Part shown: one piece after another, positions 1 through 64,000 of the stretch
How the letters are laid out: each line of letters begins with the position of its first letter
Numbering within the stretch: position 1 is the first letter of the stretch
Origin: Opitutales bacterium
GTDB lineage: Bacteria > Verrucomicrobiota > Verrucomicrobiia > Opitutales > Coraliomargaritaceae
Direction: 5' to 3'
NCBI GenBank assembly: GCA_030729385.1
Contig: JANQXM010000020.1
Span: 1-64,000, forward strand
DNA length: 64,000 nucleotides
The notes under the pieces: model-generated
Database searches by the model: none
Told to the model about the DNA's origin: nothing
Seen by the model: only the letters and a program-made list of their open reading frames with translations
Translations under genes and position numbers: made by a program

Positions 1-666
<666 letters not shown>

Positions 667-1122
667 TTAATCTATAATACCTGCCTTTTTCAGCTCCAAC
701 ATGAAGCCATCTCGCCAGTAATAGGACGCCAATAAACTATCATCACGCTCTCCTACTAGCAATTTTGCCAGATAAAGCGCTTCCACAGAGGCTAAACCGC
801 CCATCGGATCCTCAGCAATCTTACTAATACGGGGATATGCGGTAGACACTACAGGTAATGTGCGTCGCACGCCCTCTCCCACCAAACAAGCCTCTACCTG
901 CGGTAGTAAGCGCCAAGTGCTATCCAAAAGCAGTATCGGGCGCCCCGCATCAGCCTCCGACATCTCAGGCGCTCCTAGCGCCAGAACAGTAAAGCCAGTC
1001 ATATCAAAGCTCCAGCCGAGCCGTGCGCGATAAAAGGAAAAGTCAGGCCTACCCTCCAATGGAGTCAAACTACACTTACTGCGACGCTCCTTAGGGTGGC
1101 GAATAATTGAAACCGGTGTCAT
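667..1122 (-). CDS. Tsr3-like (DUF367) rRNA aminocarboxypropyltransferase homologue
   Basis: This 151-residue protein aligns by eye along most of its length with Tsr3, the enzyme that transfers an aminocarboxypropyl group from S-adenosylmethionine to small-subunit rRNA in eukaryotes and archaea. Shared blocks are an [10 protein letters not shown] segment near the N-terminus, [18 protein letters not shown] (DCSW in Tsr3), [21 protein letters not shown] and the C-terminal [11 protein letters not shown] (KWGxxFLxLN in Tsr3). The related bacterial DTW-domain family (TapT, acp3U in tRNA) is a more distant alternative. It starts at an ATG 24 bp after the cystathionine gamma-synthase stop, so the two are probably co-transcribed. 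The next gene downstream is 16S rRNA. A role in rRNA modification is inference from family and position. Confidence 0.65.
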
Positions 1123-1146
1123 TGTATTCAGATAGTGGATACAGAA

Positions 1147-2661
1147 TTAGCAAACATTCAAAGCTTGAGCAAACACAGCCTCGATCTCCTCGTAAGGCTC
1201 AGTGCCCACCGAGATCCGGATCAGCTCCGGACAAATGCCCACCGACCGCAGGAAGCCACGCCCCTCCTCACTGGTCACTAAATCATAGTGCGCCAGATAC
1301 ATAAAAGGACACAGCAAGGTAAACCTAGCCCCAAAGCTAGGTCCCTTCATGAGTTCAACGGCATCATAAAACGCTTCCATCGCCCCTTCAACAAGCTGAA
1401 CCGATATCACCGCCCCCACAGGCTCCGCCCCCTTGGCCACGTCCTCAATATGGTCCGAACAGCCCGCACAGTGTATTTTCACCACCTTAGGGTGCTCGCG
1501 CAAGAAACCGCACAAGCGCGAAGTATTGGCATTCATTTGAGCAATAAAGCTTGGTGCCGGCGTCATCTCATAAGCCAAACGGGCAAGATCACGCGCATAC
1601 GGCGGCTGATGCTGGGCGGAGGTTCGTGAAATTAGATCACCATAATAGGGCGAATCAGGGTTCACCGCCAGCGCACCGATCATCACATCACCTTCAGTCG
1701 CGGCGTATTTTGTCAGACTCGACACCAGCAAATCAGCATACGGGAGAACATTTACATTATATATAGAGGCAATACTCGGATCGACAACCATCACGCCACC
1801 TTGTGCACGCACCACTTGAGCCACTTTCTCCAATTCACATACTTGAATCAGCGGATTTGTAGGGCATTCCACTACAACCGCAGACAACTCATCCCCAAAA
1901 GAACGAATCGCAGCCAGCACGGCATCCAAATCAAAGACATCATAGCAAACCTCCAGCGTTTCATCGTCGCCGAGGAACTCCTTAAGCACACAACCCGAAT
2001 CGAGATACAACCAACCGAGCTGCAACCAACGCTTACGACCACGACTGCGCTGAAACTCCTGAACCGCACGATAACCAGCGTAAAAAGCATTCATTCCAGA
2101 GGCACAGACCAATACATCCGCCGGCCGACATCCGACCTGTTCCGCAATGAGCGATTCGACCTCATTCAGCGCGTTTCCACTAAAGTAGTCCTCTTCATGC
2201 CGCTTATCCATTAGATCATAGCCTAGCAGTAGATCCTCAGCCTGGCGCGAAGAGATACCAGAACCCACATGCTGCACAAACTTCCGCAACCTAAGCGCAA
2301 GCGCTGAATCCTGCCGATCACAGTGCACCAGAAACAAAGTCTCTTCTACTTTTGTGACCGTGAGTCCATCGCCAAGGTGCGAAACTAGGTCGTCAACCGC
2401 TCTTCGACCGGGGACCAAAGCAGCCGAACGATCAGTCAAACCCGCTCGTTCCAAGTAAAACTCAATCAATCGGCGAATGTAGGCATGCACCACGAAACGT
2501 GGATAGCCGGAATCCAACGCTGCCACGACGCGTGGATCTTGCTCTTCATAGCCACGCACGTCTGCCATCGTCGGCAAACTACTGATCACGGCATGCGGGC
2601 TATTAGGGAAACGAGTTCCAAGAGGGAAATGCTTAAGAGAATTCATGAATATGGCGGACAC
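1147..2661 (-). CDS. Cystathionine gamma-synthase, fungal-type (Cys/Met PLP enzyme)
   Basis: A 504-residue PLP-dependent enzyme of the Cys/Met metabolism family. The PLP lysine lies in [11 protein letters not shown] (around residue 317), preceded by VVVDPSIAS, where Asp contacts the PLP ring. Unlike the ~380-residue bacterial MetB it has a long N-terminal region with [20 protein letters not shown] and GYPRFVVH. These are hallmarks of the fungal STR2/Met-7 branch. The expected reaction is cysteine plus an activated homoserine ester to cystathionine, in methionine synthesis. The first codon is GTG at 2661; an in-frame ATG at 2646 is equally possible, and neither has a clear Shine-Dalgarno. The exact reaction within the transsulfuration family is not fixed by sequence. 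Confidence 0.85.
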
Positions 2662-2766
2662 TGAAAAGGGATTATTTCCATTTTGCGAGCCCTCAACGAG
2701 CCCCTTCCTTTACAGAGGGCACAAAACATGCAAAGTTGCTGTCAGATTCAGCGATACCCCCATAGG

Positions 2767-3672
2767 ATGCATATTACCCGCCGACAGTTTACTAAAACCA
2801 CGCTTCTGGCCTCCACTGGAGCCGCCTTGATTGGCTCCAATCTAGTCGCACAAAACTCGGCTTCTGTATATATAGTGCAAAATGGCGACACCCTGAGCCA
2901 TATAGCCCTACGCAACGGGGTTCCTGAAAGCGCAATCAAGAAGGCCAATAATCTAAACAGCGACCTGATCCGCGTAGGGCAAAAGCTAAAAATCCCCACA
3001 TCGGAGAACGCTTCCATCGGCGATTTTGACTCTGGAATCATCCACGAAGTTAAGCGGGGCGATACTCTAGGCGGCATCGCAATGACCCATGGAGTCTCCA
3101 TCAGCAACCTCAAGCGTGCTAATAATATATCCAGTGACGTCATCCAAATCGGTCAAAAGCTAAAGATCCCGGTCATTGTCAGCACCGAGGATTTACTGAG
3201 TCACGTCCGCGCCCAAACAGTCAAAATCGCCGTGCAACGCGACAACTGGAAACGAATCGTCGTCCACCACAGTGCGATTAAATATGGCAATGCCGCGGTT
3301 TACGACCGGGCCCACCGCAAACGCGGCATGCAGAACGGTCTCGCCTACCACTTCGTGATCGGCAACGGCATCGACTCTGGAGATGGCGAAATCGAAGTCG
3401 GCCCACGCTGGACCAAACAACTCCTCGGAGGTCACGTCAAAAGCTACCAAACCAATCTAACCGCGATCGGCATCTGCCTTGTCGGCAATTTCGAAGCGAC
3501 CCACCCCAGCAAACGCCAACTAAGCGCCTTTACACAATTAATGGATTGGTTGCGCAGCGATGTCGTGCCCAAAGCCACCAATTTCGCGGGTCACCGCGAC
3601 CTCCGAGGCGAGCAGACTATCTGCCCCGGGAAGAACTTTCCGCTAGCCGCCATGCACGCGCGCTACGACTAA
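2767..3672 (+). CDS. N-acetylmuramoyl-L-alanine amidase with two LysM domains, Tat signal
   Basis: A cell-wall amidase cleaving the MurNAc-L-Ala bond of peptidoglycan. The chosen ATG (2767) gives a twin-arginine signal, ITRRQF, followed by a hydrophobic stretch ending near VAQ. Two LysM modules follow: [18 protein letters not shown] to LKIP, and [18 protein letters not shown] to LKIP. The C-terminal half is an Amidase_2/PGRP domain with a zinc-ligand pattern: His in VVHHSA, His in AGHRDLRG, and Cys in TICPGKNF. An upstream in-frame ATG at 2683 would bury the signal peptide and is less likely. The stop overlaps that of the convergent creC-like gene by 3 bp. Tat export suggests folding with metal before translocation (inference). 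Confidence 0.9.
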
Positions 3673-5108
3673 ACCCGAATACGCGGTAAAACCACTGCCG
3701 CTTCAGCTCCAGCATGACCGGTTCGGTTGTGAATCGTCAGTTGTCCCTCATGCAGCGCAATCGCTTCGCGACTAAAACAAAGTCCCAAACCGGAACTCTT
3801 ACGCTCTGACTGCGGTCGTGGCAGCGAATAAAACCGATCCCATATCCGCTCCAGCGCATACTCAGGGATACCCGTGCCCTCGTCAGTCACCACAATGACG
3901 ACACTGTCCGATTCGGTCCAAACCCGAACGCATACCTGCCCCGAAGCCGGAGAGAAATCGATCGCATTCTGAATCAAATTACTCAAAGCGGTCTCCAATA
4001 GAAACTCCTCACCACACACCCAGTCGTCTTTCGCTCCTTCGACTGTAAAACGTATCTTTTTCTCCAAGCCGTTCGAGGCATGTTGATCAATGATCCGTCG
4101 CACTAGAGCCGACATTTCGATCTTCCTCGGTGCCCCCAACTCCGTTCGATTCTCCAATGACGACAACGCGAGCAGTTGATCAATCAAACTCTGCAGTCGA
4201 AGCGATTCCGACTGAATATTCCCCAAGAACTGCACGCGCTTCGCCTCTGGCAAATCCTCATAGAGCAATTCCGCCGCGCCGCGAATGCCCGCCACGGGCG
4301 ACTTCATTTCATGCGTCAACGATTGCACATACGATTCCACATACTTGCGGTTTTCTAAAGCTTCCCGCATCGCCTCAGTCGTTTCACCAAGTATGCGCAA
4401 ATGATAACCCGGCATAACTGGAGCCATTGGCCGCTCTCCACGCGAAACCGCCGCCGCATAATTCGTCAATTGACGCAGAGGTTGCGTCACCCAGCGCGAT
4501 AGTAACCAGCCGAGCGCCAGCACCAAGGCCATCGCCGCGAGCCCCAACTTGATCAACCGTCGCTTCGTCTCGATAATAAACAGCAGCATACTCCGCTGCG
4601 GCTTATAAACTGTGAGCACGCCTACGATTTGCTCTGCATCCATAATCGGCGCACCCACATAGATAATCGACGAGGTCGGATCTGCCTCATCGGCCCGACT
4701 GGAGCGTGCACCATACTCCCCATTCAGCGTGCGCAACACATCAAAATATAAACTATAGTCCGCCCCGACGTCCGCATGCCCTCCGGAATCATAAACGATA
4801 CGCCCTAAAGCATCCGTGATATAAAAGTCCATCATGACTTTCTCCTTCATCAGATTATAAATCTGCGCATGCAGAGGACGCGCTTTGACCGCCTCCATCC
4901 CAAGCTTCCAAGAATCAGGTGCCATCAATTCTTCTGTGGATTGGTTCGACAACAGAGCCGCCAAAATCTCCGCAACATCAACCATCGGCTCCTCGGTCGC
5001 TTCCAAATATTGCCGCTCGACCCGATCCAATATCGGATTCAACAAACACGCAAAACCCGCCAGCGCCATCAGCGCCAAGCTCAATAATATACGAGCCGTT
5101 AAACTCAC
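3669..5108 (-). CDS. creC: CreC-type sensor histidine kinase
   Basis: A 479-residue membrane histidine kinase, close to E. coli CreC in length (~474). An N-terminal TM segment (residues ~5-25) and a second one (~186-205) bracket a periplasmic sensor region containing [21 protein letters not shown] follows, then the H-box [15 protein letters not shown] (His266), an N-box [11 protein letters not shown], and the G boxes DEGTGIP and GLGLCFS. The GTG start at 5108 overlaps the creB stop (GTGA) and has a strong AAGGAGGA Shine-Dalgarno inside the end of creB, so the pair is translationally coupled. The signal sensed is unknown. Naming rests on architecture, sensor-domain resemblance and pairing with an OmpR-family CreB. 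Confidence 0.75.
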
Positions 5109-5827
5109 CAGTCCTCCTTCATCGAATAGCCAATGCCACGATGCGTCTGAATCGGGTCCAAATCCGCACGCACAGACTTCAGCTTCGAGCGTAAGCTCTT
5201 TATGTGCGAGTCCACCGTGCGCTCCATCGATGCATCCGGTTCCTCCCACGCTGCATCCATCAATTGCGCTCGTGAATACACACGACCCGGCTTCTCGACT
5301 AACACCGCCAACAAACGGAACTCATATCGAGAAAGCGACAACGATACATCGAAATATTGAATCACCCAACGCTCATGGTCGATCTGGAACGGCGCGCCTG
5401 ACTTTGACTGCGCCTGCCCTTCCGCTCGAGGCGAACCCCCAGCCAATTGCGCCCGCCGAATGTTAGCTCGAACCCTGGCGGACAGCTCTCGCGGACTGAA
5501 AGGCTTCGTCACATAATCATCCGCACCCAACTCAAGTCCTACCACACGATCCACCTCCGACGCTCTAGCTGTCAGGAAAATCACCGGCACCTGACTATTC
5601 TCGCGCAACACACGGCAGACATCGAAACCATTCATGTCAGGCAAACCGACATCGAGCACAACCAATTGATAAGTCATGGCAGCCGCTTTAGCTAAGGCTT
5701 CCCTGCCCGAAGCTGTCCAGTCTACGGTAAATCCTTCCGATTCGAGCGCATACACAATGCTATCACGAATCGAAGGTTCGTCTTCGACGACAAGCACACG
5801 GGAGGCACAGTTTTCAGCAGATGACAT
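5105..5827 (-). CDS. creB: CreB-type OmpR-family response regulator
   Basis: A 240-residue two-domain regulator. The receiver domain starts at RVLVVEDEPSIRDS and has the phospho-acceptor Asp59 in QLVVLDVGLPDMNG, Thr in IFLTARA and the conserved Lys in DDYVTKPFSPREL. The C-terminal winged-helix domain (SLSRYEFRLLAVLVEKPGRVYSRAQLM, then TVDSHIKSLRSKL) binds DNA. ATG 5827 was chosen because the receiver domain starts directly after it; the upstream reading frame is a non-homologous extension that overlaps a palindromic repeat. It overlaps creC by 4 bp and is presumably phosphorylated by it. Confidence 0.82.
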   Translation of the reverse strand: MSSAENCASRVLVVEDEPSIRDSIVYALESEGFTVDWTASGREALAKAAAMTYQLVVLDVGLPDMNGFDVCRVLRENSQVPVIFLTARASEVDRVVGLELGADDYVTKPFSPRELSARVRANIRRAQLAGGSPRAEGQAQSKSGAPFQIDHERWVIQYFDVSLSLSRYEFRLLAVLVEKPGRVYSRAQLMDAAWEEPDASMERTVDSHIKSLRSKLKSVRADLDPIQTHRGIGYSMKEDW

Positions 5828-5884
5828 ATTCAACGTTGGTTTAACCACAAAATTCACAAAAGGCACAGAACAGAATTGATAAAT

Positions 5885-5965
5885 GGAGGGCGGTGCTCCG
5901 TCACCGCCGAGATAGGTCAAGACCGTCGATATGCTCAGCGGTTGCGACGGAGCGCAACCCTTCCA
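5885..5965. repeat. Paired stem-loop repeat, family C (loop GCTCCGTC)
   Basis: Two facing stem-loops lie upstream of creB. The first reads GGCGGT-GCTCCGTC-ACCGCC and the second, on the opposite strand, GGTTGC-GCTCCGTC-GCAACC, about 30 bp apart. Each stem is perfect although the stem sequences differ, and the loop is identical. The outer flanks (GGAGGG and CCCTTCC) also pair loosely. The same design occurs inside addA at 17681-17743. This resembles REP/BIME elements: structure conserved, stems covarying. Confidence 0.8.
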
Positions 5966-5969
5966 CCTA

Positions 5970-6119
5970 TCACCGATTCGTAAGCGACTGCAGCATCCTC
6001 AGTCCTACAAACAGCACACCAAAAATCCAGAATGGCGCGGAGATCACGACCGCCGCCATGGCGATGATCAGGATAGGACTGATCATCGCACAGAGACTAA
6101 TGAGTAACACGCTTTCCAT
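5970..6119 (-). CDS. 49-residue membrane micro-protein coupled to the CreD-like gene
   Basis: A 49-residue frame reading MESVLLISLCAMISPI at its start and ending RMLQSLTNR. It is almost entirely hydrophobic from residue 3 to 41, with a short basic tail, so one or two membrane passes are expected. Its ATG overlaps the stop of the upstream CreD-like gene as TAATG, a classic reinitiation arrangement, which supports real translation. It sits between that gene and creB on the same strand. I recognise no family. Confidence 0.5.
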   Translation of the reverse strand: MESVLLISLCAMISPILIIAMAAVVISAPFWIFGVLFVGLRMLQSLTNR

Positions 6120-6547
6120 TAGGATAGAGGGGCTGAAGGAATGGGAGGTGGCACTTGGCGACGATTTTTACGACTAACGAAAACAGTCGACCAATCCATC
6201 TTCGCGGTCGCGATCATCAACACCGCTAAGGTCAAAATCGCGCCGACCGTGATCGTCAGACCACTCAAGCCATCAAAGAAAAAGCTATAACTGAACAGAA
6301 CCATATAGACAAACTGAGCCGGCAAAGCGATGCGCGTCAGCTTCCGCCCGCCCATGGCATGCAAGTAACCACAGACCAATACTAGAGACACCATCGCCGA
6401 GAGAAAGAAACACAGATGCAAAGGCATCAAATCTACTGTGTAAGCAAACAGCAGTTGGAAGGCGAACGACCCCGTCGTCGAGAAGCCCGGTCTAAGCCGA
6501 GTTCGCATCAAAGTAACCACGGCAAGTCCAGAATACTTCCTGCGCAT
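6119..6547 (-). CDS. CreD-like inner-membrane protein, C-terminal part only
   Basis: A 142-residue hydrophobic protein with about four membrane segments (from FAFQLLFAYTVDLMPLHLCF through TITVGAILTLAVLMIATAKM). The ending AKMDWSTVF recalls the TRxIDWY ending of CreD, and the helix spacing also fits the last third of CreD (usually ~450 residues). The large periplasmic N-terminal part is missing, and the 135 bp upstream does not encode it. It may therefore be a truncated remnant or a short CreD-derived protein. It precedes creBC on the same strand, whereas E. coli creD follows creC. Assignment is tentative. Confidence 0.5.
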   Translation of the reverse strand: MRRKYSGLAVVTLMRTRLRPGFSTTGSFAFQLLFAYTVDLMPLHLCFFLSAMVSLVLVCGYLHAMGGRKLTRIALPAQFVYMVLFSYSFFFDGLSGLTITVGAILTLAVLMIATAKMDWSTVFVSRKNRRQVPPPIPSAPLS

Positions 6548-6682
6548 ATCGACACCATAAGGCCGGCTTCAATAACTCATCTGATCAGTAATTATTTTGC
6601 CCCAACCTTGAGCAAGAGTCGCAGCGAGGAACAATCCACTAGTAACTCGATAACACTCTGCGGTTAAATCACCCGCCCTGAG

Positions 6683-7423
6683 TTAACGCAACTTCTCACC
6701 AAAAAAACGCAGCAAGAGATCCATACACAAACGAGCGACGTCTGGATTGTAGCGCGGCCCCTCATCCCTCAGGAACGCGTGAGCGGCATTAAACTCATGC
6801 CACTCAAAATCCGCCCCCACTTCTTCAAGACGTGCGGCAATTTTGCGTCGACCTTCCAGTGGCACATGCGGGTCCTGTCGACCCCAGACAAACATGAAGG
6901 GTGTCTTGACTCCTTCGAACCGAGCCAAGGTGTCGTCACATTTCCCTAAACCGAGCGTGCCAGAGTGAATATCCGTAGGATAAAAGGCTCCAACCGCCGA
7001 AACTGCAGGTTGAAAACCTGCACGCACCGCTAAGTGACCACCGAGGCAGACCCCAAAACTGCCGACCTTACCCGTGCTGCGCGGATGCTGCGCCAGATAG
7101 GTTGAAAGCACTGCCGCATCTTCATCTGAAGAAGTGAGCTCCTTGGTAAACTTCAGCTCGTTGCCGCGTTCTGTGCCTTCTTGATCGTATTCCAACACCG
7201 TGCCCGGCGCCTCAAACTCATGATACACTTCCGGCACTGCGACAAGATAGCCATGCCCCGCCAATGCCGCAGCCATCCGACGTATTGGCCCGGTCATCTG
7301 ATAGATCTCAGAATAGAAGATGACTGCGGGATGCCGCCCCCCACCTGTTGGAATAAACAAATGCGTGCGCATTGGTCCACTCGCGGTTGGTAAATCGACG
7401 AAAGTATCGGGCTCAATAGTCAT
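6683..7423 (-). CDS. Dienelactone hydrolase family protein
   Basis: A 246-residue alpha/beta-hydrolase of the dienelactone hydrolase family. Visible features are the nucleophile elbow GVCLGGH with cysteine as nucleophile, the Glu of FYSEIYQ that activates it, the acid Asp in WGRQDPHVP and the catalytic His in NAAHAFLRDEGPRY. Members hydrolyse dienelactone or other cyclic esters, but many act on unrelated substrates. No aromatic-degradation genes lie nearby, so the substrate is unknown. It stands alone and is divergent from the dinG-like helicase, with 127 bp between their starts. Confidence 0.88.
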   Translation of the reverse strand: MTIEPDTFVDLPTASGPMRTHLFIPTGGGRHPAVIFYSEIYQMTGPIRRMAAALAGHGYLVAVPEVYHEFEAPGTVLEYDQEGTERGNELKFTKELTSSDEDAAVLSTYLAQHPRSTGKVGSFGVCLGGHLAVRAGFQPAVSAVGAFYPTDIHSGTLGLGKCDDTLARFEGVKTPFMFVWGRQDPHVPLEGRRKIAARLEEVGADFEWHEFNAAHAFLRDEGPRYNPDVARLCMDLLLRFFGEKLR

Positions 7424-7550
7424 AATTTAATTCAAAGCAGGACATTCAATAGAGCACAACTATAGAGCCTATTTTATAGGCATCAGGACTTCACAAGACA
7501 GTGAAAACCTGTTCATCTGCTTATTTTGCTACAAACACACATTAAGAACC

Positions 7551-9617
7551 ATGATCGGACTTATCGAAAGCTCAGGCGCAGCCCCCCGCAAGGCGGGTTA
7601 TCTCATTGCGCTGGTTGAGTCCGTTTTTAACGAAGGCGGGCACTTGCAAACGGCTTTGCAACTCGATCATCGACCAGAGCAAGCCGCGATGGCGATCGCC
7701 ACGGCAGCTGCTTTGGAAGGCGATCAACCGCTGCTTTTCGAAGCAGGCACCGGCGTGGGTAAAAGCCTGGCCTACCTGATTCCCGGAATCATTCATTCGA
7801 TCGAAACTGAGCGACCATTCATCATTTCCAGCCACACGATCAGTCTCCAAGAGCAGATCCGTGAAAAAGACCTCAAGATCTGCCGCACTTTATTTAAAGC
7901 AGTTCCCGAACTGCATCGCTTCGCGGCTTTCAAAACCGCGCTCATGGTGGGCAAAGGCAACTACTGCTGTAGCACGCGCCTAAGCAATGCGCTCAAAGAC
8001 GCACAGTCGAGCAAGCAAACCGAACTCCTCGCCAATGAGGAAAGGGCAGAACTCATCCGCCTCGCTCAATGGTCCGCCACGAGCCCGAACGGTCTAGTTC
8101 AAGAACTGTCACCTCCCCCGCGCCCCGAAGTCTGGGACAATGTAAACGCTGACAGCTCAACCTGCTCACGGAAAAACTGCGACCCAAACACTTGCTTTTA
8201 CCAACGTGCGCGCAAACAGCTGATGTCCGCCAACTGCGTGATCGTGAATCATAGCTTGCTCTTCGCTTTGATCAACGCAGGCATGCCGCCTACCGACAAC
8301 GCCAAGGGCATCTTGCTCGCTGACGACTTTGTCGTGCTCGACGAAGCGCATCGCATACCCGCGATTGCGACCGATCACTTCGGCGCAAACATCAGTTCTT
8401 ACACGGTGGATCGTGCCCTCAAGCGCATCTACAACCCACGCACAAATCGTGGTATCCTCCGCAAGCACGGGCAAAAGTGGGATCACGATGCGGTCGACAA
8501 CGCACTCGGTGCGGCGCACGAGTTTTTTGCTTATTTGGCAGACACCTTCCTAGCAAAGAAACCGATCCTGCGACTCCACGACCCCGACTTTTGCGACAAC
8601 ATCATCTCAGGCCCGCTAAAGGAAGTCGCCGAGCGCCTCGGTGCGATCATACAAAAAAGCGACGACGAGCGTGTGCAGGATGAGTTACGTGATCATCGTC
8701 GCCGCGTGATGGGCTATCGCGACGCGATCAATGCGTTCATCACATTTGCCGAGGACGATCACGTGCAGTGGTTGGAACGCGGCGGTAAGAAAGGTCAAAT
8801 CGTGACACTTCGCAGCGCTCCGCTCGACGTGGCGCCTTATTTACGAAAGCACATTTTCCAGCGCGGCACCGCCGCCGTGCTGACCAGCGCGACACTTTCA
8901 GATGGTTCGAGCCTCGACACCTTTCAAGAAAAAGCCGGCGCCGAAGCCGCCGAGGCACAGATCGAGTATTCACCGTTCAACTACAAGGAGAACTGCAAGA
9001 TCTACATCGCAACCGATTCGCCCTTGCCGGAACCGGGCCAAGGTCGACTCGACCTCGACTATCTCGCCAATATGATCTGCTGGTGCAGTCGCCGCGTCGA
9101 AGGCGGCACCCTTGTGTTATTCACCAGCCATTTTGACCTGCGCCAAGTGCGCGAGCGCTCAGAAGCATTTTTCCAAAAAATCAATCGCCCACTCTTTTGC
9201 CAAGGTCATGGCTTTGCGCGCACAGAGTTGACGCAGCAATTTGCCGCTGCAGGTAATGGTGTGCTATTTGGAACTGACAGCTTTTGGACGGGGGTCGATG
9301 TGCCAGGACCCGCCCTCTCCCAGGTGATTATTGCACGCCTCCCGTTCGAGAACCCAAACCACCCCGTAATGGAAGCCCGCAGCGAATACATCAGCGAGCG
9401 CGGCGGCAATCCCTTCGCGGAAATGACGATTCCGGATGCTTTGGTGAAATTTCGCCAAGGTATGGGTCGCCTAATTCGCCGCCACGAAGACACGGGGAAT
9501 ATCGTTATTCTCGATTCGCGTATCGTGACTAAGCCCTATGGAACGCGTTTTATTGAGGCTTTACCCGTAAAAGATTATCAACGCTTTAACCGGGAAAATC
9601 GCACAGACGTGTTTTAA
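7551..9617 (+). CDS. ATP-dependent DNA helicase, DinG/XPD-type (Fe-S)
   Basis: A 688-residue superfamily 2 helicase. Walker A is EAGTGVGKS (residues 64-72), motif II is LDEAHRI (~264), and motif VI is QGMGRLIRR near the C-terminus. Four cysteines between motifs Ia and II (CC at ~139, then CSRKNCDPNTC at ~205-216) fit the 4Fe-4S cluster of XPD/DinG enzymes. Such helicases unwind 5'-3', including R-loops and branched intermediates in DNA repair. The protein extends ~60 residues ahead of Walker A. It opens a plus-strand block containing other repair genes. Confidence 0.9.
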   Translation: MIGLIESSGAAPRKAGYLIALVESVFNEGGHLQTALQLDHRPEQAAMAIATAAALEGDQPLLFEAGTGVGKSLAYLIPGIIHSIETERPFIISSHTISLQEQIREKDLKICRTLFKAVPELHRFAAFKTALMVGKGNYCCSTRLSNALKDAQSSKQTELLANEERAELIRLAQWSATSPNGLVQELSPPPRPEVWDNVNADSSTCSRKNCDPNTCFYQRARKQLMSANCVIVNHSLLFALINAGMPPTDNAKGILLADDFVVLDEAHRIPAIATDHFGANISSYTVDRALKRIYNPRTNRGILRKHGQKWDHDAVDNALGAAHEFFAYLADTFLAKKPILRLHDPDFCDNIISGPLKEVAERLGAIIQKSDDERVQDELRDHRRRVMGYRDAINAFITFAEDDHVQWLERGGKKGQIVTLRSAPLDVAPYLRKHIFQRGTAAVLTSATLSDGSSLDTFQEKAGAEAAEAQIEYSPFNYKENCKIYIATDSPLPEPGQGRLDLDYLANMICWCSRRVEGGTLVLFTSHFDLRQVRERSEAFFQKINRPLFCQGHGFARTELTQQFAAAGNGVLFGTDSFWTGVDVPGPALSQVIIARLPFENPNHPVMEARSEYISERGGNPFAEMTIPDALVKFRQGMGRLIRRHEDTGNIVILDSRIVTKPYGTRFIEALPVKDYQRFNRENRTDVF

Positions 9618-9656
9618 GGTTAGACCTTCTCACTGAAGAGTCTTCATATTTGACTG

Positions 9657-10373
9657 ATGCAAATCCACACACACGGCATGACAGACCGCGGTATGACCCG
9701 TCCCATCAACGAAGACGCGCTCTTTATTGATGAGGATCATAATGTCTTCGCCGTGGCAGATGGTCTCGGCGGTCTTCCGGGTGGAGCCGAATCCAGCAGT
9801 CGTATCGTTGAATTACTCGCAAAGACTTTTAACAAAGTGGATGCCGCTGAAGAACGCGTCGATCTGGCTGAACTCATCATCGGTATTAATCGGATTGTGA
9901 CCGATGAGGGTCTGCTCGCCCACCCTTCCACTGGCTCAGGTAGCACACTCACCATCAGCCAGATCATCAAAGATCAATGCCTCATTGCCCACGTCGGCGA
10001 CTCAGCGCTCTATCTATTGCGCGATGGTGAATTTAATAAAGTAACGATCGACCACACGATGGAGCAGGAATTCATCGAGCGCATGGGTGAAGAAGCGAGG
10101 TCGGCCATGCCACCAGAGTATCCGCACACCTTAACTCGCTGTGTTGGGCAAGACCAGGAGCTCCGCGTCGATCAAACACGCCTTAGTTTAAAATCAGGAG
10201 ACCGTCTCTTGCTCTGCACCGACGGCCTCAACAAAGTGCTCAGCGAAGCCACCATTCAAAGCATGCTCTCCGAGGGCAACCAACCGGACGTCATCACAAA
10301 GCGACTAATTGAAGATGCAAATGCAGCCGGTGGTCCTGACAACATTACGCTGATCGTCCTCATCATTGAGTAA
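9657..10373 (+). CDS. PP2C-family Ser/Thr protein phosphatase
   Basis: A 238-residue metal-dependent phosphatase of the bacterial Stp/PrpC type. Motifs are DRGMTRPINEDAL (metal-binding Asp/Glu), VADGLGGLPGG, GSGSTLTI, AHVGDSALYLL, LLLCTDGLNKVL and the terminal GGPDNITLIVL. All metal ligands appear present. It would reverse phosphorylation by Hanks-type kinases, but no such kinase is in the window. The next gene, a TPR protein, starts 1 bp after the stop, so the two are likely co-translated. Confidence 0.92.
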   Translation: MQIHTHGMTDRGMTRPINEDALFIDEDHNVFAVADGLGGLPGGAESSSRIVELLAKTFNKVDAAEERVDLAELIIGINRIVTDEGLLAHPSTGSGSTLTISQIIKDQCLIAHVGDSALYLLRDGEFNKVTIDHTMEQEFIERMGEEARSAMPPEYPHTLTRCVGQDQELRVDQTRLSLKSGDRLLLCTDGLNKVLSEATIQSMLSEGNQPDVITKRLIEDANAAGGPDNITLIVLIIE

Positions 10374-10374
10374 T

Positions 10375-10683
10375 ATGAAAAAATCTGAGATTTTTGGACC
10401 TAAAGTAGAAGCAAAGCCGGACAACATGCTTTTTCGATTCAGCCTCGGACAAGCGCTCTACGATGAAGGTGCCACCGAAGATGCCATCCCCCACCTACAG
10501 CGTTGCGCCGATTCGCGTGAAGACTGGATGCTTCCACGTATCCTCCTAGGTAAAGCACTCCTACAGCACGGACACAGCGAAGACGCTAAGCCCATCCTCG
10601 AACATGCGCTCAAACTCGCGGTCGAGCAACACCACGACGACCCCGCAGCCGAACTTCGCGAGATACTGTCGGATCTGACGTAG
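10375..10683 (+). CDS. Small TPR-repeat protein
   Basis: A 102-residue helical-repeat protein starting at the ATG immediately after the PP2C stop; an upstream TTG at 10366 would overlap that gene. Two to three tetratricopeptide units are visible: NMLFRFSLGQALYDEGATEDAIPHL, then WMLPRILLGKALLQHGHSEDAKPIL, then a capping helix. It has no signal peptide and is likely cytoplasmic. A scaffold role with the phosphatase is only suggested by the tight linkage. Confidence 0.75.
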   Translation: MKKSEIFGPKVEAKPDNMLFRFSLGQALYDEGATEDAIPHLQRCADSREDWMLPRILLGKALLQHGHSEDAKPILEHALKLAVEQHHDDPAAELREILSDLT

Positions 10684-10717
10684 CAGCCTCAGCTGGACGC
10701 TTATATTCGACTTACGC

Positions 10718-10785
10718 TGTAGCCACGTCACTCTGTGACGTGTTCCTAGGAGCTATAAACACGGCAGGAGACTGCCGTGGCTACA
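10718..10785. repeat. Palindromic intergenic repeat, family B
   Basis: A 68 bp imperfect palindrome whose ends are TGTAGCCACG and its inverse CGTGGCTACA, with arms of about 25 bp. Its left arm matches the right arm of the element at 43282-43352 in 22 of 25 positions. Positioned between two plus-strand genes, it could form a transcript hairpin, but there is no U-tract. Confidence 0.7.
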
Positions 10786-10817
10786 TCTACAATATATTTC
10801 ATACAACTCCCCACTCG

Positions 10818-11189
10818 ATGAATAAGTCCCTCCTCTTTCTGTTACTCATCGCACTCCCTAGCGTGGCTTTTGTGAAGTCATTTGAGCATATCATATGGTA
10901 TATATTGGTGGGCTATCTAGTCATCGTTTCATTAGTCACCTACGGATTTTATTGGTATGATAAACGTCAGGCTGAAAAGAGCGGTCCCCGTATTGCAGAA
11001 AAAGTGCTCCACTTGCTGGAGTTTATCGGAGGTTGGCCAGCGGCCTACATCGCGCAAGAAACACTGCGACATAAAACAGCTAAACGTAGCTACCGCTTCG
11101 TTTATTGGTCCATCGTTGCGCTCTATCAGTATCTAGCTCTCGAATGCTTACTCAACTGGCGCATAGCAGGCACGCTCTTCGGCAATTAA
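10818..11189 (+). CDS. DUF1294 family membrane protein
   Basis: A 123-residue protein with two N-terminal membrane segments (LLFLLLIALPSVAFV; IIWYILVGYLVIVSLVTYGFYW). The DUF1294 signature follows: YDKRQAEKSGPRIAEKVLHLLEFIGGWPAAYIAQ, then HKTAKRSYRFVYW and a final hydrophobic helix. The function of the family is unknown; some members are fused to a cold-shock domain, which is absent here. ATG 10818 was chosen because the membrane segment starts right after it and the upstream frame runs through a palindromic repeat. Confidence 0.85.
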   Translation: MNKSLLFLLLIALPSVAFVKSFEHIIWYILVGYLVIVSLVTYGFYWYDKRQAEKSGPRIAEKVLHLLEFIGGWPAAYIAQETLRHKTAKRSYRFVYWSIVALYQYLALECLLNWRIAGTLFGN

Positions 11190-11249
11190 ATCCCCGTTTT
11201 CACAATTTAAGATTTTGCTTCGAGCGAATATACCTAAGCTCACGCTTAC

Positions 11250-14069
11250 ATGAGTCGCACCCAGGTCTATCTCGATTGGAATCTCCCCCTTCTCCCCGCT
11301 ATCACACAGCGCCTGCTATCTGACGCACAAGGCGAATTCGTCGACTTAAGCCACCTGCTAGTCATCGTGCCGACCAAACAAGCACGGCGTCGACTCCTCG
11401 AAACACTCGCCCTCGAACTGGCGGAATCGGGACGCGGACTTTTCCCTCCCGAAATCGTCACACCCGATCTTCTTTTAGCCGTAGCCATCAAGCATGAGCC
11501 AATCGCGAGCGAAGAAAGCGTCTGCGCCGCATGGGTGAGCGTGCTCGACCAAATCGACTTTGATCACTTTCAAGCGCTCTTCCCCATCGCACCGACGCCG
11601 AGCACTGGCTGGAAGCTCGGGATGGCACAGCGCCTCACACAACTGCGAACAGAACTCGGAGAAGCGGGTCTCGACATCAACCGGGCCGCCGAGGGGGCCG
11701 CTGAAGCGGGACATGAGCCCGAACGCTGGCGTCAACTTGCCAGGCTCGAAGATCTCTACATCGACAAACTCAAACACCGCGACCTGAAAGATCCAAAGCA
11801 AGCCAGACGAGATGCCGCGCTTAACTACACGGCCCCCGCTGGCATTCAGCGCATCATTCTCGCCGCCACGCCAGACCCACAAGCGCTCCCACTACAAGCA
11901 CTCGAACGTGCGACTGAGAGCTTACCGCTCGAAGTCTGGATCTATGCCAGCGACGACGCAGAGTTTGACGACTGGGGACGCCCACAAACCAATGCATGGA
12001 TCCACCGCGCCTTAGATTTCGAAGGTTGGGGCTGTCACTTCACAACACTCGCCGACCCTAAAGCGACTGCCGCACACATTACCAAGCTAATGGCAAAACA
12101 AGCACCAGAAGCCGTGCTTCTAGGAATTGCAGACCCAAACCTCAGCCCGACAGTCGCCGACGCACTCCAAACTGCAGATATCCCATGCTACGATCCGGAA
12201 GGACAACGCTTACTCAATGGCCGCGCCGGCAGACTCACCGAGTTGCTGTGCCAACTAGCGATCGAAGAAAGCACAAGCACAGTGCGCTCACTTTTACAGC
12301 ATCCAGACATCACACTTTGGCTCGGCAATGAATCGTCTCAAAACGAGCTCCTACGTCAGCTCGATCGTATTTTTGAAAAACACCTTGTCCCCGACCTCGA
12401 CGGTTTAATTCACTTTGCCAGTCGGCGCAGCGATACCGACGCCCTCGTGGCGGCGCTCAAACAAATCAAGGAAATGGCCAAAGCACTGAACTCAAGGACC
12501 CGCTTTGCCACAACACTTTCAACCACACTACAAGCGATCTACAGAGCGCAAAATAGCGAGAGCCAACCACACGAAAGCATCCCGTGGAAAGACAGCGCCG
12601 ACGCCATTCGCCAAAAGCTCGAAGCTAGCGTCACCACCGACGAGCACTTCACAAAACTACCCACAGATTACAGTCGCGAAGCGTTCCGCCAAAGCCTCGG
12701 TAAAGGCAAGGTCTACCCAGACAGACCCAAAGAGGCACACGACTTACTTGGTTGGCTTGAATTACTCTGGAACGACGCCCCGTATTTGATCCTCGCGGGA
12801 CTGAACGAGACAATCGTCCCCGACTCGGTAATCGGCGATGCCTTCCTGCCCGAGACACTTCGCGAAGTGCTCGGGCTACGCACCAATGCGCAACGTTTTG
12901 CGCGTGATGCCTACCTACTGGAAGCCCTCTGCCGCAGGCGCGCTATAGGCAACGGAAGAGTCGACCTACTCATTCCACAGACCGCTGCCGACGGCACACC
13001 ACTCAAACCGTCACGCCTACTCTTTCTCGGCGGAGCAGACACCCTTCTCCCACGCACTCGTCAATGCTTTCAAGCCACCGGATCTGTGAATGCACATATT
13101 AGCCACACACTCCCGTGGCGACTCAGCCCACCAGCCGACATCGAGCTGCCAGCATCACTATCTGTCAGCGCGCTCAAAAGTTATTTAGAATGCCCCTTCC
13201 GATTTTTCCTGCGTCACATTTTAAAGCTACGCACAATCGATGTCGAAACCCGAGAGCTCACACCAGCGACTTTCGGCACGCTCTTCCACGACACCGTCGC
13301 CGAACTAACCACTGCAGACATTGCACATAGCTCAGAAGCGGATCTCATCAAAAAAGTGCACGCCATCGCCGACGCAAAGATCCAACATCAATTCGGCAAG
13401 CAACTCTCTTTTGCGCTACGCCTACAGCATGAAGCGCTCATGGCACGCCTCATCGCCTATGCCAAACGGCAAATCGAAGACATCCAACAAAATGGAAGTA
13501 GTGAGATACTGAATACGGAAATGCCTTTCGAACGCGTCATCAACAGCATCACCATTAAAGGAACCATCGATCGAATCGACCGACGCAACGAACGCCTAGA
13601 GTTGATCGATTACAAAACAGCCGACAAACCAAAGCATCCACGCGACGCACACCTAGCAAAAGTCGCCAAGAAAGCGCCACCGGCTCACATCCCAGAAGAG
13701 GCATTCTTCGATGAAGGTGAAAAGCGCTACCGATGGATCGACCTACAACTCCCGCTCTACACACTTTCGCAAAAAGTCGCGGGAGAAGAGCGGCCGAAAG
13801 TCGCCTATTTCAATTTAGGCAACACATTGGAGCGCTCCGAGATAAATAACTGGGAAGACTTCACCGACAGCCATCTCGACAGCGCAGAAAACTGCGCAGC
13901 GGCAATCATTCAACAAATCAAAGACGGCATCTTCTGGCCACCCAACCCCGACGTTCGCGAAGACTACGATGACTTCGCCCCCCTCTTCCCCGACGGCATC
14001 GAAAACTCCGTAGACCCCGAGGCTTTCATGAACTACCAGTTTAAACAGGGCGTGAATTTCACAGAATAA
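11250..14069 (+). CDS. AddB-like exonuclease/helicase subunit (PD-(D/E)XK)
   Basis: A 939-residue protein related to the AddB/RexB side of the AddAB double-strand-break resection complex. The N-terminal half is a UvrD-like core with a degenerate nucleotide site (VIVPTKQARRRLLE). The C-terminal region from ~residue 636 (LSVSALKSYLECPFRFFLR) begins a RecB-type nuclease whose active site is LELIDYKTADKP (~783). I do not see the four-Cys iron-sulphur pattern of Bacillus AddB. The last two codons and stop fall inside the left inverted repeat of the inserted GxxExxY unit, so the present C-terminus may have been set by that insertion. addA follows after that unit. Confidence 0.82.
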   Translation: MSRTQVYLDWNLPLLPAITQRLLSDAQGEFVDLSHLLVIVPTKQARRRLLETLALELAESGRGLFPPEIVTPDLLLAVAIKHEPIASEESVCAAWVSVLDQIDFDHFQALFPIAPTPSTGWKLGMAQRLTQLRTELGEAGLDINRAAEGAAEAGHEPERWRQLARLEDLYIDKLKHRDLKDPKQARRDAALNYTAPAGIQRIILAATPDPQALPLQALERATESLPLEVWIYASDDAEFDDWGRPQTNAWIHRALDFEGWGCHFTTLADPKATAAHITKLMAKQAPEAVLLGIADPNLSPTVADALQTADIPCYDPEGQRLLNGRAGRLTELLCQLAIEESTSTVRSLLQHPDITLWLGNESSQNELLRQLDRIFEKHLVPDLDGLIHFASRRSDTDALVAALKQIKEMAKALNSRTRFATTLSTTLQAIYRAQNSESQPHESIPWKDSADAIRQKLEASVTTDEHFTKLPTDYSREAFRQSLGKGKVYPDRPKEAHDLLGWLELLWNDAPYLILAGLNETIVPDSVIGDAFLPETLREVLGLRTNAQRFARDAYLLEALCRRRAIGNGRVDLLIPQTAADGTPLKPSRLLFLGGADTLLPRTRQCFQATGSVNAHISHTLPWRLSPPADIELPASLSVSALKSYLECPFRFFLRHILKLRTIDVETRELTPATFGTLFHDTVAELTTADIAHSSEADLIKKVHAIADAKIQHQFGKQLSFALRLQHEALMARLIAYAKRQIEDIQQNGSSEILNTEMPFERVINSITIKGTIDRIDRRNERLELIDYKTADKPKHPRDAHLAKVAKKAPPAHIPEEAFFDEGEKRYRWIDLQLPLYTLSQKVAGEERPKVAYFNLGNTLERSEINNWEDFTDSHLDSAENCAAAIIQQIKDGIFWPPNPDVREDYDDFAPLFPDGIENSVDPEAFMNYQFKQGVNFTE

Positions 14070-14087
14070 TTATTCGACAGAATCATT
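14061..14087 (+). repeat. Left 27 bp inverted repeat of the GxxExxY cassette
   Basis: Contains two spaced copies of an ACAGAAT-type motif; the inner 13 bp, at 14075-14087, are CGACAGAATCATT. It overlaps the final codons and stop of addB. Confidence 0.75.
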
Positions 14088-14099
14088 CTACCACACGTG

Positions 14100-14897
14100 A
14101 TGCAAATTTCCTCAACACAAACAATCCAGGCGCTCGATCAGGATTCATTCCACTTGGTTGATAAGTTCATAATGGGGCAAGCATTCGAGATACACAACTC
14201 AATGGGCCGTTTACTCGACGAGAAAATATACCAATCAGCCCTCGATAAGGCATGCAAAAAATATTCATACAAATGTAGCCGCGAAGTTAAAGTCACAGCC
14301 AGCCACAAGAGCTTTTCTAAATCATATTACTTAGATCTATTAATCAGTGACGGAGCTATATATGAAATCAAAACGGTCTCGAAACTAACAAATAGCCACG
14401 AAGCACAATTACTTAACTACCTTTTACTCACAGGCATCCAGCACGGAAAACTTATCAACTTCGGAACCAACTCGGTAGAATACCGTTTCGTTTCAACCTC
14501 ACTAAAGCATCACGACCGATTTTCATTTTCGATAAACGCTACAGAGTGGGAAAAAGCATCAGAATCCTGCGAATCGGTAAAAGACATCGCGAATGATTTA
14601 CTTAGTGACTGGGGTTCACACCTACACGTCAGTTTATATAGCGAAGCTATTATTGAACTCCTAGGTGGTAAACGAAGGCTCCAACCTGTAGAATTATTCG
14701 CGGGTTCAGACAAAATTGGTGAACAGCAATTATGCCTTCTATGTCAAGATGTAGCACTCCACATTTCATCTATCAAACAAGGCATCCATTCCTATCAAAC
14801 GCACTTAGTAAGGTTTTTAAAATCAACTAAACTCAACTCGATACAATGGCTAAACTTCGACAATCATGAAATCACCCTAAAGAGCCTTAAAAAATAA
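14100..14897 (+). CDS. GxxExxY family nuclease-fold protein, long form
   Basis: A 265-residue protein of the GxxExxY family, a PD-(D/E)XK-fold group of unknown function. Motifs are MGQAFEIHNSMG near residues 25-36, YYLDLLI (~80), IYEIKTVSKL (~91), and HEAQLLNYLLLTG (~101-113) with KLINFG. The D...ExK pattern of the nuclease fold appears intact. Typical members are ~125 residues; here about 120 extra residues of unrecognised sequence follow, including QQLCLLCQD. The start is taken as ATG 14100, with GTG 14097 as alternative; no Shine-Dalgarno is seen. The gene is AT-rich compared with addB and addA and lies within inverted repeats, so it was probably acquired. Confidence 0.75.
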   Translation: MQISSTQTIQALDQDSFHLVDKFIMGQAFEIHNSMGRLLDEKIYQSALDKACKKYSYKCSREVKVTASHKSFSKSYYLDLLISDGAIYEIKTVSKLTNSHEAQLLNYLLLTGIQHGKLINFGTNSVEYRFVSTSLKHHDRFSFSINATEWEKASESCESVKDIANDLLSDWGSHLHVSLYSEAIIELLGGKRRLQPVELFAGSDKIGEQQLCLLCQDVALHISSIKQGIHSYQTHLVRFLKSTKLNSIQWLNFDNHEITLKSLKK

Positions 14898-14923
14898 ATG
14901 ATTCTGTCGTAAAATGATTCTGT
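14897..14923 (-). repeat. Right 27 bp inverted repeat of the GxxExxY cassette
   Basis: Reads AATGATTCTGTCG followed by a second AATGATTCTGT, the mirror of the left end at 24 of 27 positions. It begins at the stop codon of the enclosed gene. Confidence 0.75.
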
Positions 14924-14969
14924 AAAAATCCACGTATCAAAAGCTCCCCTACTACTCATCATACTCCCA

Positions 14970-17900
14970 TTGAACTCCCTTAAAAACATAGCGATTTCCG
15001 CCGCAGCTGGCTCGGGTAAGACCTACCAGTTGACCAACCGCTTCATCTACCTGTTGCACCTCACGGAGAAGCCGGAGCGGATCATCGCGCTTACATTTAC
15101 ACGCACCGCCGCGGGTGAGTTCTTTCAGAACATCATCGAGAAGCTATGCGACGCAGCCGAATCGGCAGACAACGCAGCAAACCTTTCCAGCCACCTCGGT
15201 ATCGAAGCCGACAGTGCTCGTTACCACGCCCTTCTGCAACTGCTCGTGCGCAGCATGCACCAGCTCAACCTACAAACACTGGATAGCTTCTTCTTTCGAG
15301 TGGTCTCCGTTTTCTCCTTAGAGCTTGGACTTACAGGAAACCTAAACCTGCTCGATGAAAGCAGTGAACCACGCATGCGCAATCAAGTGCGGGATAGTAT
15401 TGTTCACAACCCAGGCGAACTCACCGCTGAGCTAAACGAATTCTGGCACGCCTTCAAACAAGCAACGTATGGTAAAGAAGAACGCAGCGTGGAGAAAGTC
15501 GTCGCCGAATTCATCCAAAAGCAATACGCGCTCTACCTCGACACCCCAGACCCACAGCTCTGGGGACAACCGACCACGATTTGGAACGGTCCCTGCCCTT
15601 GGCAAGTCGACCATGCACCCGACTGGGATGAACTCGCCAACAACTTACGCAGAAACCTGCCCGAAGGTCTTGGCAAAGCACAGCAAAACGATTTCGAGAG
15701 CACCGCAAAGCACATCGAAAATTATCCGGTCAACGAAAAGCTCAATACACTCTTATCGAATGCCTTCGCCGTCGCAGCGGATGTGCTCGCCGGCAACGCC
15801 ACGATTAAAGTGCGCAAGGAACTGCAACTCTCTGGAGCCATCTGTTCCGCACTAGCCGACAGCCTACGCGCCATAGCATGGCACCACCTAAAGCGCGCAC
15901 TCGAAAACACCCAAGGCGTCCACCGTATCCTACAAGCATACCACGAAAATTACGACCGACTAGTCAGACGCCCCGGCCGCTTGGCGTTTGCCGACCTCAC
16001 GCACCTACTCGCACCTGACAACGAAGGTTCACCAATGAATCCAGTCGACCCCTTTGTGCGACAACTCATGGACTTCCGGTTGGACAGTCAGTTCGACCAT
16101 TGGCTCTTCGATGAATTTCAAGATACCAGTCGCCCGCAGTGGGCCGTCGTCGCCAACTTGATTGACGAAATCGTGCAAGACAGTTCCGGCGAACGCTCCT
16201 TGTTCTATGTCGGTGATACCAAACAATGCCTCTACCTCTGGCGCAACAGTGACGACCGACTCTTTCACGACATCCAGCGGCAATACCCCAATATCGAACC
16301 GCAACCGCTTTCGATGTCATGGCGCTCCGCCAAACCTGTGCTCGACGCGGTCAATGTCGTCTTCTCCGATCATGCCGCGATCGAAGCCAACTTTTCTAGC
16401 GACGCCGCAGCACGTTGGCAGCGGGCTTGGCAAACACACGAACCTTCACCCGCCACAAAAGGTCTCAGCGGATTTGCTTGCTGGATCGAAGCGCAGAAGA
16501 ACGACGCACCCGAGCGCAACGATCTGATCCTACAATTGCTCAACGACTTGAAGCCACTTGAGCGAGGCATGACGATCGGTGTGCTCACACGTAGCAATAA
16601 AGACGCCACTGCCATCGCCGAATTTCTACGCGAGAACGCAAAAGAGCTCCCCGTGCATACCGGCTCTGCAATTAAACCCGCGACCGACAATGCCGCGGGT
16701 GCAGCACTGCTCGCGATGCTTCGACTCGCGGCTCACCCAGGCGATGCCCATGCACGTGGAATGCTCCAACTCATCGACTGCTCCACCCAAGGCACCTCAC
16801 TCGTCAAAGCCGCCGACCGACTGCGCACCACACTCCTCTCTGAAAGCAGCGAGATCGCGGTGCGCCACGCAGCCGACACCATTATCGAACACCTACCAGC
16901 AGACGATACACGCCACCGCGAGCGCTTAGAGCGCTTAGTCACCAAGGCACGCGCATTTGACAGCGAGGAACAACGCGACATCGATGGGCTACACACATAC
17001 TTGAAAGACAGCAGCAGCGGCGAATGTCCCGCTGGCGACGCGATCATCGTAGAAACGATCCACAAATCGAAAGGACTCGAATACGACATCGTGATCTTGG
17101 TAAATGAAGACAAAAGCTCACGCAGCGAGCGCCAGATCAGTCCCCTACTCGATGCCGAAGGCAATGCCGAATGGATCATGGAGCCCGTCAAAAAAGAAAT
17201 CATGCAGGCCGACCCCGCGCTGTCTCCTTTCTTAGAGCAAAGCGAAAGCCAACAAGGCTTCGGCAGCCTATGCACGCTCTACGTCGCCATGACTCGCGCT
17301 AAACGCGGGCTCTACATGATCAGCGACTTCGACCGCGTCGACAAAAAATCAACCGTCGATTATCTACGCGATATACTTGGCAATGAAGCCACCGACACCG
17401 AGCTGTTCACCAACAGCACTTATCCAATGCTCTGGAGCACCGGTAATGTAGATTGGCACAAGTCTTTTGAGAAGTCTTCGAAAGAAGATGAAAGCCATAC
17501 GCCAGGGCTTGAGGGTTTACAGAACTTCACCCCCGCTCATCCACGGCTACAACTTTCCCGACCTTCCTCGGGGAAATCTTTCCAGCAAACCGCCAGCAAG
17601 CACTTCGACCTCAGCGAAGCCGCTACCAAATTCGGCAGCGAGATGCATGATGCCTTCGAGAAGATTGAGTGGCTTAATCTGGAGGGCAACGCTCCGTCGT
17701 TGCCGCCTCAGTTATCCTCGGAAATGACGGAGCATTTCCCTCCAGAAGAAACAGTCACCGAAACTCTCGAAGCATGCTTCAACAATCCAGACATCAAAGC
17801 ACTCTTCACCAAACCAGAAACGCCCACAACTGTCTGGCGTGAGCGCGCGTTCAGCTACGTCGAGGGCGACCAGTTCTACAACGGCATATTCGACCGCGTC

Positions 17901-18122
17901 ATCCTCCACCAAGATGCTGAAGGTAAAACAATCCGCGCCGACATCATCGATTTCAAAACCGATCGTATTCACGCATCCAATACAATTGATCAAGCGACCG
18001 ATCACCACCGCCCGCAATTGGAGGCCTATCGTAAAGCACTCTCTAAAATCATCGGCATCGAAAAAACTACTATCGAATTAAAGCTGCTATTCACCGACGT
18101 GCCTACCGTCGTCATACTTTAA
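14970..18122 (+). CDS. AddA-like helicase-nuclease (UvrD superfamily)
   Basis: A 1050-residue superfamily 1 helicase with a C-terminal nuclease, the AddA/RecB-type partner of the upstream AddB-like protein. Walker A is SAAAGSGKTYQLT, motif Ia LTFTRTAAGEF, motif II LFDEFQDTSRPQW (~379), motif V ETIHKSKGLEYDIVIL and motif VI LYVAMTRAKRGLYM. The C-terminal PD-(D/E)XK site is DIIDFKTDRI (~991). The start is TTG at 14970, placed just ahead of the Walker motif. Residues ~904-924 are encoded by an inserted palindromic repeat that keeps the frame open. The complex would resect double-strand breaks for RecA loading. Confidence 0.85.
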   Translation: MNSLKNIAISAAAGSGKTYQLTNRFIYLLHLTEKPERIIALTFTRTAAGEFFQNIIEKLCDAAESADNAANLSSHLGIEADSARYHALLQLLVRSMHQLNLQTLDSFFFRVVSVFSLELGLTGNLNLLDESSEPRMRNQVRDSIVHNPGELTAELNEFWHAFKQATYGKEERSVEKVVAEFIQKQYALYLDTPDPQLWGQPTTIWNGPCPWQVDHAPDWDELANNLRRNLPEGLGKAQQNDFESTAKHIENYPVNEKLNTLLSNAFAVAADVLAGNATIKVRKELQLSGAICSALADSLRAIAWHHLKRALENTQGVHRILQAYHENYDRLVRRPGRLAFADLTHLLAPDNEGSPMNPVDPFVRQLMDFRLDSQFDHWLFDEFQDTSRPQWAVVANLIDEIVQDSSGERSLFYVGDTKQCLYLWRNSDDRLFHDIQRQYPNIEPQPLSMSWRSAKPVLDAVNVVFSDHAAIEANFSSDAAARWQRAWQTHEPSPATKGLSGFACWIEAQKNDAPERNDLILQLLNDLKPLERGMTIGVLTRSNKDATAIAEFLRENAKELPVHTGSAIKPATDNAAGAALLAMLRLAAHPGDAHARGMLQLIDCSTQGTSLVKAADRLRTTLLSESSEIAVRHAADTIIEHLPADDTRHRERLERLVTKARAFDSEEQRDIDGLHTYLKDSSSGECPAGDAIIVETIHKSKGLEYDIVILVNEDKSSRSERQISPLLDAEGNAEWIMEPVKKEIMQADPALSPFLEQSESQQGFGSLCTLYVAMTRAKRGLYMISDFDRVDKKSTVDYLRDILGNEATDTELFTNSTYPMLWSTGNVDWHKSFEKSSKEDESHTPGLEGLQNFTPAHPRLQLSRPSSGKSFQQTASKHFDLSEAATKFGSEMHDAFEKIEWLNLEGNAPSLPPQLSSEMTEHFPPEETVTETLEACFNNPDIKALFTKPETPTTVWRERAFSYVEGDQFYNGIFDRVILHQDAEGKTIRADIIDFKTDRIHASNTIDQATDHHRPQLEAYRKALSKIIGIEKTTIELKLLFTDVPTVVIL
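17681..17743. repeat. Paired stem-loop repeat, family C, inserted in-frame in addA
   Basis: A 63 bp element inside the coding region: GGCAAC-GCTCCGTC-GTTGCC, then about 15 bp, then the facing stem-loop GGAAAT-GCTCCGTC-ATTTCC on the other strand, bounded by GGAGGG and CCCTCC. It shares its design with the intergenic copy at 5885-5965. Its length equals 21 codons, so the addA frame is preserved; it encodes a Pro/Ser/Glu-rich stretch that includes NAPSLPPQLSSEM. Confidence 0.8.
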
Positions 18123-18182
18123 GAAAAACTGCCTCCGATCTGACTTTAGTCTCAATAACAGTTTCGACACAACCACATCACA

Positions 18183-18371
18183 ATGAACGCCGACACCCAC
18201 TGTAACGTCACCTGCCCGAGCTGCTTTGAAAGCTTCAGTGTGCCAGGGCCGGCACCTTCAGAAGTGCCGACCGACTGGGACTACGATTGTGAGATATGCT
18301 GCCGACCGATGGTCATTCACTTCTACTTAGACGATGAACGGGTGATCGCCGAGGCAGACTCCGACCAATAA
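18183..18371 (+). CDS. CPXCG motif-containing cysteine-rich protein
   Basis: A 62-residue protein with a variant CPXCG knuckle, NVTCPSCFESFSV, and a second pair in YDCEICCRPMVIHF, which together probably bind one zinc ion. The acidic tail is typical of this small bacterial family of unknown function. It follows addA by 60 bp on the same strand and converges with the GYF-domain gene, whose stop is 1 bp away. Confidence 0.85.
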   Translation: MNADTHCNVTCPSCFESFSVPGPAPSEVPTDWDYDCEICCRPMVIHFYLDDERVIAEADSDQ

Positions 18372-18372
18372 T

Positions 18373-19308
18373 CTACACTCGCTCACGTAGATCGTCATAG
18401 TATGCGGCGAAGCCTGCCATCCAATACGCACTTGCCCAAAAGATACCCACAAAGAAGGCGAGCATGCCAAGAATGAACCAGCCGGTGTAAGAAAGCATCA
18501 ACCAGCTAAACTTCCAAACTTGCCCCTGCATCATTTGACTGCTGCGGCGTAGAATCGCGCCGACTGGCATCTCAGGTTCGTCCGCAACGATGAAGTAAAC
18601 AAAGGCATAACGAATCCAGAAATAAGTGGCAACCAGAGTGGGCAATAAAACAATCAAGACCAAGCCAGTTAAAAACAAAGGATCTTGCGCCGCTAAATCG
18701 GGCGACTGCTCGAACAGCACTTGATTATTAGCGACAACCACCCCCATCAATGCACCACCAGGAATTGCCGCAACCATCGCTGAACAAACAATAATAAAAG
18801 TGACGAGAAGAAAGAGCCCCGTATGTTTCAACCACAGAGTGAAACCGGAAAATAACTCACCGATTTCAACTGGTTCGCGACGCACCAATCGCAAAAAGTA
18901 ACGATACATCCCCACCGTTAAGGGGCCCGTTACGAATATGGGAACCAACAAGCCGATGAGTGGAATGATGGCAGCCATGCTCGACGCTTGCATCACGACC
19001 TGCATGAGGAAGATCACGAGGGCGGCCATGAGCCAATTACCCGATAGCGCGTCCCATGCATCGGCCCTCAGCTCACCGCAAGAATTGCCCCGTTGCGTGC
19101 GCTGAGATCGCGGCACGATCGTAGAAGCGCTTTTTTGGGGAGCGCCCTCCTCCAGTTCAAAGACAGCGCCGAACGCCGTCCAATCAGCCATGCCCTCACG
19201 CCAGACCAAATTACTGCGCGTCAATTCGCCGTTACCATACATACCCTTTAAATCGATCTCGGTAATCGGACCGTGTTGCTCACCGTTTTTTTCGTAAAAC
19301 CATTCCAT
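18373..19308 (-). CDS. GYF_2-domain multi-pass membrane protein
   Basis: A 311-residue protein. Residues ~1-52 form a GYF_2 domain: MEWFYEKNGEQHGPIT, then LVWREGMADWTAF. After a Ser/Gln/Arg linker come about five or six hydrophobic helices (for example LMAALVIFLMQVVM, LIGLLVPIFVTGPLTVGMYRYFL, TGLFLLVTFIIVCSAMVAAIPG), resembling DUF975-type integral membrane proteins. GYF_2 domains are thought to bind peptides. The function is unknown. It is 19 bp downstream of the helical-repeat gene and may be co-transcribed with it. Confidence 0.8.
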   Translation of the reverse strand: MEWFYEKNGEQHGPITEIDLKGMYGNGELTRSNLVWREGMADWTAFGAVFELEEGAPQKSASTIVPRSQRTQRGNSCGELRADAWDALSGNWLMAALVIFLMQVVMQASSMAAIIPLIGLLVPIFVTGPLTVGMYRYFLRLVRREPVEIGELFSGFTLWLKHTGLFLLVTFIIVCSAMVAAIPGGALMGVVVANNQVLFEQSPDLAAQDPLFLTGLVLIVLLPTLVATYFWIRYAFVYFIVADEPEMPVGAILRRSSQMMQGQVWKFSWLMLSYTGWFILGMLAFFVGIFWASAYWMAGFAAYYDDLRERV

Positions 19309-19327
19309 GACGTTTATTTATTAATGA

Positions 19328-20947
19328 TTAATTCTTCTGATTCTGCTTCGCGTCGCTGACGAATTTATACAAAGCGTCTTTCTCTTCGGCACCAATATTC
19401 GAGTCTTTGATCGCCTCAAATGCAGCATCCGGATCAGTCTTCACCCACGCTTGAACGCTTTGATTTAATGTATTGCGACGCTTATTTTCATCGCTGACGG
19501 TTTCAGCCCAATAAAAGCCCGCCTCAGGATCGGTCTTGGTAATACTCCGAACTAAAGTCTCCACTGATTGATCGCGATTGGGTCCCTCATCTAAGGTCGC
19601 AATCCATTCCGACGCTGCCATGGGATCGTGTTGCACGTAATTACTCGCAACTGTTCGGTAGATATTCGCATTCTGACTTTCACTCATCGTTACAGGCATT
19701 CGATCCAACCATTCAATCGCAGCGAGGGGATCCTGACGGGACCAGTCTTGAAAGCCACTGCGCAAGTAGTCCGACTGCTTCCCCTCCTCGACAGAATTTG
19801 TCAAATACGTGAAAGCGCCTTCAGGGTCAGACTGCATCCAATTCTGATAGACGGACTGCATCGCCTGCCCACGTGCCTGCTCATCCGACAAAGTTTCAGC
19901 CCAAGCCAAGGCGCCCGGTTGATCATATTGCGACCATTCGGAGGCGAGACGAGAAGCCAATTGGCGCTGCACCATCGGATCACTCGACTCCGAAACAATA
20001 GACACGGCTTTTTCAACCCCGTAGCGAGCGATTTGCCAACTCATATTACTCAATGCCCGCTGCTTTTCATCCTCATAGGCTAGGCTCATTGCGAAAGCGA
20101 TACCTGCCTCTGCATCACGCTCAGCCAATTGCTGCGCTAAGTTGCCGAGCGCATTCATTCGTGCATTACCCGCAGGCAAATTCAACACAAACTCTCTCGC
20201 ACGATCCGGATCGGACTGCGCGAGCGAACGAATCAAATCGCCGACCTTGTTATCGTATGTTTGCCCAGTCGCGACTTCACCGATCCAATCATATATACCT
20301 TGGATCGCTTCGAAGTCTTTTTGATAAGCCAGATTGCCAAAAGATATATGATCCAAAATTTCTCGTCGCTCAACCGCATCGGTTTTACTCGCGATATACT
20401 CTTTCGCTACCTCGAAGTCATTGTTCAGCAGATTACGAAACACCTCCTTGCGCGAGTTGTATACCGTGCCATCCATCGGCAACGAGTCGAGCCAGTCAAG
20501 GGCCGCATAAGGCTCCTCATGCATCCAATTCTGCAATGCACCGGAGAGCGCCTGCACTTTCCCAGGTCCATCTTCGAGCGACAAGGCAGAGGCACGCGCT
20601 GTTTCAAGATCTTGGTTCGCCCATTTCTGGTAGATGCTCCGCATAATCCAATCAGCGCGATGCCCCATCGAGCTCATCTCCTCAGCCATAGCTATCGCCC
20701 GTTGAGGGTTCTTTTCGGCAACCGATTGAATCACTGCCTGTAGCGAGTTTTGCTGCGCCCCATAATCTCCCAACTCCTTGGCTGCCACAAAAGCCGCCTG
20801 GGGATCTGATTTCGCCCAAGCAGTATAAAAAGCGCTCCGCAATCGCCACTGCTGATCCGGTGGTTGCTTTTCAATATAAGCCAACATCCCCTGTGGGTCC
20901 GTTTCTGCCCACTTCGTTGCCAATAGGCTCTGCGCCATCCAACCCAT
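19328..20947 (-). CDS. Helical-repeat protein with WxxxDPxxA repeats (C-terminal part after a frameshift)
   Basis: A 539-residue protein built of ~30-residue repeats with the recurring pattern W...DPxxAxxW (KWAETDPQGMLAY, AWAKSDPQAAFVA, NWMHEEPYAALDW, QWDxx-like units and others). It is predicted to form an alpha-solenoid. The first Met, at 20947, lies inside the preceding frame, which supplies a signal anchor and an N-terminal region. The upstream protein ends and this one begins at the same place, so they are most simply one gene with a one-base frameshift near 20950. Such repeat proteins are common and uncharacterised in Verrucomicrobiota. Confidence 0.75.
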   Translation of the reverse strand: MGWMAQSLLATKWAETDPQGMLAYIEKQPPDQQWRLRSAFYTAWAKSDPQAAFVAAKELGDYGAQQNSLQAVIQSVAEKNPQRAIAMAEEMSSMGHRADWIMRSIYQKWANQDLETARASALSLEDGPGKVQALSGALQNWMHEEPYAALDWLDSLPMDGTVYNSRKEVFRNLLNNDFEVAKEYIASKTDAVERREILDHISFGNLAYQKDFEAIQGIYDWIGEVATGQTYDNKVGDLIRSLAQSDPDRAREFVLNLPAGNARMNALGNLAQQLAERDAEAGIAFAMSLAYEDEKQRALSNMSWQIARYGVEKAVSIVSESSDPMVQRQLASRLASEWSQYDQPGALAWAETLSDEQARGQAMQSVYQNWMQSDPEGAFTYLTNSVEEGKQSDYLRSGFQDWSRQDPLAAIEWLDRMPVTMSESQNANIYRTVASNYVQHDPMAASEWIATLDEGPNRDQSVETLVRSITKTDPEAGFYWAETVSDENKRRNTLNQSVQAWVKTDPDAAFEAIKDSNIGAEEKDALYKFVSDAKQNQKN

Positions 20948-21291
20948 GGTGCCGACTTACTCACCGCATCCATCAACATCACGAAATCCTTAGGCTTCGC
21001 CTTTCGCAGACGAGTCAACAACTCACCGAGTTGATCCATCTGACTCATTCCCTCCATCGAGGCTAGCCACGCTTCGCTCAAATCGTAAGACCCCGCCACG
21101 GCTTCCTCTGCCTCAGTCAGCTCGACTACTGTCCCAGCACCTCCACCAGACTTAGCCTTCAAACTAGGCGAACTGGAAGACGACGACTCTGCAGATGCAG
21201 ACGATCCATCGCTGTCCAGCGACGAAACAGCTATCAACCAACCGCCAACGATTCCAACAATTAGCGTAACGAGGGGCAGCATCCATTTCAT
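20731..21291 (-). CDS. Signal-anchored N-terminal part of the frameshifted repeat protein
   Basis: Starts with MKWMLPLVTLIVGIVGGWLIA, a signal or membrane anchor, then a Ser-rich linker and TEAEEAVAGSYDLSEAWLASM. Sensible sequence stops around KPKDFVMLMDAVSKSA (near position 20950). The remaining ~70 residues are an out-of-frame translation of the repeat gene. Inserting one G to give TCG GGC ACC ATG would join it to the next frame. A full-length product would be exported and membrane-anchored. ATG 21291 was chosen over the one at 21318 because the anchor follows directly. Confidence 0.6.
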   Translation of the reverse strand: MKWMLPLVTLIVGIVGGWLIAVSSLDSDGSSASAESSSSSSPSLKAKSGGGAGTVVELTEAEEAVAGSYDLSEAWLASMEGMSQMDQLGELLTRLRKAKPKDFVMLMDAVSKSAPWVGWRRAYWQRSGQKRTHRGCWLILKSNHRISSGDCGALFILLGRNQIPRRLLWQPRSWEIMGRSKTRYRQ

Positions 21292-21318
21292 GCGGTCACG
21301 GTAAAATCCAACGCCCAA

Positions 21319-21638
21319 ACCGCAAGCAAAGGTTTAACTCCTGGAGAATCGGCACACTTGGAATGAGACTTACAGGGCATCAAAAGGTAGGGACGCCTGC
21401 CCCCAAGCGTCCGAGGCTGAAGGAAATATTGCGGACGCCTAGGGACAGGCGTCCCTACCAAATACGCTGATATATACATCAATTCCTCCTGAGGCTAGGG
21501 GCGGTCGTCCTGTCTGCCCTGAGTCGATCGAAAGGGACCACCATTGCATGTGTTTCGCTCCGAATCAGATTGAGCGGCTCAGACGTATGGCGATGGGGAC
21601 CATCGCCGCTACCGATCACCCTGCACTAGATCCACTCA
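21319..21638. other. Non-coding gap carrying palindromic repeats
   Basis: No coding frame is supported. The stretch contains a full family A palindrome (21386-21459) and, at 21584-21613, what looks like one degenerate arm of another copy, with GCGATGG/CCATCGC self-pairing and the same GCCGCTACC end. Confidence 0.7.
21386..21459. repeat. Palindromic intergenic repeat, family A
   Basis: Two 28 bp arms (21386-21413 and 21432-21459) pair at 25 of 28 positions. The outer ends are GGTAGGGACGCC and its inverse. The arms match those of the 27631-27708 element at most positions, notably GTCCCTA-GCG. Confidence 0.8.
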
Positions 21639-21914
21639 CTAGCGGATGCCCAAAGCCTGCTGCACTGCAGGTGCTTTCTGCAAAGCAGCCTTGAACTCAC
21701 CCACATCGAAATCCGCGACAAGGAACTCGCCGTATACAAAAGTCGGTGTCTTGGTTTGACCACTCAGGTTCATCATTTGTTCCATGAATACCTTATTACG
21801 ACGCACCTCGCGCGTCTCCAAACCAACGCCCTGCCCCTTAAAATAGGACAAAGCTTCAGCGCACCAAGGGCAGCCGTCTTTAATATAGAGAATCGGTGTA
21901 TCGGATGACTTCAT
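21639..21914 (-). CDS. Glutaredoxin-like protein
   Basis: A protein of about 91 residues with the thioredoxin-fold redox motif KDGCPWCAEAL near the N-terminus, TPTFV (the cis-Pro region) and a short C-terminal helix. The dithiol CPWC motif implies disulfide reduction or a role in iron-sulphur metabolism. ATG 21914 is preferred because homology begins at once; a longer start at 21932 is possible. It has no close neighbour that indicates its partner. Confidence 0.87.
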   Translation of the reverse strand: MKSSDTPILYIKDGCPWCAEALSYFKGQGVGLETREVRRNKVFMEQMMNLSGQTKTPTFVYGEFLVADFDVGEFKAALQKAPAVQQALGIR

Positions 21915-21978
21915 AAGCGGAAAAATGATCACTTAGCCCGCGCGCGCCAAGCGTATTCCTATAACGCTTTTACGGCAT

Positions 21979-22236
21979 TCAGCGTTTAATATATAACCAA
22001 GCCCAAAGAACCAACCAAGGCGCTAAACCCAAAATGGTTAAACAAGCCCCCAACGGGCTAGATAAATACTCCCAAGTCACCGACCAAGGGATTCGATCCA
22101 GCCAACCAATCCCCCCTCCCGCGAGATGCATCCGATAAAAGACAAAATCAACCAGGTCAGCGATCAGCCCAACAACTATCAAGATCCCAACGACAGTAAA
22201 TATTTTGGGCACAGCTGGTTCTTCTGATTTCTTCAT
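21979..22236 (-). CDS. Small two-pass membrane protein, unknown
   Basis: An 85-residue protein with two hydrophobic segments, IFTVVGILIVVGLIADLVDF and LTILGLAPWLVLWAWLYI, separated by a Trp-rich loop (GWLDRIPWSVTWEYL). ATG 22236 or the ATG two codons upstream (22242) could start it. I do not recognise a family. Confidence 0.6.
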   Translation of the reverse strand: MKKSEEPAVPKIFTVVGILIVVGLIADLVDFVFYRMHLAGGGIGWLDRIPWSVTWEYLSSPLGACLTILGLAPWLVLWAWLYIKR

Positions 22237-22337
22237 GATCACGTCACGACTAGTTAGCTGTCAGTCGAGTCCCTTGTTTATGCTGTGAATGATTCCTAGC
22301 ATCCAAATATGCTACCACTGACAATAACACATAAAAG

Positions 22338-22413
<76 letters not shown>

Positions 22414-22482
22414 GATTGGAAAATGGGTAGCAAAAGGGTATTTTAACTCACGTCGAACAATTTCGCCGTTAATCCTAAATTC

Positions 22483-22510
22483 AGAAGTTGGAAGCTAGGA
22501 GTTAGCAGTT
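22483..22510 (+). repeat. Degenerate heptamer array, left arm
   Basis: Four consecutive 7-mers: AGAAGTT, GGAAGCT, AGGAGTT, AGCAGTT. The inverse-complement type (TAACTTC) occurs at 22597-22631, giving a facing pair. Confidence 0.6.
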
Positions 22511-22596
22511 AGGGCATTATTATCAAGAGCTTACTATGGAAACATCCATCGCGAAATTGGCGAAAGTGCTCAAATTTACAAACCATTGCCTCTCAG

Positions 22597-22631
22597 TCAC
22601 TAACTTCTAACTACTGTTTCCTAACTCCTCT
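22597..22631 (-). repeat. Degenerate heptamer array, right arm
   Basis: Five consecutive 7-mers: TCACTAA, CTTCTAA, CTACTGT, TTCCTAA, CTCCTCT. It is complementary in type to 22483-22510. Confidence 0.6.
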
Positions 22632-22653
22632 TTTAAGGTTAAAGTAGGCGGAC

Positions 22654-23202
22654 TTAGTATTGACCGTTTTCTCGGCGCTCTAGCTCAGCAAGTTCTTCCT
22701 GAGCTTTGGCGATGCGCTCTTGTGCCTCTTGGATGCGACGTGCGCGGGCTTGAGATTCTTCGTAGGCCTTCTTCTTGGCGGCGAGTTCAGCTTCGACTCG
22801 AGCGGCTTCACGCTCGGCGGCAGCTACGTCCGATGAAGTCGCTTTACGGGCGATCGCGTCGCGAACCTTCTGTGCCTCAAGTGCCTTAATGTCTTCTTCG
22901 AGCTTATTTTGCTCACGAACTTCTTGCTCATACTCGTATTGGCGCTGCGCTTCGGCCGCTTCGAGCTGTTCTTTGCGCTTGTCCAATTCGTTTCCAGCCA
23001 TGCCGCCTAGCGCACCTCCGATAACTGCGCCTGCGATGACATTGCCATCGCCACCGTCACCCATTTGGTGCCCTGCGATGCCGCCTAAGATCGCACCGGC
23101 AATGATACCGATGTCGCGCTTTTGTGTGCCACTATTGGATGCGCAACCACTGAAGATCAACGCGAGAACGAGTAAAACGGGTGTAATCGAAAATTTAATC
23201 AT
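22654..23202 (-). CDS. Glycine-zipper lipoprotein with coiled coil
   Basis: A 182-residue lipoprotein. A short signal peptide ends in the lipobox FSGC, so the mature protein begins at Cys19. Residues ~30-75 carry glycine-zipper repeats (IIAGAILGGIAGHQMG, VIAGAVIGGALGGMAGNELD) of the 17-kDa-antigen type that pack into membranes. The rest is a Glu/Ala/Lys-rich coiled coil that continues almost to the C-terminus. It likely links the outer membrane to another envelope component. It is transcribed toward tRNA-Ile and is single or the last gene after the secreted protein upstream. Confidence 0.85.
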   Translation of the reverse strand: MIKFSITPVLLVLALIFSGCASNSGTQKRDIGIIAGAILGGIAGHQMGDGGDGNVIAGAVIGGALGGMAGNELDKRKEQLEAAEAQRQYEYEQEVREQNKLEEDIKALEAQKVRDAIARKATSSDVAAAEREAARVEAELAAKKKAYEESQARARRIQEAQERIAKAQEELAELERRENGQY

Positions 23203-23259
23203 AAGAAATACTTTAAAGGCCTATATTTAGAATGCAATCCACAGCTGCAATCCACTCAT

Positions 23260-23886
23260 CTAAAATCCATTCACGCTGACAGGTGCTCTTTCCAATAAAT
23301 CATTGGTCTTCAGTTCGGCGAGACCGATATCAATCTTGGCATCTACGAAAAGAAGGCTGTCTCCACCCATCTTCTTCGCTCGAACAGAGCCGTCACTACT
23401 TACCATTTCATAACCAAAAGCACTCGGCTCGAGTTCCTCTTTCTCGACTTTCTTCCAGCCTGAGCCACCGCCTTGTAAAGCAATGAGGTAATTCATCTCA
23501 TACTCGCTCATCGATTGGCTGCGTTTGTAAACCTCCAGGACTGACTTGCCGCCCACATAAAGGACATGCACATCCCACCCTGGCTGCACTCGTTTATCTT
23601 CCAACTCAGATGCCATGGGGCGACGTCCATCTGCCGTCTTGTAATAAATCCGCACATCCGTCGAGCTAGTCATAAAATCAAGATACTTGTTATAAGGCAT
23701 CCCTTTGCGACGACTGCTTTCCACAGCTTCATCACGATAAATGATACCGCCAGAGCCAAATAAGCGGCGCTCAAACGCCTCCTTCGACTCTCCCACCCGA
23801 GCGTCTGCGGTATCAGGGCTCATAACAATAACTACGATGCTAGCCAATAAGGTGGCGAGCGCTCCTTGCAATGTGGGGTATTTCAT
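23260..23886 (-). CDS. Secreted protein of unknown function
   Basis: A 208-residue protein with an N-terminal signal ([12 protein letters not shown], likely cleaved around ADA-RV). Recognisable segments are [17 protein letters not shown] near the mature N-terminus and [24 protein letters not shown]. No cysteines or metal motifs stand out. I do not recognise a family. It is divergent from dgt, with 55 bp between the start codons. Confidence 0.7.
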
Positions 23887-23941
23887 TATTGAGATAAGAC
23901 AGCGAAAAACCCTGACTGTTCAAGATAAACCAGCCCACCGC

Positions 23942-25228
23942 ATGAAGAACACCTTTTATAACAGCTTTGACCTCGAACGCCCCGAGAGCACCCCTAGCAC
24001 CGAAGGTGACTACCGTAATGCATTTCAGATCGAGCGGGACCGCATCATTTTCTCCTATCCTTTCCGACGCCTCCAATCGAAGACGCAGGTCTTTCAGTCT
24101 GGCGAATATGACTTTTACCGCACCCGCCTAACCCATTCCATAGAAGTCGCCAAAATCGGTCGCTCGATCTGCGAATACCTCCGAGCTAGTGCCGACCAAC
24201 TAAACGACAGCTTCTACATCGATGCCGACCTGACCGAAGCGGTCGGACTGGCTCACGATCTCGGGCACCCTCCCTTCGGTCACATAGGCGAGCGCAAGCT
24301 CAACGACTTGATGGCGCCCCATGGTGGCTTTGAAGGCAATGGACAAACCCTCCGAATTCTAACCGAACTCATTTACGAGCGTCCCGGCAGCACGAAGGGC
24401 ATCGCCCCCACCCGCGCGTTTCTGGACGGGGTGATGAAATACAAAGCGCTACACAGCGAGCGCATCGCCCAGGACGGGCGCGCACCGGACAACCACTTCA
24501 TCTACGACGATCAAGTCGTGCATCGCGACATCATCTTTGGCGGGCAAGCGATTCCCGAAGCACTGCAATCACACAAAGCGCTGAACAGTTTCAAAAGTAT
24601 CGAATGCCAGATCATGGATTGGGCGGACGACACCGCCTACTCACTGCACGATATCGTCGACGGGATACATGCCCGCTATATTTCAATCGGCAGCTTGACC
24701 GAATGGGCAGCTAGCCAAACGCTCGATACGGAGCAAACCAAACTCGTGGATAAACTCTGCAATGTTATCCGCGAAAATCGCTACGAGCCCTACTTCGGTT
24801 CTCGGGTGGGTAAATTCGTCAACGCCTGCACCCTCGCGCCTCGATCCGGTTTTCTTTCCAGCCAGACCAATCGTCACGCCTTCGACCTCATCATCGACCC
24901 AGTAGTCAAAGCCGAAAGCAGACTCTACAAAAAGATCGCACTCGATCTAATCTTTCGTTCGCCACAACTCCAACAGATCGAATTCAAAGGCGGTTACATA
25001 CTAGAGCACCTATTCAAAGCACTGTGCGACAACTGCGCCGACCCAGCAACACAAGGGCTACGCATTCTCCCTGCTCGCGAACAAATCCTACTCCAAGAAG
25101 AGCCCAACGAGTCTGGCCGCTATCGCCGCCTCTGCGACTACACCGCAGGTCTAACCGACGACCTCGCCGTCCGCACTTACAAGCGCCTCTTCGATCCCGA
25201 TTTCGGCTCCATCGCCGAGCTCACCTAA
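23942..25228 (+). CDS. dgt: Deoxyguanosinetriphosphate triphosphohydrolase-like HD protein
   Basis: A 428-residue HD-domain dNTPase. The N-terminus has the family signature [24 protein letters not shown], then [17 protein letters not shown], and the metal centre [14 protein letters not shown] (His-Asp pair); a further Asp lies in [12 protein letters not shown]. Such enzymes hydrolyse dNTPs to nucleoside and triphosphate, controlling pools and restricting phage. ATG 23942 was chosen because homology begins there; the frame is open far upstream without homology. Confidence 0.9.
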
Positions 25229-25241
25229 GCTACTACCAATT

Positions 25242-25403
25242 TAACCGCCCGTTCCCTGCGGTCACTCGAGATCGCTGAGGACGCTGAGGCGTAACACTTG
25301 AGCAGACGGGAATGTATCAAGGCGATGAAACGGGAATTTGAAAATACCCCCTCATCTTAATAAACTCAGCGTCCTCCGCGCTCTCAAGCGAAGCGGGCGG
25401 TTA
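25242..25403. repeat. Long palindromic intergenic element, family D
   Basis: An imperfect inverted repeat of about 162 bp. The left arm (25242-25288) begins TAACCGCCCG and ends GAGGACGCTGAG; the right arm (25365-25403) is the inverse with an 8 bp deletion. It lies between convergent dgt and cstA. It has the look of a MITE-like or REP-type element and encodes nothing. Confidence 0.7.
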
Positions 25404-25483
25404 CATCAGCGTGTCCAAGCTAGGTGCTAGAAGTGTGTATAAAGCTAAGACAGGAATGTCTGTGTCACTATTTACAGAGTCAC

Positions 25484-27094
25484 TCACGCCCTCACCGCTT
25501 CAGCGACTGCTGGCGCCATCACAAACTTCAGCGACATCACAGTCACATAAAGCCCTAGGAGCACCATCGCCAGCGCGATACCGCCTAGCATACTGAAGAC
25601 TCCGTGCTGGAAAACCATCATGAGCAATGCCGCAATCGGCATGACCACCATCACCGCTGCCGGAACTATCGCGAAACCAAAGGCGATACGGCGATGCTTC
25701 AAGAACACCACAAAGGTAATCAGAGCCAGCGCGGCGAGCAGCTGATTCGTTGCGCCAAACAGCGGCCAAATCGCTTTCCAGACAGGAAGAACGGTGCCAT
25801 CGGGTGCCGTATAGGTGCCGAACGCGGCAGCTGCTGGTAATGCCAAAACAAGAAAGGTCCCGAGGTAACGACTACTCGCACCACGCCAATCGAATAGTTC
25901 TTCCAGCAGGAAACGAGTCAAGCGAGTGCAAGTATCTAAAGTTGTCAGCAAAAAGGTGCTCACCGCCAAAGTCGCAAATGTCAGACCGATATCTTGCGGC
26001 ACACCCAATGCTCCAAAGAACACTGCCGAACCACGTGCAAAGGTCGCCACAGGACCACCTTCCATACCGCCAGACACGCCCACACAGGCCAAGGCAAAGA
26101 CAGCGAGCAATCCTTCCACGAGCATTGCTCCATAGGATATCTTCTTCACGTCACACTCAGTCTGTAACTGCTTCGAAGTGGTCCCACTACTGACGATGCT
26201 ATGAAATCCACTGCACGCGCCGCAGGCGACCGTGATAAAAAGAAACGGCACCATGTAGCTCCAATCACTGGGATGAAAACTCGTGTATGCCGGCAATTCA
26301 AAATTCCCGCCCCGAACCACGAGACCGACGAGACCGATCAACATAATCGCATACAAAAAGGTCGCGCTCAAAAAGTCACGTGGCTGCATCAATACACCCA
26401 CCGGTAAAATCGCCGCACAGTAGCAATAGACTAACACGGCACCCATCCAAATGTTTTTCTCTACGCCGATTGCCGGAAACGACACACCGATCCAAAGCCC
26501 CAAATACGTGAGCACCACAAAAGCGGGAATCACTATTTTATAAGAGATACCCGACTTCCGCGCCACCAATCCAAATATCAGCGCCACAAAAATAAACCAA
26601 CCTGAAGAAGTCGCGACCGCTGGTTGATTGACGAATCCCGCCACCGTCAAATCAAGGAACACCACGATCACATAGACTAGCGCGAGGAGCACAAAAATGA
26701 GGAACAACTTACCAGTCGTTTCCCCGATCAGATTACGACAAGTCGCCGTGATCGAACGCCCGCGATAACGCAAAGACATCAACGTGCTGCCGAAGTCATG
26801 CACCCCACCAACGAAGATAGAGCCCACGATGATCCACATCCAAGTCGGGAACCAACCAAAGACCGAAGCCGCGATGATCGGGCCAACAATCGGTCCTGCC
26901 CCTGCAATCGAGGAAAAGTGATGCCCAAACAGGACAGATGCACGAGTCGGCACGTAGTCGACCCCATCATTGATCTCACAGGCAGGCGTCTCCCGATCCG
27001 GTTCGATACGGCAACGACGTTCTAAAAAGGTCCCATAAAAACGGTAGGCGACAGCAAGTAAAACCGCAGAGAGTAGTAGTAAAGAGACGAGCAT
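25484..27094 (-). CDS. cstA: Carbon starvation CstA family transporter
   Basis: A 536-residue membrane protein with about 15 hydrophobic helices. CstA-family signatures are [27 protein letters not shown] and [20 protein letters not shown]. Relatives import pyruvate or peptides during carbon limitation. It is shorter than E. coli CstA (~700), like many CstA proteins outside enterobacteria. ATG 27094 was chosen because the first membrane helix begins at once; the frame continues open upstream without homology. It is divergent from arsR with 116 bp between them, so the promoters may interact. Confidence 0.9.
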
Positions 27095-27172
27095 ATCAGT
27101 AGTTGTGACGTGTGCGCAGAATGACACTGGTTTCACCAGCCGATCAATCTCATTTCTCGCCGAAATATACCA

Positions 27173-27201
27173 TTGACAGTATATACTAAAATAAGAATAT
27201 A
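27173..27201 (+). promoter_or_regulatory. arsR promoter with candidate ArsR operator
   Basis: A perfect -35 box, TTGACA (27173-27178), is followed by an AT-rich stretch ending in AATATA at 17 bp spacing as a poor -10. Overlapping it is a dyad TATATACT-AAAATA-AGAATATA (27180-27201; 7 of 8 paired), a plausible site for autorepression by ArsR. The arsR ATG is 10 bp further on. Confidence 0.4.
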
Positions 27202-27210
27202 GGTAACTAC

Positions 27211-27594
27211 ATGGAAGCCTCCGACATCTACAAATGCATCGCCGACACACAGCGCCTCCGCATCCTCAACTTATTGGAAGCGGGACCACTTTGCGTCTGC
27301 CACCTCCAAGAGTTACTCGATGTCACACAGGTCAAGATGTCGAAGCAGCTCGCGATCATGAAGCAGCTCGGTCTCCTCGCATCGCACCGCGAAGGCACTT
27401 GGATGGTGTATACACTTGAAGAACCGACCGACGGCCTTCTGCTAAGCAATCTCAACTATCTGCGCGAAGCCGAGTGCGCAGAGTGTAATCAACTACAACG
27501 CGACCTACTGAATCGCGGCAAACTCATCCTACGCATCACGGGCAACGGCGAAGACTGCCCCGAAGGCGTCTGCCAAAGCGCGAACTGCTGCTGA
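27211..27594 (+). CDS. arsR: ArsR/SmtB-family arsenical-responsive repressor
   Basis: A 127-residue winged-helix repressor. The metalloid site is at Cys28-Val-Cys30-His ([11 protein letters not shown]), the position used by E. coli ArsR for As(III), within the recognition region [20 protein letters not shown]. The tail is also rich in cysteine (CAECNQLQ, then [12 protein letters not shown]), which may add ligands. It heads an operon of arsenic-resistance genes. Binding of As(III)/Sb(III) would release it from the dyad in its own promoter. Confidence 0.92.
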
Positions 27595-27630
27595 GTCGCT
27601 TCTATAAACAATAATACGCAGACTCACTTT

Positions 27631-27708
27631 GGTAGCGGCGCTTGTCCCTAAGCGCCATCAGTGAAAAGCGGTCCATGCGTATGGCGCTTAGGGACAAGCG
27701 CCGCTACC
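27631..27708. repeat. Perfect palindromic intergenic repeat, family A
   Basis: Two 28 bp arms (27631-27658 and 27681-27708) are perfect inverse complements, with outer ends GGTAGCGGCGC. It lies in the arsR to micro-protein gap and could form a strong stem in the operon transcript. It is related to 21386-21459. Confidence 0.9.
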
Positions 27709-27739
27709 TTTCAAATTTCCAACACAGCACCACCAATTT

Positions 27740-27913
27740 ATGAACGAAACAAACGACAGCCTCAAACCCGAGAAAGCCACCGAGCCCAAGCCCGGTTTCT
27801 TCAACCGCATGTTCACAAAGTTGGACAACAGCATGAAAGCCAAGGCCGACGAGGCAGCAAAAAATCAATGCTGCTCTCCGAACGATAAGGGCAAAGGCGG
27901 CAAGTGCTGCTGA
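27740..27913 (+). CDS. 57-residue Cys-Cys micro-protein of the ars operon
   Basis: A short frame starting MNETNDSLKPEKATEP and ending NQCCSPNDKGKGGKCC. It has no signal peptide. The middle (PGFFNRMFTKLDNSMKAKADE) could form an amphipathic helix, and the C-terminus carries two vicinal Cys pairs separated by a flexible Gly/Lys linker, suited to binding As(III) or a soft metal. The gene sits between arsR and the permease on the same strand, in a gap of over 400 bp that would otherwise be empty. An As(III) chaperone role is inference. I recognise no named family. Confidence 0.65.
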   Translation: MNETNDSLKPEKATEPKPGFFNRMFTKLDNSMKAKADEAAKNQCCSPNDKGKGGKCC

Positions 27914-27945
27914 TCGAGATACGGGATTCAAGATACGAGAATCGA
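27911..27945 (+). repeat. Degenerate heptamer array, left arm (ars operon)
   Basis: Consecutive 7-mers TGATCGA, GATACGG, GATTCAA, GATACGA, GAATCGA directly after the micro-protein stop. It is mirrored by the array at 27962-28003. Confidence 0.65.
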
Positions 27946-27961
27946 GTTAGCCAGAAACCTG

Positions 27962-28003
27962 CATTTCTCATCACGCATCCCAGATCACGCATCCCGCATC
28001 ATT
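27962..28003 (-). repeat. Degenerate heptamer array, right arm (ars operon)
   Basis: Six consecutive 7-mers: CATTTCT, CATCACG, CATCCCA, GATCACG, CATCCCG, CATCATT, ending 8 bp before the permease start. Confidence 0.7.
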
Positions 28004-28011
28004 AAACTCTC

Positions 28012-28965
28012 ATGCTTACAGAACTCATCAACTTACTCGTTTACGATTGGTTCGGCTTCACTGCCGAGTCGAAGCTTGCGGGTGCCGTGCACTTCTTTCT
28101 CTACGACACGATTAAAATATTCTTACTGCTTGCGGTGATGATTTTTGCGATCGGCGTGATCCGCACTTGGTTACCAGAACAACGCCTCAAGCAGTGGATG
28201 GGGCGTGGCGGTTTGTGGGGCAACTTAGTCGCGGCGCTCTTCGGTGCCATCACACCCTTCTGCTCCTGCTCTTCCATTCCGATCTTCATCAGTTTACTCA
28301 AAGCAGGCGTCCCATTAGGTGTGACTTTTTCGTTCCTGATCACCTCGCCAATTATTAACGAGTATTTAGTCATCCTAATGGTCGGTGAGTTCGGGCTTCC
28401 AGTGACCGTAGCCTATGTCGGCAGCGGTCTCTTGATCGGCACCGTAGCGGGCGCCATCCTCGGACGCCTCAAATTAGAAAAGTATTTAGAAGCCGACATC
28501 CTTGCCTCGGCGAACGCCACCTCCGAAGTCATTGAGCACACTGTCAGTTCACGGCTTCGCTATGGATGGGACGAAGCGATCACGGTGATCAAACAAATCT
28601 GGCTCTGGGTAATCGTCGGCGTCGCGATTGGTGCCTTCATTCACAACTACGTGCCACAAGAAACCATCCACTCTTTGATGGAAGCCACCGGTATTTTCTC
28701 CGTGCCAATTGCCACTGTGCTCGGCGTGCCGATGTATGGTAGTTGCGCCGCCATCGTGCCCATCGCCGTCGTGCTTTTCCAAAAAGGCATCCCACTCGGC
28801 ACCGCCCTCGCCTTCATGATGGCCATGGCCGCACTCAGCTTGCCCGAAGCCATTATGCTGCGCCGCACGATGCACCTAAAACTCATCGGCATCTATTTCG
28901 GCATCACCACCCTAGCGATCATCTTCACCGGCTATCTGCTCAACGCATTGGCTAAATTCCTATAA
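28012..28965 (+). CDS. ArsP-like permease (DUF318 family)
   Basis: A 317-residue permease with eight or more membrane helices. The signature is [40 protein letters not shown], with the paired cysteines of the TPFCSCS motif, repeated in part later as [17 protein letters not shown]. This family includes ArsP, which exports trivalent organoarsenicals, and other PF03773 permeases. Position between arsR and arsC makes an arsenic role likely; whether it exports inorganic As(III) or methylated forms cannot be told. No classical ArsB or Acr3 pump is present here. Confidence 0.85.
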
Positions 28966-28970
28966 AATAA

Positions 28971-29005
28971 CTTCTCACTCCTAACTTCTCACTTCCTACT
29001 TCTTT
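28971..29005 (-). repeat. Degenerate heptamer array upstream of arsC
   Basis: Five consecutive 7-mers: CTTCTCA, CTCCTAA, CTTCTCA, CTTCCTA, CTTCTTT, filling the gap between the permease and arsC. No left arm is evident. Confidence 0.65.
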
Positions 29006-29012
29006 AAAAATC

Positions 29013-29456
29013 ATGACTAAACCAAAAGTTCTCATTCTCTGCACCGGCAACTCTTGCCGCAGTCACATGGCGGAAGCCATCTTACGCGCCGCCGCGGGCG
29101 ATCTCTTCGAGGTCTTCAGCGCTGGCTCCAAGCCTAAGGGTGCCGTCCACCCACTCGCGATTCAAGCCGTCGAAGAGCTCGGCATCAGTATGGATGGCCA
29201 TACTTCCGACCATTTGGATATCTATCTCGATAAAGGTATCACCACCGTCATCACAGTCTGTGGCAACGCCGACCAAGCTTGCCCGACATTCCCTGGGCAA
29301 GTGAATCGCTACCACTGGGGGTTTGAAGATCCCCCACACGCGCAGCGCGAAGGTGAGAGCGAGATCGATGCCTTCCGTCGTATCCGTGACGAAATCAAAC
29401 TCGTCTTCGAAGCCTACGCTTCCGGCTATCGCGAAGCCATTTTAGGAGACGCGTGA
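29013..29456 (+). CDS. arsC: Thioredoxin-coupled arsenate reductase
   Basis: A 147-residue enzyme of the low-molecular-weight phosphatase fold. The P-loop is Cys10-TGNSC-Arg16-S, and the resolving cysteines are Cys83 and Cys90 in [11 protein letters not shown], the triple-Cys pattern of S. aureus ArsC. It reduces As(V) to As(III) using thioredoxin. It is the third recognisable enzyme or transporter of the operon; its stop overlaps the upstream open frame of the aquaporin, whose real start is 84 bp downstream. Confidence 0.93.
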
Positions 29457-29482
29457 TTCGAGTGCGGGGATACGAGATAAAA
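29455..29482 (+). repeat. Degenerate heptamer array, left arm (arsC end)
   Basis: Units GATTCGA, GTGCGGG, GATACGA, GATAAAA begin at the arsC stop codon. It is mirrored by 29490-29538. Confidence 0.6.
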
Positions 29483-29489
29483 ACAACAA

Positions 29490-29538
29490 CTCGCATCTCA
29501 CATCTCACATCTCGCATCTCGTATCTCGTATCTCGTAC
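29490..29538 (-). repeat. Heptamer array CTC(G/A)(C/T)A(T/C) x7 before the aquaporin
   Basis: Seven consecutive 7-mers: CTCGCAT, CTCACAT, CTCACAT, CTCGCAT, CTCGTAT, CTCGTAT, CTCGTAC, ending 1 bp before the aquaporin ATG. It takes the place where a ribosome-binding site would be expected. It is the best preserved heptamer array in the window. Confidence 0.85.
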
Positions 29539-29539
29539 T

Positions 29540-30193
29540 ATGAAAAACCAACTCATCGCTGAATTTATTGGCACCTACTTTCTGTATTTAATCATCGGGA
29601 TGTGCGTGACACCGCCCGGATCAGCAGCCTTTACCCCGATCGCGGTCGGTGTCGGCTTGGCTGCTTTGGTTTACAGCTGCGGGCACCTCTCCAAGGCGCA
29701 CTTCAATCCCGCCACAACCGTTGCCTATTTCTGCGCAGGCACACATCCCAGGTCAACATTCCTGCCTTATATTGTAGTCATCTTCGCCGGGGCCATTGCG
29801 GCGGCCCTCACGATTGGTGTATTGAATCCTGAAGGACTCGCTAAAGTCAGTGCGATTGAAATCAATACACCGCGTGTGATCGTCGCTGAGTTTGCCTTCA
29901 CCTTCGCACTGATGTGGGTGATTCTAAATGTCGCAATCGCCAAAGGCACCAAAGGCAACCCCTTCTATGGACTCGCGATCGGAGCCATCGTCGCGGCCGG
30001 CGCGTATGCGGTCGGCAATATCACATTCGCGGCTTTCAACCCTGCGGTCACACTCTCGTTATGCTTTAACGGCTTCATCCCATGGAGTGCATTCCTCCTG
30101 TATGCGATTGTGCAAGTGTTTGCAGCCACAGTCGCCGGTTATCTATTCCGCTCGATGAAGATTACGAATCCAGAAGAGTTGCCGACTACATAG
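29540..30193 (+). CDS. MIP-family aquaporin/aquaglyceroporin of the ars operon
   Basis: A 217-residue major intrinsic protein with six membrane segments and two pore NPA boxes, FNPATTVAY (Asn56) and FNPAVTLSL (Asn167). Linkage to arsR and arsC resembles the aqpS-type arrangement described in Sinorhizobium, where an aquaglyceroporin lets As(III) made by ArsC leave the cell down its gradient. ATG 29540 was chosen at the start of the first helix; the upstream open frame is the heptamer array. Water or glycerol transport remains possible. Confidence 0.9.
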
Positions 30194-30339
30194 TCAGGTC
30201 TAAGGCAATTTCCAGGCACACCACTCAATACCTTATTTTAGGTATAAGGATTTCGGATACAGCTGTTTACAAAACCAATAAGTGTGGAATAGTGTAAAGG
30301 ATTCACCTTCCCATTGAATCTGAAAAACCCCGCACCCCT

Positions 30340-33300
30340 GTGGTAATCCACTCCAAATTTCGATCCACTACAACGGTTGCCAAATGCTTATTGGCTTCCG
30401 CGATACTCACTTGCATCTCATCACTCGGGATCGCGCGTGACAGTGTAGTCGTATTCAACGAGGTGCACTACCACCCGGAAAACGACAACACACCGCTCGA
30501 ATACATTGAGCTCTACAATCAGTTAGCGGTCGACGTGGACATCTCCAACTGGCGGATCGACGGAGACATCGATTACAACTTCCCCGAAGGCACAGTCATT
30601 ACTGGACGCGGGTATCTGGTTATCGCGAAGAACCCGTCGGCGCTTGCTTCCGAAACTGGCTTCAGCGGCGCGCTAGGCCCCTACAATCGGGACCTTTCGA
30701 ATTCGGGCGACCCCATCTACCTCTACAACAACAACCTCGCTTTTAATACTATTTCTGGCTCGGGCTCAACAGGAGTCGCCACTGACAATCTGGAAGGTCG
30801 GCGCATCATGGATGAGCTCTATTACTTGGATAAATATCCATGGCCGCTCGGACCGGATGGCTCCGGTTTCAGTCTCGCGAAGCTTGAGCCCAACACCGGC
30901 ACCGAGGACCCAGCGAATTGGACTGCCAGCACCCAAAGCAATGGCACACCAGGCACCGTCAACACATTCAGCAATTTGCCGACGATCGCTTTTAATGAGG
31001 CCACTTCAACAGAAGCAGTGGACTTCGAAATCGAACTATACAATTATGGTAGCAGTCCAGTTGACCTCGAAGACTTCGTCATCGCATCGTCCAATACACT
31101 GCAAGCCGACTACACATTACCCGACAGCAGCTTAGCGGCAGGAGAATTTCTTACGATTGACGCCGCGACTTTGGGATTCACCCCGGAGGACAACAATCGC
31201 TTGTTCCTTTATAGCGCGGGCAAAAGCACTTTGATCGACACCATTCGAGTCGATGACAACCCGATTGCTCGCTCGCCGGATGGCACAGGCGACTGGGCAC
31301 GCTCCAATAGCTTAACCTTAGACGCAGCAAACGACGTCTCCATTGAAGATGGCGTCGTGATCAACGAGATCTTCTATCACGCCAAGCCACAAATCGAGTC
31401 AGGCGGCACCGTCACTACTAGCCAACAGGTTTTGAACTACGATTCAACTTGGCGCTACAATCTCGATGCAGGCGTAGGTGGATTACCTACCAACTGGGCA
31501 CAAAGTAACCATGCAGTGGACAATGTTAGTTGGGCGGAAGGCGCCGGACTTTTGGGCGTCGAAGACACAAATATAGGTGAACCGATCAACACCGCGATAA
31601 CTTTAACCTCGCAGATCACCTACTACTTCGAAACTGAATTTACCTATAACGGGTCGGAGAGCATCAGTGAAATGGTCATCAACCACTACATTGATGACGG
31701 CGCAATCTTCTATCTTAACGGCCAAGAAATCGGACGTTTCAACATGGACGCAGGCGGCTTCACCGCTGCGACGGTCGCCAATCTGGGAGTCGGCAACGCA
31801 AGCCTGCAAACACTCACCATTTCGTCGCCCAATGTTTTACTAGGCAGCAATCGACTCTCAGTCGAAGTGCACCAAGTCACCTCAGGCAGTAGCGATATCG
31901 TATTTGGTGCCAGCGTTGTCTTAAAAATTGAAAATACTTCGAACTACACGCCCTATGCGGAACGCGAAGAGGAATGGGTCGAGCTCTACAATCGAAGTGG
32001 CACTGCAATCGACCTCACGGGCTGGGAATTAAACGGTGGGATCGGTTACGATTTCCCCGACGCCACAACGATACCCGCTGGCGGCTATCTCGTCATCGCT
32101 AAAGATGCGACGGCACTACAGGCAAAACATCCTTCAATTACTATACTAGGTGACTACTCCAACCGCCTCGGCAATGGCGGTGACCTCATCACCCTTGAAG
32201 ACCCAAATGGTAACCTCGCCGATGAAGTGCGGTATTATGATTCGGGTAAATGGCACGGCAAAGCGGATGGTGGCGGCTCCAGTCTGGAGCTACGTGATCC
32301 CGATGCAGACAATTCCTTAGCTGGCGCGTGGGCACCGAGTGATGAGAGCGCACGCAACAGTTGGCACACCTATACTTACGAAGCAGTGGCCATCGACGAT
32401 GGCATCGGAGTCGATCCGCTTTATATGTTTCATGAGCTTCAATTTGGTTTACTCGATTCTGGCGAGCTACTCATCGACGACGTCAGTGTGATAGAAAACA
32501 GTAGCCTCGAATTCATCCAGAATGGAGACTTTGAAAGCGATACCGTCGGCGCAACCGCAGACAAATGGCGAGCCATCGGCACCCACGGATCACATGGTAA
32601 AACCATCGTCGTCACCGATCCAGACGACCCTAGCAATCAATGCCTACACCTCGTCTCCACCGGACCAACAGAGAACAAGCATAACAAAATCGAAACCACT
32701 TTCGCGAACAGCGAAGAGGTCGACATCGGCAGCACCTACCGCATCAGCTTCCGCGCAAAATGGATCAGCGGTTCCAACCAGCTCAACAGCAAACTGTATT
32801 TCAACTATCTGCAAAGGACGCACGTCCTCGACTCCGCAGAAATCTGGGGCACGCCCGGCGCGGCCAACACCGCAGCTGTCGCCAACGCTGGCCCAGACTT
32901 AACCAACCTCGCGCACTCCCCTGTCGTTCCCGATGCAAACGAAGCAGTCACCGTCAGCATCGACGCATCTGACCCAGACGGCATCAATAATCTAACTCTC
33001 TACTATTCAGTCGGCGGCGGCGATTATCAAAGCACCAGCATGACGAATTCGAACGGGCACTACACCGGAACTATTCCAGGACAAAGCGCGAGTTCTATTG
33101 TGCGCTTCTATGTCAGCGGCACCGATAGTAATAGTGCTGTGAGCCACTACCCCGCTGCCGCGACCGAAGGCGGCGCCTTCTACAAAGTGCAAGACGGCTA
33201 TGCCGACACCTCTGGCCAGCGCCACAATTTCCGTATCATTATGTCTGATACAGATCGCACATTCCTCTACTTGAACACCAATCGAATGAGCAACGACCGC

Positions 33301-35394
33301 TTTCCTGTGACAGTCATCGAAAACGAAGAAACGGTCTATTACGATGTTCAGTTACGACTCAAAGCCAGCGCGCATGGACGCTACAACTTCTACGGATTCA
33401 ACATTAGCTTCCAGCCAGATCAATTATTCCGAGATGTTCACGACAGTGTTTCAGTAGAACGCGGCGGGATTGATGAACAAATTCTAGCCAAGGTCCTAAT
33501 GAACCGAGCCAGTGGTTACTGGTCCTTTTATGATGACGTTGCCTACATCATCACGCCTCTCGATAACGGCAGAGGAGTCGGCATGCTTTCACTCAGTCGG
33601 CATACTGAAACCTTCTGGGATGGCTTGTTCCCTGACAGCGAAGGTGTCGGCACTCTATTTAATCTAGAGCTACACTACGCACCAAACGGAACCACCGGTG
33701 GCCCTGAAGACTTAAAGATTGGCAACCCTTACAACCTCACGAATGGACGATACGACCTTGTGGACCGAGGCAGCGACAAAGAGCCCTACCGATGGGGGTT
33801 TCAAATACGCAGTAGCCGTGATCGCGACGACTACTCCCAGATCGTCGCACTCAATCAAGCGGTCGGCACACTCAGCGGCAGTGAACTAAAAACCGCCCTC
33901 GACGATCTCATCGATGTCAACCAATGGATGCGGACATTCGCAATGATGTCACTCAATGGCACAGACGACATCTTCAGCCGAATTTGGGAACACAACTTCC
34001 GTTTCTACGTTCGCCCGACTGACAACAAAATAATCGTTCTACAGTGGGATTTGGATCGAACATTCAGACTCAGTGCAAACGCCTCGGACCCAGTCATCCC
34101 CACAACAAATGGCGCGGGCACCCCCGTCGCCGTCGCCAAGTTATTTGAGATACCAGAATACAAACGACTATTCGACGGGCACCTAGACGACCTGATTAAA
34201 ACCACTCTCAACAGCAATTACACCTCATCCATTTTCCCTGGGCTCCTCTCTGTCGTAGGTTATGGAACCAATCGAACAAGCTACATTACAAATCGAGCGA
34301 ACTTCGTGCTGGCCTACCTCCCGAGTCCCGTAAGCTTCGAAATCACAACAAACAGCGGCGCCGACTTCTCCGAATCCGACAGCGCAGTCGACCTAACAGG
34401 CTCGGGCTCTTACGATGTTTTCTCAATCAATGTGAATGGCATACCCACACCAGTCACGTGGACCGGCGCCGACACTTGGCAAATTTCGGTGCCACTAGCC
34501 GTCGGTGCGAATGCACTGACAATTACGGGCATCAATCATCACGGAGTCGAAGTCGGCAGCGACACGATAACCGTCACCAATACCAGCGCTGTTGATCTCG
34601 CTAACGCCAGCAACACGATCATTAGTGAGCTCCACTACCACCCCGCAGATCCTAGCATCGCCGAAGTAAATGCGGGACATAATGACGAGGAAGACTTTGA
34701 GTTCGTCGAACTGATGAATACCAGCAGCGGCTATGTCGATTACACGAATGTGAATTTCACCAACGGACTCACCTTCTCGATTCCCGCAGGAATCGTTCTG
34801 GCACCCGGCGGTCGCTTGATCATCGTCCACGATCTCGCCGCTTTCACCTATCGAAACGGAGCGGTCAGCACGACTATCCTAGGAGACTACACCGGAACCT
34901 TAAGTAACAGTGGCGAGCGCATCCGCTTGGCAGCAGCAAATGCAACCACCATCGTCGACTTCACCTACTCCGATGATCACCCTTGGCCGGAAAGTCCTGA
35001 CGGCGATGGCTATAGCCTAGTATTCAGAGGAACCGACACCTCCAACCCACTTCACTGGCGTCCCAGCACAACGATCAACGGCAACCCAGGCAGCACGGAT
35101 AAGGTAACTTTTATTGGGGGCGACCCGATCAGTTACGTCCTAGCCGCACAGCCAATCCCGATCCCAGCACCTAGTTCTTTCTTCATCGACGTGTCGACGA
35201 ACCTCTCCGCGGACGACGCCTCATTCTATGTCAGTTTCTCGAATGATCTGAGCAGTTGGACTCCAGCTACGCAGACAGACCTACGCTCACGCACCAATCA
35301 CGGAGATGGCACCGCCACCCTCCGATATGAAACACCAATTCCAGTAGGCGACGAAACCTCCTTCTTCGGAAAAGTCATCATCGAAGGACTCTAA
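30340..35394 (+). CDS. Giant secreted protein with lamin-tail and CotH domains
   Basis: A 1684-residue protein beginning at GTG 30340 with a signal peptide (LLASAILTCISSLGIA). About four lamin-tail-like modules are visible: VVFNEVHYHPENDN to LVIAKNP (~35-110), IAFNEATSTEAVDFEIELYN (~215), VINEIFYHAKP to EEEWVELYNRSG (~345-600, with an inserted beta-rich region containing YLNGQEIGRFN) and IISELHYHPADP to RLIIVHD (~1427-1500). A CotH-like region (~960-1330) includes VNQWMRTFAMMSLNGTDDIFSR and ILQWDLDRTFR. CotH relatives are kinase-fold proteins. The absence of a PEP-CTERM tail suggests release or another sorting route. It is transcribed alone. Confidence 0.8.
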   Translation: MVIHSKFRSTTTVAKCLLASAILTCISSLGIARDSVVVFNEVHYHPENDNTPLEYIELYNQLAVDVDISNWRIDGDIDYNFPEGTVITGRGYLVIAKNPSALASETGFSGALGPYNRDLSNSGDPIYLYNNNLAFNTISGSGSTGVATDNLEGRRIMDELYYLDKYPWPLGPDGSGFSLAKLEPNTGTEDPANWTASTQSNGTPGTVNTFSNLPTIAFNEATSTEAVDFEIELYNYGSSPVDLEDFVIASSNTLQADYTLPDSSLAAGEFLTIDAATLGFTPEDNNRLFLYSAGKSTLIDTIRVDDNPIARSPDGTGDWARSNSLTLDAANDVSIEDGVVINEIFYHAKPQIESGGTVTTSQQVLNYDSTWRYNLDAGVGGLPTNWAQSNHAVDNVSWAEGAGLLGVEDTNIGEPINTAITLTSQITYYFETEFTYNGSESISEMVINHYIDDGAIFYLNGQEIGRFNMDAGGFTAATVANLGVGNASLQTLTISSPNVLLGSNRLSVEVHQVTSGSSDIVFGASVVLKIENTSNYTPYAEREEEWVELYNRSGTAIDLTGWELNGGIGYDFPDATTIPAGGYLVIAKDATALQAKHPSITILGDYSNRLGNGGDLITLEDPNGNLADEVRYYDSGKWHGKADGGGSSLELRDPDADNSLAGAWAPSDESARNSWHTYTYEAVAIDDGIGVDPLYMFHELQFGLLDSGELLIDDVSVIENSSLEFIQNGDFESDTVGATADKWRAIGTHGSHGKTIVVTDPDDPSNQCLHLVSTGPTENKHNKIETTFANSEEVDIGSTYRISFRAKWISGSNQLNSKLYFNYLQRTHVLDSAEIWGTPGAANTAAVANAGPDLTNLAHSPVVPDANEAVTVSIDASDPDGINNLTLYYSVGGGDYQSTSMTNSNGHYTGTIPGQSASSIVRFYVSGTDSNSAVSHYPAAATEGGAFYKVQDGYADTSGQRHNFRIIMSDTDRTFLYLNTNRMSNDRFPVTVIENEETVYYDVQLRLKASAHGRYNFYGFNISFQPDQLFRDVHDSVSVERGGIDEQILAKVLMNRASGYWSFYDDVAYIITPLDNGRGVGMLSLSRHTETFWDGLFPDSEGVGTLFNLELHYAPNGTTGGPEDLKIGNPYNLTNGRYDLVDRGSDKEPYRWGFQIRSSRDRDDYSQIVALNQAVGTLSGSELKTALDDLIDVNQWMRTFAMMSLNGTDDIFSRIWEHNFRFYVRPTDNKIIVLQWDLDRTFRLSANASDPVIPTTNGAGTPVAVAKLFEIPEYKRLFDGHLDDLIKTTLNSNYTSSIFPGLLSVVGYGTNRTSYITNRANFVLAYLPSPVSFEITTNSGADFSESDSAVDLTGSGSYDVFSINVNGIPTPVTWTGADTWQISVPLAVGANALTITGINHHGVEVGSDTITVTNTSAVDLANASNTIISELHYHPADPSIAEVNAGHNDEEDFEFVELMNTSSGYVDYTNVNFTNGLTFSIPAGIVLAPGGRLIIVHDLAAFTYRNGAVSTTILGDYTGTLSNSGERIRLAAANATTIVDFTYSDDHPWPESPDGDGYSLVFRGTDTSNPLHWRPSTTINGNPGSTDKVTFIGGDPISYVLAAQPIPIPAPSSFFIDVSTNLSADDASFYVSFSNDLSSWTPATQTDLRSRTNHGDGTATLRYETPIPVGDETSFFGKVIIEGL

Positions 35395-35428
35395 TCCGGA
35401 AGAGCGATAATGGAAACCGATACGGTTC

Positions 35429-36889
35429 TCATCGATGGTCCCAAGGCAACTTCACTTCGACATATTCATGATCCCAAACTTCGAATGGCTCAAAGATTTT
35501 TCCGGGATTTAAAATACCCTTAGGGTCAAGCGCGGCCTTCACTGCTTTCATGGCAGTGATTTCGGCTTTGGTGTGTTGCATCGCCATGAAGGGGGCCTTG
35601 GCTAGCCCCACACCGTGCTCGCCGGTAATGACGCCTCCGAGGTCGACCACTTTTTGCATCAGTCTTTTAATCCCTGTTTTGGCTTTCTTCGCGTCGGCTT
35701 TACTGCCTCGGTTATACATAATGTGGACGTGTAAATTACCATCGCCAGCATGCCCAAAAGTGGGTGTCGCGAGACCGATCTCTTTTTTCAACGCGATCGT
35801 ATAGCGAATGAGCTCAGCCTGTTTTTCAATCGGCACGACAACATCTTCATTCAGTTTTGTGTCAGCGATGGAGAACATCGACTGCGAACAGGTGCGACGC
35901 ACTTGCCAGAGTTTCTCCGCCTCGACCTCCTTACGAGCCTCACGTTGAGCCACTGCGCGCCCATCCATATAATCCAGTAAAAGCTTACGCTGCTCACGCA
36001 CCTCTCCGACACGGCCATCAAGTTCGATCAATAAAATCGAAGCACGTGGCTGACCTTCAAAGACAACGTTCCCAGTGTAGTTCTCTGCACAACCAACTGA
36101 CTGCCGATCTAGAAACTCCAAGATCGAGGGACTCACGCCTGCTTTGAATAAACCCACGACCGCTTTGAGTGCGGCGGCCTCGGACTTAAAAGCAAACATC
36201 CCCGTCCAACGCGCTGCGGGCTTGGGAATGAGTTTTAAATGAATCGTAGTGATCACACCTAGTGTGCCTTCAGAACCGATGAGCAAGTCTCGTAGGTTCA
36301 ATCCAGAAACGTATTTCTTAAGAGGCAGGCCGAACTTAAATGGTTCTCCATCGGCAAGAAATCCTTCGAGCCCGAGCACGTAATCACGCGTCACGCCGTA
36401 TTTCACACAACGCATGCCTCCGGCGTTACAACTCACGTTGCCGCCGAGTGTAGAATATTTTTTAGAGGAAGGATCGGGCGGAAAAAACAGGCCTAGCGCC
36501 TCGACCTGCTCCTGAAAGTCAGCCGTGACCACGCCCGCCCCGACTGTGGCAATACGCCCAACAGTATCGATCTGCACATCCTTCAATCCTGAAAGATCCA
36601 AGGCCCATCCACCGTGTAAAGGCACCGCCGAACCCGTTGCCGAAGAACCCGCGCCACGAGCGGTCACCGGGATCGAATAATTATGCGCTAGCTTCATAAC
36701 GACTCCAACCTCGGCAGCTTCTTTGACCTTAATCACTAAGTCCGGCAAAAAAGACAGGCGCAAATTATCCAATGAGGCACGAAAACGACTGTCATCATCA
36801 ACAAAGACGCGCTCTGGCAATTTCCGCATGAGTGCGCGCGATGCGTTCAGTTTATTCTGCGAGTGTTTCGTGGATGCTGCCTGTTTCAT
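35429..36889 (-). CDS. FAD-binding glycolate/D-lactate oxidase (GlcD-like)
   Basis: A 486-residue flavoenzyme with an FAD_binding_4 domain (LPDLVIKVKEAAEVGVVMKLAH, then PVTARGAGSSATGSAVP, and GVVTADFQEQVEALGL) and an FAD-oxidase C-terminal domain containing PTFGHAGDGNLHVHIMY and the terminal ITGEHGVGLAK, LDPKGILNPGKIF. These proteins oxidise glycolate, D-lactate or other 2-hydroxy acids. No glcE or glcF homologue is adjacent, so a stand-alone D-lactate dehydrogenase type is possible. The substrate is not resolved by sequence. Confidence 0.9.
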   Translation of the reverse strand: MKQAASTKHSQNKLNASRALMRKLPERVFVDDDSRFRASLDNLRLSFLPDLVIKVKEAAEVGVVMKLAHNYSIPVTARGAGSSATGSAVPLHGGWALDLSGLKDVQIDTVGRIATVGAGVVTADFQEQVEALGLFFPPDPSSKKYSTLGGNVSCNAGGMRCVKYGVTRDYVLGLEGFLADGEPFKFGLPLKKYVSGLNLRDLLIGSEGTLGVITTIHLKLIPKPAARWTGMFAFKSEAAALKAVVGLFKAGVSPSILEFLDRQSVGCAENYTGNVVFEGQPRASILLIELDGRVGEVREQRKLLLDYMDGRAVAQREARKEVEAEKLWQVRRTCSQSMFSIADTKLNEDVVVPIEKQAELIRYTIALKKEIGLATPTFGHAGDGNLHVHIMYNRGSKADAKKAKTGIKRLMQKVVDLGGVITGEHGVGLAKAPFMAMQHTKAEITAMKAVKAALDPKGILNPGKIFEPFEVWDHEYVEVKLPWDHR

Positions 36890-36995
36890 AGTTCTAAGTC
36901 ATACCTACCGAATGAATCGGAGAATGGAAAAGAAAAAGACAACGAATCGTGCGTGCTCGAATAAAGCCTCAGCCATCTATTCGGATACCCTTACT

Positions 36996-38147
36996 TTATA
37001 CAGCTCGAATCGCCAACAAATCCGTATCTAACTCAACTGTAAATCGAGCACCGATACGGTCTTTACGGTTTTCCGCAAAGACTCGGCCTTTGTGCGATTC
37101 GGCGATCTTCTTGCAGATAGACAGTCCGAGCCCAGTGCTGGTCTCATTGCCGGTCGGCTGCACAGAGGTTTTGCCGAAATCGGTAAAGAGTTTGTGCATT
37201 TCGTTTTCCGGAATGCCGGGGCCTTCATCTTCGACCTTAATCAGAAGCTTCATGTTACTGTGAACGAGAATGACACGAATGCTTGAACCTAGAGGTGAAT
37301 ATTTCACCGCATTACTCAACAGATTGTCGATAAGGCGACGGAATTGCATTTTATCAAGCATCAGGAGCTGAGGGACATCGCCCTCGTCTTCCATCGCCAG
37401 CTTGATCTCTTTTTTGTTCGCAGTGAATTGATAAATATTCAGTGAGGACGAAATGAGCTCGTAAATTGGGCAAGGCTGCATCTCAGAACGCTCTTCGCCA
37501 CTTTCAATCACGGACAGATCAAGCAGCTCATCAACCAAGTGCAGCATCGAGTCGGAAGTCGACTGTATGGTGCTGGCGATTTCCCTTTGCTCATCATTCA
37601 GCGGACCGATCTCGGATAAAAACTCAGATAAACCGCGAATCGAAGCGATTGGATTACGCAAATCGTGCGATGCGACACCGATAATCCGGTTCTTCGCAAG
37701 GTTGGCCTGCTTGAGACCAGCGATAAATTCACGCTGAAAACGCATCAGTTCACGCATTTTCAAATGGTTGCGAATGCGCGCCAAGGCTTCGTGGCGGTTG
37801 ATTGGCTTAGTAATGTAATCACTGCCGCCAGCATCCAAGCCTTCTACAATCGATCCAGTGTCGGAGCGACCGGTCACGAAAACGATCGGCACTTCGTCCA
37901 TCCCCTTCATGCTTTTGGCTTTCCGACAGGTAATAAACCCGTCAATTCCGTCCATCACCACGTCGAGTAGTATCAGGTCCGGCGCATTGGCATGGATACA
38001 TTCGATCGCCGCTTCACCAGAGGCGGCCTCATCGACTGTGAAACCACTGCGCTCGAGCACACGACGGAGAAGCTTACGAATGATCTCGTCGTCATCGACA
38101 ACAAGTATTCTTGCGCCTTCAATATTAACTTCTGCAGTTTCTGACAC
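36996..38147 (-). CDS. Response-regulator/histidine-kinase hybrid (REC-HisKA-HATPase)
   Basis: A 383-residue soluble protein with a receiver domain first: ILVVDDDEIIRKLLRRVL, phospho-Asp in DLILLDVVMDGIDG, DYITKPINRHEA. A histidine kinase follows with H-box VASHDLRNPIASIRGLSEFL, N-box NLLSNAVKYSPLG and DEGPGIPENE, GLGLSICKKI. No membrane segment is seen. Such proteins take a signal at the receiver and pass it by the kinase core to an unlinked partner. It is a lone gene between the oxidase and ychF. Confidence 0.9.
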   Translation of the reverse strand: MSETAEVNIEGARILVVDDDEIIRKLLRRVLERSGFTVDEAASGEAAIECIHANAPDLILLDVVMDGIDGFITCRKAKSMKGMDEVPIVFVTGRSDTGSIVEGLDAGGSDYITKPINRHEALARIRNHLKMRELMRFQREFIAGLKQANLAKNRIIGVASHDLRNPIASIRGLSEFLSEIGPLNDEQREIASTIQSTSDSMLHLVDELLDLSVIESGEERSEMQPCPIYELISSSLNIYQFTANKKEIKLAMEDEGDVPQLLMLDKMQFRRLIDNLLSNAVKYSPLGSSIRVILVHSNMKLLIKVEDEGPGIPENEMHKLFTDFGKTSVQPTGNETSTGLGLSICKKIAESHKGRVFAENRKDRIGARFTVELDTDLLAIRAV

Positions 38148-38288
38148 GGTAGGAAAATTGGCTAATTCACGAAAGCCACAGTAAAAGGGATGTTAATCCA
38201 AGATGTCAACCAATGCCTCAACGATCTATCAGACGTTTGATGTATTTAACATTGCACCCGATGCCGCGAATAGCATTTTCTACCCGCT

Positions 38289-39392
38289 ATGCTTCAAGCT
38301 GGTATCGTAGGTCTCCCCAATGTGGGCAAAAGCACACTCTTCAACGCTCTCACGCGCACGCGTAAGGCCGAGGCTGCAAACTATCCGTTTTGCACGATCG
38401 ACCCGAACGTGGGCGTCGTTCAGGTTCCTGACAGCCGTCTGGAGCCACTAAGAGAGATTTCGAAGACTAATAAGGTCATCCCTGCCGCGATCGAGTTTGT
38501 CGATATCGCCGGTTTGGTCGAAGGCGCGAGTAAGGGCGAAGGCTTGGGCAACAAGTTCCTCGCCAACATCCGCGAAGTCGATGCCATCGTGCACGTCGTG
38601 CGCTGTTTCGATGATGACGACATCATCCACAACATGGGCTCAATTGATCCGATTCGCGACATCGAGGTCATTAATACCGAACTCATCCTCGCGGATATGA
38701 GCTCTATCGAGAGCCAAAAAGAAAAACTCGTGAAGAAAGCCCGCAGTGGCGACAAGGAGGCAGCGGAGAACATCGCATTGATCGATCGCCTCGTGCCACA
38801 CCTCGACGCGACCAAGCCAGCCATCACACTCGACATGAGTGATGACGAGTTAATCGCCCTCAAGCGCCTATGCCTCCTTTCCGCTAAGCGCGTACTCTAC
38901 GCATGCAACGTCGCGGAAAGCGATCTCGCTGACACCTCGGGCAATGCCTACGTCGCCCAGGTCGAAAAATACGCGCAAGAGCACCACGGAGCCGGCACCT
39001 GTATCATTTCTGCTGCGGTGGAAGCCGAGCTAATCGATTTCGACGAAGCCGAATCCGCCGAATACCTCGAATCGCTCGGAGTGAAGGACTCCGGCGTCTC
39101 GCTGCTCATCCGCGCGACATACGATTTGCTTGGTTTGGCGTCCTACTTCACTGCCGGTGTGCAAGAAGTGCGCGCATGGACTTTCAAGAAGGGCATGAAA
39201 GCCCCCGAGTGTGCGGGCGTCATCCACACCGACTTTGAACACGGATTCATTAAAGCCGAAGTCGTCGCCTACGAAGATCTCATCACAGCAGGCAGTGTCG
39301 CGAAGGCGCGCGATGCCGGTAAATACCGCCTAGAAGGCAAAGAATACCTCTTCAAAGACGGCGATGTGGCGCTTTTCCGGTTCAACAACTAA
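38289..39392 (+). CDS. ychF: Redox-regulated ATPase YchF
   Basis: A 367-residue Obg-family P-loop protein. G1 is [17 protein letters not shown], followed by [15 protein letters not shown] and [20 protein letters not shown] (G3). The coiled-coil insert and the C-terminal TGS domain ([27 protein letters not shown]) are complete. YchF binds ribosomes and prefers ATP. It has the usual length (~363) and is a housekeeping gene, useful as a phylogenetic marker. Confidence 0.97.
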
Positions 39393-39470
39393 TCGCAGCC
39401 AACAGTTGACGAAATAGAGAACCCGATAGAGTTGACCCTGTCCTATTCTATAATCTAGTCACTTACACAT

Positions 39471-40103
39471 ATGGTCACTCTTTCAGACATCTCTACGCTT
39501 TGCTGCTTTATCGGCGCCACATTGATGATCACTGGCTGCGATAAAGCAGAACCAGTGACTTACCAGATTCCTAAAGAATCACGCGAAGTTGCCATGCCAG
39601 GATCTGCAGCACAGGCTCCGGCGGCTACTTCGGCTCCCAGCGGCATGAACGTAATGCCCGGGATGCAACAAGCCGCAGACTCTGCTGGAGGCGTCAACTA
39701 CAAGGTGCCAGAAGGTTGGACAGAGCTTCCAGCCAGTGGCCTACGCAAAGCAAACTTACGCGTCAGTGACGACAACGGTAGCGCCGAGTTAACCGTAACC
39801 ATATTTCCAGGGGATGTCGGCGGCAACCTAGCCAACATCAATCGCTGGCGCGGACAAGTCGGACTGGGAGCCATCACCCCCGAGGAGCTTGCCACCTGCA
39901 CCGAGTCTTACACTATTTCACAACACGGCGGGCTCTACACACGCATCGAAGGCGGCAGCGACAGCATACTTGGTGCTCTACTCCCCTTCCATGGTAACAC
40001 ATGGTTCTTTAAACTACAGGGCAACAACGCCACTGCACTCGCAGCCGAGCCAGCATTTAAAGCCTTCCTAGATTCCGTCGCCCTACAAGACACTCATCAC
40101 TAG
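39471..40103 (+). CDS. Lipoprotein of unknown function upstream of resB
   Basis: A 210-residue protein with signal peptide and lipobox (LMITGC, lipidated Cys23). After a Pro/Ala/Met-rich linker a globular domain begins at VNYKVPEGWTELPASGLRKANL and continues through NINRWRGQVGLG to FFKLQGN. It starts 78 bp after ychF, and resB follows 3 bp after its stop, so it is likely part of the cytochrome c maturation operon. It may assist haem or apocytochrome handling at the membrane, but that is only inferred from position. Confidence 0.75.
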   Translation: MVTLSDISTLCCFIGATLMITGCDKAEPVTYQIPKESREVAMPGSAAQAPAATSAPSGMNVMPGMQQAADSAGGVNYKVPEGWTELPASGLRKANLRVSDDNGSAELTVTIFPGDVGGNLANINRWRGQVGLGAITPEELATCTESYTISQHGGLYTRIEGGSDSILGALLPFHGNTWFFKLQGNNATALAAEPAFKAFLDSVALQDTHH

Positions 40104-40106
40104 GTA

Positions 40107-41279
40107 ATGATCGGACCATTCAAATTTTTCAGCTCTCTGAAGCTGACCGTCGTCCTACTCGCGTTTTCGATGATGCTGATTTTTTTCGGCACCCTCGATC
40201 AAGTGCAATACGGTATCTGGCACACACAAAAACTCTACTTTGAAAGCTTCTTCGTGGTTTGGTCCTACCCTGAGCAAGCAGCCAACTACGATAAACTATT
40301 CTGGTTACACATCCCTATGCCCGGCGGCTACCTACTGGGCGGGATGCTATTCATCAACCTCATTGCGGCACATATCACCCGTTTTAAGATGTCATGGAAG
40401 AAAAGCGGCATCTTCCTCGTCCACCTAGGTCTGATTCTTTTACTGGTGAGTGAGCTGATGACCGACCTCGTCTCCGAGGAAAGCCAAATGCCCGTCAATG
40501 AGGGTGGTCGCAGCAACTACTCTCAAGGTTATCGCGACAACGAACTCGTTTTTATCGACCGCAGCCATCCTGAGCACGACACCGTGCACGCGATTCCCGT
40601 AGAACTACTTAAGCCCGGCAGCACGGTCAAAGTGCCCGACTCCCCATTAAGCATTCGCACGGTCAACTACTACCCCAACGCTGAGCTCGGTCGCTCGCAA
40701 GCGGGTCCAGTCGATTCACCCGCCGACCAAGGTGTCGCGGTAAAAATGGCCATTGTGGTCAATCCAAAGGAGGAAACCTACGCGGAAAACGCCATCAACA
40801 CAGCAACCGCGTTCATTGAGGTGCTCGGACCAGAAGGTCCTATCGGCACATGGCTCGTGTCCAATGTCATCGACGACCGTTTTCCGCCACAGATGGTCAG
40901 CGTAGGCGAGCAGTCTTGGGAAATCGCCATCCGTTTTACCCGCCACTACTATCCTTTCGAAGTGGAATTGATCGACTTTAAGCACGACAAATATCCGGGC
41001 ACCGAGATCCCGTTCAATTACTCCAGCGAAGTAATGGTCTACCACAATGATAGCACCAAAAACCAAAAGGCGCTCATTTACATGAACCACCCGCTACGCT
41101 ACGAAGGTCTGACCTTCTACCAAGCCTCTTTCGCGAACCAAGATACCACCTCCATTTTCCAAGTCGTGCGCAATCCTGGTTGGGTGCTCCCTTATGTCAG
41201 TGTCCTCCTCATGGGTCTCGGCATGTGTGTTCAGTTCGGTATCCACTTCGTCAAGTTCCTCGGTAAACAAAGGGCTTAA
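40107..41279 (+). CDS. resB: ResB-like cytochrome c biogenesis protein
   Basis: A 390-residue ResB/Ccs1 protein of System II cytochrome c maturation. It has three membrane helices near the N-terminus (LKLTVVLLAFSMMLIFFGTLDQ, then LLGGMLFINLIAAHITRF, GIFLVHLGLILLLVSELMT), a long periplasmic beta-rich domain, and a last helix after YEGLTFYQASFANQD (LPYVSVLLMGLGMCVQFGIHFVKF). With CcsA it moves haem outward and attaches it to apocytochrome CXXCH. The order resB-ccsA with a 6 bp gap indicates one operon. Confidence 0.9.
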   Translation: MIGPFKFFSSLKLTVVLLAFSMMLIFFGTLDQVQYGIWHTQKLYFESFFVVWSYPEQAANYDKLFWLHIPMPGGYLLGGMLFINLIAAHITRFKMSWKKSGIFLVHLGLILLLVSELMTDLVSEESQMPVNEGGRSNYSQGYRDNELVFIDRSHPEHDTVHAIPVELLKPGSTVKVPDSPLSIRTVNYYPNAELGRSQAGPVDSPADQGVAVKMAIVVNPKEETYAENAINTATAFIEVLGPEGPIGTWLVSNVIDDRFPPQMVSVGEQSWEIAIRFTRHYYPFEVELIDFKHDKYPGTEIPFNYSSEVMVYHNDSTKNQKALIYMNHPLRYEGLTFYQASFANQDTTSIFQVVRNPGWVLPYVSVLLMGLGMCVQFGIHFVKFLGKQRA

Positions 41280-41285
41280 CTACCT

Positions 41286-43202
<1,917 letters not shown>

Positions 43203-43281
43203 GGCATAAAAAAGGTTCCTCGTCGATTAGCGGGAAAGGGATGTTTAGACGAATAATCGGTTCAGCTTTTACAGGAGCCAC

Positions 43282-43352
43282 GTTGTAGCCACGTATCCAA
43301 AAGCAACAGAGCAAGCTCAACGAAACACGCCACAGAGTGGCATGGCTACAAC
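43282..43352. repeat. Palindromic intergenic repeat, family B
   Basis: Ends GTTGTAGCCA and TGGCTACAAC pair; the right arm contains CCACTCTGTGG in inverse, as in the 10718-10785 copy. The left arm is degenerate in its inner half. Confidence 0.7.
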
Positions 43353-43420
43353 TATAGACCTTCTTTTTGAGTTAATCCAATATGCAACTAGATGCTCCCC
43401 GCTATTTAACGCAGCACATA

Positions 43421-43451
43421 AAAAAGCCCGCCGGAAACCGACGGGCTTTTT
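43421..43451. terminator. Bidirectional rho-independent terminator
   Basis: AAAAAGCCCG-C-CGG on the left pairs with CCG-A-CGGGCTTTTT on the right around an AAA loop. A-tract and T-tract on both sides mean it can stop transcripts from ccsA and from the convergent PEP-CTERM gene. Confidence 0.85.
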
Positions 43452-43473
43452 GTTGAAAGTATATTTGGAAGAA

Positions 43474-44400
43474 CTATCTGCGACGGCGAACAGCCGCAAA
43501 GCCCATCACGAAAAATCCAAAGAGAAGCGCATAGGTGGCTGGCTCCGGGACAGGGGACGTTCCGTCTGCCGTATAAGTGGATGATGAGATGCCTAAGTCT
43601 GACCAAGTTTCGGTATCATCAAAGTCCTTAGGGACACCACCAAAGTCTTGGTTAAAATTACTTCCATTCGTCGAAGTGGTGACCACAAATGACATTTCCG
43701 TTGAGGCGGTGATATCGGGATTTCCAGAATTACCAGTCATACCAAGATAAACCGCATTTAAAACGCTCATCTCAACCTGAAAACTGACAAAGTAGTCTTG
43801 GCCATCGCCGTTGATATCGTTGGTGCTACCAGGCAGGCTATTAAACAAAGCACTGTCGTTTGTGCTACTGACACCTGTCAATTGACCGTAAGTCGAAAAA
43901 TCCAAGTCGCTGCCTTGCTTGTAAACAAACTCACTGGAGAAACTACTTGTTGCAGGTGAGACATTCAGATCCGAGCCAGGGTTGTAAAAAGTGATATTAT
44001 CTTGATTGGAATTATTATTACCGAAATCAAACCCAATATAAAAATCAATGTCGGTATCAGTTCCAGTGGCGGGACCATCTGAAATAATATCTACACCGAT
44101 ATATAAATGAGCCTTACCGTCGTTGCCTACACGAACACGAAACGCCAGAAAATCGCCTGCATTACCAGCGGCACCACCTGTCTCATATTGCTTATAAAAG
44201 CCCAATTGATTGCCGCCAATATCGTCACCTACAATATCGCCTGCTGATGATTGCGCTTGTTCATCGTCCAAGAAGTCGGACCGCCCTCCAAGCTCAATTG
44301 CCGTCCAGTCATCAGTGGGTCCATTCAACGCAATGACACCCCAAGCAGATGAGGTGATTAACAAAGAAAATAATAGTGGTAGTAAATTCCTGGTGGTCAT
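43474..44400 (-). CDS. PEP-CTERM sorting-domain protein
   Basis: A 308-residue secreted protein. A signal peptide (LLPLLFSLLITSSAWG) precedes a beta-rich domain with many Asn/Asp/Gly residues (FDFGNNNSNQDNITFY). The C-terminus is a textbook PEP-CTERM tail: VPEPATYALLFGFFVMGF plus AAVRRRR. It would be processed by an exosortase, none of which is in the window, and released or attached to exopolysaccharide. The function of the main domain is unknown. Confidence 0.92.
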   Translation of the reverse strand: MTTRNLLPLLFSLLITSSAWGVIALNGPTDDWTAIELGGRSDFLDDEQAQSSAGDIVGDDIGGNQLGFYKQYETGGAAGNAGDFLAFRVRVGNDGKAHLYIGVDIISDGPATGTDTDIDFYIGFDFGNNNSNQDNITFYNPGSDLNVSPATSSFSSEFVYKQGSDLDFSTYGQLTGVSSTNDSALFNSLPGSTNDINGDGQDYFVSFQVEMSVLNAVYLGMTGNSGNPDITASTEMSFVVTTSTNGSNFNQDFGGVPKDFDDTETWSDLGISSSTYTADGTSPVPEPATYALLFGFFVMGFAAVRRRR

Positions 44401-44433
44401 AGAGCGTTGACCCTACGACTCATACGACAAAAA

Positions 44434-44605
44434 TCAAGTCCTTTTACGTAAATAAAAGACACTGCAGAGCACACAGAGCCCAAGCATTAACGCATACTTA
44501 CTCGGCTCTGGCACAGGGACTTAAGACCCTGGAAGACAGGGATCCGAAAGCCCTAGCCCAGGATCAGGTCCCACATCTGGCACGCCTCCTGAGCCTGCTT
44601 CTTGA
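44434..44605 (-). pseudogene. Remnant of a second PEP-CTERM gene
   Basis: The minus strand encodes a Gly/Pro/Asp-rich linker, a TAA stop (44523-44521), and then in the same frame VPVPEPSKYALMLGLCVLCS, FYLRKR and a final stop at 44434. The tail is a clear PEP-CTERM anchor with its basic end, but no start or upstream domain can be found. It is best read as the decayed 3' end of a duplicated neighbour. Confidence 0.6.
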
Positions 44606-44631
44606 CCATCGAGACTTCCTCGGGTTACCAC

Positions 44632-45180
44632 TTATTTTTTGAAAAAATGTAACGTATCTCCGCGCCGAACTCGACCTGATTGGCGGATTCTAGCAAATAG
44701 ACCGCGCAGACGTAGCCCAGTATTGGCTGGGGAGCGAACCGCCTGAAAAGCCTCGGCACCGAAACGTTGCGCAAACTTGCCACAGGCATCGTTGACCACG
44801 TCGCTGACTTCAATCACGGCCTCACCGATTTGCAGGAGCGTGCCGACAGGGAGGTGGGCCTCGGTTAGATTTAAATCCGTATAGATGTTATCGCCGCAGC
44901 GAAAGACCGCACCTGCCTCAGTGCCAGTGAAGCATTGCATCACACGAGTATTGGTCAGGCTGACTTGAACCCGTGGATCGGGCGCGCCATCCGGCAGCCG
45001 CAACCAGGCGGTCTCCTTCCAGCGGTCGCCCTCAATGCCATTTTCGACATCTAGATAAAGCGAGTCCACCGGCTCGTGGACACCTTCAGATGGGCGGTTG
45101 ATCAAATAGTCGACTCTTCCCGACCCCACTGGAGCAGTGTGCGCCAATTGAATCGCCGTATCATAGTTTCGCGTATTCAT
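44632..45180 (-). CDS. MOSC-domain protein
   Basis: A 182-residue protein related to the C-terminal domain of molybdenum cofactor sulfurase. Typical features are IEGDRWKETAW, VSLTNTRVM, the GDNIYTDLNLTEAHLPVGTLLQIGEAVIEVS core and the conserved Cys in VNDACGKFAQRF. MOSC proteins transfer sulphur to, or bind, molybdenum cofactor. No molybdoenzyme gene is nearby. ATG 45180 is preferred over a TTG two codons upstream. It lies 15 bp after xerC on the same strand. Confidence 0.88.
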   Translation of the reverse strand: MNTRNYDTAIQLAHTAPVGSGRVDYLINRPSEGVHEPVDSLYLDVENGIEGDRWKETAWLRLPDGAPDPRVQVSLTNTRVMQCFTGTEAGAVFRCGDNIYTDLNLTEAHLPVGTLLQIGEAVIEVSDVVNDACGKFAQRFGAEAFQAVRSPANTGLRLRGLFARIRQSGRVRRGDTLHFFKK

Positions 45181-45195
45181 GCCCAAATAATCGAA

Positions 45196-46104
45196 CTAAG
45201 CACGGGGATGCGCCTGCTTATGAGCTTCTTTGAGCCGCGCGATGGATACGTGTGTGTAAATCTGCGTGGTCGATAGGTTGGCGTGGCCGAGCAGCTCCTG
45301 CACTGCGCGCAGATCGGCACCTTGATCCAGCATGTGCGTGGCAAAGGAGTGACGGAGCTTATGCGGCGTCATGTCCAGCGGTAGCTCGGCCGCCGCGAGG
45401 TGTGTCTTCAGTAGCTTCTGTATCTGACGCGGTTCCATGCGTTTGCCATTACGCAGTGTGACCACGGCTGCCGCATAGTCGGCGGTCAGATCGAAGCGTT
45501 CGACAAATGCCCGCAAGCAACGGATCGCCACTGGTCCCAGCGGACATAAGCGCTCTTTGTTGCCCTTACCCAATACGCGGGCAATGCCCTGCCCCAGATC
45601 GATCTGCCCATGATTGAGCCCACAGAGCTCGCTCACCCGTAGGCCGCCGCCGTAGAGCATCTCTAAGATCAAACTATCGCGAAAGGCTTCATACTCGCCG
45701 ATCTTGCCGTCTTTCCAGAGCGCGACCGGTGCATCGAGCAACTGTCGCATCTGCGACTCGGTCAGAAATTTCGGCAGTGGCTTATCGAGCTTGGGCAATG
45801 TCACGCCGGTAAATGGGTTGGACTCCACTGCACCGTGCTTACGCATGTAGAGATAAAACGCACGTAGACCGGAAACATGATTGTGTAGCGTGCGCCGGGC
45901 TTTGACACGCCCCTGCTCGATCAAAAATGAACGCACATGCAACGCGCGGACCGCAGCAAAGTCGCCCGTCCATTTACCTGCAGCTTCCATCCAAGTCACA
46001 AAGTTTTCCACCGCCGCCCGATAGTTGCGCACGGTATATGCCGAAACACGTCGCTCCAAAGCGAGATGGTCGCAAAACTGATCGAGGTGCGGAATCGTGG
46101 ACAT
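45196..46104 (-). CDS. xerC: Tyrosine recombinase XerC-like
   Basis: A 302-residue tyrosine recombinase. The N-terminal SAM-like domain (LDQFCDHLALERRVSAYTVRNYRAAVENFVTWM) is followed by the catalytic residues Arg in GGLRVSELCGL, Lys in GKGNKERLCPL, His-x-x-Arg in HKLRHSFATHML, His in LGHANLSTTQ and Tyr in IYTHVS. The length is that of XerC/XerD, which resolve chromosome dimers at dif. No dif-like site was recognised nearby. ATG 46104 was chosen since the domain begins there. It follows parA by 40 bp. Confidence 0.9.
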   Translation of the reverse strand: MSTIPHLDQFCDHLALERRVSAYTVRNYRAAVENFVTWMEAAGKWTGDFAAVRALHVRSFLIEQGRVKARRTLHNHVSGLRAFYLYMRKHGAVESNPFTGVTLPKLDKPLPKFLTESQMRQLLDAPVALWKDGKIGEYEAFRDSLILEMLYGGGLRVSELCGLNHGQIDLGQGIARVLGKGNKERLCPLGPVAIRCLRAFVERFDLTADYAAAVVTLRNGKRMEPRQIQKLLKTHLAAAELPLDMTPHKLRHSFATHMLDQGADLRAVQELLGHANLSTTQIYTHVSIARLKEAHKQAHPRA

Positions 46105-46144
46105 AGAACTGTGCGTGCGATCTACGCCGCACCTGTGGGAAATC

Positions 46145-46930
46145 TTACTTCCCCAAATTGAAGCGTTCAATCACTTCGTCCGCAAAATAGCGATAGGCAT
46201 TCGCGCCATTACTATTGGGGTCATACTCAAAAATGGACTGCCCAAAACTAGGCGATTCACTGAGACGTATCGAACGAGGAATCATGCTACGGAAAACAAG
46301 GTCATCAAAGTGATTACGCACCTCGCCAACGACTTGATGGCTCAAATTCGTGCGCTGATCAAACATCGTCATCAAGATACCACCAAGCTCGAGGCCTTCG
46401 TTGACATCGGCTTCACGCAGCTTCTCGACCACTTTCAAAATTTGACCGAGGCCTTCCATGGCCAAGTATTCGCACTGCAATGCAATCAGGAGATAATCGG
46501 CCGCAGCCAAGCTGTTCATCGACAACATCCCGAGTGCGGGTGGACAATCGAGTATGATCGCATCGTAGTCACCACACTCACGTAGCGGAGCCAGACACTC
46601 TCGGAGTTGCACAAGATAGTTTTCGCGCTGAAAGAGCTCGATTTCAATAGCCGCCATATCCACCTCCGAGGGGATCATGAAAAGACAGTCACTCGCGCCG
46701 ACAGGTTGCACTTTTTCTAGAGCAGAGCCCTCGCCACAAAGCGGACCGTAGAGACTGCCCCCTTCGAGCTTTTCAAGGCCGAGGCCACTGGTGGCATTGG
46801 CCTGTGGGTCTAAGTCGACCAGCACGGTGCGCACACCGCTATCAGCCAATGCATAGCTGAGATTAATCGCGGTCGTCGTTTTACCGACACCACCTTTTTG
46901 ATTCGCAATCGTAAATACCGTAGCAGACAT
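46145..46930 (-). CDS. parA: ParA/Soj family partition ATPase
   Basis: A 261-residue Walker-type ATPase with the deviant P-loop NQKGGVGKTTTAINLSYALA, VLVDLDPQANATSGLGL, and YDAIILDCPPALGML. These place it with chromosomal ParA/Soj. ParA normally works with ParB bound to parS near the origin. No parB is found downstream; xerC is the next gene. ATG 46930 was chosen over an upstream GTG or ATG because the P-loop region begins directly. Confidence 0.9.
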   Translation of the reverse strand: MSATVFTIANQKGGVGKTTTAINLSYALADSGVRTVLVDLDPQANATSGLGLEKLEGGSLYGPLCGEGSALEKVQPVGASDCLFMIPSEVDMAAIEIELFQRENYLVQLRECLAPLRECGDYDAIILDCPPALGMLSMNSLAAADYLLIALQCEYLAMEGLGQILKVVEKLREADVNEGLELGGILMTMFDQRTNLSHQVVGEVRNHFDDLVFRSMIPRSIRLSESPSFGQSIFEYDPNSNGANAYRYFADEVIERFNLGK

Positions 46931-46983
46931 AACTGTAGTGATAGCTCGGGGCACCCACCCGTCGAGCAGAAAGCAATCTCACA

Positions 46984-47868
46984 TTAAGATGCCTGGGGAG
47001 GATCACCTTGCAGGATGGAATAAACACGGTCCGCTAGATTATCTGCGGTGTATGGTTTGGCTAAGAAATGCTGCACGCCGCACGTTTTGATCGATTGAAT
47101 CTTCTCGCGCTGTTTGTGCCCACTGGAAACGAGGATTTTCACCTCTGGATTCAATTTCTTCAAGGCACGACATAGAGCGGGTCCATCCATAAAGGGCATC
47201 TCCACATTCGTCACCACCATGCTGATTTCATTGAGACGGCTGGCGTATGCTGCAAGTGCCTCCGTGCCGTCTTGGGCAGTAATCACATTGTAGCCACGCT
47301 CTTCGAGCGTTTTCTTAATCGTCTCGCGAATAAAGAACTCATCGTCCGCGACCAATATCAACAGACCATTGCCCTCTTTCTCGACAGGAAACGGTGGCGC
47401 GGAGGTCGCAAGCTCCTCAACTTTCGGATCGGCTGGCAAAAAGAGACTCAAGGTCGTGCCCTCTCCATGCGTGCTCTCAAGAACCATAAAGCCTCTATGC
47501 CCCTTGATGATTGCCTGCGAACTGGCGAGCCCGAAACCAAAGCCCTGTTTCGGCGACTTTGTCGTAAAAAACGGCTCGGCGACATGCTGTATAATGTGCT
47601 CTTCAATACCGTGCCCCGTATCAGTGAATATGATGCTCACGTAGGCACCGGCTTTCGCTTCTGGGGCTAGATTTTCAAAGTTTTCATCGAACAAACGATT
47701 GCTGACTTGAACGTTGAGCTTACCGCCGTCGGGCATCGCCTCGTTGGCGTTCTGAACAACACACTCAAATACCTTACTCAGCTCACCGACATCACCTCGG
47801 ATCTCCCAAAGGTCGTCGGCTACTTCGAGCTCGAACTTGACAGACTCGGGAACTATCGGCGTCGCCAT
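46984..47868 (-). CDS. HATPase-receiver half of an amber-split hybrid histidine kinase
   Basis: A 294-residue piece with an ATP-binding domain (N-box VVQNANEAMPDGG, DTGHGIEEHI, FGFGLASSQAIIKGH) and a C-terminal receiver (ILVADDEFFIRETIKKTLEE, Asp in MVVTNVEMPFMDG, FLAKPYTADNL). It lacks the His-containing dimerisation domain, which is encoded in the same frame just upstream beyond a TAG codon. The first Met is 14 codons after that stop. An AGGAGGT sequence overlaps the stop itself but is 30 nt from this ATG. The product may be non-functional unless readthrough occurs. Confidence 0.7.
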   Translation of the reverse strand: MATPIVPESVKFELEVADDLWEIRGDVGELSKVFECVVQNANEAMPDGGKLNVQVSNRLFDENFENLAPEAKAGAYVSIIFTDTGHGIEEHIIQHVAEPFFTTKSPKQGFGFGLASSQAIIKGHRGFMVLESTHGEGTTLSLFLPADPKVEELATSAPPFPVEKEGNGLLILVADDEFFIRETIKKTLEERGYNVITAQDGTEALAAYASRLNEISMVVTNVEMPFMDGPALCRALKKLNPEVKILVSSGHKQREKIQSIKTCGVQHFLAKPYTADNLADRVYSILQGDPPQAS

Positions 47869-47910
47869 ACGCTTAATCGCACGCTCTACCTGCGTCTTAC
47901 GGATGACCTC

Positions 47911-48522
47911 CTAACTGCCGCCTTTACCACGCTCAAACGAAAGTAAGTCCGCAATCAGTGCAGCCCCTTTAGTGGCGCATTTCTCGATCATCGAAACCAT
48001 GTTCTTCGATTTTTCATCTTCGATCGAACGCTTTAACATCGCCGCCGACAGCATGATAGGCGCCAGCGCATTATTTAACTCATGAGCAAAGCCTCCCGCC
48101 AAAATACTGGACGACTGAACATGGTGCGCACGCTCCGCGGCATCTTCTATCTTACGCTCTTTGGTAATGTCAGTATTGAACGAAATCACTGCCGCAGGCT
48201 GCCCCGTCGCATCCCGATGTAGCTGCTGGCGGACTTGAACAAGATACTCGTCGCCATTGCGATCAACCTGCCGCAACACACCTTCCCACGTGCCCTGATC
48301 ATACAAGGTCTCAACTGCTTCCGTGCGAGGTTCTGTATCCAGGTAAAAAATCTTGGTGATCGCGCGCCCAATAATTTCGTCGGCAGTCCAACAGTAAAGC
48401 TTCTCAGCCATGGGGTTCCAAGCCAGCACGACATCGTTCAAATCGTGCACCACCACGGCATCAGGCGCAGCTGCGAAAATTTCCTCAAATGAGAGCGGAA
48501 GAGGTGTTTTTGGGGCATCCAT
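47911..48522 (-). CDS. PAS-HisKA half of an amber-split hybrid histidine kinase
   Basis: A 203-residue piece: a PAS sensor domain (FEEIFAAAPDAVVVHDLNDVVLAWN through VISFNTDITKERKIE) and the phospho-His domain (LAGGFAHELNNALAPIMLSAAML). It ends LLSFERGKGGS at TAG (47913-47911). Related kinases continue with a basic helix and the ATPase domain at this point, and that is just what follows in the same frame. A single base change would restore one ~510-residue protein. Confidence 0.7.
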   Translation of the reverse strand: MDAPKTPLPLSFEEIFAAAPDAVVVHDLNDVVLAWNPMAEKLYCWTADEIIGRAITKIFYLDTEPRTEAVETLYDQGTWEGVLRQVDRNGDEYLVQVRQQLHRDATGQPAAVISFNTDITKERKIEDAAERAHHVQSSSILAGGFAHELNNALAPIMLSAAMLKRSIEDEKSKNMVSMIEKCATKGAALIADLLSFERGKGGS

Positions 48523-48780
48523 CGTATTAGTCAGCCGCTTGTATCGGATCCAACCGAACAGGCAATTGCATATTTAACAGATAAACTCATAAATCTGACT
48601 CCTGACAGAGCATACGCCAAACGCACACTAGGCTGAAGTCAGACACCGCGCGCTTCACATCTAATACATGCAAAAAGCACAGCAATGAAGCGGTGCAACT
48701 GCCTTTTCGAGTTTGCCAGCCGTAAGGAAAACCGCACAACAAAAGTCTCACGCGTTTCTAAATTCGAAATTAAAAATTAC

Positions 48781-50022
48781 ATGTCTGAAAACAAATCCGT
48801 TCAAAAAGTAGCTATCCTCACCGCAGGTGGCCTCGCTCCTTGTCTTTCCTCCGCTGTTGGCGGACTGATCGAGCGCTACACAGAGCTCTATCCCGACATC
48901 GAAATCATCTGCTACCGCAGTGGCTACAAAGGCTTGCTCCTGGGCGACAGCATACCAGTAACAGAAGAGATCCGCGCGAGTGCCAGCACGCTCCACGAGC
49001 ACGGCGGCAGCCCGATCGGCAATAGCCGTGTTAAATTGACCAACGTCAAAGACTGCATCAAACGCGGTCTCGTGAAAGAAGGCGAAGACCCACTCAAGGT
49101 GGCAGCCGACCAGCTCACCAAAGACAAAGTCGACGTGCTTCACACGATCGGTGGTGACGACACCAATACAACCGCCGCCGACCTCGCCGCATTTTTGGCG
49201 GAAAACGACTACGCACTCACTGTAGTCGGTCTGCCAAAGACCATCGATAACGATGTCTTCCCCATCGCCCAAAGCCTAGGTGCTTGGACTGCCGCGGAGG
49301 AAGGTGCCAAGTATTTCGAAAACGTGGTCGCCGAGCATAATGCCAATCCACGCATGCTCATCATCCACGAAGTTATGGGTCGCAACTGCGGTTGGTTGAC
49401 TGCTGCTACTGCAGATGCCTACCGTAAACGCCTAGATAGCCTCGAATGGGCAGATGCCATCGGTCTGACTGAAGCGCGGAAAGACGTCCACGCCATCTTT
49501 ATTCCTGAAATGGATGTCGATATTCAAGCCGAAGCCAAGCGCCTGAACGCAGTCATGGATGAGCACGACAACGTGAACATTTTCATCTCCGAAGGCGCTG
49601 GCGTCGAAACCATCATCAAAGAGATGGAAGCAGCTGGCGAAGAGGTGCCACGCGATGCATTCGGTCACGTCAAACTCGACGCGGTCAACCCGGGCAAATG
49701 GTTTGGCGAGCAATTCGCCAAGATGCTCAACGCCGAAAAAGTGCTCGTGCAAAAGAGCGGCTATTTCGCCCGCGCCGCACCTGCCAATAGCGACGACATT
49801 CGCCTGATCAAAAGCTGCACCGATCTTGCAGTGGACTGTGCAGTCGTCGGCGAAAGCGGTGTAATCGGTCACGACGAAGATGACCGTAATATTCTACGCG
49901 CAATCGAGTTTCCTCGCATCGCAGGCGGTAAACCGTTCAACATCGACACAACTTGGTTCGAAGAACTGCTCAGCTCAATCGGCCAAACCAAGGGAGCTAA
50001 TATCGCGAAGGCTGGTCACTAA
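48781..50022 (+). CDS. pfp: Pyrophosphate-dependent 6-phosphofructokinase
   Basis: A 413-residue phosphofructokinase. The nucleotide or PPi site reads TIGGDDTNTTA, where the second Asp replaces the Gly used by ATP enzymes and is characteristic of PPi dependence. The catalytic motif is GLPKTIDNDVFPIAQSLG and the substrate loop HEVMGRNCGWLTA. It phosphorylates fructose-6-phosphate reversibly with PPi, saving ATP. ATG 48781 begins directly at the domain; an upstream ATG at 48685 adds non-homologous residues. Confidence 0.92.
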   Translation: MSENKSVQKVAILTAGGLAPCLSSAVGGLIERYTELYPDIEIICYRSGYKGLLLGDSIPVTEEIRASASTLHEHGGSPIGNSRVKLTNVKDCIKRGLVKEGEDPLKVAADQLTKDKVDVLHTIGGDDTNTTAADLAAFLAENDYALTVVGLPKTIDNDVFPIAQSLGAWTAAEEGAKYFENVVAEHNANPRMLIIHEVMGRNCGWLTAATADAYRKRLDSLEWADAIGLTEARKDVHAIFIPEMDVDIQAEAKRLNAVMDEHDNVNIFISEGAGVETIIKEMEAAGEEVPRDAFGHVKLDAVNPGKWFGEQFAKMLNAEKVLVQKSGYFARAAPANSDDIRLIKSCTDLAVDCAVVGESGVIGHDEDDRNILRAIEFPRIAGGKPFNIDTTWFEELLSSIGQTKGANIAKAGH

Positions 50023-50043
50023 CCGGCCGCTATTGCTAAATTT

Positions 50044-50982
50044 TCAGCCGGAATTCGCATCGCGGGTTCCGGCTTTTTCGTGCGACGAAAGAATCGCTCG
50101 GTAGCCCTCTCTGAAATCAGAATACTTTGGCGCCCAACCGAGCAAGGCTTTCGCCTTCGTATTTAAAATTTTACGGTCTGGCATACGGCCGCCCCTTCGG
50201 GCCACACGCGAAGACACATTGTCCGGATCAAATACCGGCACTGACATTTGCAACTCCCCAGCCAACCACTCGACCAACGCAGCCTTCGACGAAGGAGCAT
50301 CGTCTGCGATATTATAGATACCCGATGGAGCCGACTCCGTGCTCAGTGCAGCACATAAGGCGGAGACGATGTCCTCCAAATGCGCTAAATTCAAAGTGTA
50401 GTCACCGCTACCAGCGATGGTGGTGCCCCCATCCCGCAACTGATCCAACAGATAGTGGCGCTTCGGCCCATAGATGCCAGCCAAACGCAGCACATACCAA
50501 CGCCCAAGATCTGCCGCCGCATCGGCGATCAATTGCTCAGATTCAAGAATCACTTTACCAGTCTCTGGCGCACCACTCGTATCCGCCAGCTCATCAATAC
50601 TCACACCGCCATCTTGTGGATACACAGAGGTGCTACTGGTATATACGTAGCAACTGATCGAGCGGCCTTCGGCCCATTTCAAAATCGATGCCTGCCCTTC
50701 CAAGTAAGATTGCCGGTAGCCCTCAAGCCCACCACCCGCGGAACTCACGCAATTCACGACTGCCTCATAATCTCCAGAGAGTTGTTCATGCCAAGCGCTC
50801 GAATGCAAATCAGCGACGACAACCTCTGCCACGCCCATGCCTCGCAGGCGTTCGGCCTTCTCCGGGTTACGAGTCAATGCCCCGACCCTTACGCCAGCCG
50901 CAATACAATGAGCCGCCAGAGCCGTGCCGACATAGCCGCAACCAAATATCATTAAAGACTTTGGTAGAGAATCTGTAGTCAT
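50044..50982 (-). CDS. NAD(P)-dependent epimerase/dehydratase family protein (YeeZ-like)
   Basis: A 312-residue extended short-chain dehydrogenase. The Rossmann motif is IFGCGYVGTALAAHC (Gly-x-Gly-x-x-Gly type), then VVNCVSSAGGG, VYTSSTSVYPQ and YGPKRHYLLDQL. The active-site Tyr-x-x-x-Lys is poorly conserved, as in YeeZ-type relatives, so enzymatic activity is uncertain. ATG 50982 is placed just ahead of the nucleotide-binding strand. Its last codons contain the terminator of the convergent PFK gene. Confidence 0.82.
   Translation of the reverse strand: MTTDSLPKSLMIFGCGYVGTALAAHCIAAGVRVGALTRNPEKAERLRGMGVAEVVVADLHSSAWHEQLSGDYEAVVNCVSSAGGGLEGYRQSYLEGQASILKWAEGRSISCYVYTSSTSVYPQDGGVSIDELADTSGAPETGKVILESEQLIADAAADLGRWYVLRLAGIYGPKRHYLLDQLRDGGTTIAGSGDYTLNLAHLEDIVSALCAALSTESAPSGIYNIADDAPSSKAALVEWLAGELQMSVPVFDPDNVSSRVARRGGRMPDRKILNTKAKALLGWAPKYSDFREGYRAILSSHEKAGTRDANSG
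50046..50078 (+). terminator. Rho-independent terminator of the PFK gene
   Basis: AGCCGGAATTCGC pairs with GCGGGTTCCGGCT around ATC (two G-U wobbles), followed by TTTTT. It lies within the 3' end of the convergent epimerase gene, so the hairpin is also coding on the opposite strand. Confidence 0.85.
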
Positions 50983-51016
50983 CTTTATAGGCTGGGCACA
51001 CATATAGTATCGGTAG

Positions 51017-52051
<1,035 letters not shown>

Positions 52052-52090
52052 CACCCCACCCATCACTTTACACATCACACTCAAATACAC

Positions 52091-53122
52091 ATGACTCCAC
52101 GTGAACGTTTTCTCGCCGCCGCACACTGCCAACCTGTTGATCGCCCGCCGATCTGGCTCATGCGACAAGCTGGCCGCTACCTCCCAGAATACCGCGAACT
52201 CAAAGCACAGCACGACTTCGTCACCATGGTGCGCACACCCGAGCTGGCAGCCGAAGTCACGCTACAACCGATGCGACGCTTCCCGCTCGATGCCGCCATT
52301 ATTTTTTCCGACATTCTCGTCATTCCAGAAGCACTCGGGCAAGGCTACCACTTCCGCGAACAAGGCGGCATCGGCATGGATTACCTCCTCGATTCTCCTG
52401 AGAAAATTGCTGCACTCGACAGCAGCAAAATCACCGAACGCCTCGCTTACGTCGCCGATGCACTCAGCCTAACCCGCACGAAACTCGGAGAGGACACCGC
52501 GCTACTCGGCTTCTGCGGATCTCCCTGGACGCTCGCTTGCTACATGATCGAAGGCGGCTCCGCCAAAGACTTTATCGCGATCAAAAAACTCGCTTGGGAA
52601 CACCCCGATCAGTTTGAAGCACTGATGCAAAAACTGACCAATGCGATCGTCGAATATCTGCACATGCAAATCGATGCCGGAGCGGATGCCCTGCAAATTT
52701 TCGATTCATGGGGTTCCATCTGTCCAGCCACGCACTACGAAGCTTGGTCCCTACGCTGGATACACCACATCATCAATGAACTCAAAGGCCGCGTCCCCGT
52801 CATACTTTACGCAAAAGGCATGGGACACAAAGCAGCCGACCTCATCCATACCGGAGCCTCCATCCTCAGCATGGACTGGACGATCAATCTCCGCCGTATG
52901 CGCCAATCACTCGGTCATGGTATCGCCGTGCAAGGCAACCTTGACCCCATCACGCTGACAACCACACCGGAAACCACACGACGTGAAGCAATCCGCGTCT
53001 TAGAAGAAGCCGGCAGACAACCTGGGCACATCTTCAATCTCGGTCACGGCATGGTCCCCAGCGCAAAAATCGAATGCGTCGAAGCCCTGATGGAAGTCGT
53101 GACTGGACGTAAAAATGCCTAA
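52091..53122 (+). CDS. hemE: Uroporphyrinogen decarboxylase
   Basis: A 343-residue HemE with PIWLMRQAGRYLPEYRELK (~20-38), the FSDILVIPEALG segment with catalytic Asp, FCGSPWTLACYMIEGG, QIFDSWG and the late NLGHGMVPSA. It removes four acetate carboxyls from uroporphyrinogen III. It overlaps hemY by 8 bp, which implies translational coupling. Confidence 0.97.
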   Translation: MTPRERFLAAAHCQPVDRPPIWLMRQAGRYLPEYRELKAQHDFVTMVRTPELAAEVTLQPMRRFPLDAAIIFSDILVIPEALGQGYHFREQGGIGMDYLLDSPEKIAALDSSKITERLAYVADALSLTRTKLGEDTALLGFCGSPWTLACYMIEGGSAKDFIAIKKLAWEHPDQFEALMQKLTNAIVEYLHMQIDAGADALQIFDSWGSICPATHYEAWSLRWIHHIINELKGRVPVILYAKGMGHKAADLIHTGASILSMDWTINLRRMRQSLGHGIAVQGNLDPITLTTTPETTRREAIRVLEEAGRQPGHIFNLGHGMVPSAKIECVEALMEVVTGRKNA

Positions 53123-54467
53123 AACCTGCATCATTGGCGCTGGAATCAGCGGCCTCACACTAGCATGGCGAATTAAAAGCCAAGGCGGTGAATGCCGCGT
53201 GCTTGAAAAGTCCTCATATGTTGGCGGCGCAATGCGGAGCCATCGCCAAGGCGAGTATCTCGCCGAAGAAGGTCCCAACTCGATTCTACTCAATAGCGCC
53301 GAAATCGAGGCGTTCCTCTATAGCATTCCCAAACTGAAAGAGCGCATTATCGAAGCCGCTCCCGAAGCAAAGAAACGCTTCATCGTCCGCAACGGCAAGC
53401 CACACCCCGTCCCCATGGGACCGATCTCCGCGATCACCACACCCCTGTGGTCCTTCGGTGGAAAGCTGCGCGTTCTGAAGGAGCCATTCATTAAAGCAAT
53501 CGATCCCGACACCGAGGAAAGCGTCGCCAACTTTGTGCGCCGCCGCCTAGGCGACCAACTGTATCGCTATGCCATCAATCCCTTAGTCGGCGGCATTTAT
53601 GCCGGCGATCCGGAAAAACTTTCCTTACGCTACGGATTCCCGAAGCTGTATGCACTGGAGCAAGAACACGGAGGTCTCATCCGGGGAGCCATCGCCAAAA
53701 TGCGTAGTTCACGTGCGGCGCAAGGTCCCAAGTTCCGGAAGCGCATCATCTCCTTCAAAGATGGCATGGGTGAATTTCCAGATGCCATTGCCAACGCATT
53801 GGACGACTCTCTGCAACTCAACGTATCCATTGAATCAATACGAAAATCCGACAGCGGTTGGCAGGTCGAATGGCAAACACCCAAAGGATCACAATCCGAG
53901 TCTTTCGACAAGCTCGTCGTCACCGTTCCTGCGCATCGCTTGCGCAAGCTTCCCTTCGAAGAAACACTCGCGAAACAGCTAGATGCACTACCTAAGATTG
54001 ATTACCCGCCAGTATCTGTGCTCAGCCTGGGCGTAAAAAAGGAAGATGTCTCCCATCCGATGGATGGCTTCGGAGCACTGGTGCCCGAATGCGAACAAAG
54101 GAACATCCTCGGCGTGCTATTTCCCTCTAGCCTCTTTAACGATCGTGCGCCAGAAGGCGAAGCCTTACTGACCGTTTTCGTCGGTGGCGAACGTCAACCC
54201 GAACTCGCCACTGCGAACACCGACCAGTTGCTCGCAACCGTCTTACCCGAACTGCAATCGCTGATCGGCATGGCGGGCAAACCAACCTTCGTTCATCACA
54301 AGCATTGGGATCAAGCCATCGCCCAGTATAAACTCGGCTACGGAAAAGTCCTCGAAGCTATCGACCAAATCGAAGCCACTGCACCCGGCCTATGTCTCAC
54401 CGGGAATTACCGAACAGGCATCTCGGTCAGCTACTGCATCGAGGCGGCTCTCAATCACGACTTATGA
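53115..54467 (+). CDS. hemY: Protoporphyrinogen oxidase, FAD-dependent
   Basis: A 450-residue PPOX. The FAD-binding N-terminus is CIIGAGISGLTLAWRIKSQGG, followed by VGGAMRSHRQGEYLAEEGPNSIL. The middle contains NPLVGGIYAGDPEKLSLRYGFPKLYALE, and the C-terminus has CLTGNYRTGISVSYCIEAAL, which closes over FAD. It oxidises protoporphyrinogen IX, the step after HemF, or possibly coproporphyrinogen in other lineages; hemF beside it favours the protoporphyrin route. It overlaps both neighbours. Confidence 0.93.
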   Translation: MPKTCIIGAGISGLTLAWRIKSQGGECRVLEKSSYVGGAMRSHRQGEYLAEEGPNSILLNSAEIEAFLYSIPKLKERIIEAAPEAKKRFIVRNGKPHPVPMGPISAITTPLWSFGGKLRVLKEPFIKAIDPDTEESVANFVRRRLGDQLYRYAINPLVGGIYAGDPEKLSLRYGFPKLYALEQEHGGLIRGAIAKMRSSRAAQGPKFRKRIISFKDGMGEFPDAIANALDDSLQLNVSIESIRKSDSGWQVEWQTPKGSQSESFDKLVVTVPAHRLRKLPFEETLAKQLDALPKIDYPPVSVLSLGVKKEDVSHPMDGFGALVPECEQRNILGVLFPSSLFNDRAPEGEALLTVFVGGERQPELATANTDQLLATVLPELQSLIGMAGKPTFVHHKHWDQAIAQYKLGYGKVLEAIDQIEATAPGLCLTGNYRTGISVSYCIEAALNHDL

Positions 54468-55054
54468 AGTTCCCGATTACTCTGCTCATAGCTTACCTCG
54501 GTCTCTTTATCGTTTGCGGCATAGCGCCCTATGACCGCGGAGTATGGATCGCAGAGAATCTTCCGATTATATTCATCGTCGTTGGCATTGGTATATTCTC
54601 AATATTCCACCGCTTCTCAAATCTCGCCTATGGCCTCATGGCTGTCCTGATTGTGCTTCATACCATTGGCGGGCACTACACTTTTGAGCGAGTCCCATTT
54701 GGATTCGTAAGCGATTTATTCGGATTCGAGCGCAACCACTATGACCGCATCGCACACTTCTCTGTCGGCTTCTATGCATTCGCCATAGCTGAATTAATTG
54801 TAGCTAAAAAGGCAGTGAACAGTCGAACCATTCTCTACCTCTTTCCCGTCTTTACAATTTTCACAGTGGCAGCGGTTTACGAGATCTTTGAATGGCAATT
54901 CGCACTCATGGCCGATCCCGAGGCAGGCATTGCGGTGCTCGGCTCTCAGGGCGACATCTGGGATGCCCAAAAAGATATGCTTGCAGATGGGTTAGGTGCA
55001 ATCACCGCGATGTGCTTGTTTGCAATCCTCCGCCACAAGAAAGCAAGCAATTGA
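54464..55054 (+). CDS. DUF2238 (YjdF-like) membrane protein
   Basis: A 196-residue protein with about six membrane segments. The family pattern includes HTIGGHYTFERVPFG, ERNHYDRIAHFSVGFYAFAIAELI and YEIFEWQFALM, with GSQGDIWDAQKDMLADGLGAI near the end. The function is unknown. Its ATG overlaps the hemY stop (ATGA), so it is co-translated with the haem genes, though no haem link is established. Converges with the transporter gene downstream. Confidence 0.87.
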   Translation: MKFPITLLIAYLGLFIVCGIAPYDRGVWIAENLPIIFIVVGIGIFSIFHRFSNLAYGLMAVLIVLHTIGGHYTFERVPFGFVSDLFGFERNHYDRIAHFSVGFYAFAIAELIVAKKAVNSRTILYLFPVFTIFTVAAVYEIFEWQFALMADPEAGIAVLGSQGDIWDAQKDMLADGLGAITAMCLFAILRHKKASN

Positions 55055-55055
55055 T

Positions 55056-56060
55056 TTATTCAGGTCGAGGTTGATGCCACTTCGCGAAGATCGGTGAAAG
55101 CACCCCCGCTAGTATCAATTGAAGCGGATGAAATAAAATAATCGGCATCAAGAGCAGAGCCGAATCCATTTCCAGCGACACCGAAGCCAATACTGCCGTA
55201 GTTAATGGCACACCTGTTGCCAAAGACTTTTGACTGGCGCTAAAAAAAGCCGCGACTCGCTGCTCCGGATTGAAACGCAACCACCCGCACGACCACCAAA
55301 CGAGCACGCTCGTGAGCATCAAAACGGCGCACACTACGCCCAACACTTGAATCAATTGAACGAACGAGAGCCGATCCAATACACCCGACTGCACACCATT
55401 CGCAAAAGCGACATGAACAATAAAAAGAATGATCCAGCTACTAATTCGTTTTTGATAGGGACTTAAAGATTCGGCGACACTTCGAAATACTCGTCGAACG
55501 CCCTGCCCCAGCAATAAAGGTAAAATCACCAATAAAGTAAGCTTACCCAGCAATGGCAGTAAAGGCACAGAGACCGATGCTTCGACCGATAAATAGACCG
55601 CGGCAAGCACCGGGAAAAGAAAGACCGCCAGCACGTTGGATAACACCGTCGAGAAAATCGCATTGGCAGTATGCCCTCCGGATAACGATGTGAAGGTAAC
55701 AGCCGAGGCAATTGTAGTCGGCATCATCGCCAACACCCAAAAGCCCAACTTAAACTCAGGCAGTAGCCAATCGCTTGAAGCAAGCAAGACGCCACTCACT
55801 ACGACTGCAAACAATAGGAAATTCCAAAGCAGCACATAAACGTGCAGCCGCAGCGGTCGAAAGCCAGACATGAGCTGACGTAGCGGCAAAGAGAGCCCGA
55901 GCAAAAAGAAGATAACAGATATTCCGAGCTTGGTCGTCCATTCGGAGTGTAACACACCACCTGTTGCCGCGGGCATAGGACAAACAATCGCTAAGCCCAC
56001 CGCCACGCACAGCCAGACTGTAAATGCCCACTGCCGCCACAATGTCAGCATCCGGCCCAT
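55056..56060 (-). CDS. Bile acid:sodium symporter-like (SBF-like) transporter
   Basis: A 334-residue protein with ten predicted membrane helices. The PF13593 SBF-like pattern shows in LGISVIFFLLGLSLPLRQL, MMPTTIASAVTFTSLSGG and the C-terminal FFSASQKSLATGVPLTTAV, in which polar residues in broken helices form the sodium site. Relatives transport organic anions with Na+; the substrate here is unknown. Its ATG overlaps the stop of the upstream TauE/SafE-like gene as TAATG. Confidence 0.88.
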   Translation of the reverse strand: MGRMLTLWRQWAFTVWLCVAVGLAIVCPMPAATGGVLHSEWTTKLGISVIFFLLGLSLPLRQLMSGFRPLRLHVYVLLWNFLLFAVVVSGVLLASSDWLLPEFKLGFWVLAMMPTTIASAVTFTSLSGGHTANAIFSTVLSNVLAVFLFPVLAAVYLSVEASVSVPLLPLLGKLTLLVILPLLLGQGVRRVFRSVAESLSPYQKRISSWIILFIVHVAFANGVQSGVLDRLSFVQLIQVLGVVCAVLMLTSVLVWWSCGWLRFNPEQRVAAFFSASQKSLATGVPLTTAVLASVSLEMDSALLLMPIILFHPLQLILAGVLSPIFAKWHQPRPE

Positions 56061-56758
56061 TAGAAAGGATGGCAGACCCAGTTTTCGGCACCTTCAATAC
56101 CGAGCGTCGTGCGTAGTCGCCACGCCACTACTAGTGCGGCAATTAACGCGACGGCTCGTTGCACCTTTACCAAAGTTACAGGGCTCAATCGACCGTTCAG
56201 TCGCATGAACTGAGTTTGTGCTAACCACAACAAAGGAATGGTGCCCAAGCCAAAGCCAATCGCAAACTCCGCGCCCTTTAGCGCAGAGCCGGAAAAGAGC
56301 GCGAGACCAAAAATCATATACAATGGACCACACGGCAGTAGCGGGCTGGCAAAACCGATGAGTCCTGCCGCCACTGGTTTCTGCAATTTACTGAAACGTT
56401 GAGTAGCTCCACGATAGAACTGCCCCAGCCACTTCGGTTTTGGAAAAAAACGATCGAGGCGGAAAGCAACCGCGAGGAAGAATACGACCAATATCCAAGG
56501 TAAATAATTCAACCAGGAGCTCTCTACGGAACGAATGACGACACTGCCGAATGCTCCCGCTAAAGTGCCGACGAGTGCATACGAAAATAGTTTAGCCAGA
56601 TGATAACTGGTTAATACCAATTGAGGATTCGCGTCACTTGCTTTCGTTGGCGTGAAAGCGCAAGAGAGCGGACCACACATCGCCACACAATGCACACTGG
56701 TAATTAAACCAGCAATGAGCGCAGTGTAGGCATTATATATTGTCTGGTACTCGACCAT
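56060..56758 (-). CDS. Sulfite exporter TauE/SafE-like membrane protein (DsbD_2 type)
   Basis: A 232-residue six-helix protein. The first helix has LIAGLITSVHCVAMCGPLSCAF with paired cysteines near the membrane, and a mirrored motif occurs later as FASPLLPCGPLYMIFGLALFSGSALKG. This is the PF13386 DsbD-like subgroup, often near cytochrome oxidase or copper genes and probably involved in metal or reductant transfer rather than sulfite export. It is coupled to the SBF-like transporter. Confidence 0.87.
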   Translation of the reverse strand: MVEYQTIYNAYTALIAGLITSVHCVAMCGPLSCAFTPTKASDANPQLVLTSYHLAKLFSYALVGTLAGAFGSVVIRSVESSWLNYLPWILVVFFLAVAFRLDRFFPKPKWLGQFYRGATQRFSKLQKPVAAGLIGFASPLLPCGPLYMIFGLALFSGSALKGAEFAIGFGLGTIPLLWLAQTQFMRLNGRLSPVTLVKVQRAVALIAALVVAWRLRTTLGIEGAENWVCHPF

Positions 56759-56779
56759 TTCGAAATCCTCAGCGTAAAC

Positions 56780-57229
56780 CTAGCGTGTCGGCTCTGAAGC
56801 CTCATTATACAAAACGGTATAAAGCACACCCAACAAGTTTCTACGCGTCACACGATCTTTGTCCTCCCGCGCGTTATTGATTCCCTTTGCGATCCAAGCT
56901 TCACTGCCAGCTCGTCGGATCAACTGGTGTAAAACACGGTGACCATCCTTGTTTGTATAGCCTACGGTCATGCCCACCTCGAGATCTTCAAAGTCGATGG
57001 GGCGCACAATGATGATCGTATTTTTAGTGAGCACTGGCTCCATCGAAGTGCCACTGGTGCGTGCCATGTATGCACCACTATCATTGAACTTCACCATCTG
57101 CCCCAGCTTAAATGCCTCATTATAATCAATCGGCGCAAAAGTCGTATTCTTAGATGACGTAGTCGTATTACAGCCGGTAAGTAATGCGAGAAGCGACAAC
57201 GCAAAGAGTAAAATCAACTTAGGATACAT
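56780..57229 (-). CDS. Lipoprotein with a signal-peptidase-like (S26B) domain
   Basis: A 149-residue protein from ATG 57229 (57247 is an alternative). Its signal ends in lipobox LLTGC (Cys20). The domain shows SGTSMEPVLTKNTIIIVRP with Ser62, LEVGMTVGY, His101 in RVLHQLIRR and Asp123/Asp125 in INNAREDKD, then NLLGVLYTV. Ser/His/Asp, rather than Ser/Lys, is the set used by SipW/eukaryotic-type signal peptidases (S26B). Peptidase activity is not certain, and a lipid-anchored exported form is unusual. It is divergent from its paralogue at 57505. Confidence 0.65.
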   Translation of the reverse strand: MYPKLILLFALSLLALLTGCNTTTSSKNTTFAPIDYNEAFKLGQMVKFNDSGAYMARTSGTSMEPVLTKNTIIIVRPIDFEDLEVGMTVGYTNKDGHRVLHQLIRRAGSEAWIAKGINNAREDKDRVTRRNLLGVLYTVLYNEASEPTR

Positions 57230-57504
57230 GAGATACAGGATTAGCATCTAAGGTATTATAGCAAGCCACATCAAGTTCTGAAGAATCGCACTTATTGATA
57301 AAAAAAGGCGCGCGACCATATTTGGCAAAACTCAAGCCCATCCGTAAAAATAAAGACGCTTATCAATCACTTACAGCGACTTATAATTCATCTACGTTAT
57401 TTCATGTAGATGGAATACGTTCTATTTTTTTGAAATTTCAGAGAATAAAGGCGGCAGAATACAAGCTTCCCGCGATACCGCAGTGATCCAAAAGAGGGTA
57501 TTCT

Positions 57505-57990
57505 TTGGGCATTAAAACAACAACATACATCGCCCTCATCATCACCCTCCTCGCTTCAGCTCTTACCGCTAGCGCAGCACCCAAGTCTTCCGCCTCATTT
57601 CAAAAAGCACTCAGCGATGCTGAAATGATTGCATCTCTCAGCCCAGAGTGGAGCGTTCAACGCACATCCGGTACATCCATGGGAGAGTTCTTCGGAGACA
57701 ACTCACTGATTTTGGTTCAAAAAGCCACACTTCAAGAAGTTCGTGTTGGCATGATGGTTGTATATCGCTCATCTGCTGGCGAATTAATCTCCCACAAAGT
57801 TGTCTCACACAATGGCGACTCGATTCGCACAATTGGAGTTTCTAACTGGAACATCGATCCTGAGCCTGTAACCAGCGACATGATCGTAGGCACCGTGTTC
57901 GGCGTCTTCCACAGTGCAGGCGCACCTGCTGGTGCGGTTTACGCCTCAAACGGACAACCTTTACCTACAGCACTTTGCAAAACATTTTAA
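57505..57990 (+). CDS. Secreted protein with a signal-peptidase-like (S26B) domain
   Basis: A 161-residue paralogue of the divergent lipoprotein. It begins at TTG 57505, with AGAGGG about 8 nt upstream as Shine-Dalgarno. A cleavable signal ends near ASA-AP. The domain reads SGTSMGEFFGDNSLILVQK (Ser58), VRVGMMVVYR, ISHKVVSHNG (His97), VSNWNIDPE (Asp118), MIVGTVFGVF. The Ser-to-His distance, 39 residues, is identical in both paralogues. Having no membrane anchor, it should be free in the periplasm or outside. Substrate unknown. A terminator follows. Confidence 0.65.
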   Translation: MGIKTTTYIALIITLLASALTASAAPKSSASFQKALSDAEMIASLSPEWSVQRTSGTSMGEFFGDNSLILVQKATLQEVRVGMMVVYRSSAGELISHKVVSHNGDSIRTIGVSNWNIDPEPVTSDMIVGTVFGVFHSAGAPAGAVYASNGQPLPTALCKTF

Positions 57991-58044
57991 TCAACCCCTT
58001 TCGGATGGACTCTTCGTTGTTGTTTTCGTCTGTCCGACAAAAAG

Positions 58045-58079
58045 AACCTCTTCCGTATAAGTACGGGAGAGGTTTTTAT
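58045..58079 (+). terminator. Rho-independent terminator
   Basis: AACCTCTTCCGTA pairs with TACGGGAGAGGTT (one G-U) and is followed by TTTATT. It ends the S26B-like gene transcript. Confidence 0.85.
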
Positions 58080-58162
58080 TTTTAAAGTTCCATAACGTCA
58101 TTACCATGCTACTATCTCCCCCACAATCTCGCTCAACCAAAGAGCCCCAATTTGATGTAAAC

Positions 58163-58828
58163 ATGAAAAAAGTCGTCGTCATCGAAGACCAAACGATCCT
58201 ACGCGATCTCATTTGCCAGCTTGTAGAAGGCTACACTGGAATGGAAGTCATCGCCGAATCAGGAGATGGCGCAGAAGGCTATGAGCTGTGCCTTAAGCAT
58301 TTGCCCGACCTCGTGATCCTAGATATCATGTTGCCGAACTTAAATGGCAGCGAGGTGCTTCGCCGACTTAAGGCGAAAAATCCGAAGATTAATATCCTGA
58401 TTTTTTCTGCAGCTTCATCCAAGAGCATGGTCAACCGGCTACTTAAATCCGGCGTCAATGGCTATATCGAGAAAGATGCCGGACTCGAAGAGCTGGAAAA
58501 GGCCATCTCCCTGGTAGCCGACGGCCGCTCCTATTTCAGCCCACGTGTCGTGGATGCCATGCGCGAGCTTATGGTCAGCGGCGGGCAAGACGACTCGCTC
58601 GAATCACTCACAACTAGAGAAAGAGAAATCATCCAGCTCATTGCAGAAAGTTACAGCAATAAGGAAATCGCCGCCAAATTAGGCATGAGTGTGCGTACCG
58701 CTGACACGCATCGCACCAATATCATGAAAAAGTTGGACTTACACGACGTTGCTGCCCTCACCCGCTGGGCCATCGCCAACAAGCTGGTTGACCCAGTAGG
58801 TGGCGACATGAGCACTGAAATGCCATAG
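58163..58828 (+). CDS. NarL/FixJ-family response regulator
   Basis: A 221-residue regulator. The receiver begins KKVVVIEDQTILRDLICQLV, with phospho-Asp in LVILDIMLPNLNGSEV and the Lys of GYIEKDAGLEEL. The LuxR-type helix-turn-helix is LTTREREIIQLIAESYSNKEIAAKLGMSVRTADTHRTNIMKKL. ATG 58163 is right before the receiver; an upstream ATG at 58106 overlaps the terminator tail region. No sensor kinase is adjacent, so it is an orphan whose partner may be one of the soluble kinases elsewhere. Confidence 0.9.
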   Translation: MKKVVVIEDQTILRDLICQLVEGYTGMEVIAESGDGAEGYELCLKHLPDLVILDIMLPNLNGSEVLRRLKAKNPKINILIFSAASSKSMVNRLLKSGVNGYIEKDAGLEELEKAISLVADGRSYFSPRVVDAMRELMVSGGQDDSLESLTTREREIIQLIAESYSNKEIAAKLGMSVRTADTHRTNIMKKLDLHDVAALTRWAIANKLVDPVGGDMSTEMP

Positions 58829-58925
58829 TACTGACTCGCGGGGTCGAAATTTATTAGAAAGTTAGCTGGCGGTCATTGTCCGTCAGCATTGACTTCGTCG
58901 CTCTCACCCATTGCATACCAATCCT

Positions 58926-60026
58926 ATGGGTAATTCTTTTGGCACACTGTTTCGTATCTCCACATGGGGAGAAAGTCATGGAGGCGGCATTGGCGTCGTT
59001 ATTGATGGCTGCCCTCCTCGGCTACCCCTATCCGAAGAAGACATCCAGTTCGAACTGGACCGTCGCCGCCCTGGTCAAAGCGATATCACCACTCCTAGAA
59101 AAGAGAGCGATACAGCTAAGATCGTCTCTGGCGTATTTGAAGGTCTAACACTAGGCACTCCTATTGCGATCTACGTACCGAACGGCGATCAGCGACCATC
59201 GGCTTATAGCGAGATGAAGGATAAGTTCCGACCTTCACATGCCGACTTTACCTACCAAACAAAATTTGGCATTCGCAACCATGAGGGCGGGGGCCGCTCT
59301 TCAGCACGCGAAACGATCGGTCGAGTAGCAGCTGGAGCGATTGCCAAAAAGATCCTTCACCTAGCTGCCAATGTCGAAACCCGCGCCTATATTACGCGCG
59401 TCCACGACATTGAAATGCCCGCCAATGAGGATTTCCCAACACTGGAAGCTGTAGAAGCAAGCCCAGTGCGTTGCCCACATCCGGAAACCGCTGAGAAGAT
59501 GGTCGAGCGGATAAGAGCCATGCGCAGCGAAGGTAACTCCGTCGGCGGCGTCATCGAATGCCGCATCCGAAACTTACCGATCGGGCTCGGATTACCCGTA
59601 TTTGACCGCTTAGAAGCAGATTTAGCTAAGGCCATGCTTTCTATCCCTGCGACAAAAGGATTTGAGATCGGCAGTGGATTCGAAGGCTCGAAATTAACCG
59701 GCTCTGAGCACAATGATACTTTCGTCAATAAGGACGGGAGAATCGGAACCAGCAGCAATCGCTCAGGTGGCGTTCAAGGAGGCATTAGTAATGGCGAGGA
59801 AATAGTCTTTCGCGTCGCATTCAAACCAACTGCAACCATCATTCAAAATCAGCACACTGTCGATAAAGACGGCAATGAGACTGAACTAATGGGCCGCGGG
59901 CGCCACGATCCATGCGTAGTGCCAAGAGCTGTGCCGATTGTGGAGTCAATGGCATCACTCGTCCTCATCGACCACTGGATGCGTCAGCAGGCACAATGCA
60001 GCAGCTTCGACTTCGATTCTAAATAA
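58926..60026 (+). CDS. aroC: Chorismate synthase
   Basis: A 366-residue enzyme with all three family signatures: [27 protein letters not shown], then the Arg-rich [24 protein letters not shown], and [19 protein letters not shown]. It converts EPSP to chorismate with reduced FMN, the last common step of aromatic amino acid synthesis. ATG 58926 directly precedes the signature. Confidence 0.96.
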
Positions 60027-60050
60027 TGGTGCTTTACTGCGCAACAGCCA

Positions 60051-60782
60051 ATGAATGAGTCACCACTAGTCTATGTCATTTATGGTACCCCTGGCTCTGG
60101 CCGAAGAGAAGTCATCTTCGACCTCATCGACGGAGGCATTGATCCAAAATCAAATGTGCTGTTCTTTCGCCCTGAAGGCGAGACGCAGACACCTTTTGAT
60201 GAACAAATTGATGCCTTAGAGAATACGACGACCATCGAATGGTCTTTGGACAACGCAAAGATTAAGCACGGACAAATTTCAGCTGCGCCAGATTATATAA
60301 TTTTCCTCGCCGCAGGAGAGTCTGATCCTTCCGATATCGCAGAAGCGCTTAAATCCTGGATCGATCATAATAATTGCCAAATTGGACGTCTGATCACGGT
60401 GGTCAACTGCACTTTCCTGCAACATACGCCAGCAGCGCAAAGCTGGTATGATGCTTGCATCCATTTTTCTGATGCTGTCCTGCTCAATCGCCGCGATGGA
60501 GCCGACAACAAATGGATCAAAGATTTTCAGCAAGGCTATCAAAAACGATGCTCTCCAGCACGCTTCATCCTTGTGAAGAAAGGAAAAGTTGCGAATCCCG
60601 CGGAGGTGCTCGACCCCGAAGCCAGACGTCTTTCATTCTTTTTCGATGAATTACTACCAATCGAAGAAGATGGACTCGATGAGGAAGAACAGCCGGATGA
60701 CATTAAACCCGATAAGTATATAGAGCGTCTGGAAAGTGGGCACCGAGCCCACCCAGTCCCTGATATACGCAAACTACTTTAA
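60051..60782 (+). CDS. CobW/COG0523-like P-loop protein with degenerate Walker A
   Basis: A 243-residue protein that begins like a G3E GTPase (VYVIYGTPGSGRREVIFDLID). The P-loop Lys-Ser/Thr is replaced by Arg18-Arg19, so nucleotide hydrolysis is doubtful. Later segments still match CobW folds: LITVVNCTFLQ (switch strand), FSDAVLLNRRDGADN (the NKxD-like base motif, degraded). The acidic C-terminus (EEDGLDEEEQPDDIKPD) is unusual. It follows aroC by 24 bp, perhaps as one operon. The family assignment is by pattern only. Confidence 0.55.
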   Translation: MNESPLVYVIYGTPGSGRREVIFDLIDGGIDPKSNVLFFRPEGETQTPFDEQIDALENTTTIEWSLDNAKIKHGQISAAPDYIIFLAAGESDPSDIAEALKSWIDHNNCQIGRLITVVNCTFLQHTPAAQSWYDACIHFSDAVLLNRRDGADNKWIKDFQQGYQKRCSPARFILVKKGKVANPAEVLDPEARRLSFFFDELLPIEEDGLDEEEQPDDIKPDKYIERLESGHRAHPVPDIRKLL

Positions 60783-60785
60783 ACA

Positions 60786-60816
60786 AAAAGGCCCCGTTCA
60801 TCTGAACGGGACCTTT
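60786..60816. terminator. Bidirectional rho-independent terminator
   Basis: AAAGGCCCCGTT pairs with AACGGGACCTTT around a 6 nt loop. A-rich sequence precedes it. It separates the CobW-like gene from the convergent wzc-like gene. Confidence 0.75.
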
Positions 60817-60836
60817 GTAGTTAAAATGAGATACGG

Positions 60837-63137
60837 TTAACTCCGCGTTTCAATCGTCGGCTCAACTGAGCCAGCAAGGTCTTCCTCTATATCCTCTTCA
60901 TTATGGATGTAGTAATCCTGATAGGCTTTGTCTGAATAGTGCGAGTAGTAATAGCTCGATAAGCTACTAGTAATGTTATTCAAAATCGCACCAAACACGG
61001 GAGTGTTTGATTCCCAAAGACGACGGACATTCACAACTGCTGTCTTACGTTTCACAGTATTGAACTTGATCACGTAAAGCACACCATCCGCAAGTGGAAG
61101 TAAGTTTAGAGCATCACTAACCGCAGCCAAAGGAGGCGAATCGACCACAATGCGATCATAGCGATCGCGAAGATCGGCAAACATTGCCTCAAACTTTGCA
61201 CTATTCAGAATCTGAGTCGGATTCTTCGACTTACCACCGGTTGGCAATACGTCCAAGTTGGGATAGACTTCCTTGATAATCACTTCGTCCAAGGCGACGT
61301 CTTTATCAATATGGTCCAACAGACCAAAATCATTCTCGAGTTGCAATGATCGTGCGACGTTTGGAAGACGTAAATCCGCATCCAACAGAAGTGTTTTCTC
61401 ACCATGATTCGCAAATGTAAGGGCTAAATTGGAGCTCACGAACGACTTACCTTCACCCGGGACAGTACTAGTTGTAACAATCACCTTAGCGTTTTTGCTT
61501 TCGTCATTCAACTTCAATGCCGAGTATATGGAACGGAACGTCTCAGTAACATGTCGATCCACATTAGAAGCAACCGCCTGCGCTTTTGTGTTGATATCCA
61601 ACTTCTTAATGCGGGGAATGATCCCAAGCATAGGAAGGCCAATTGTCCCTTCGATGTCGAAAGCACTTTTCACACGGTCATCCAAGAACGCGACCATGAA
61701 GACCAGCCCCATACCAACCGCAACACCACCAAAAAGACCCGCAGCAAGATTCATCACAACATTCGGTGAAGAATGAGTTAAAGGAGGAAACGCCTGGTCG
61801 ACAATACGAGCATTTGCATTCTTCAAGTTCACTTGCGCCTGCTCTTGCGTCATGCGAGATGTGAGCGCCATAAAGAAAACCCGCTGCACCTCTAAATCAC
61901 GTTCAAGGGAACTATACTCCACCCGTAAACGACTCAATTCAATAAGCTCCTGCTCTTTTTCCGCCAGACGCTTACTAGAAACTTCATAATTGGTTTTAGT
62001 CTCTGCAAATGCAGCGCTAATCTTACTCACTGAATTTTCAACAGCACCCTGCAACTCGACCTCAGACTCTTGCAATGTCTGCAAGAGCTCAATCATCACA
62101 GGATGTTTTTCGCGGTAGCGCTTGCTCAATGAGGAAATACTAATTTTTGCACTACTGATATTTTGAAGCAGAGACGATACACGAAGTTGCTCAGCAATAA
62201 ATGAGAGCTCCCACAAGTCCTTGCCCTCACGACGATACGATTCAATCAAATTCCATTTAGTTTCAATAGAGTCATATGCATTCTTAGCTGAAAGCTTCAT
62301 TTCGTTAAGACTAGATAGCTGCGTGCGCGCAATATTCTCCTGACTATCAAGCGACACCGCGTTATTTTGTTCGCGATAGTCTGCCAGCTTCAGATCCAGT
62401 TCCTCAACTCGGTCTTTTTGTTGATCGGCGCGAATACGTAAATCTTCCACCGCCTTCATCGAACCATCGATGTTAAGCTTCAAATTATAATCAATGAATT
62501 CCTTCGCAAAAAGATTGGCGACATCAGCAGCTATGATTGGATCGGGGTGCGAATATGCAACATTCACCATCAAGCTCATCCGCCGGGGAATAATCTCACG
62601 ATTTCTCCCTAATACTTCCAGTGGAGACAATGGACCACTCAAGCTCAAGGCACTTGCGTATGGAGCCATAAATCGCTCGCGCACATCATCTTGGAGCCTT
62701 TGCTCAACACCTTGAAGAATAGTAACACTTTCAAAAAGACTAAGTTGAGTATTTAAATCTTCAGCTCCACGGATTTGGTTCATTTCCATTTCTGGCCCCA
62801 TATTACCCATTGCCGAGGGGTCATCGCGAAGCAGCTGCACCTGAGCCACAGCGGTATACACCTTCGTCTTATTGAAAGTATAGAGAATGGAGCCTGAAAA
62901 GATGATAAAGAACGCAACGATGAAATACCAGATGCGCTCACGGAACATTAGGAAGTAGTCTTTGAACGAGCGCTGAGGGGCACCGCCACCACCTTCTTGA
63001 CCGCCACCGCCATAACCACCATAACTATAGCCGCCACCATAACCATAGCCTGAGCCGGCACCATAACCGTAGCCATATCCTCCACCATAGCCACCTGAGT
63101 TAGGATCAGGGGCACCTCTTACGTAATCGTTTTTCAT
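60837..63137 (-). CDS. Wzc-like bacterial tyrosine autokinase with Gly/Tyr-rich N-terminus
   Basis: A 766-residue exopolysaccharide co-polymerase. Residues ~14-52 are nearly all Gly, Tyr and Ser. A Wzz domain then begins at RSFKDYFLMFRERIWYFIVAFF (first TM), with long coiled coils and a GNVR-like segment (VEYSSLERDLEVQRVFF) before the second TM (~475-495). The cytoplasmic BY-kinase has Walker A STVPGEGKSFVSSNLA (~556), A' LLLDADLRLPN and Walker B IVVDSPPLAAVSD. It ends with a Tyr cluster, SSYYYSHYSDKAYQDYYI (~723). Autophosphorylation there regulates chain length and export. It forms an operon with the wza-like gene, 15 bp upstream. Confidence 0.92.
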   Translation of the reverse strand: MKNDYVRGAPDPNSGGYGGGYGYGYGAGSGYGYGGGYSYGGYGGGGQEGGGGAPQRSFKDYFLMFRERIWYFIVAFFIIFSGSILYTFNKTKVYTAVAQVQLLRDDPSAMGNMGPEMEMNQIRGAEDLNTQLSLFESVTILQGVEQRLQDDVRERFMAPYASALSLSGPLSPLEVLGRNREIIPRRMSLMVNVAYSHPDPIIAADVANLFAKEFIDYNLKLNIDGSMKAVEDLRIRADQQKDRVEELDLKLADYREQNNAVSLDSQENIARTQLSSLNEMKLSAKNAYDSIETKWNLIESYRREGKDLWELSFIAEQLRVSSLLQNISSAKISISSLSKRYREKHPVMIELLQTLQESEVELQGAVENSVSKISAAFAETKTNYEVSSKRLAEKEQELIELSRLRVEYSSLERDLEVQRVFFMALTSRMTQEQAQVNLKNANARIVDQAFPPLTHSSPNVVMNLAAGLFGGVAVGMGLVFMVAFLDDRVKSAFDIEGTIGLPMLGIIPRIKKLDINTKAQAVASNVDRHVTETFRSIYSALKLNDESKNAKVIVTTSTVPGEGKSFVSSNLALTFANHGEKTLLLDADLRLPNVARSLQLENDFGLLDHIDKDVALDEVIIKEVYPNLDVLPTGGKSKNPTQILNSAKFEAMFADLRDRYDRIVVDSPPLAAVSDALNLLPLADGVLYVIKFNTVKRKTAVVNVRRLWESNTPVFGAILNNITSSLSSYYYSHYSDKAYQDYYIHNEEDIEEDLAGSVEPTIETRS

Positions 63138-63152
63138 AGGAAATAATATTAA

Positions 63153-63818
63153 TTAAATGATACGTTCAGGAACCCAGATCGTATCACCTTCTTGCAAAAT
63201 GATATCTTTGACATTTGGATCCGTCAAAATTCGACTAAAGTTCACTTCCATCTGACTCGCCCGACCCGATTCATCCACACGTTTTATCGTAATCGATTTA
63301 GGATTGCCTAATCGGCTGACTCCGTTAGCACCAGCAATCGCTTCAGTCAGCGTGAGGTCACGATCAGGTGGAATGTCCACGACTCCTGGAGCATTCACTG
63401 ATCCCAAAATGCGAACCACTTTCGAAGAAAAGGAAACAACAACAACGGAGACCTGCGGGTCGACCAAATAGTCACGATTATACAGATCAGTTATTAAAGA
63501 TTGGGCCTCTGCCACAGTCATCCCCGCAATCTTGACCTTGCCGATTAACGCAAGTGAAACAGAGCCCTCTCCCTCGACACGAACACTTTTGTTTAAGTCC
63601 GGCTCTTTATATATTTCGACACTAATTACATCGGACGGCTTGAGGAGATAGTTTTCCCCAACAACCATGCCAACGCCGCTAGAAGAGGAGCCATTCCCTG
63701 CCGATGTAGACGCGGAAGAGGAATCACCAAAAGAACCGCCGCCATCATCTTGTGCAGGTAAAGATGCACCTAATAAAATAAAACTGCAGGCTAAAAGAAG
63801 AGTGGTAATGTATTTCAT
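63153..63818 (-). CDS. Wza-like polysaccharide export protein
   Basis: A 221-residue periplasmic or outer-membrane export protein. The signal peptide (LLLACSFILLGASLPAQ) is followed by a Ser/Gly linker. A Poly_export domain starts at NYLLKPSDVISVEIYKEPDLN, and one SLBB domain spans VRILGSVNAPGVVDIPPDRDLTLTEAIAGANG to the end. It lacks the C-terminal membrane helix of E. coli Wza (379 residues) and may need a separate barrel; a barrel gene is immediately upstream. No lipobox Cys is evident. An intrinsic-terminator-like hairpin sits 10 nt ahead of the ATG. Confidence 0.9.
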   Translation of the reverse strand: MKYITTLLLACSFILLGASLPAQDDGGGSFGDSSSASTSAGNGSSSSGVGMVVGENYLLKPSDVISVEIYKEPDLNKSVRVEGEGSVSLALIGKVKIAGMTVAEAQSLITDLYNRDYLVDPQVSVVVVSFSSKVVRILGSVNAPGVVDIPPDRDLTLTEAIAGANGVSRLGNPKSITIKRVDESGRASQMEVNFSRILTDPNVKDIILQEGDTIWVPERII

Positions 63819-63827
63819 AAATTAAAA

Positions 63828-63850
63828 AATGCCTCGATTAAGAGGCATTT
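63828..63850 (-). terminator. Intrinsic terminator/attenuator directly before the wza-like start
   Basis: On the minus strand AAATGCCTC pairs with GAGGCATTT around TTAATC, then TTT follows, and the wza-like ATG is 10 nt beyond. It could end the barrel gene transcript or attenuate wza-wzc. Confidence 0.75.
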
Positions 63851-63880
63851 CGACCGCAAAAACGGGGAAAGGTTCAATTA

Positions 63881-64000
63881 TTAATAGCGCAATGATGCTG
63901 AAACATCCAAGCTATGATTTTTGTTACTTCCACCAGCCAGTGAAGAGTCATTTTCAGAATAGTTGTAACCACCGCCAAAACGCCAGTGCTGATTCGGCAC
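63881..64000 (-). CDS. C-terminal end of an outer-membrane beta-barrel protein (partial)
   Basis: The last 39 codons of a gene that enters from the right. It reads NQHWRFGGGYNYSENDSS and ends NHSLDVSASLRY before TAA (63883-63881). Alternating hydrophobic residues and a terminal Tyr are the insertion signature of outer-membrane barrel strands. Position before the wza-like gene suggests a barrel (for example of the BBP2 type) taking part in polysaccharide export, but too little is visible to name it. Confidence 0.7.
   Translation of the reverse strand: MPNQHWRFGGGYNYSENDSSLAGGSNKNHSLDVSASLRY

What the first reader, a model, noticed from the sequence alone, without database searches (positions are those of the whole stretch)
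14061..14923. GxxExxY gene as a compact mobile cassette in the addB-addA operon
Seen: 27 bp terminal inverted repeats (24/27, with perfect 13 bp core) enclose exactly one gene of the GxxExxY nuclease-fold family; left repeat includes the addB stop; composition differs sharply from both neighbours; the two flanking genes normally adjoin. Inference: a transposase-free or self-mobilising element whose nuclease-like protein acts on its own ends, or an anti-phage module placed in a repair operon. Each end is itself a tandem of two half-sites, as expected of a protein-binding array.
Basis: partly seen in the sequence, partly recalled or inferred. Interest (0 to 1): 0.78.

Follow-up and report, generated by a model that had tools for sequence, protein, structure and literature searches.

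The report
Nuclease gene boxed by matched repeats
A small nuclease gene sits between two inverted sets of short repeated DNA words; the same arrangement, each copy with its own matching word, surrounds most genes of this widespread but unexplained GxxExxY family that were examined, which makes it look like a REP/RAYT-type selfish or domesticated system built on a different enzyme.

Summary
In detail: 27-bp inverted ends (24/27) enclose one 265/266-aa GxxExxY gene between addB and addA. Each end is two 16-bp half-sites. The gene sits at the same junction with intact ends in three relatives. Several relatives that lack it have addB abutting or overlapping addA.

The larger result is family-wide. 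All 7 GxxExxY genes of this genome have inverted array ends, each with a different word. Among 75 loci from many phyla, such ends flank 84% of long and 70% of short GxxExxY genes, against 2% of 280 control genes and 4-6% when flanks are mispaired. Short proteins go with ~10-bp units (CRCNNA, mostly three), long ones with two ~15-bp units. Array similarity tracks protein similarity. Mismatches between arms avoid the unit core. Gene-free paired arrays are scattered in genomes that carry the gene.

The protein is a Cas4/RecB-like PD-(D/E)XK nuclease with a conserved active site. The long form carries a second, inactivated copy of the domain.

Best reading: an analogue of the REPIN-RAYT system with a different enzyme and different repeats. 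Recognition and mobilisation by the protein are inferred, not shown. No clean transposition event bounded by the arrays was found.

The parts
14061..14087 (+). Left end array: two half-sites ACAGAATAAT (14061-14070) and ACAGAATCAT (14077-14086), 16-bp step; overlaps the addB stop codon
   Evidence: same structure at the orthologous place in G001, G002, G004
14100..14897 (+).
14139..14498 (+). N-terminal PD-(D/E)XK domain (residues 15-134), catalytic set E42, D80, E90-x-K92, Q104xxxY108 invariant in 28 homologues
   Evidence: (invariant columns), AlphaFold model pLDDT 96.2, Foldseek best hit Cas4 SSO0001 4ic1
14538..14894 (+). C-terminal domain (residues 148-266): degenerate second copy of the same fold; keeps G173...Y181, lacks the catalytic residues
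   Evidence: Same order of helices and strands in the model; profile match to short GxxExxY over 98 columns, P=8e-6, and to the N-terminal domain, P=1e-3
14897..14923 (-). Right end array: two copies of AATGATTCTGT (14897-14907, 14913-14923), 16-bp step, inverted relative to the left end
11250..14069 (+). addB-like gene (host gene upstream)
   Evidence: PF12705, TIGR02786
14970..18122 (+). addA-like gene (host gene downstream)
   Evidence: PF00580/PF13361, NF010485

Best explanation
The gene plus its two ends is one evolutionary unit: a GxxExxY nuclease gene enclosed by an inverted pair of tandem binding-site arrays that are its own cognate sites. It most likely works like the REPIN-RAYT system. 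A gene that stays put and is mainly inherited vertically encodes an enzyme that binds the arrays as a dimer, or in the long form as a fused pseudo-dimer with one active and one dead nuclease domain. It cuts at or beside them, and through repair it now and then duplicates short gene-free paired arrays elsewhere in the genome. Shown: family-wide inverted ends, locus-specific words, a unit grammar set by protein subfamily, core-biased conservation, conserved catalytic residues, domain duplication, gene-free paired arrays in gene-bearing genomes. Inferred: binding, cutting, and duplication by the protein.
For: Inverted ends with score >=14 in 84% of 31 long and 70% of 44 short GxxExxY loci, against 2.1% of 280 control genes in the same contigs and 4-6% of mispaired flanks. 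All 7 GxxExxY genes of this genome have own, different array words. Long forms have two units at 14-17 bp, short forms units at 9-10 bp; Mantel r=0.47-0.54 between protein identity and array similarity, p=0.0005. Arm mismatches lie in linkers: 25.5% against 5.7% in the core CRCNNA, p=5.5e-12; long forms 13.4% against 2.3%, p=8e-4. Active site invariant in 28 distant long homologues; model pLDDT 96, closest solved fold Cas4. Second domain is a degenerate copy. Window-type double sites: 12, 17, 6 and 5 matches in the four genomes known to carry the long gene, 0-2 in 39 others, reversed-pattern control 0. Addition at the addB-addA junction relative to relatives. Long homologues lie in different host operons (exbB-exbD, saccharopine dehydrogenase-decarboxylase, DegT pair, near dprA and uvrD). 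Parallels in the RAYT papers.
Against: No transposition event bounded by array ends was caught. The one repeated unit with matching 4-bp flanks (G011 C59/C99) has other outer ends and could be an unrelated miniature transposon carrying an array pair. The addB-addA and the purM copies are old and stationary. Co-inheritance of gene and ends alone would also give the Mantel correlation. The four gene-bearing genomes are related (three of one genus), so the dispersal statistic is not phylogenetically independent. Four-helix-bundle genes without a nuclease fold also have inverted arrays, though of another grammar, so a nuclease is not required for such ends.
Confidence: 0.58

Rival explanations
1. 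Passenger: the arrays are mobilised by some other enzyme or by replication and repair slippage, and GxxExxY is a gene caught between two arrays.
For: A 98% identical ~213-bp unit holding an array pair at two places in G011 with ATTA and TTAA flanks and CCTAAA/TTTAGG outer ends looks like a miniature transposon moved by something else. Unrelated four-helix-bundle genes also sit between inverted arrays.
Against: A passenger should not have a family-specific unit length and core: 10-bp units for short GxxExxY, 15-16 bp for long, 7-8 bp for four-helix-bundle genes. 2% of other genes in the same contigs have such ends.
Confidence: 0.2
2. Regulatory or RNA element: the protein is a resident repair or regulatory nuclease and the arrays are its operators, or stems processed in the mRNA, without any mobility.
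For: Genes often sit in operon gaps in the direction of transcription. Paired tandem arrays were earlier read as global-regulator binding sites in Geobacter metallireducens (PMC2700814).
Against: Ends are symmetrical on both sides of the gene, not only at the promoter; gene-free pairs occur at unrelated intergenic sites; mismatches concentrate in linkers rather than being avoided everywhere as a base-paired stem would require.
Confidence: 0.14
3. Anti-phage or defence nuclease parked in a repair operon.
For: Nuclease fold with weak similarity to Cas4.
Against: No PADLOC match beyond weak Cas4 (E about 0.005); host operons are varied housekeeping operons; defence does not explain the matched ends.
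Confidence: 0.03
4. Chance repeats or ordinary terminators.
For: None found.
Against: Score 19 against a maximum of 9 in 305 background pairs; same ends in four genomes; family-wide statistics.
Confidence: 0.01

Closest known systems
REP-associated tyrosine transposases (RAYT) with REPs and REPINs (PMC2817692, PMC8049555)
   Same: Gene flanked by two inverted repeats; many gene-free inverted doublets with unrelated inserts in intergenic regions; the authors compare RAYT and REP trees; RAYT single-copy and vertically inherited for long times; more doublets in genomes that have the gene.
   Different: Enzyme is PD-(D/E)XK (Cas4/RecB-like), not an HUH tyrosine transposase; repeats are tandem non-palindromic words of 10 or 15-16 bp, not GTAG-headed palindromes; mobilisation not demonstrated here.
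Paired multicopy sequences of Geobacter metallireducens, classes 1-3 (PMC2700814)
   Same: Sites of 3-5 tandem 7-9-nt repeats, found as pairs on opposite strands at variable distance.
   Different: There read as binding sites of unidentified global regulators; the passages read do not link them to a gene inside the pair. Whether they belong to GxxExxY or four-helix-bundle proteins was not tested.
23S rRNA intervening sequences with the S23 four-helix-bundle ORF (PMC4990558)
   Same: Small ORF between inverted ends; Coxiella IVS has tandem heptamers upstream of the ORF and a 28-bp terminal stem; chromosomal PF05635 genes here show inverted 7-8-bp arrays in about half of loci.
   Different: Different protein family, different unit length, located in rRNA.
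Cas4 / RecB-type PD-(D/E)XK nucleases
   Same: Fold and active-site pattern D, ExK, QxxxY.
   Different: Stand-alone protein without CRISPR or helicase context; the long form has a dead second domain.

Membership tests
GxxExxY protein (TIGR04256 / PF13366 PDDEXK_3) | Profile score above curated cut-off | tested here: met
   90.6 bits (cut-off 35) and 95.5 bits (cut-off 22)
GxxExxY protein (TIGR04256 / PF13366 PDDEXK_3) | GxxExxY-type motif and nuclease residues conserved | tested here: met
   G37, E42, D80, E90, K92, Q104, Y108 invariant in 28 long homologues
REPIN-RAYT system | Gene flanked by two repeats in inverted orientation | tested here: met
REPIN-RAYT system | Gene-free inverted doublets dispersed in intergenic regions, more in genomes with the gene | tested here: met
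   genomes not phylogenetically independent
REPIN-RAYT system | HUH tyrosine (Y1, Transposase_17) enzyme | tested here: not met
   Pfam gives only PF13366; model is PD-(D/E)XK
REPIN-RAYT system | Palindromic REP with GTAG-type head | tested here: not met
   Units are non-palindromic tandem words
Insertion sequence | Encodes a known transposase | tested here: not met
   Only ORF is GxxExxY
Insertion sequence | Target-site duplication and several near-identical full copies | tested here: inconclusive
   No second full copy in the genome; no clean duplication at addB-addA
23S rRNA IVS element | S23/IVP four-helix-bundle ORF | tested here: not met
   ORF is PF13366
Known anti-phage defence system | Match to a defence model | tested here: not met
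   Only weak Cas4 similarity, E about 0.005

The most novel reading that the evidence does not exclude
GxxExxY proteins, present across many bacterial phyla, are array-recognising nucleases that copy or move their own paired tandem arrays: a REPIN-like dispersal system driven by a PD-(D/E)XK nuclease alone, each copy with its own address word, with four-helix-bundle S23/IVS elements as a parallel kind.
Probability: 0.42. Interest if true: 0.9.

Novelty: new variant of a known kind. Interest (0 to 1): 0.78.

Why it matters
GxxExxY is a common annotation without a known role: 2 passing mentions among the open-access papers searched. Paired tandem repeats have been left unexplained in bacterial genomes (PMC2700814). 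The data here tie the two together: most GxxExxY genes examined lie inside a pair of arrays, and the array word and spacing follow the protein. That turns two orphan puzzles into a direct binding test with ready-made specificity swaps, and would add a nuclease-based counterpart to RAYT transposases.

Tried and rejected
Clean empty-site and target-duplication hunt: the purM-acyltransferase copy of G011/G004 (perfect 52-bp ends) looked recent, but relatives hold decayed remnants of the same element, so the insertion is old. Short copies L223/L229 of the CGCAGAT family lie in a longer duplicated stretch of 273 bp and were not counted as mobility. The G011 C59/C99 unit with 4-bp flanks may be another miniature transposon. 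A comparison in the genus of Luteimonas could not be run because the tool wants a genome handle. Plasmid homologues gave eight hits, all below 60% identity to the query, too few for polymorphism; two of the six read had clear array ends. Defence models: only weak Cas4. Literature: no paper found linking GxxExxY to repeats; bioRxiv and subscription papers were not searchable.

Full report
Observation. The inverted ends are real: 14061-14087 against 14897-14923, 24/27, similarity running on to 34 nt. Each end is a 16-bp tandem. The score (19) is far above 305 equally spaced pairs of stretches elsewhere in the window (maximum 9). One gene lies inside, a GxxExxY/PDDEXK_3 protein, G+C 39% against 54-55% in the neighbours.

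Same place, same ends, in relatives. In G001 and G002 (same genus) and G004 (other genus of the family) a homologue of the full 257-266 aa kind (59, 47 and 47% identical) sits between addB and addA, and both ends carry the double half-sites, often sharing a genome's own variant: ATTCTGT at 16-bp step in G000/G001, ATTCTGC at 16 bp in G002, ATTCTGC at 15 bp in G004. The G002 gene is broken by a stop. In eight other family genomes and in G055 of another family addB abuts or overlaps addA, so the gene is best read as an addition to an ancestral junction. In genus g9 addA is not next to addB.

Dispersed gene-free pairs. In the own genome the double site with up to 3 mismatches occurs at three other loci counting contigs C66 and C70, which hold the same locus; all are inverted pairs of 120-155 bp without a gene, with different interiors. 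A relaxed pattern gives 12, 17, 6 and 5 matches in G000, G001, G002 and G004, and 0-2 in 39 other genomes; the reversed control gives 0. These counts include the two ends of the gene itself and, in G000, the duplicate contigs. The genomes are related, so this is supportive only.

A family-wide rule. All seven GxxExxY genes of this genome have inverted array ends, each with a different word. From 80 loci fetched with the four-member alignment, 75 had enough flank. Inverted ends with score >=14 occur in 84% of 31 long and 70% of 44 short loci, against 2.1% of 280 other genes in the same contigs and 4.3-6.4% when the upstream flank of one locus is paired with the downstream flank of another. Direct-orientation matches are also raised (29% and 34% at >=14) because some flanks hold array pairs themselves. 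Loci were chosen by protein similarity, not by repeats.

Grammar. Long proteins go with two units at 14-17 bp, short proteins with units at 9-10 bp, typically three (CRCNNA plus linker). Array similarity correlates with protein identity within the long (r=0.47) and short (r=0.51) classes, p=0.0005 each. Mismatches between the two arms are rare in the unit core and common in the linkers (short 5.7% against 25.5%; long 2.3% against 13.4%). That is what selection on protein-binding words would leave; selection on pairing of the arms would spare all positions alike. Co-inheritance of gene and ends could produce the correlation without recognition, so binding remains inference.

Protein. The alignment of 28 long homologues keeps G37, E42, D80, E90, K92, Q104 and Y108 invariant. 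The AlphaFold model has mean pLDDT 96.2. Foldseek's best solved matches are Cas4 SSO0001 (4ic1) and MGME1, with AdnAB next among nucleases, E 0.004 to 0.05 and no match below 0.001. The C-terminal half repeats the order of helices and strands of the N-terminal half and matches the short GxxExxY profile over 98 columns (P=8e-6) while lacking the catalytic residues. The long form is therefore a tandem duplication with one active and one dead domain. The short form was modelled too (pLDDT 94.9).

Where the genes sit. Host sites differ: addB-addA here, exbB-exbD in two loci of the PVC group (L116, L121), saccharopine dehydrogenase-decarboxylase, a DegT pair, a glycosyltransferase cluster, near dprA and uvrD; for short forms an enoyl-CoA hydratase-biotin carboxylase pair in L173 and L182 (the L182 neighbours by resemblance of sequence only), fabD-fabG in a Sphingomonas plasmid, radA-FAD protein in a Bacteroides plasmid.

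Is it mobile? Over evolutionary time the unit has been placed in many operons, but each copy looks old. The purM-acyltransferase copy of G011 and G004 has a perfect 52-bp inverted end in G011, yet relatives show decayed remnants at that site. A 98% identical ~213-bp unit with an array pair at two sites of G011 has ATTA and TTAA flanks and CCTAAA/TTTAGG outer ends, with weaker copies elsewhere; it may be moved by another enzyme. Mobilisation by GxxExxY is thus likely by analogy, not shown.

Comparison. The anatomy matches REPIN-RAYT point by point except for the enzyme fold and the repeat type. Paired tandem repeats of 7-9 nt were described in Geobacter and ascribed to unknown global regulators. 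Four-helix-bundle (PF05635) genes in these genomes also have inverted arrays, with 7-8-bp words, in 53% of 30 loci, and the Coxiella 23S rRNA IVS has tandem heptamers before its S23 ORF. Two unrelated small proteins thus appear to have the same kind of surroundings with different grammar.

Verdict. Observation confirmed; interpretation partly supported. The finding is one case of what looks like a general and, as far as the searchable literature shows, undescribed rule for GxxExxY genes.

Noticed in passing
L184-L213 (PF05635 loci of G000-G011, G045, G046): Four-helix-bundle (23S_rRNA_IVP) genes also lie between inverted arrays of 7-8-bp words (GAAGTTAG, GAACGTC and so on) in 53% of 30 loci; the Coxiella IVS has tandem heptamers (PMC4990558).
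   Followed up: partly
L318 768-976 and L319 899-1107 (G011 C99, C59): 98% identical ~213-bp unit with an array pair at two sites, flanked by ATTA and TTAA, outer ends CCTAAA/TTTAGG; possibly another miniature transposon family.
   Followed up: partly
G000 C66:2094-2248 and C70:10085-10239: Two contigs of the assembly carry the same locus (rlmN-hisC region); the assembly holds redundant sequence.
   Followed up: no
L068 (G001 C102:46901-46958): Tandem run of four 16-bp units ATGATTCTGTCGTAAA without a nearby inverted partner.
   Followed up: no
window 10718-10785: 17-nt inverted repeat (TGTAGCCACG..., 88% complementary) between the TPR gene and the DUF1294-like gene; G001 and G002 carry a gene-free ATTCTG array pair in the corresponding gap.
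   Followed up: partly
L065 2700-3545 (G002 C71): The addB-addA GxxExxY gene is broken by a stop but both array ends are intact.
   Followed up: no
L304-L315 (purM-acyltransferase gap in genus g3): Stepwise decay of a GxxExxY element in relatives: left arm and 3' end of the gene remain in several genomes, nothing recognisable in others.
   Followed up: partly
L173 and L182: Short GxxExxY genes of a Gammaproteobacterium and a Betaproteobacterium apparently sit in the same gap (enoyl-CoA hydratase / biotin carboxylase) with different but perfect ends (CACGGATT and CACAGATT words).
   Followed up: no
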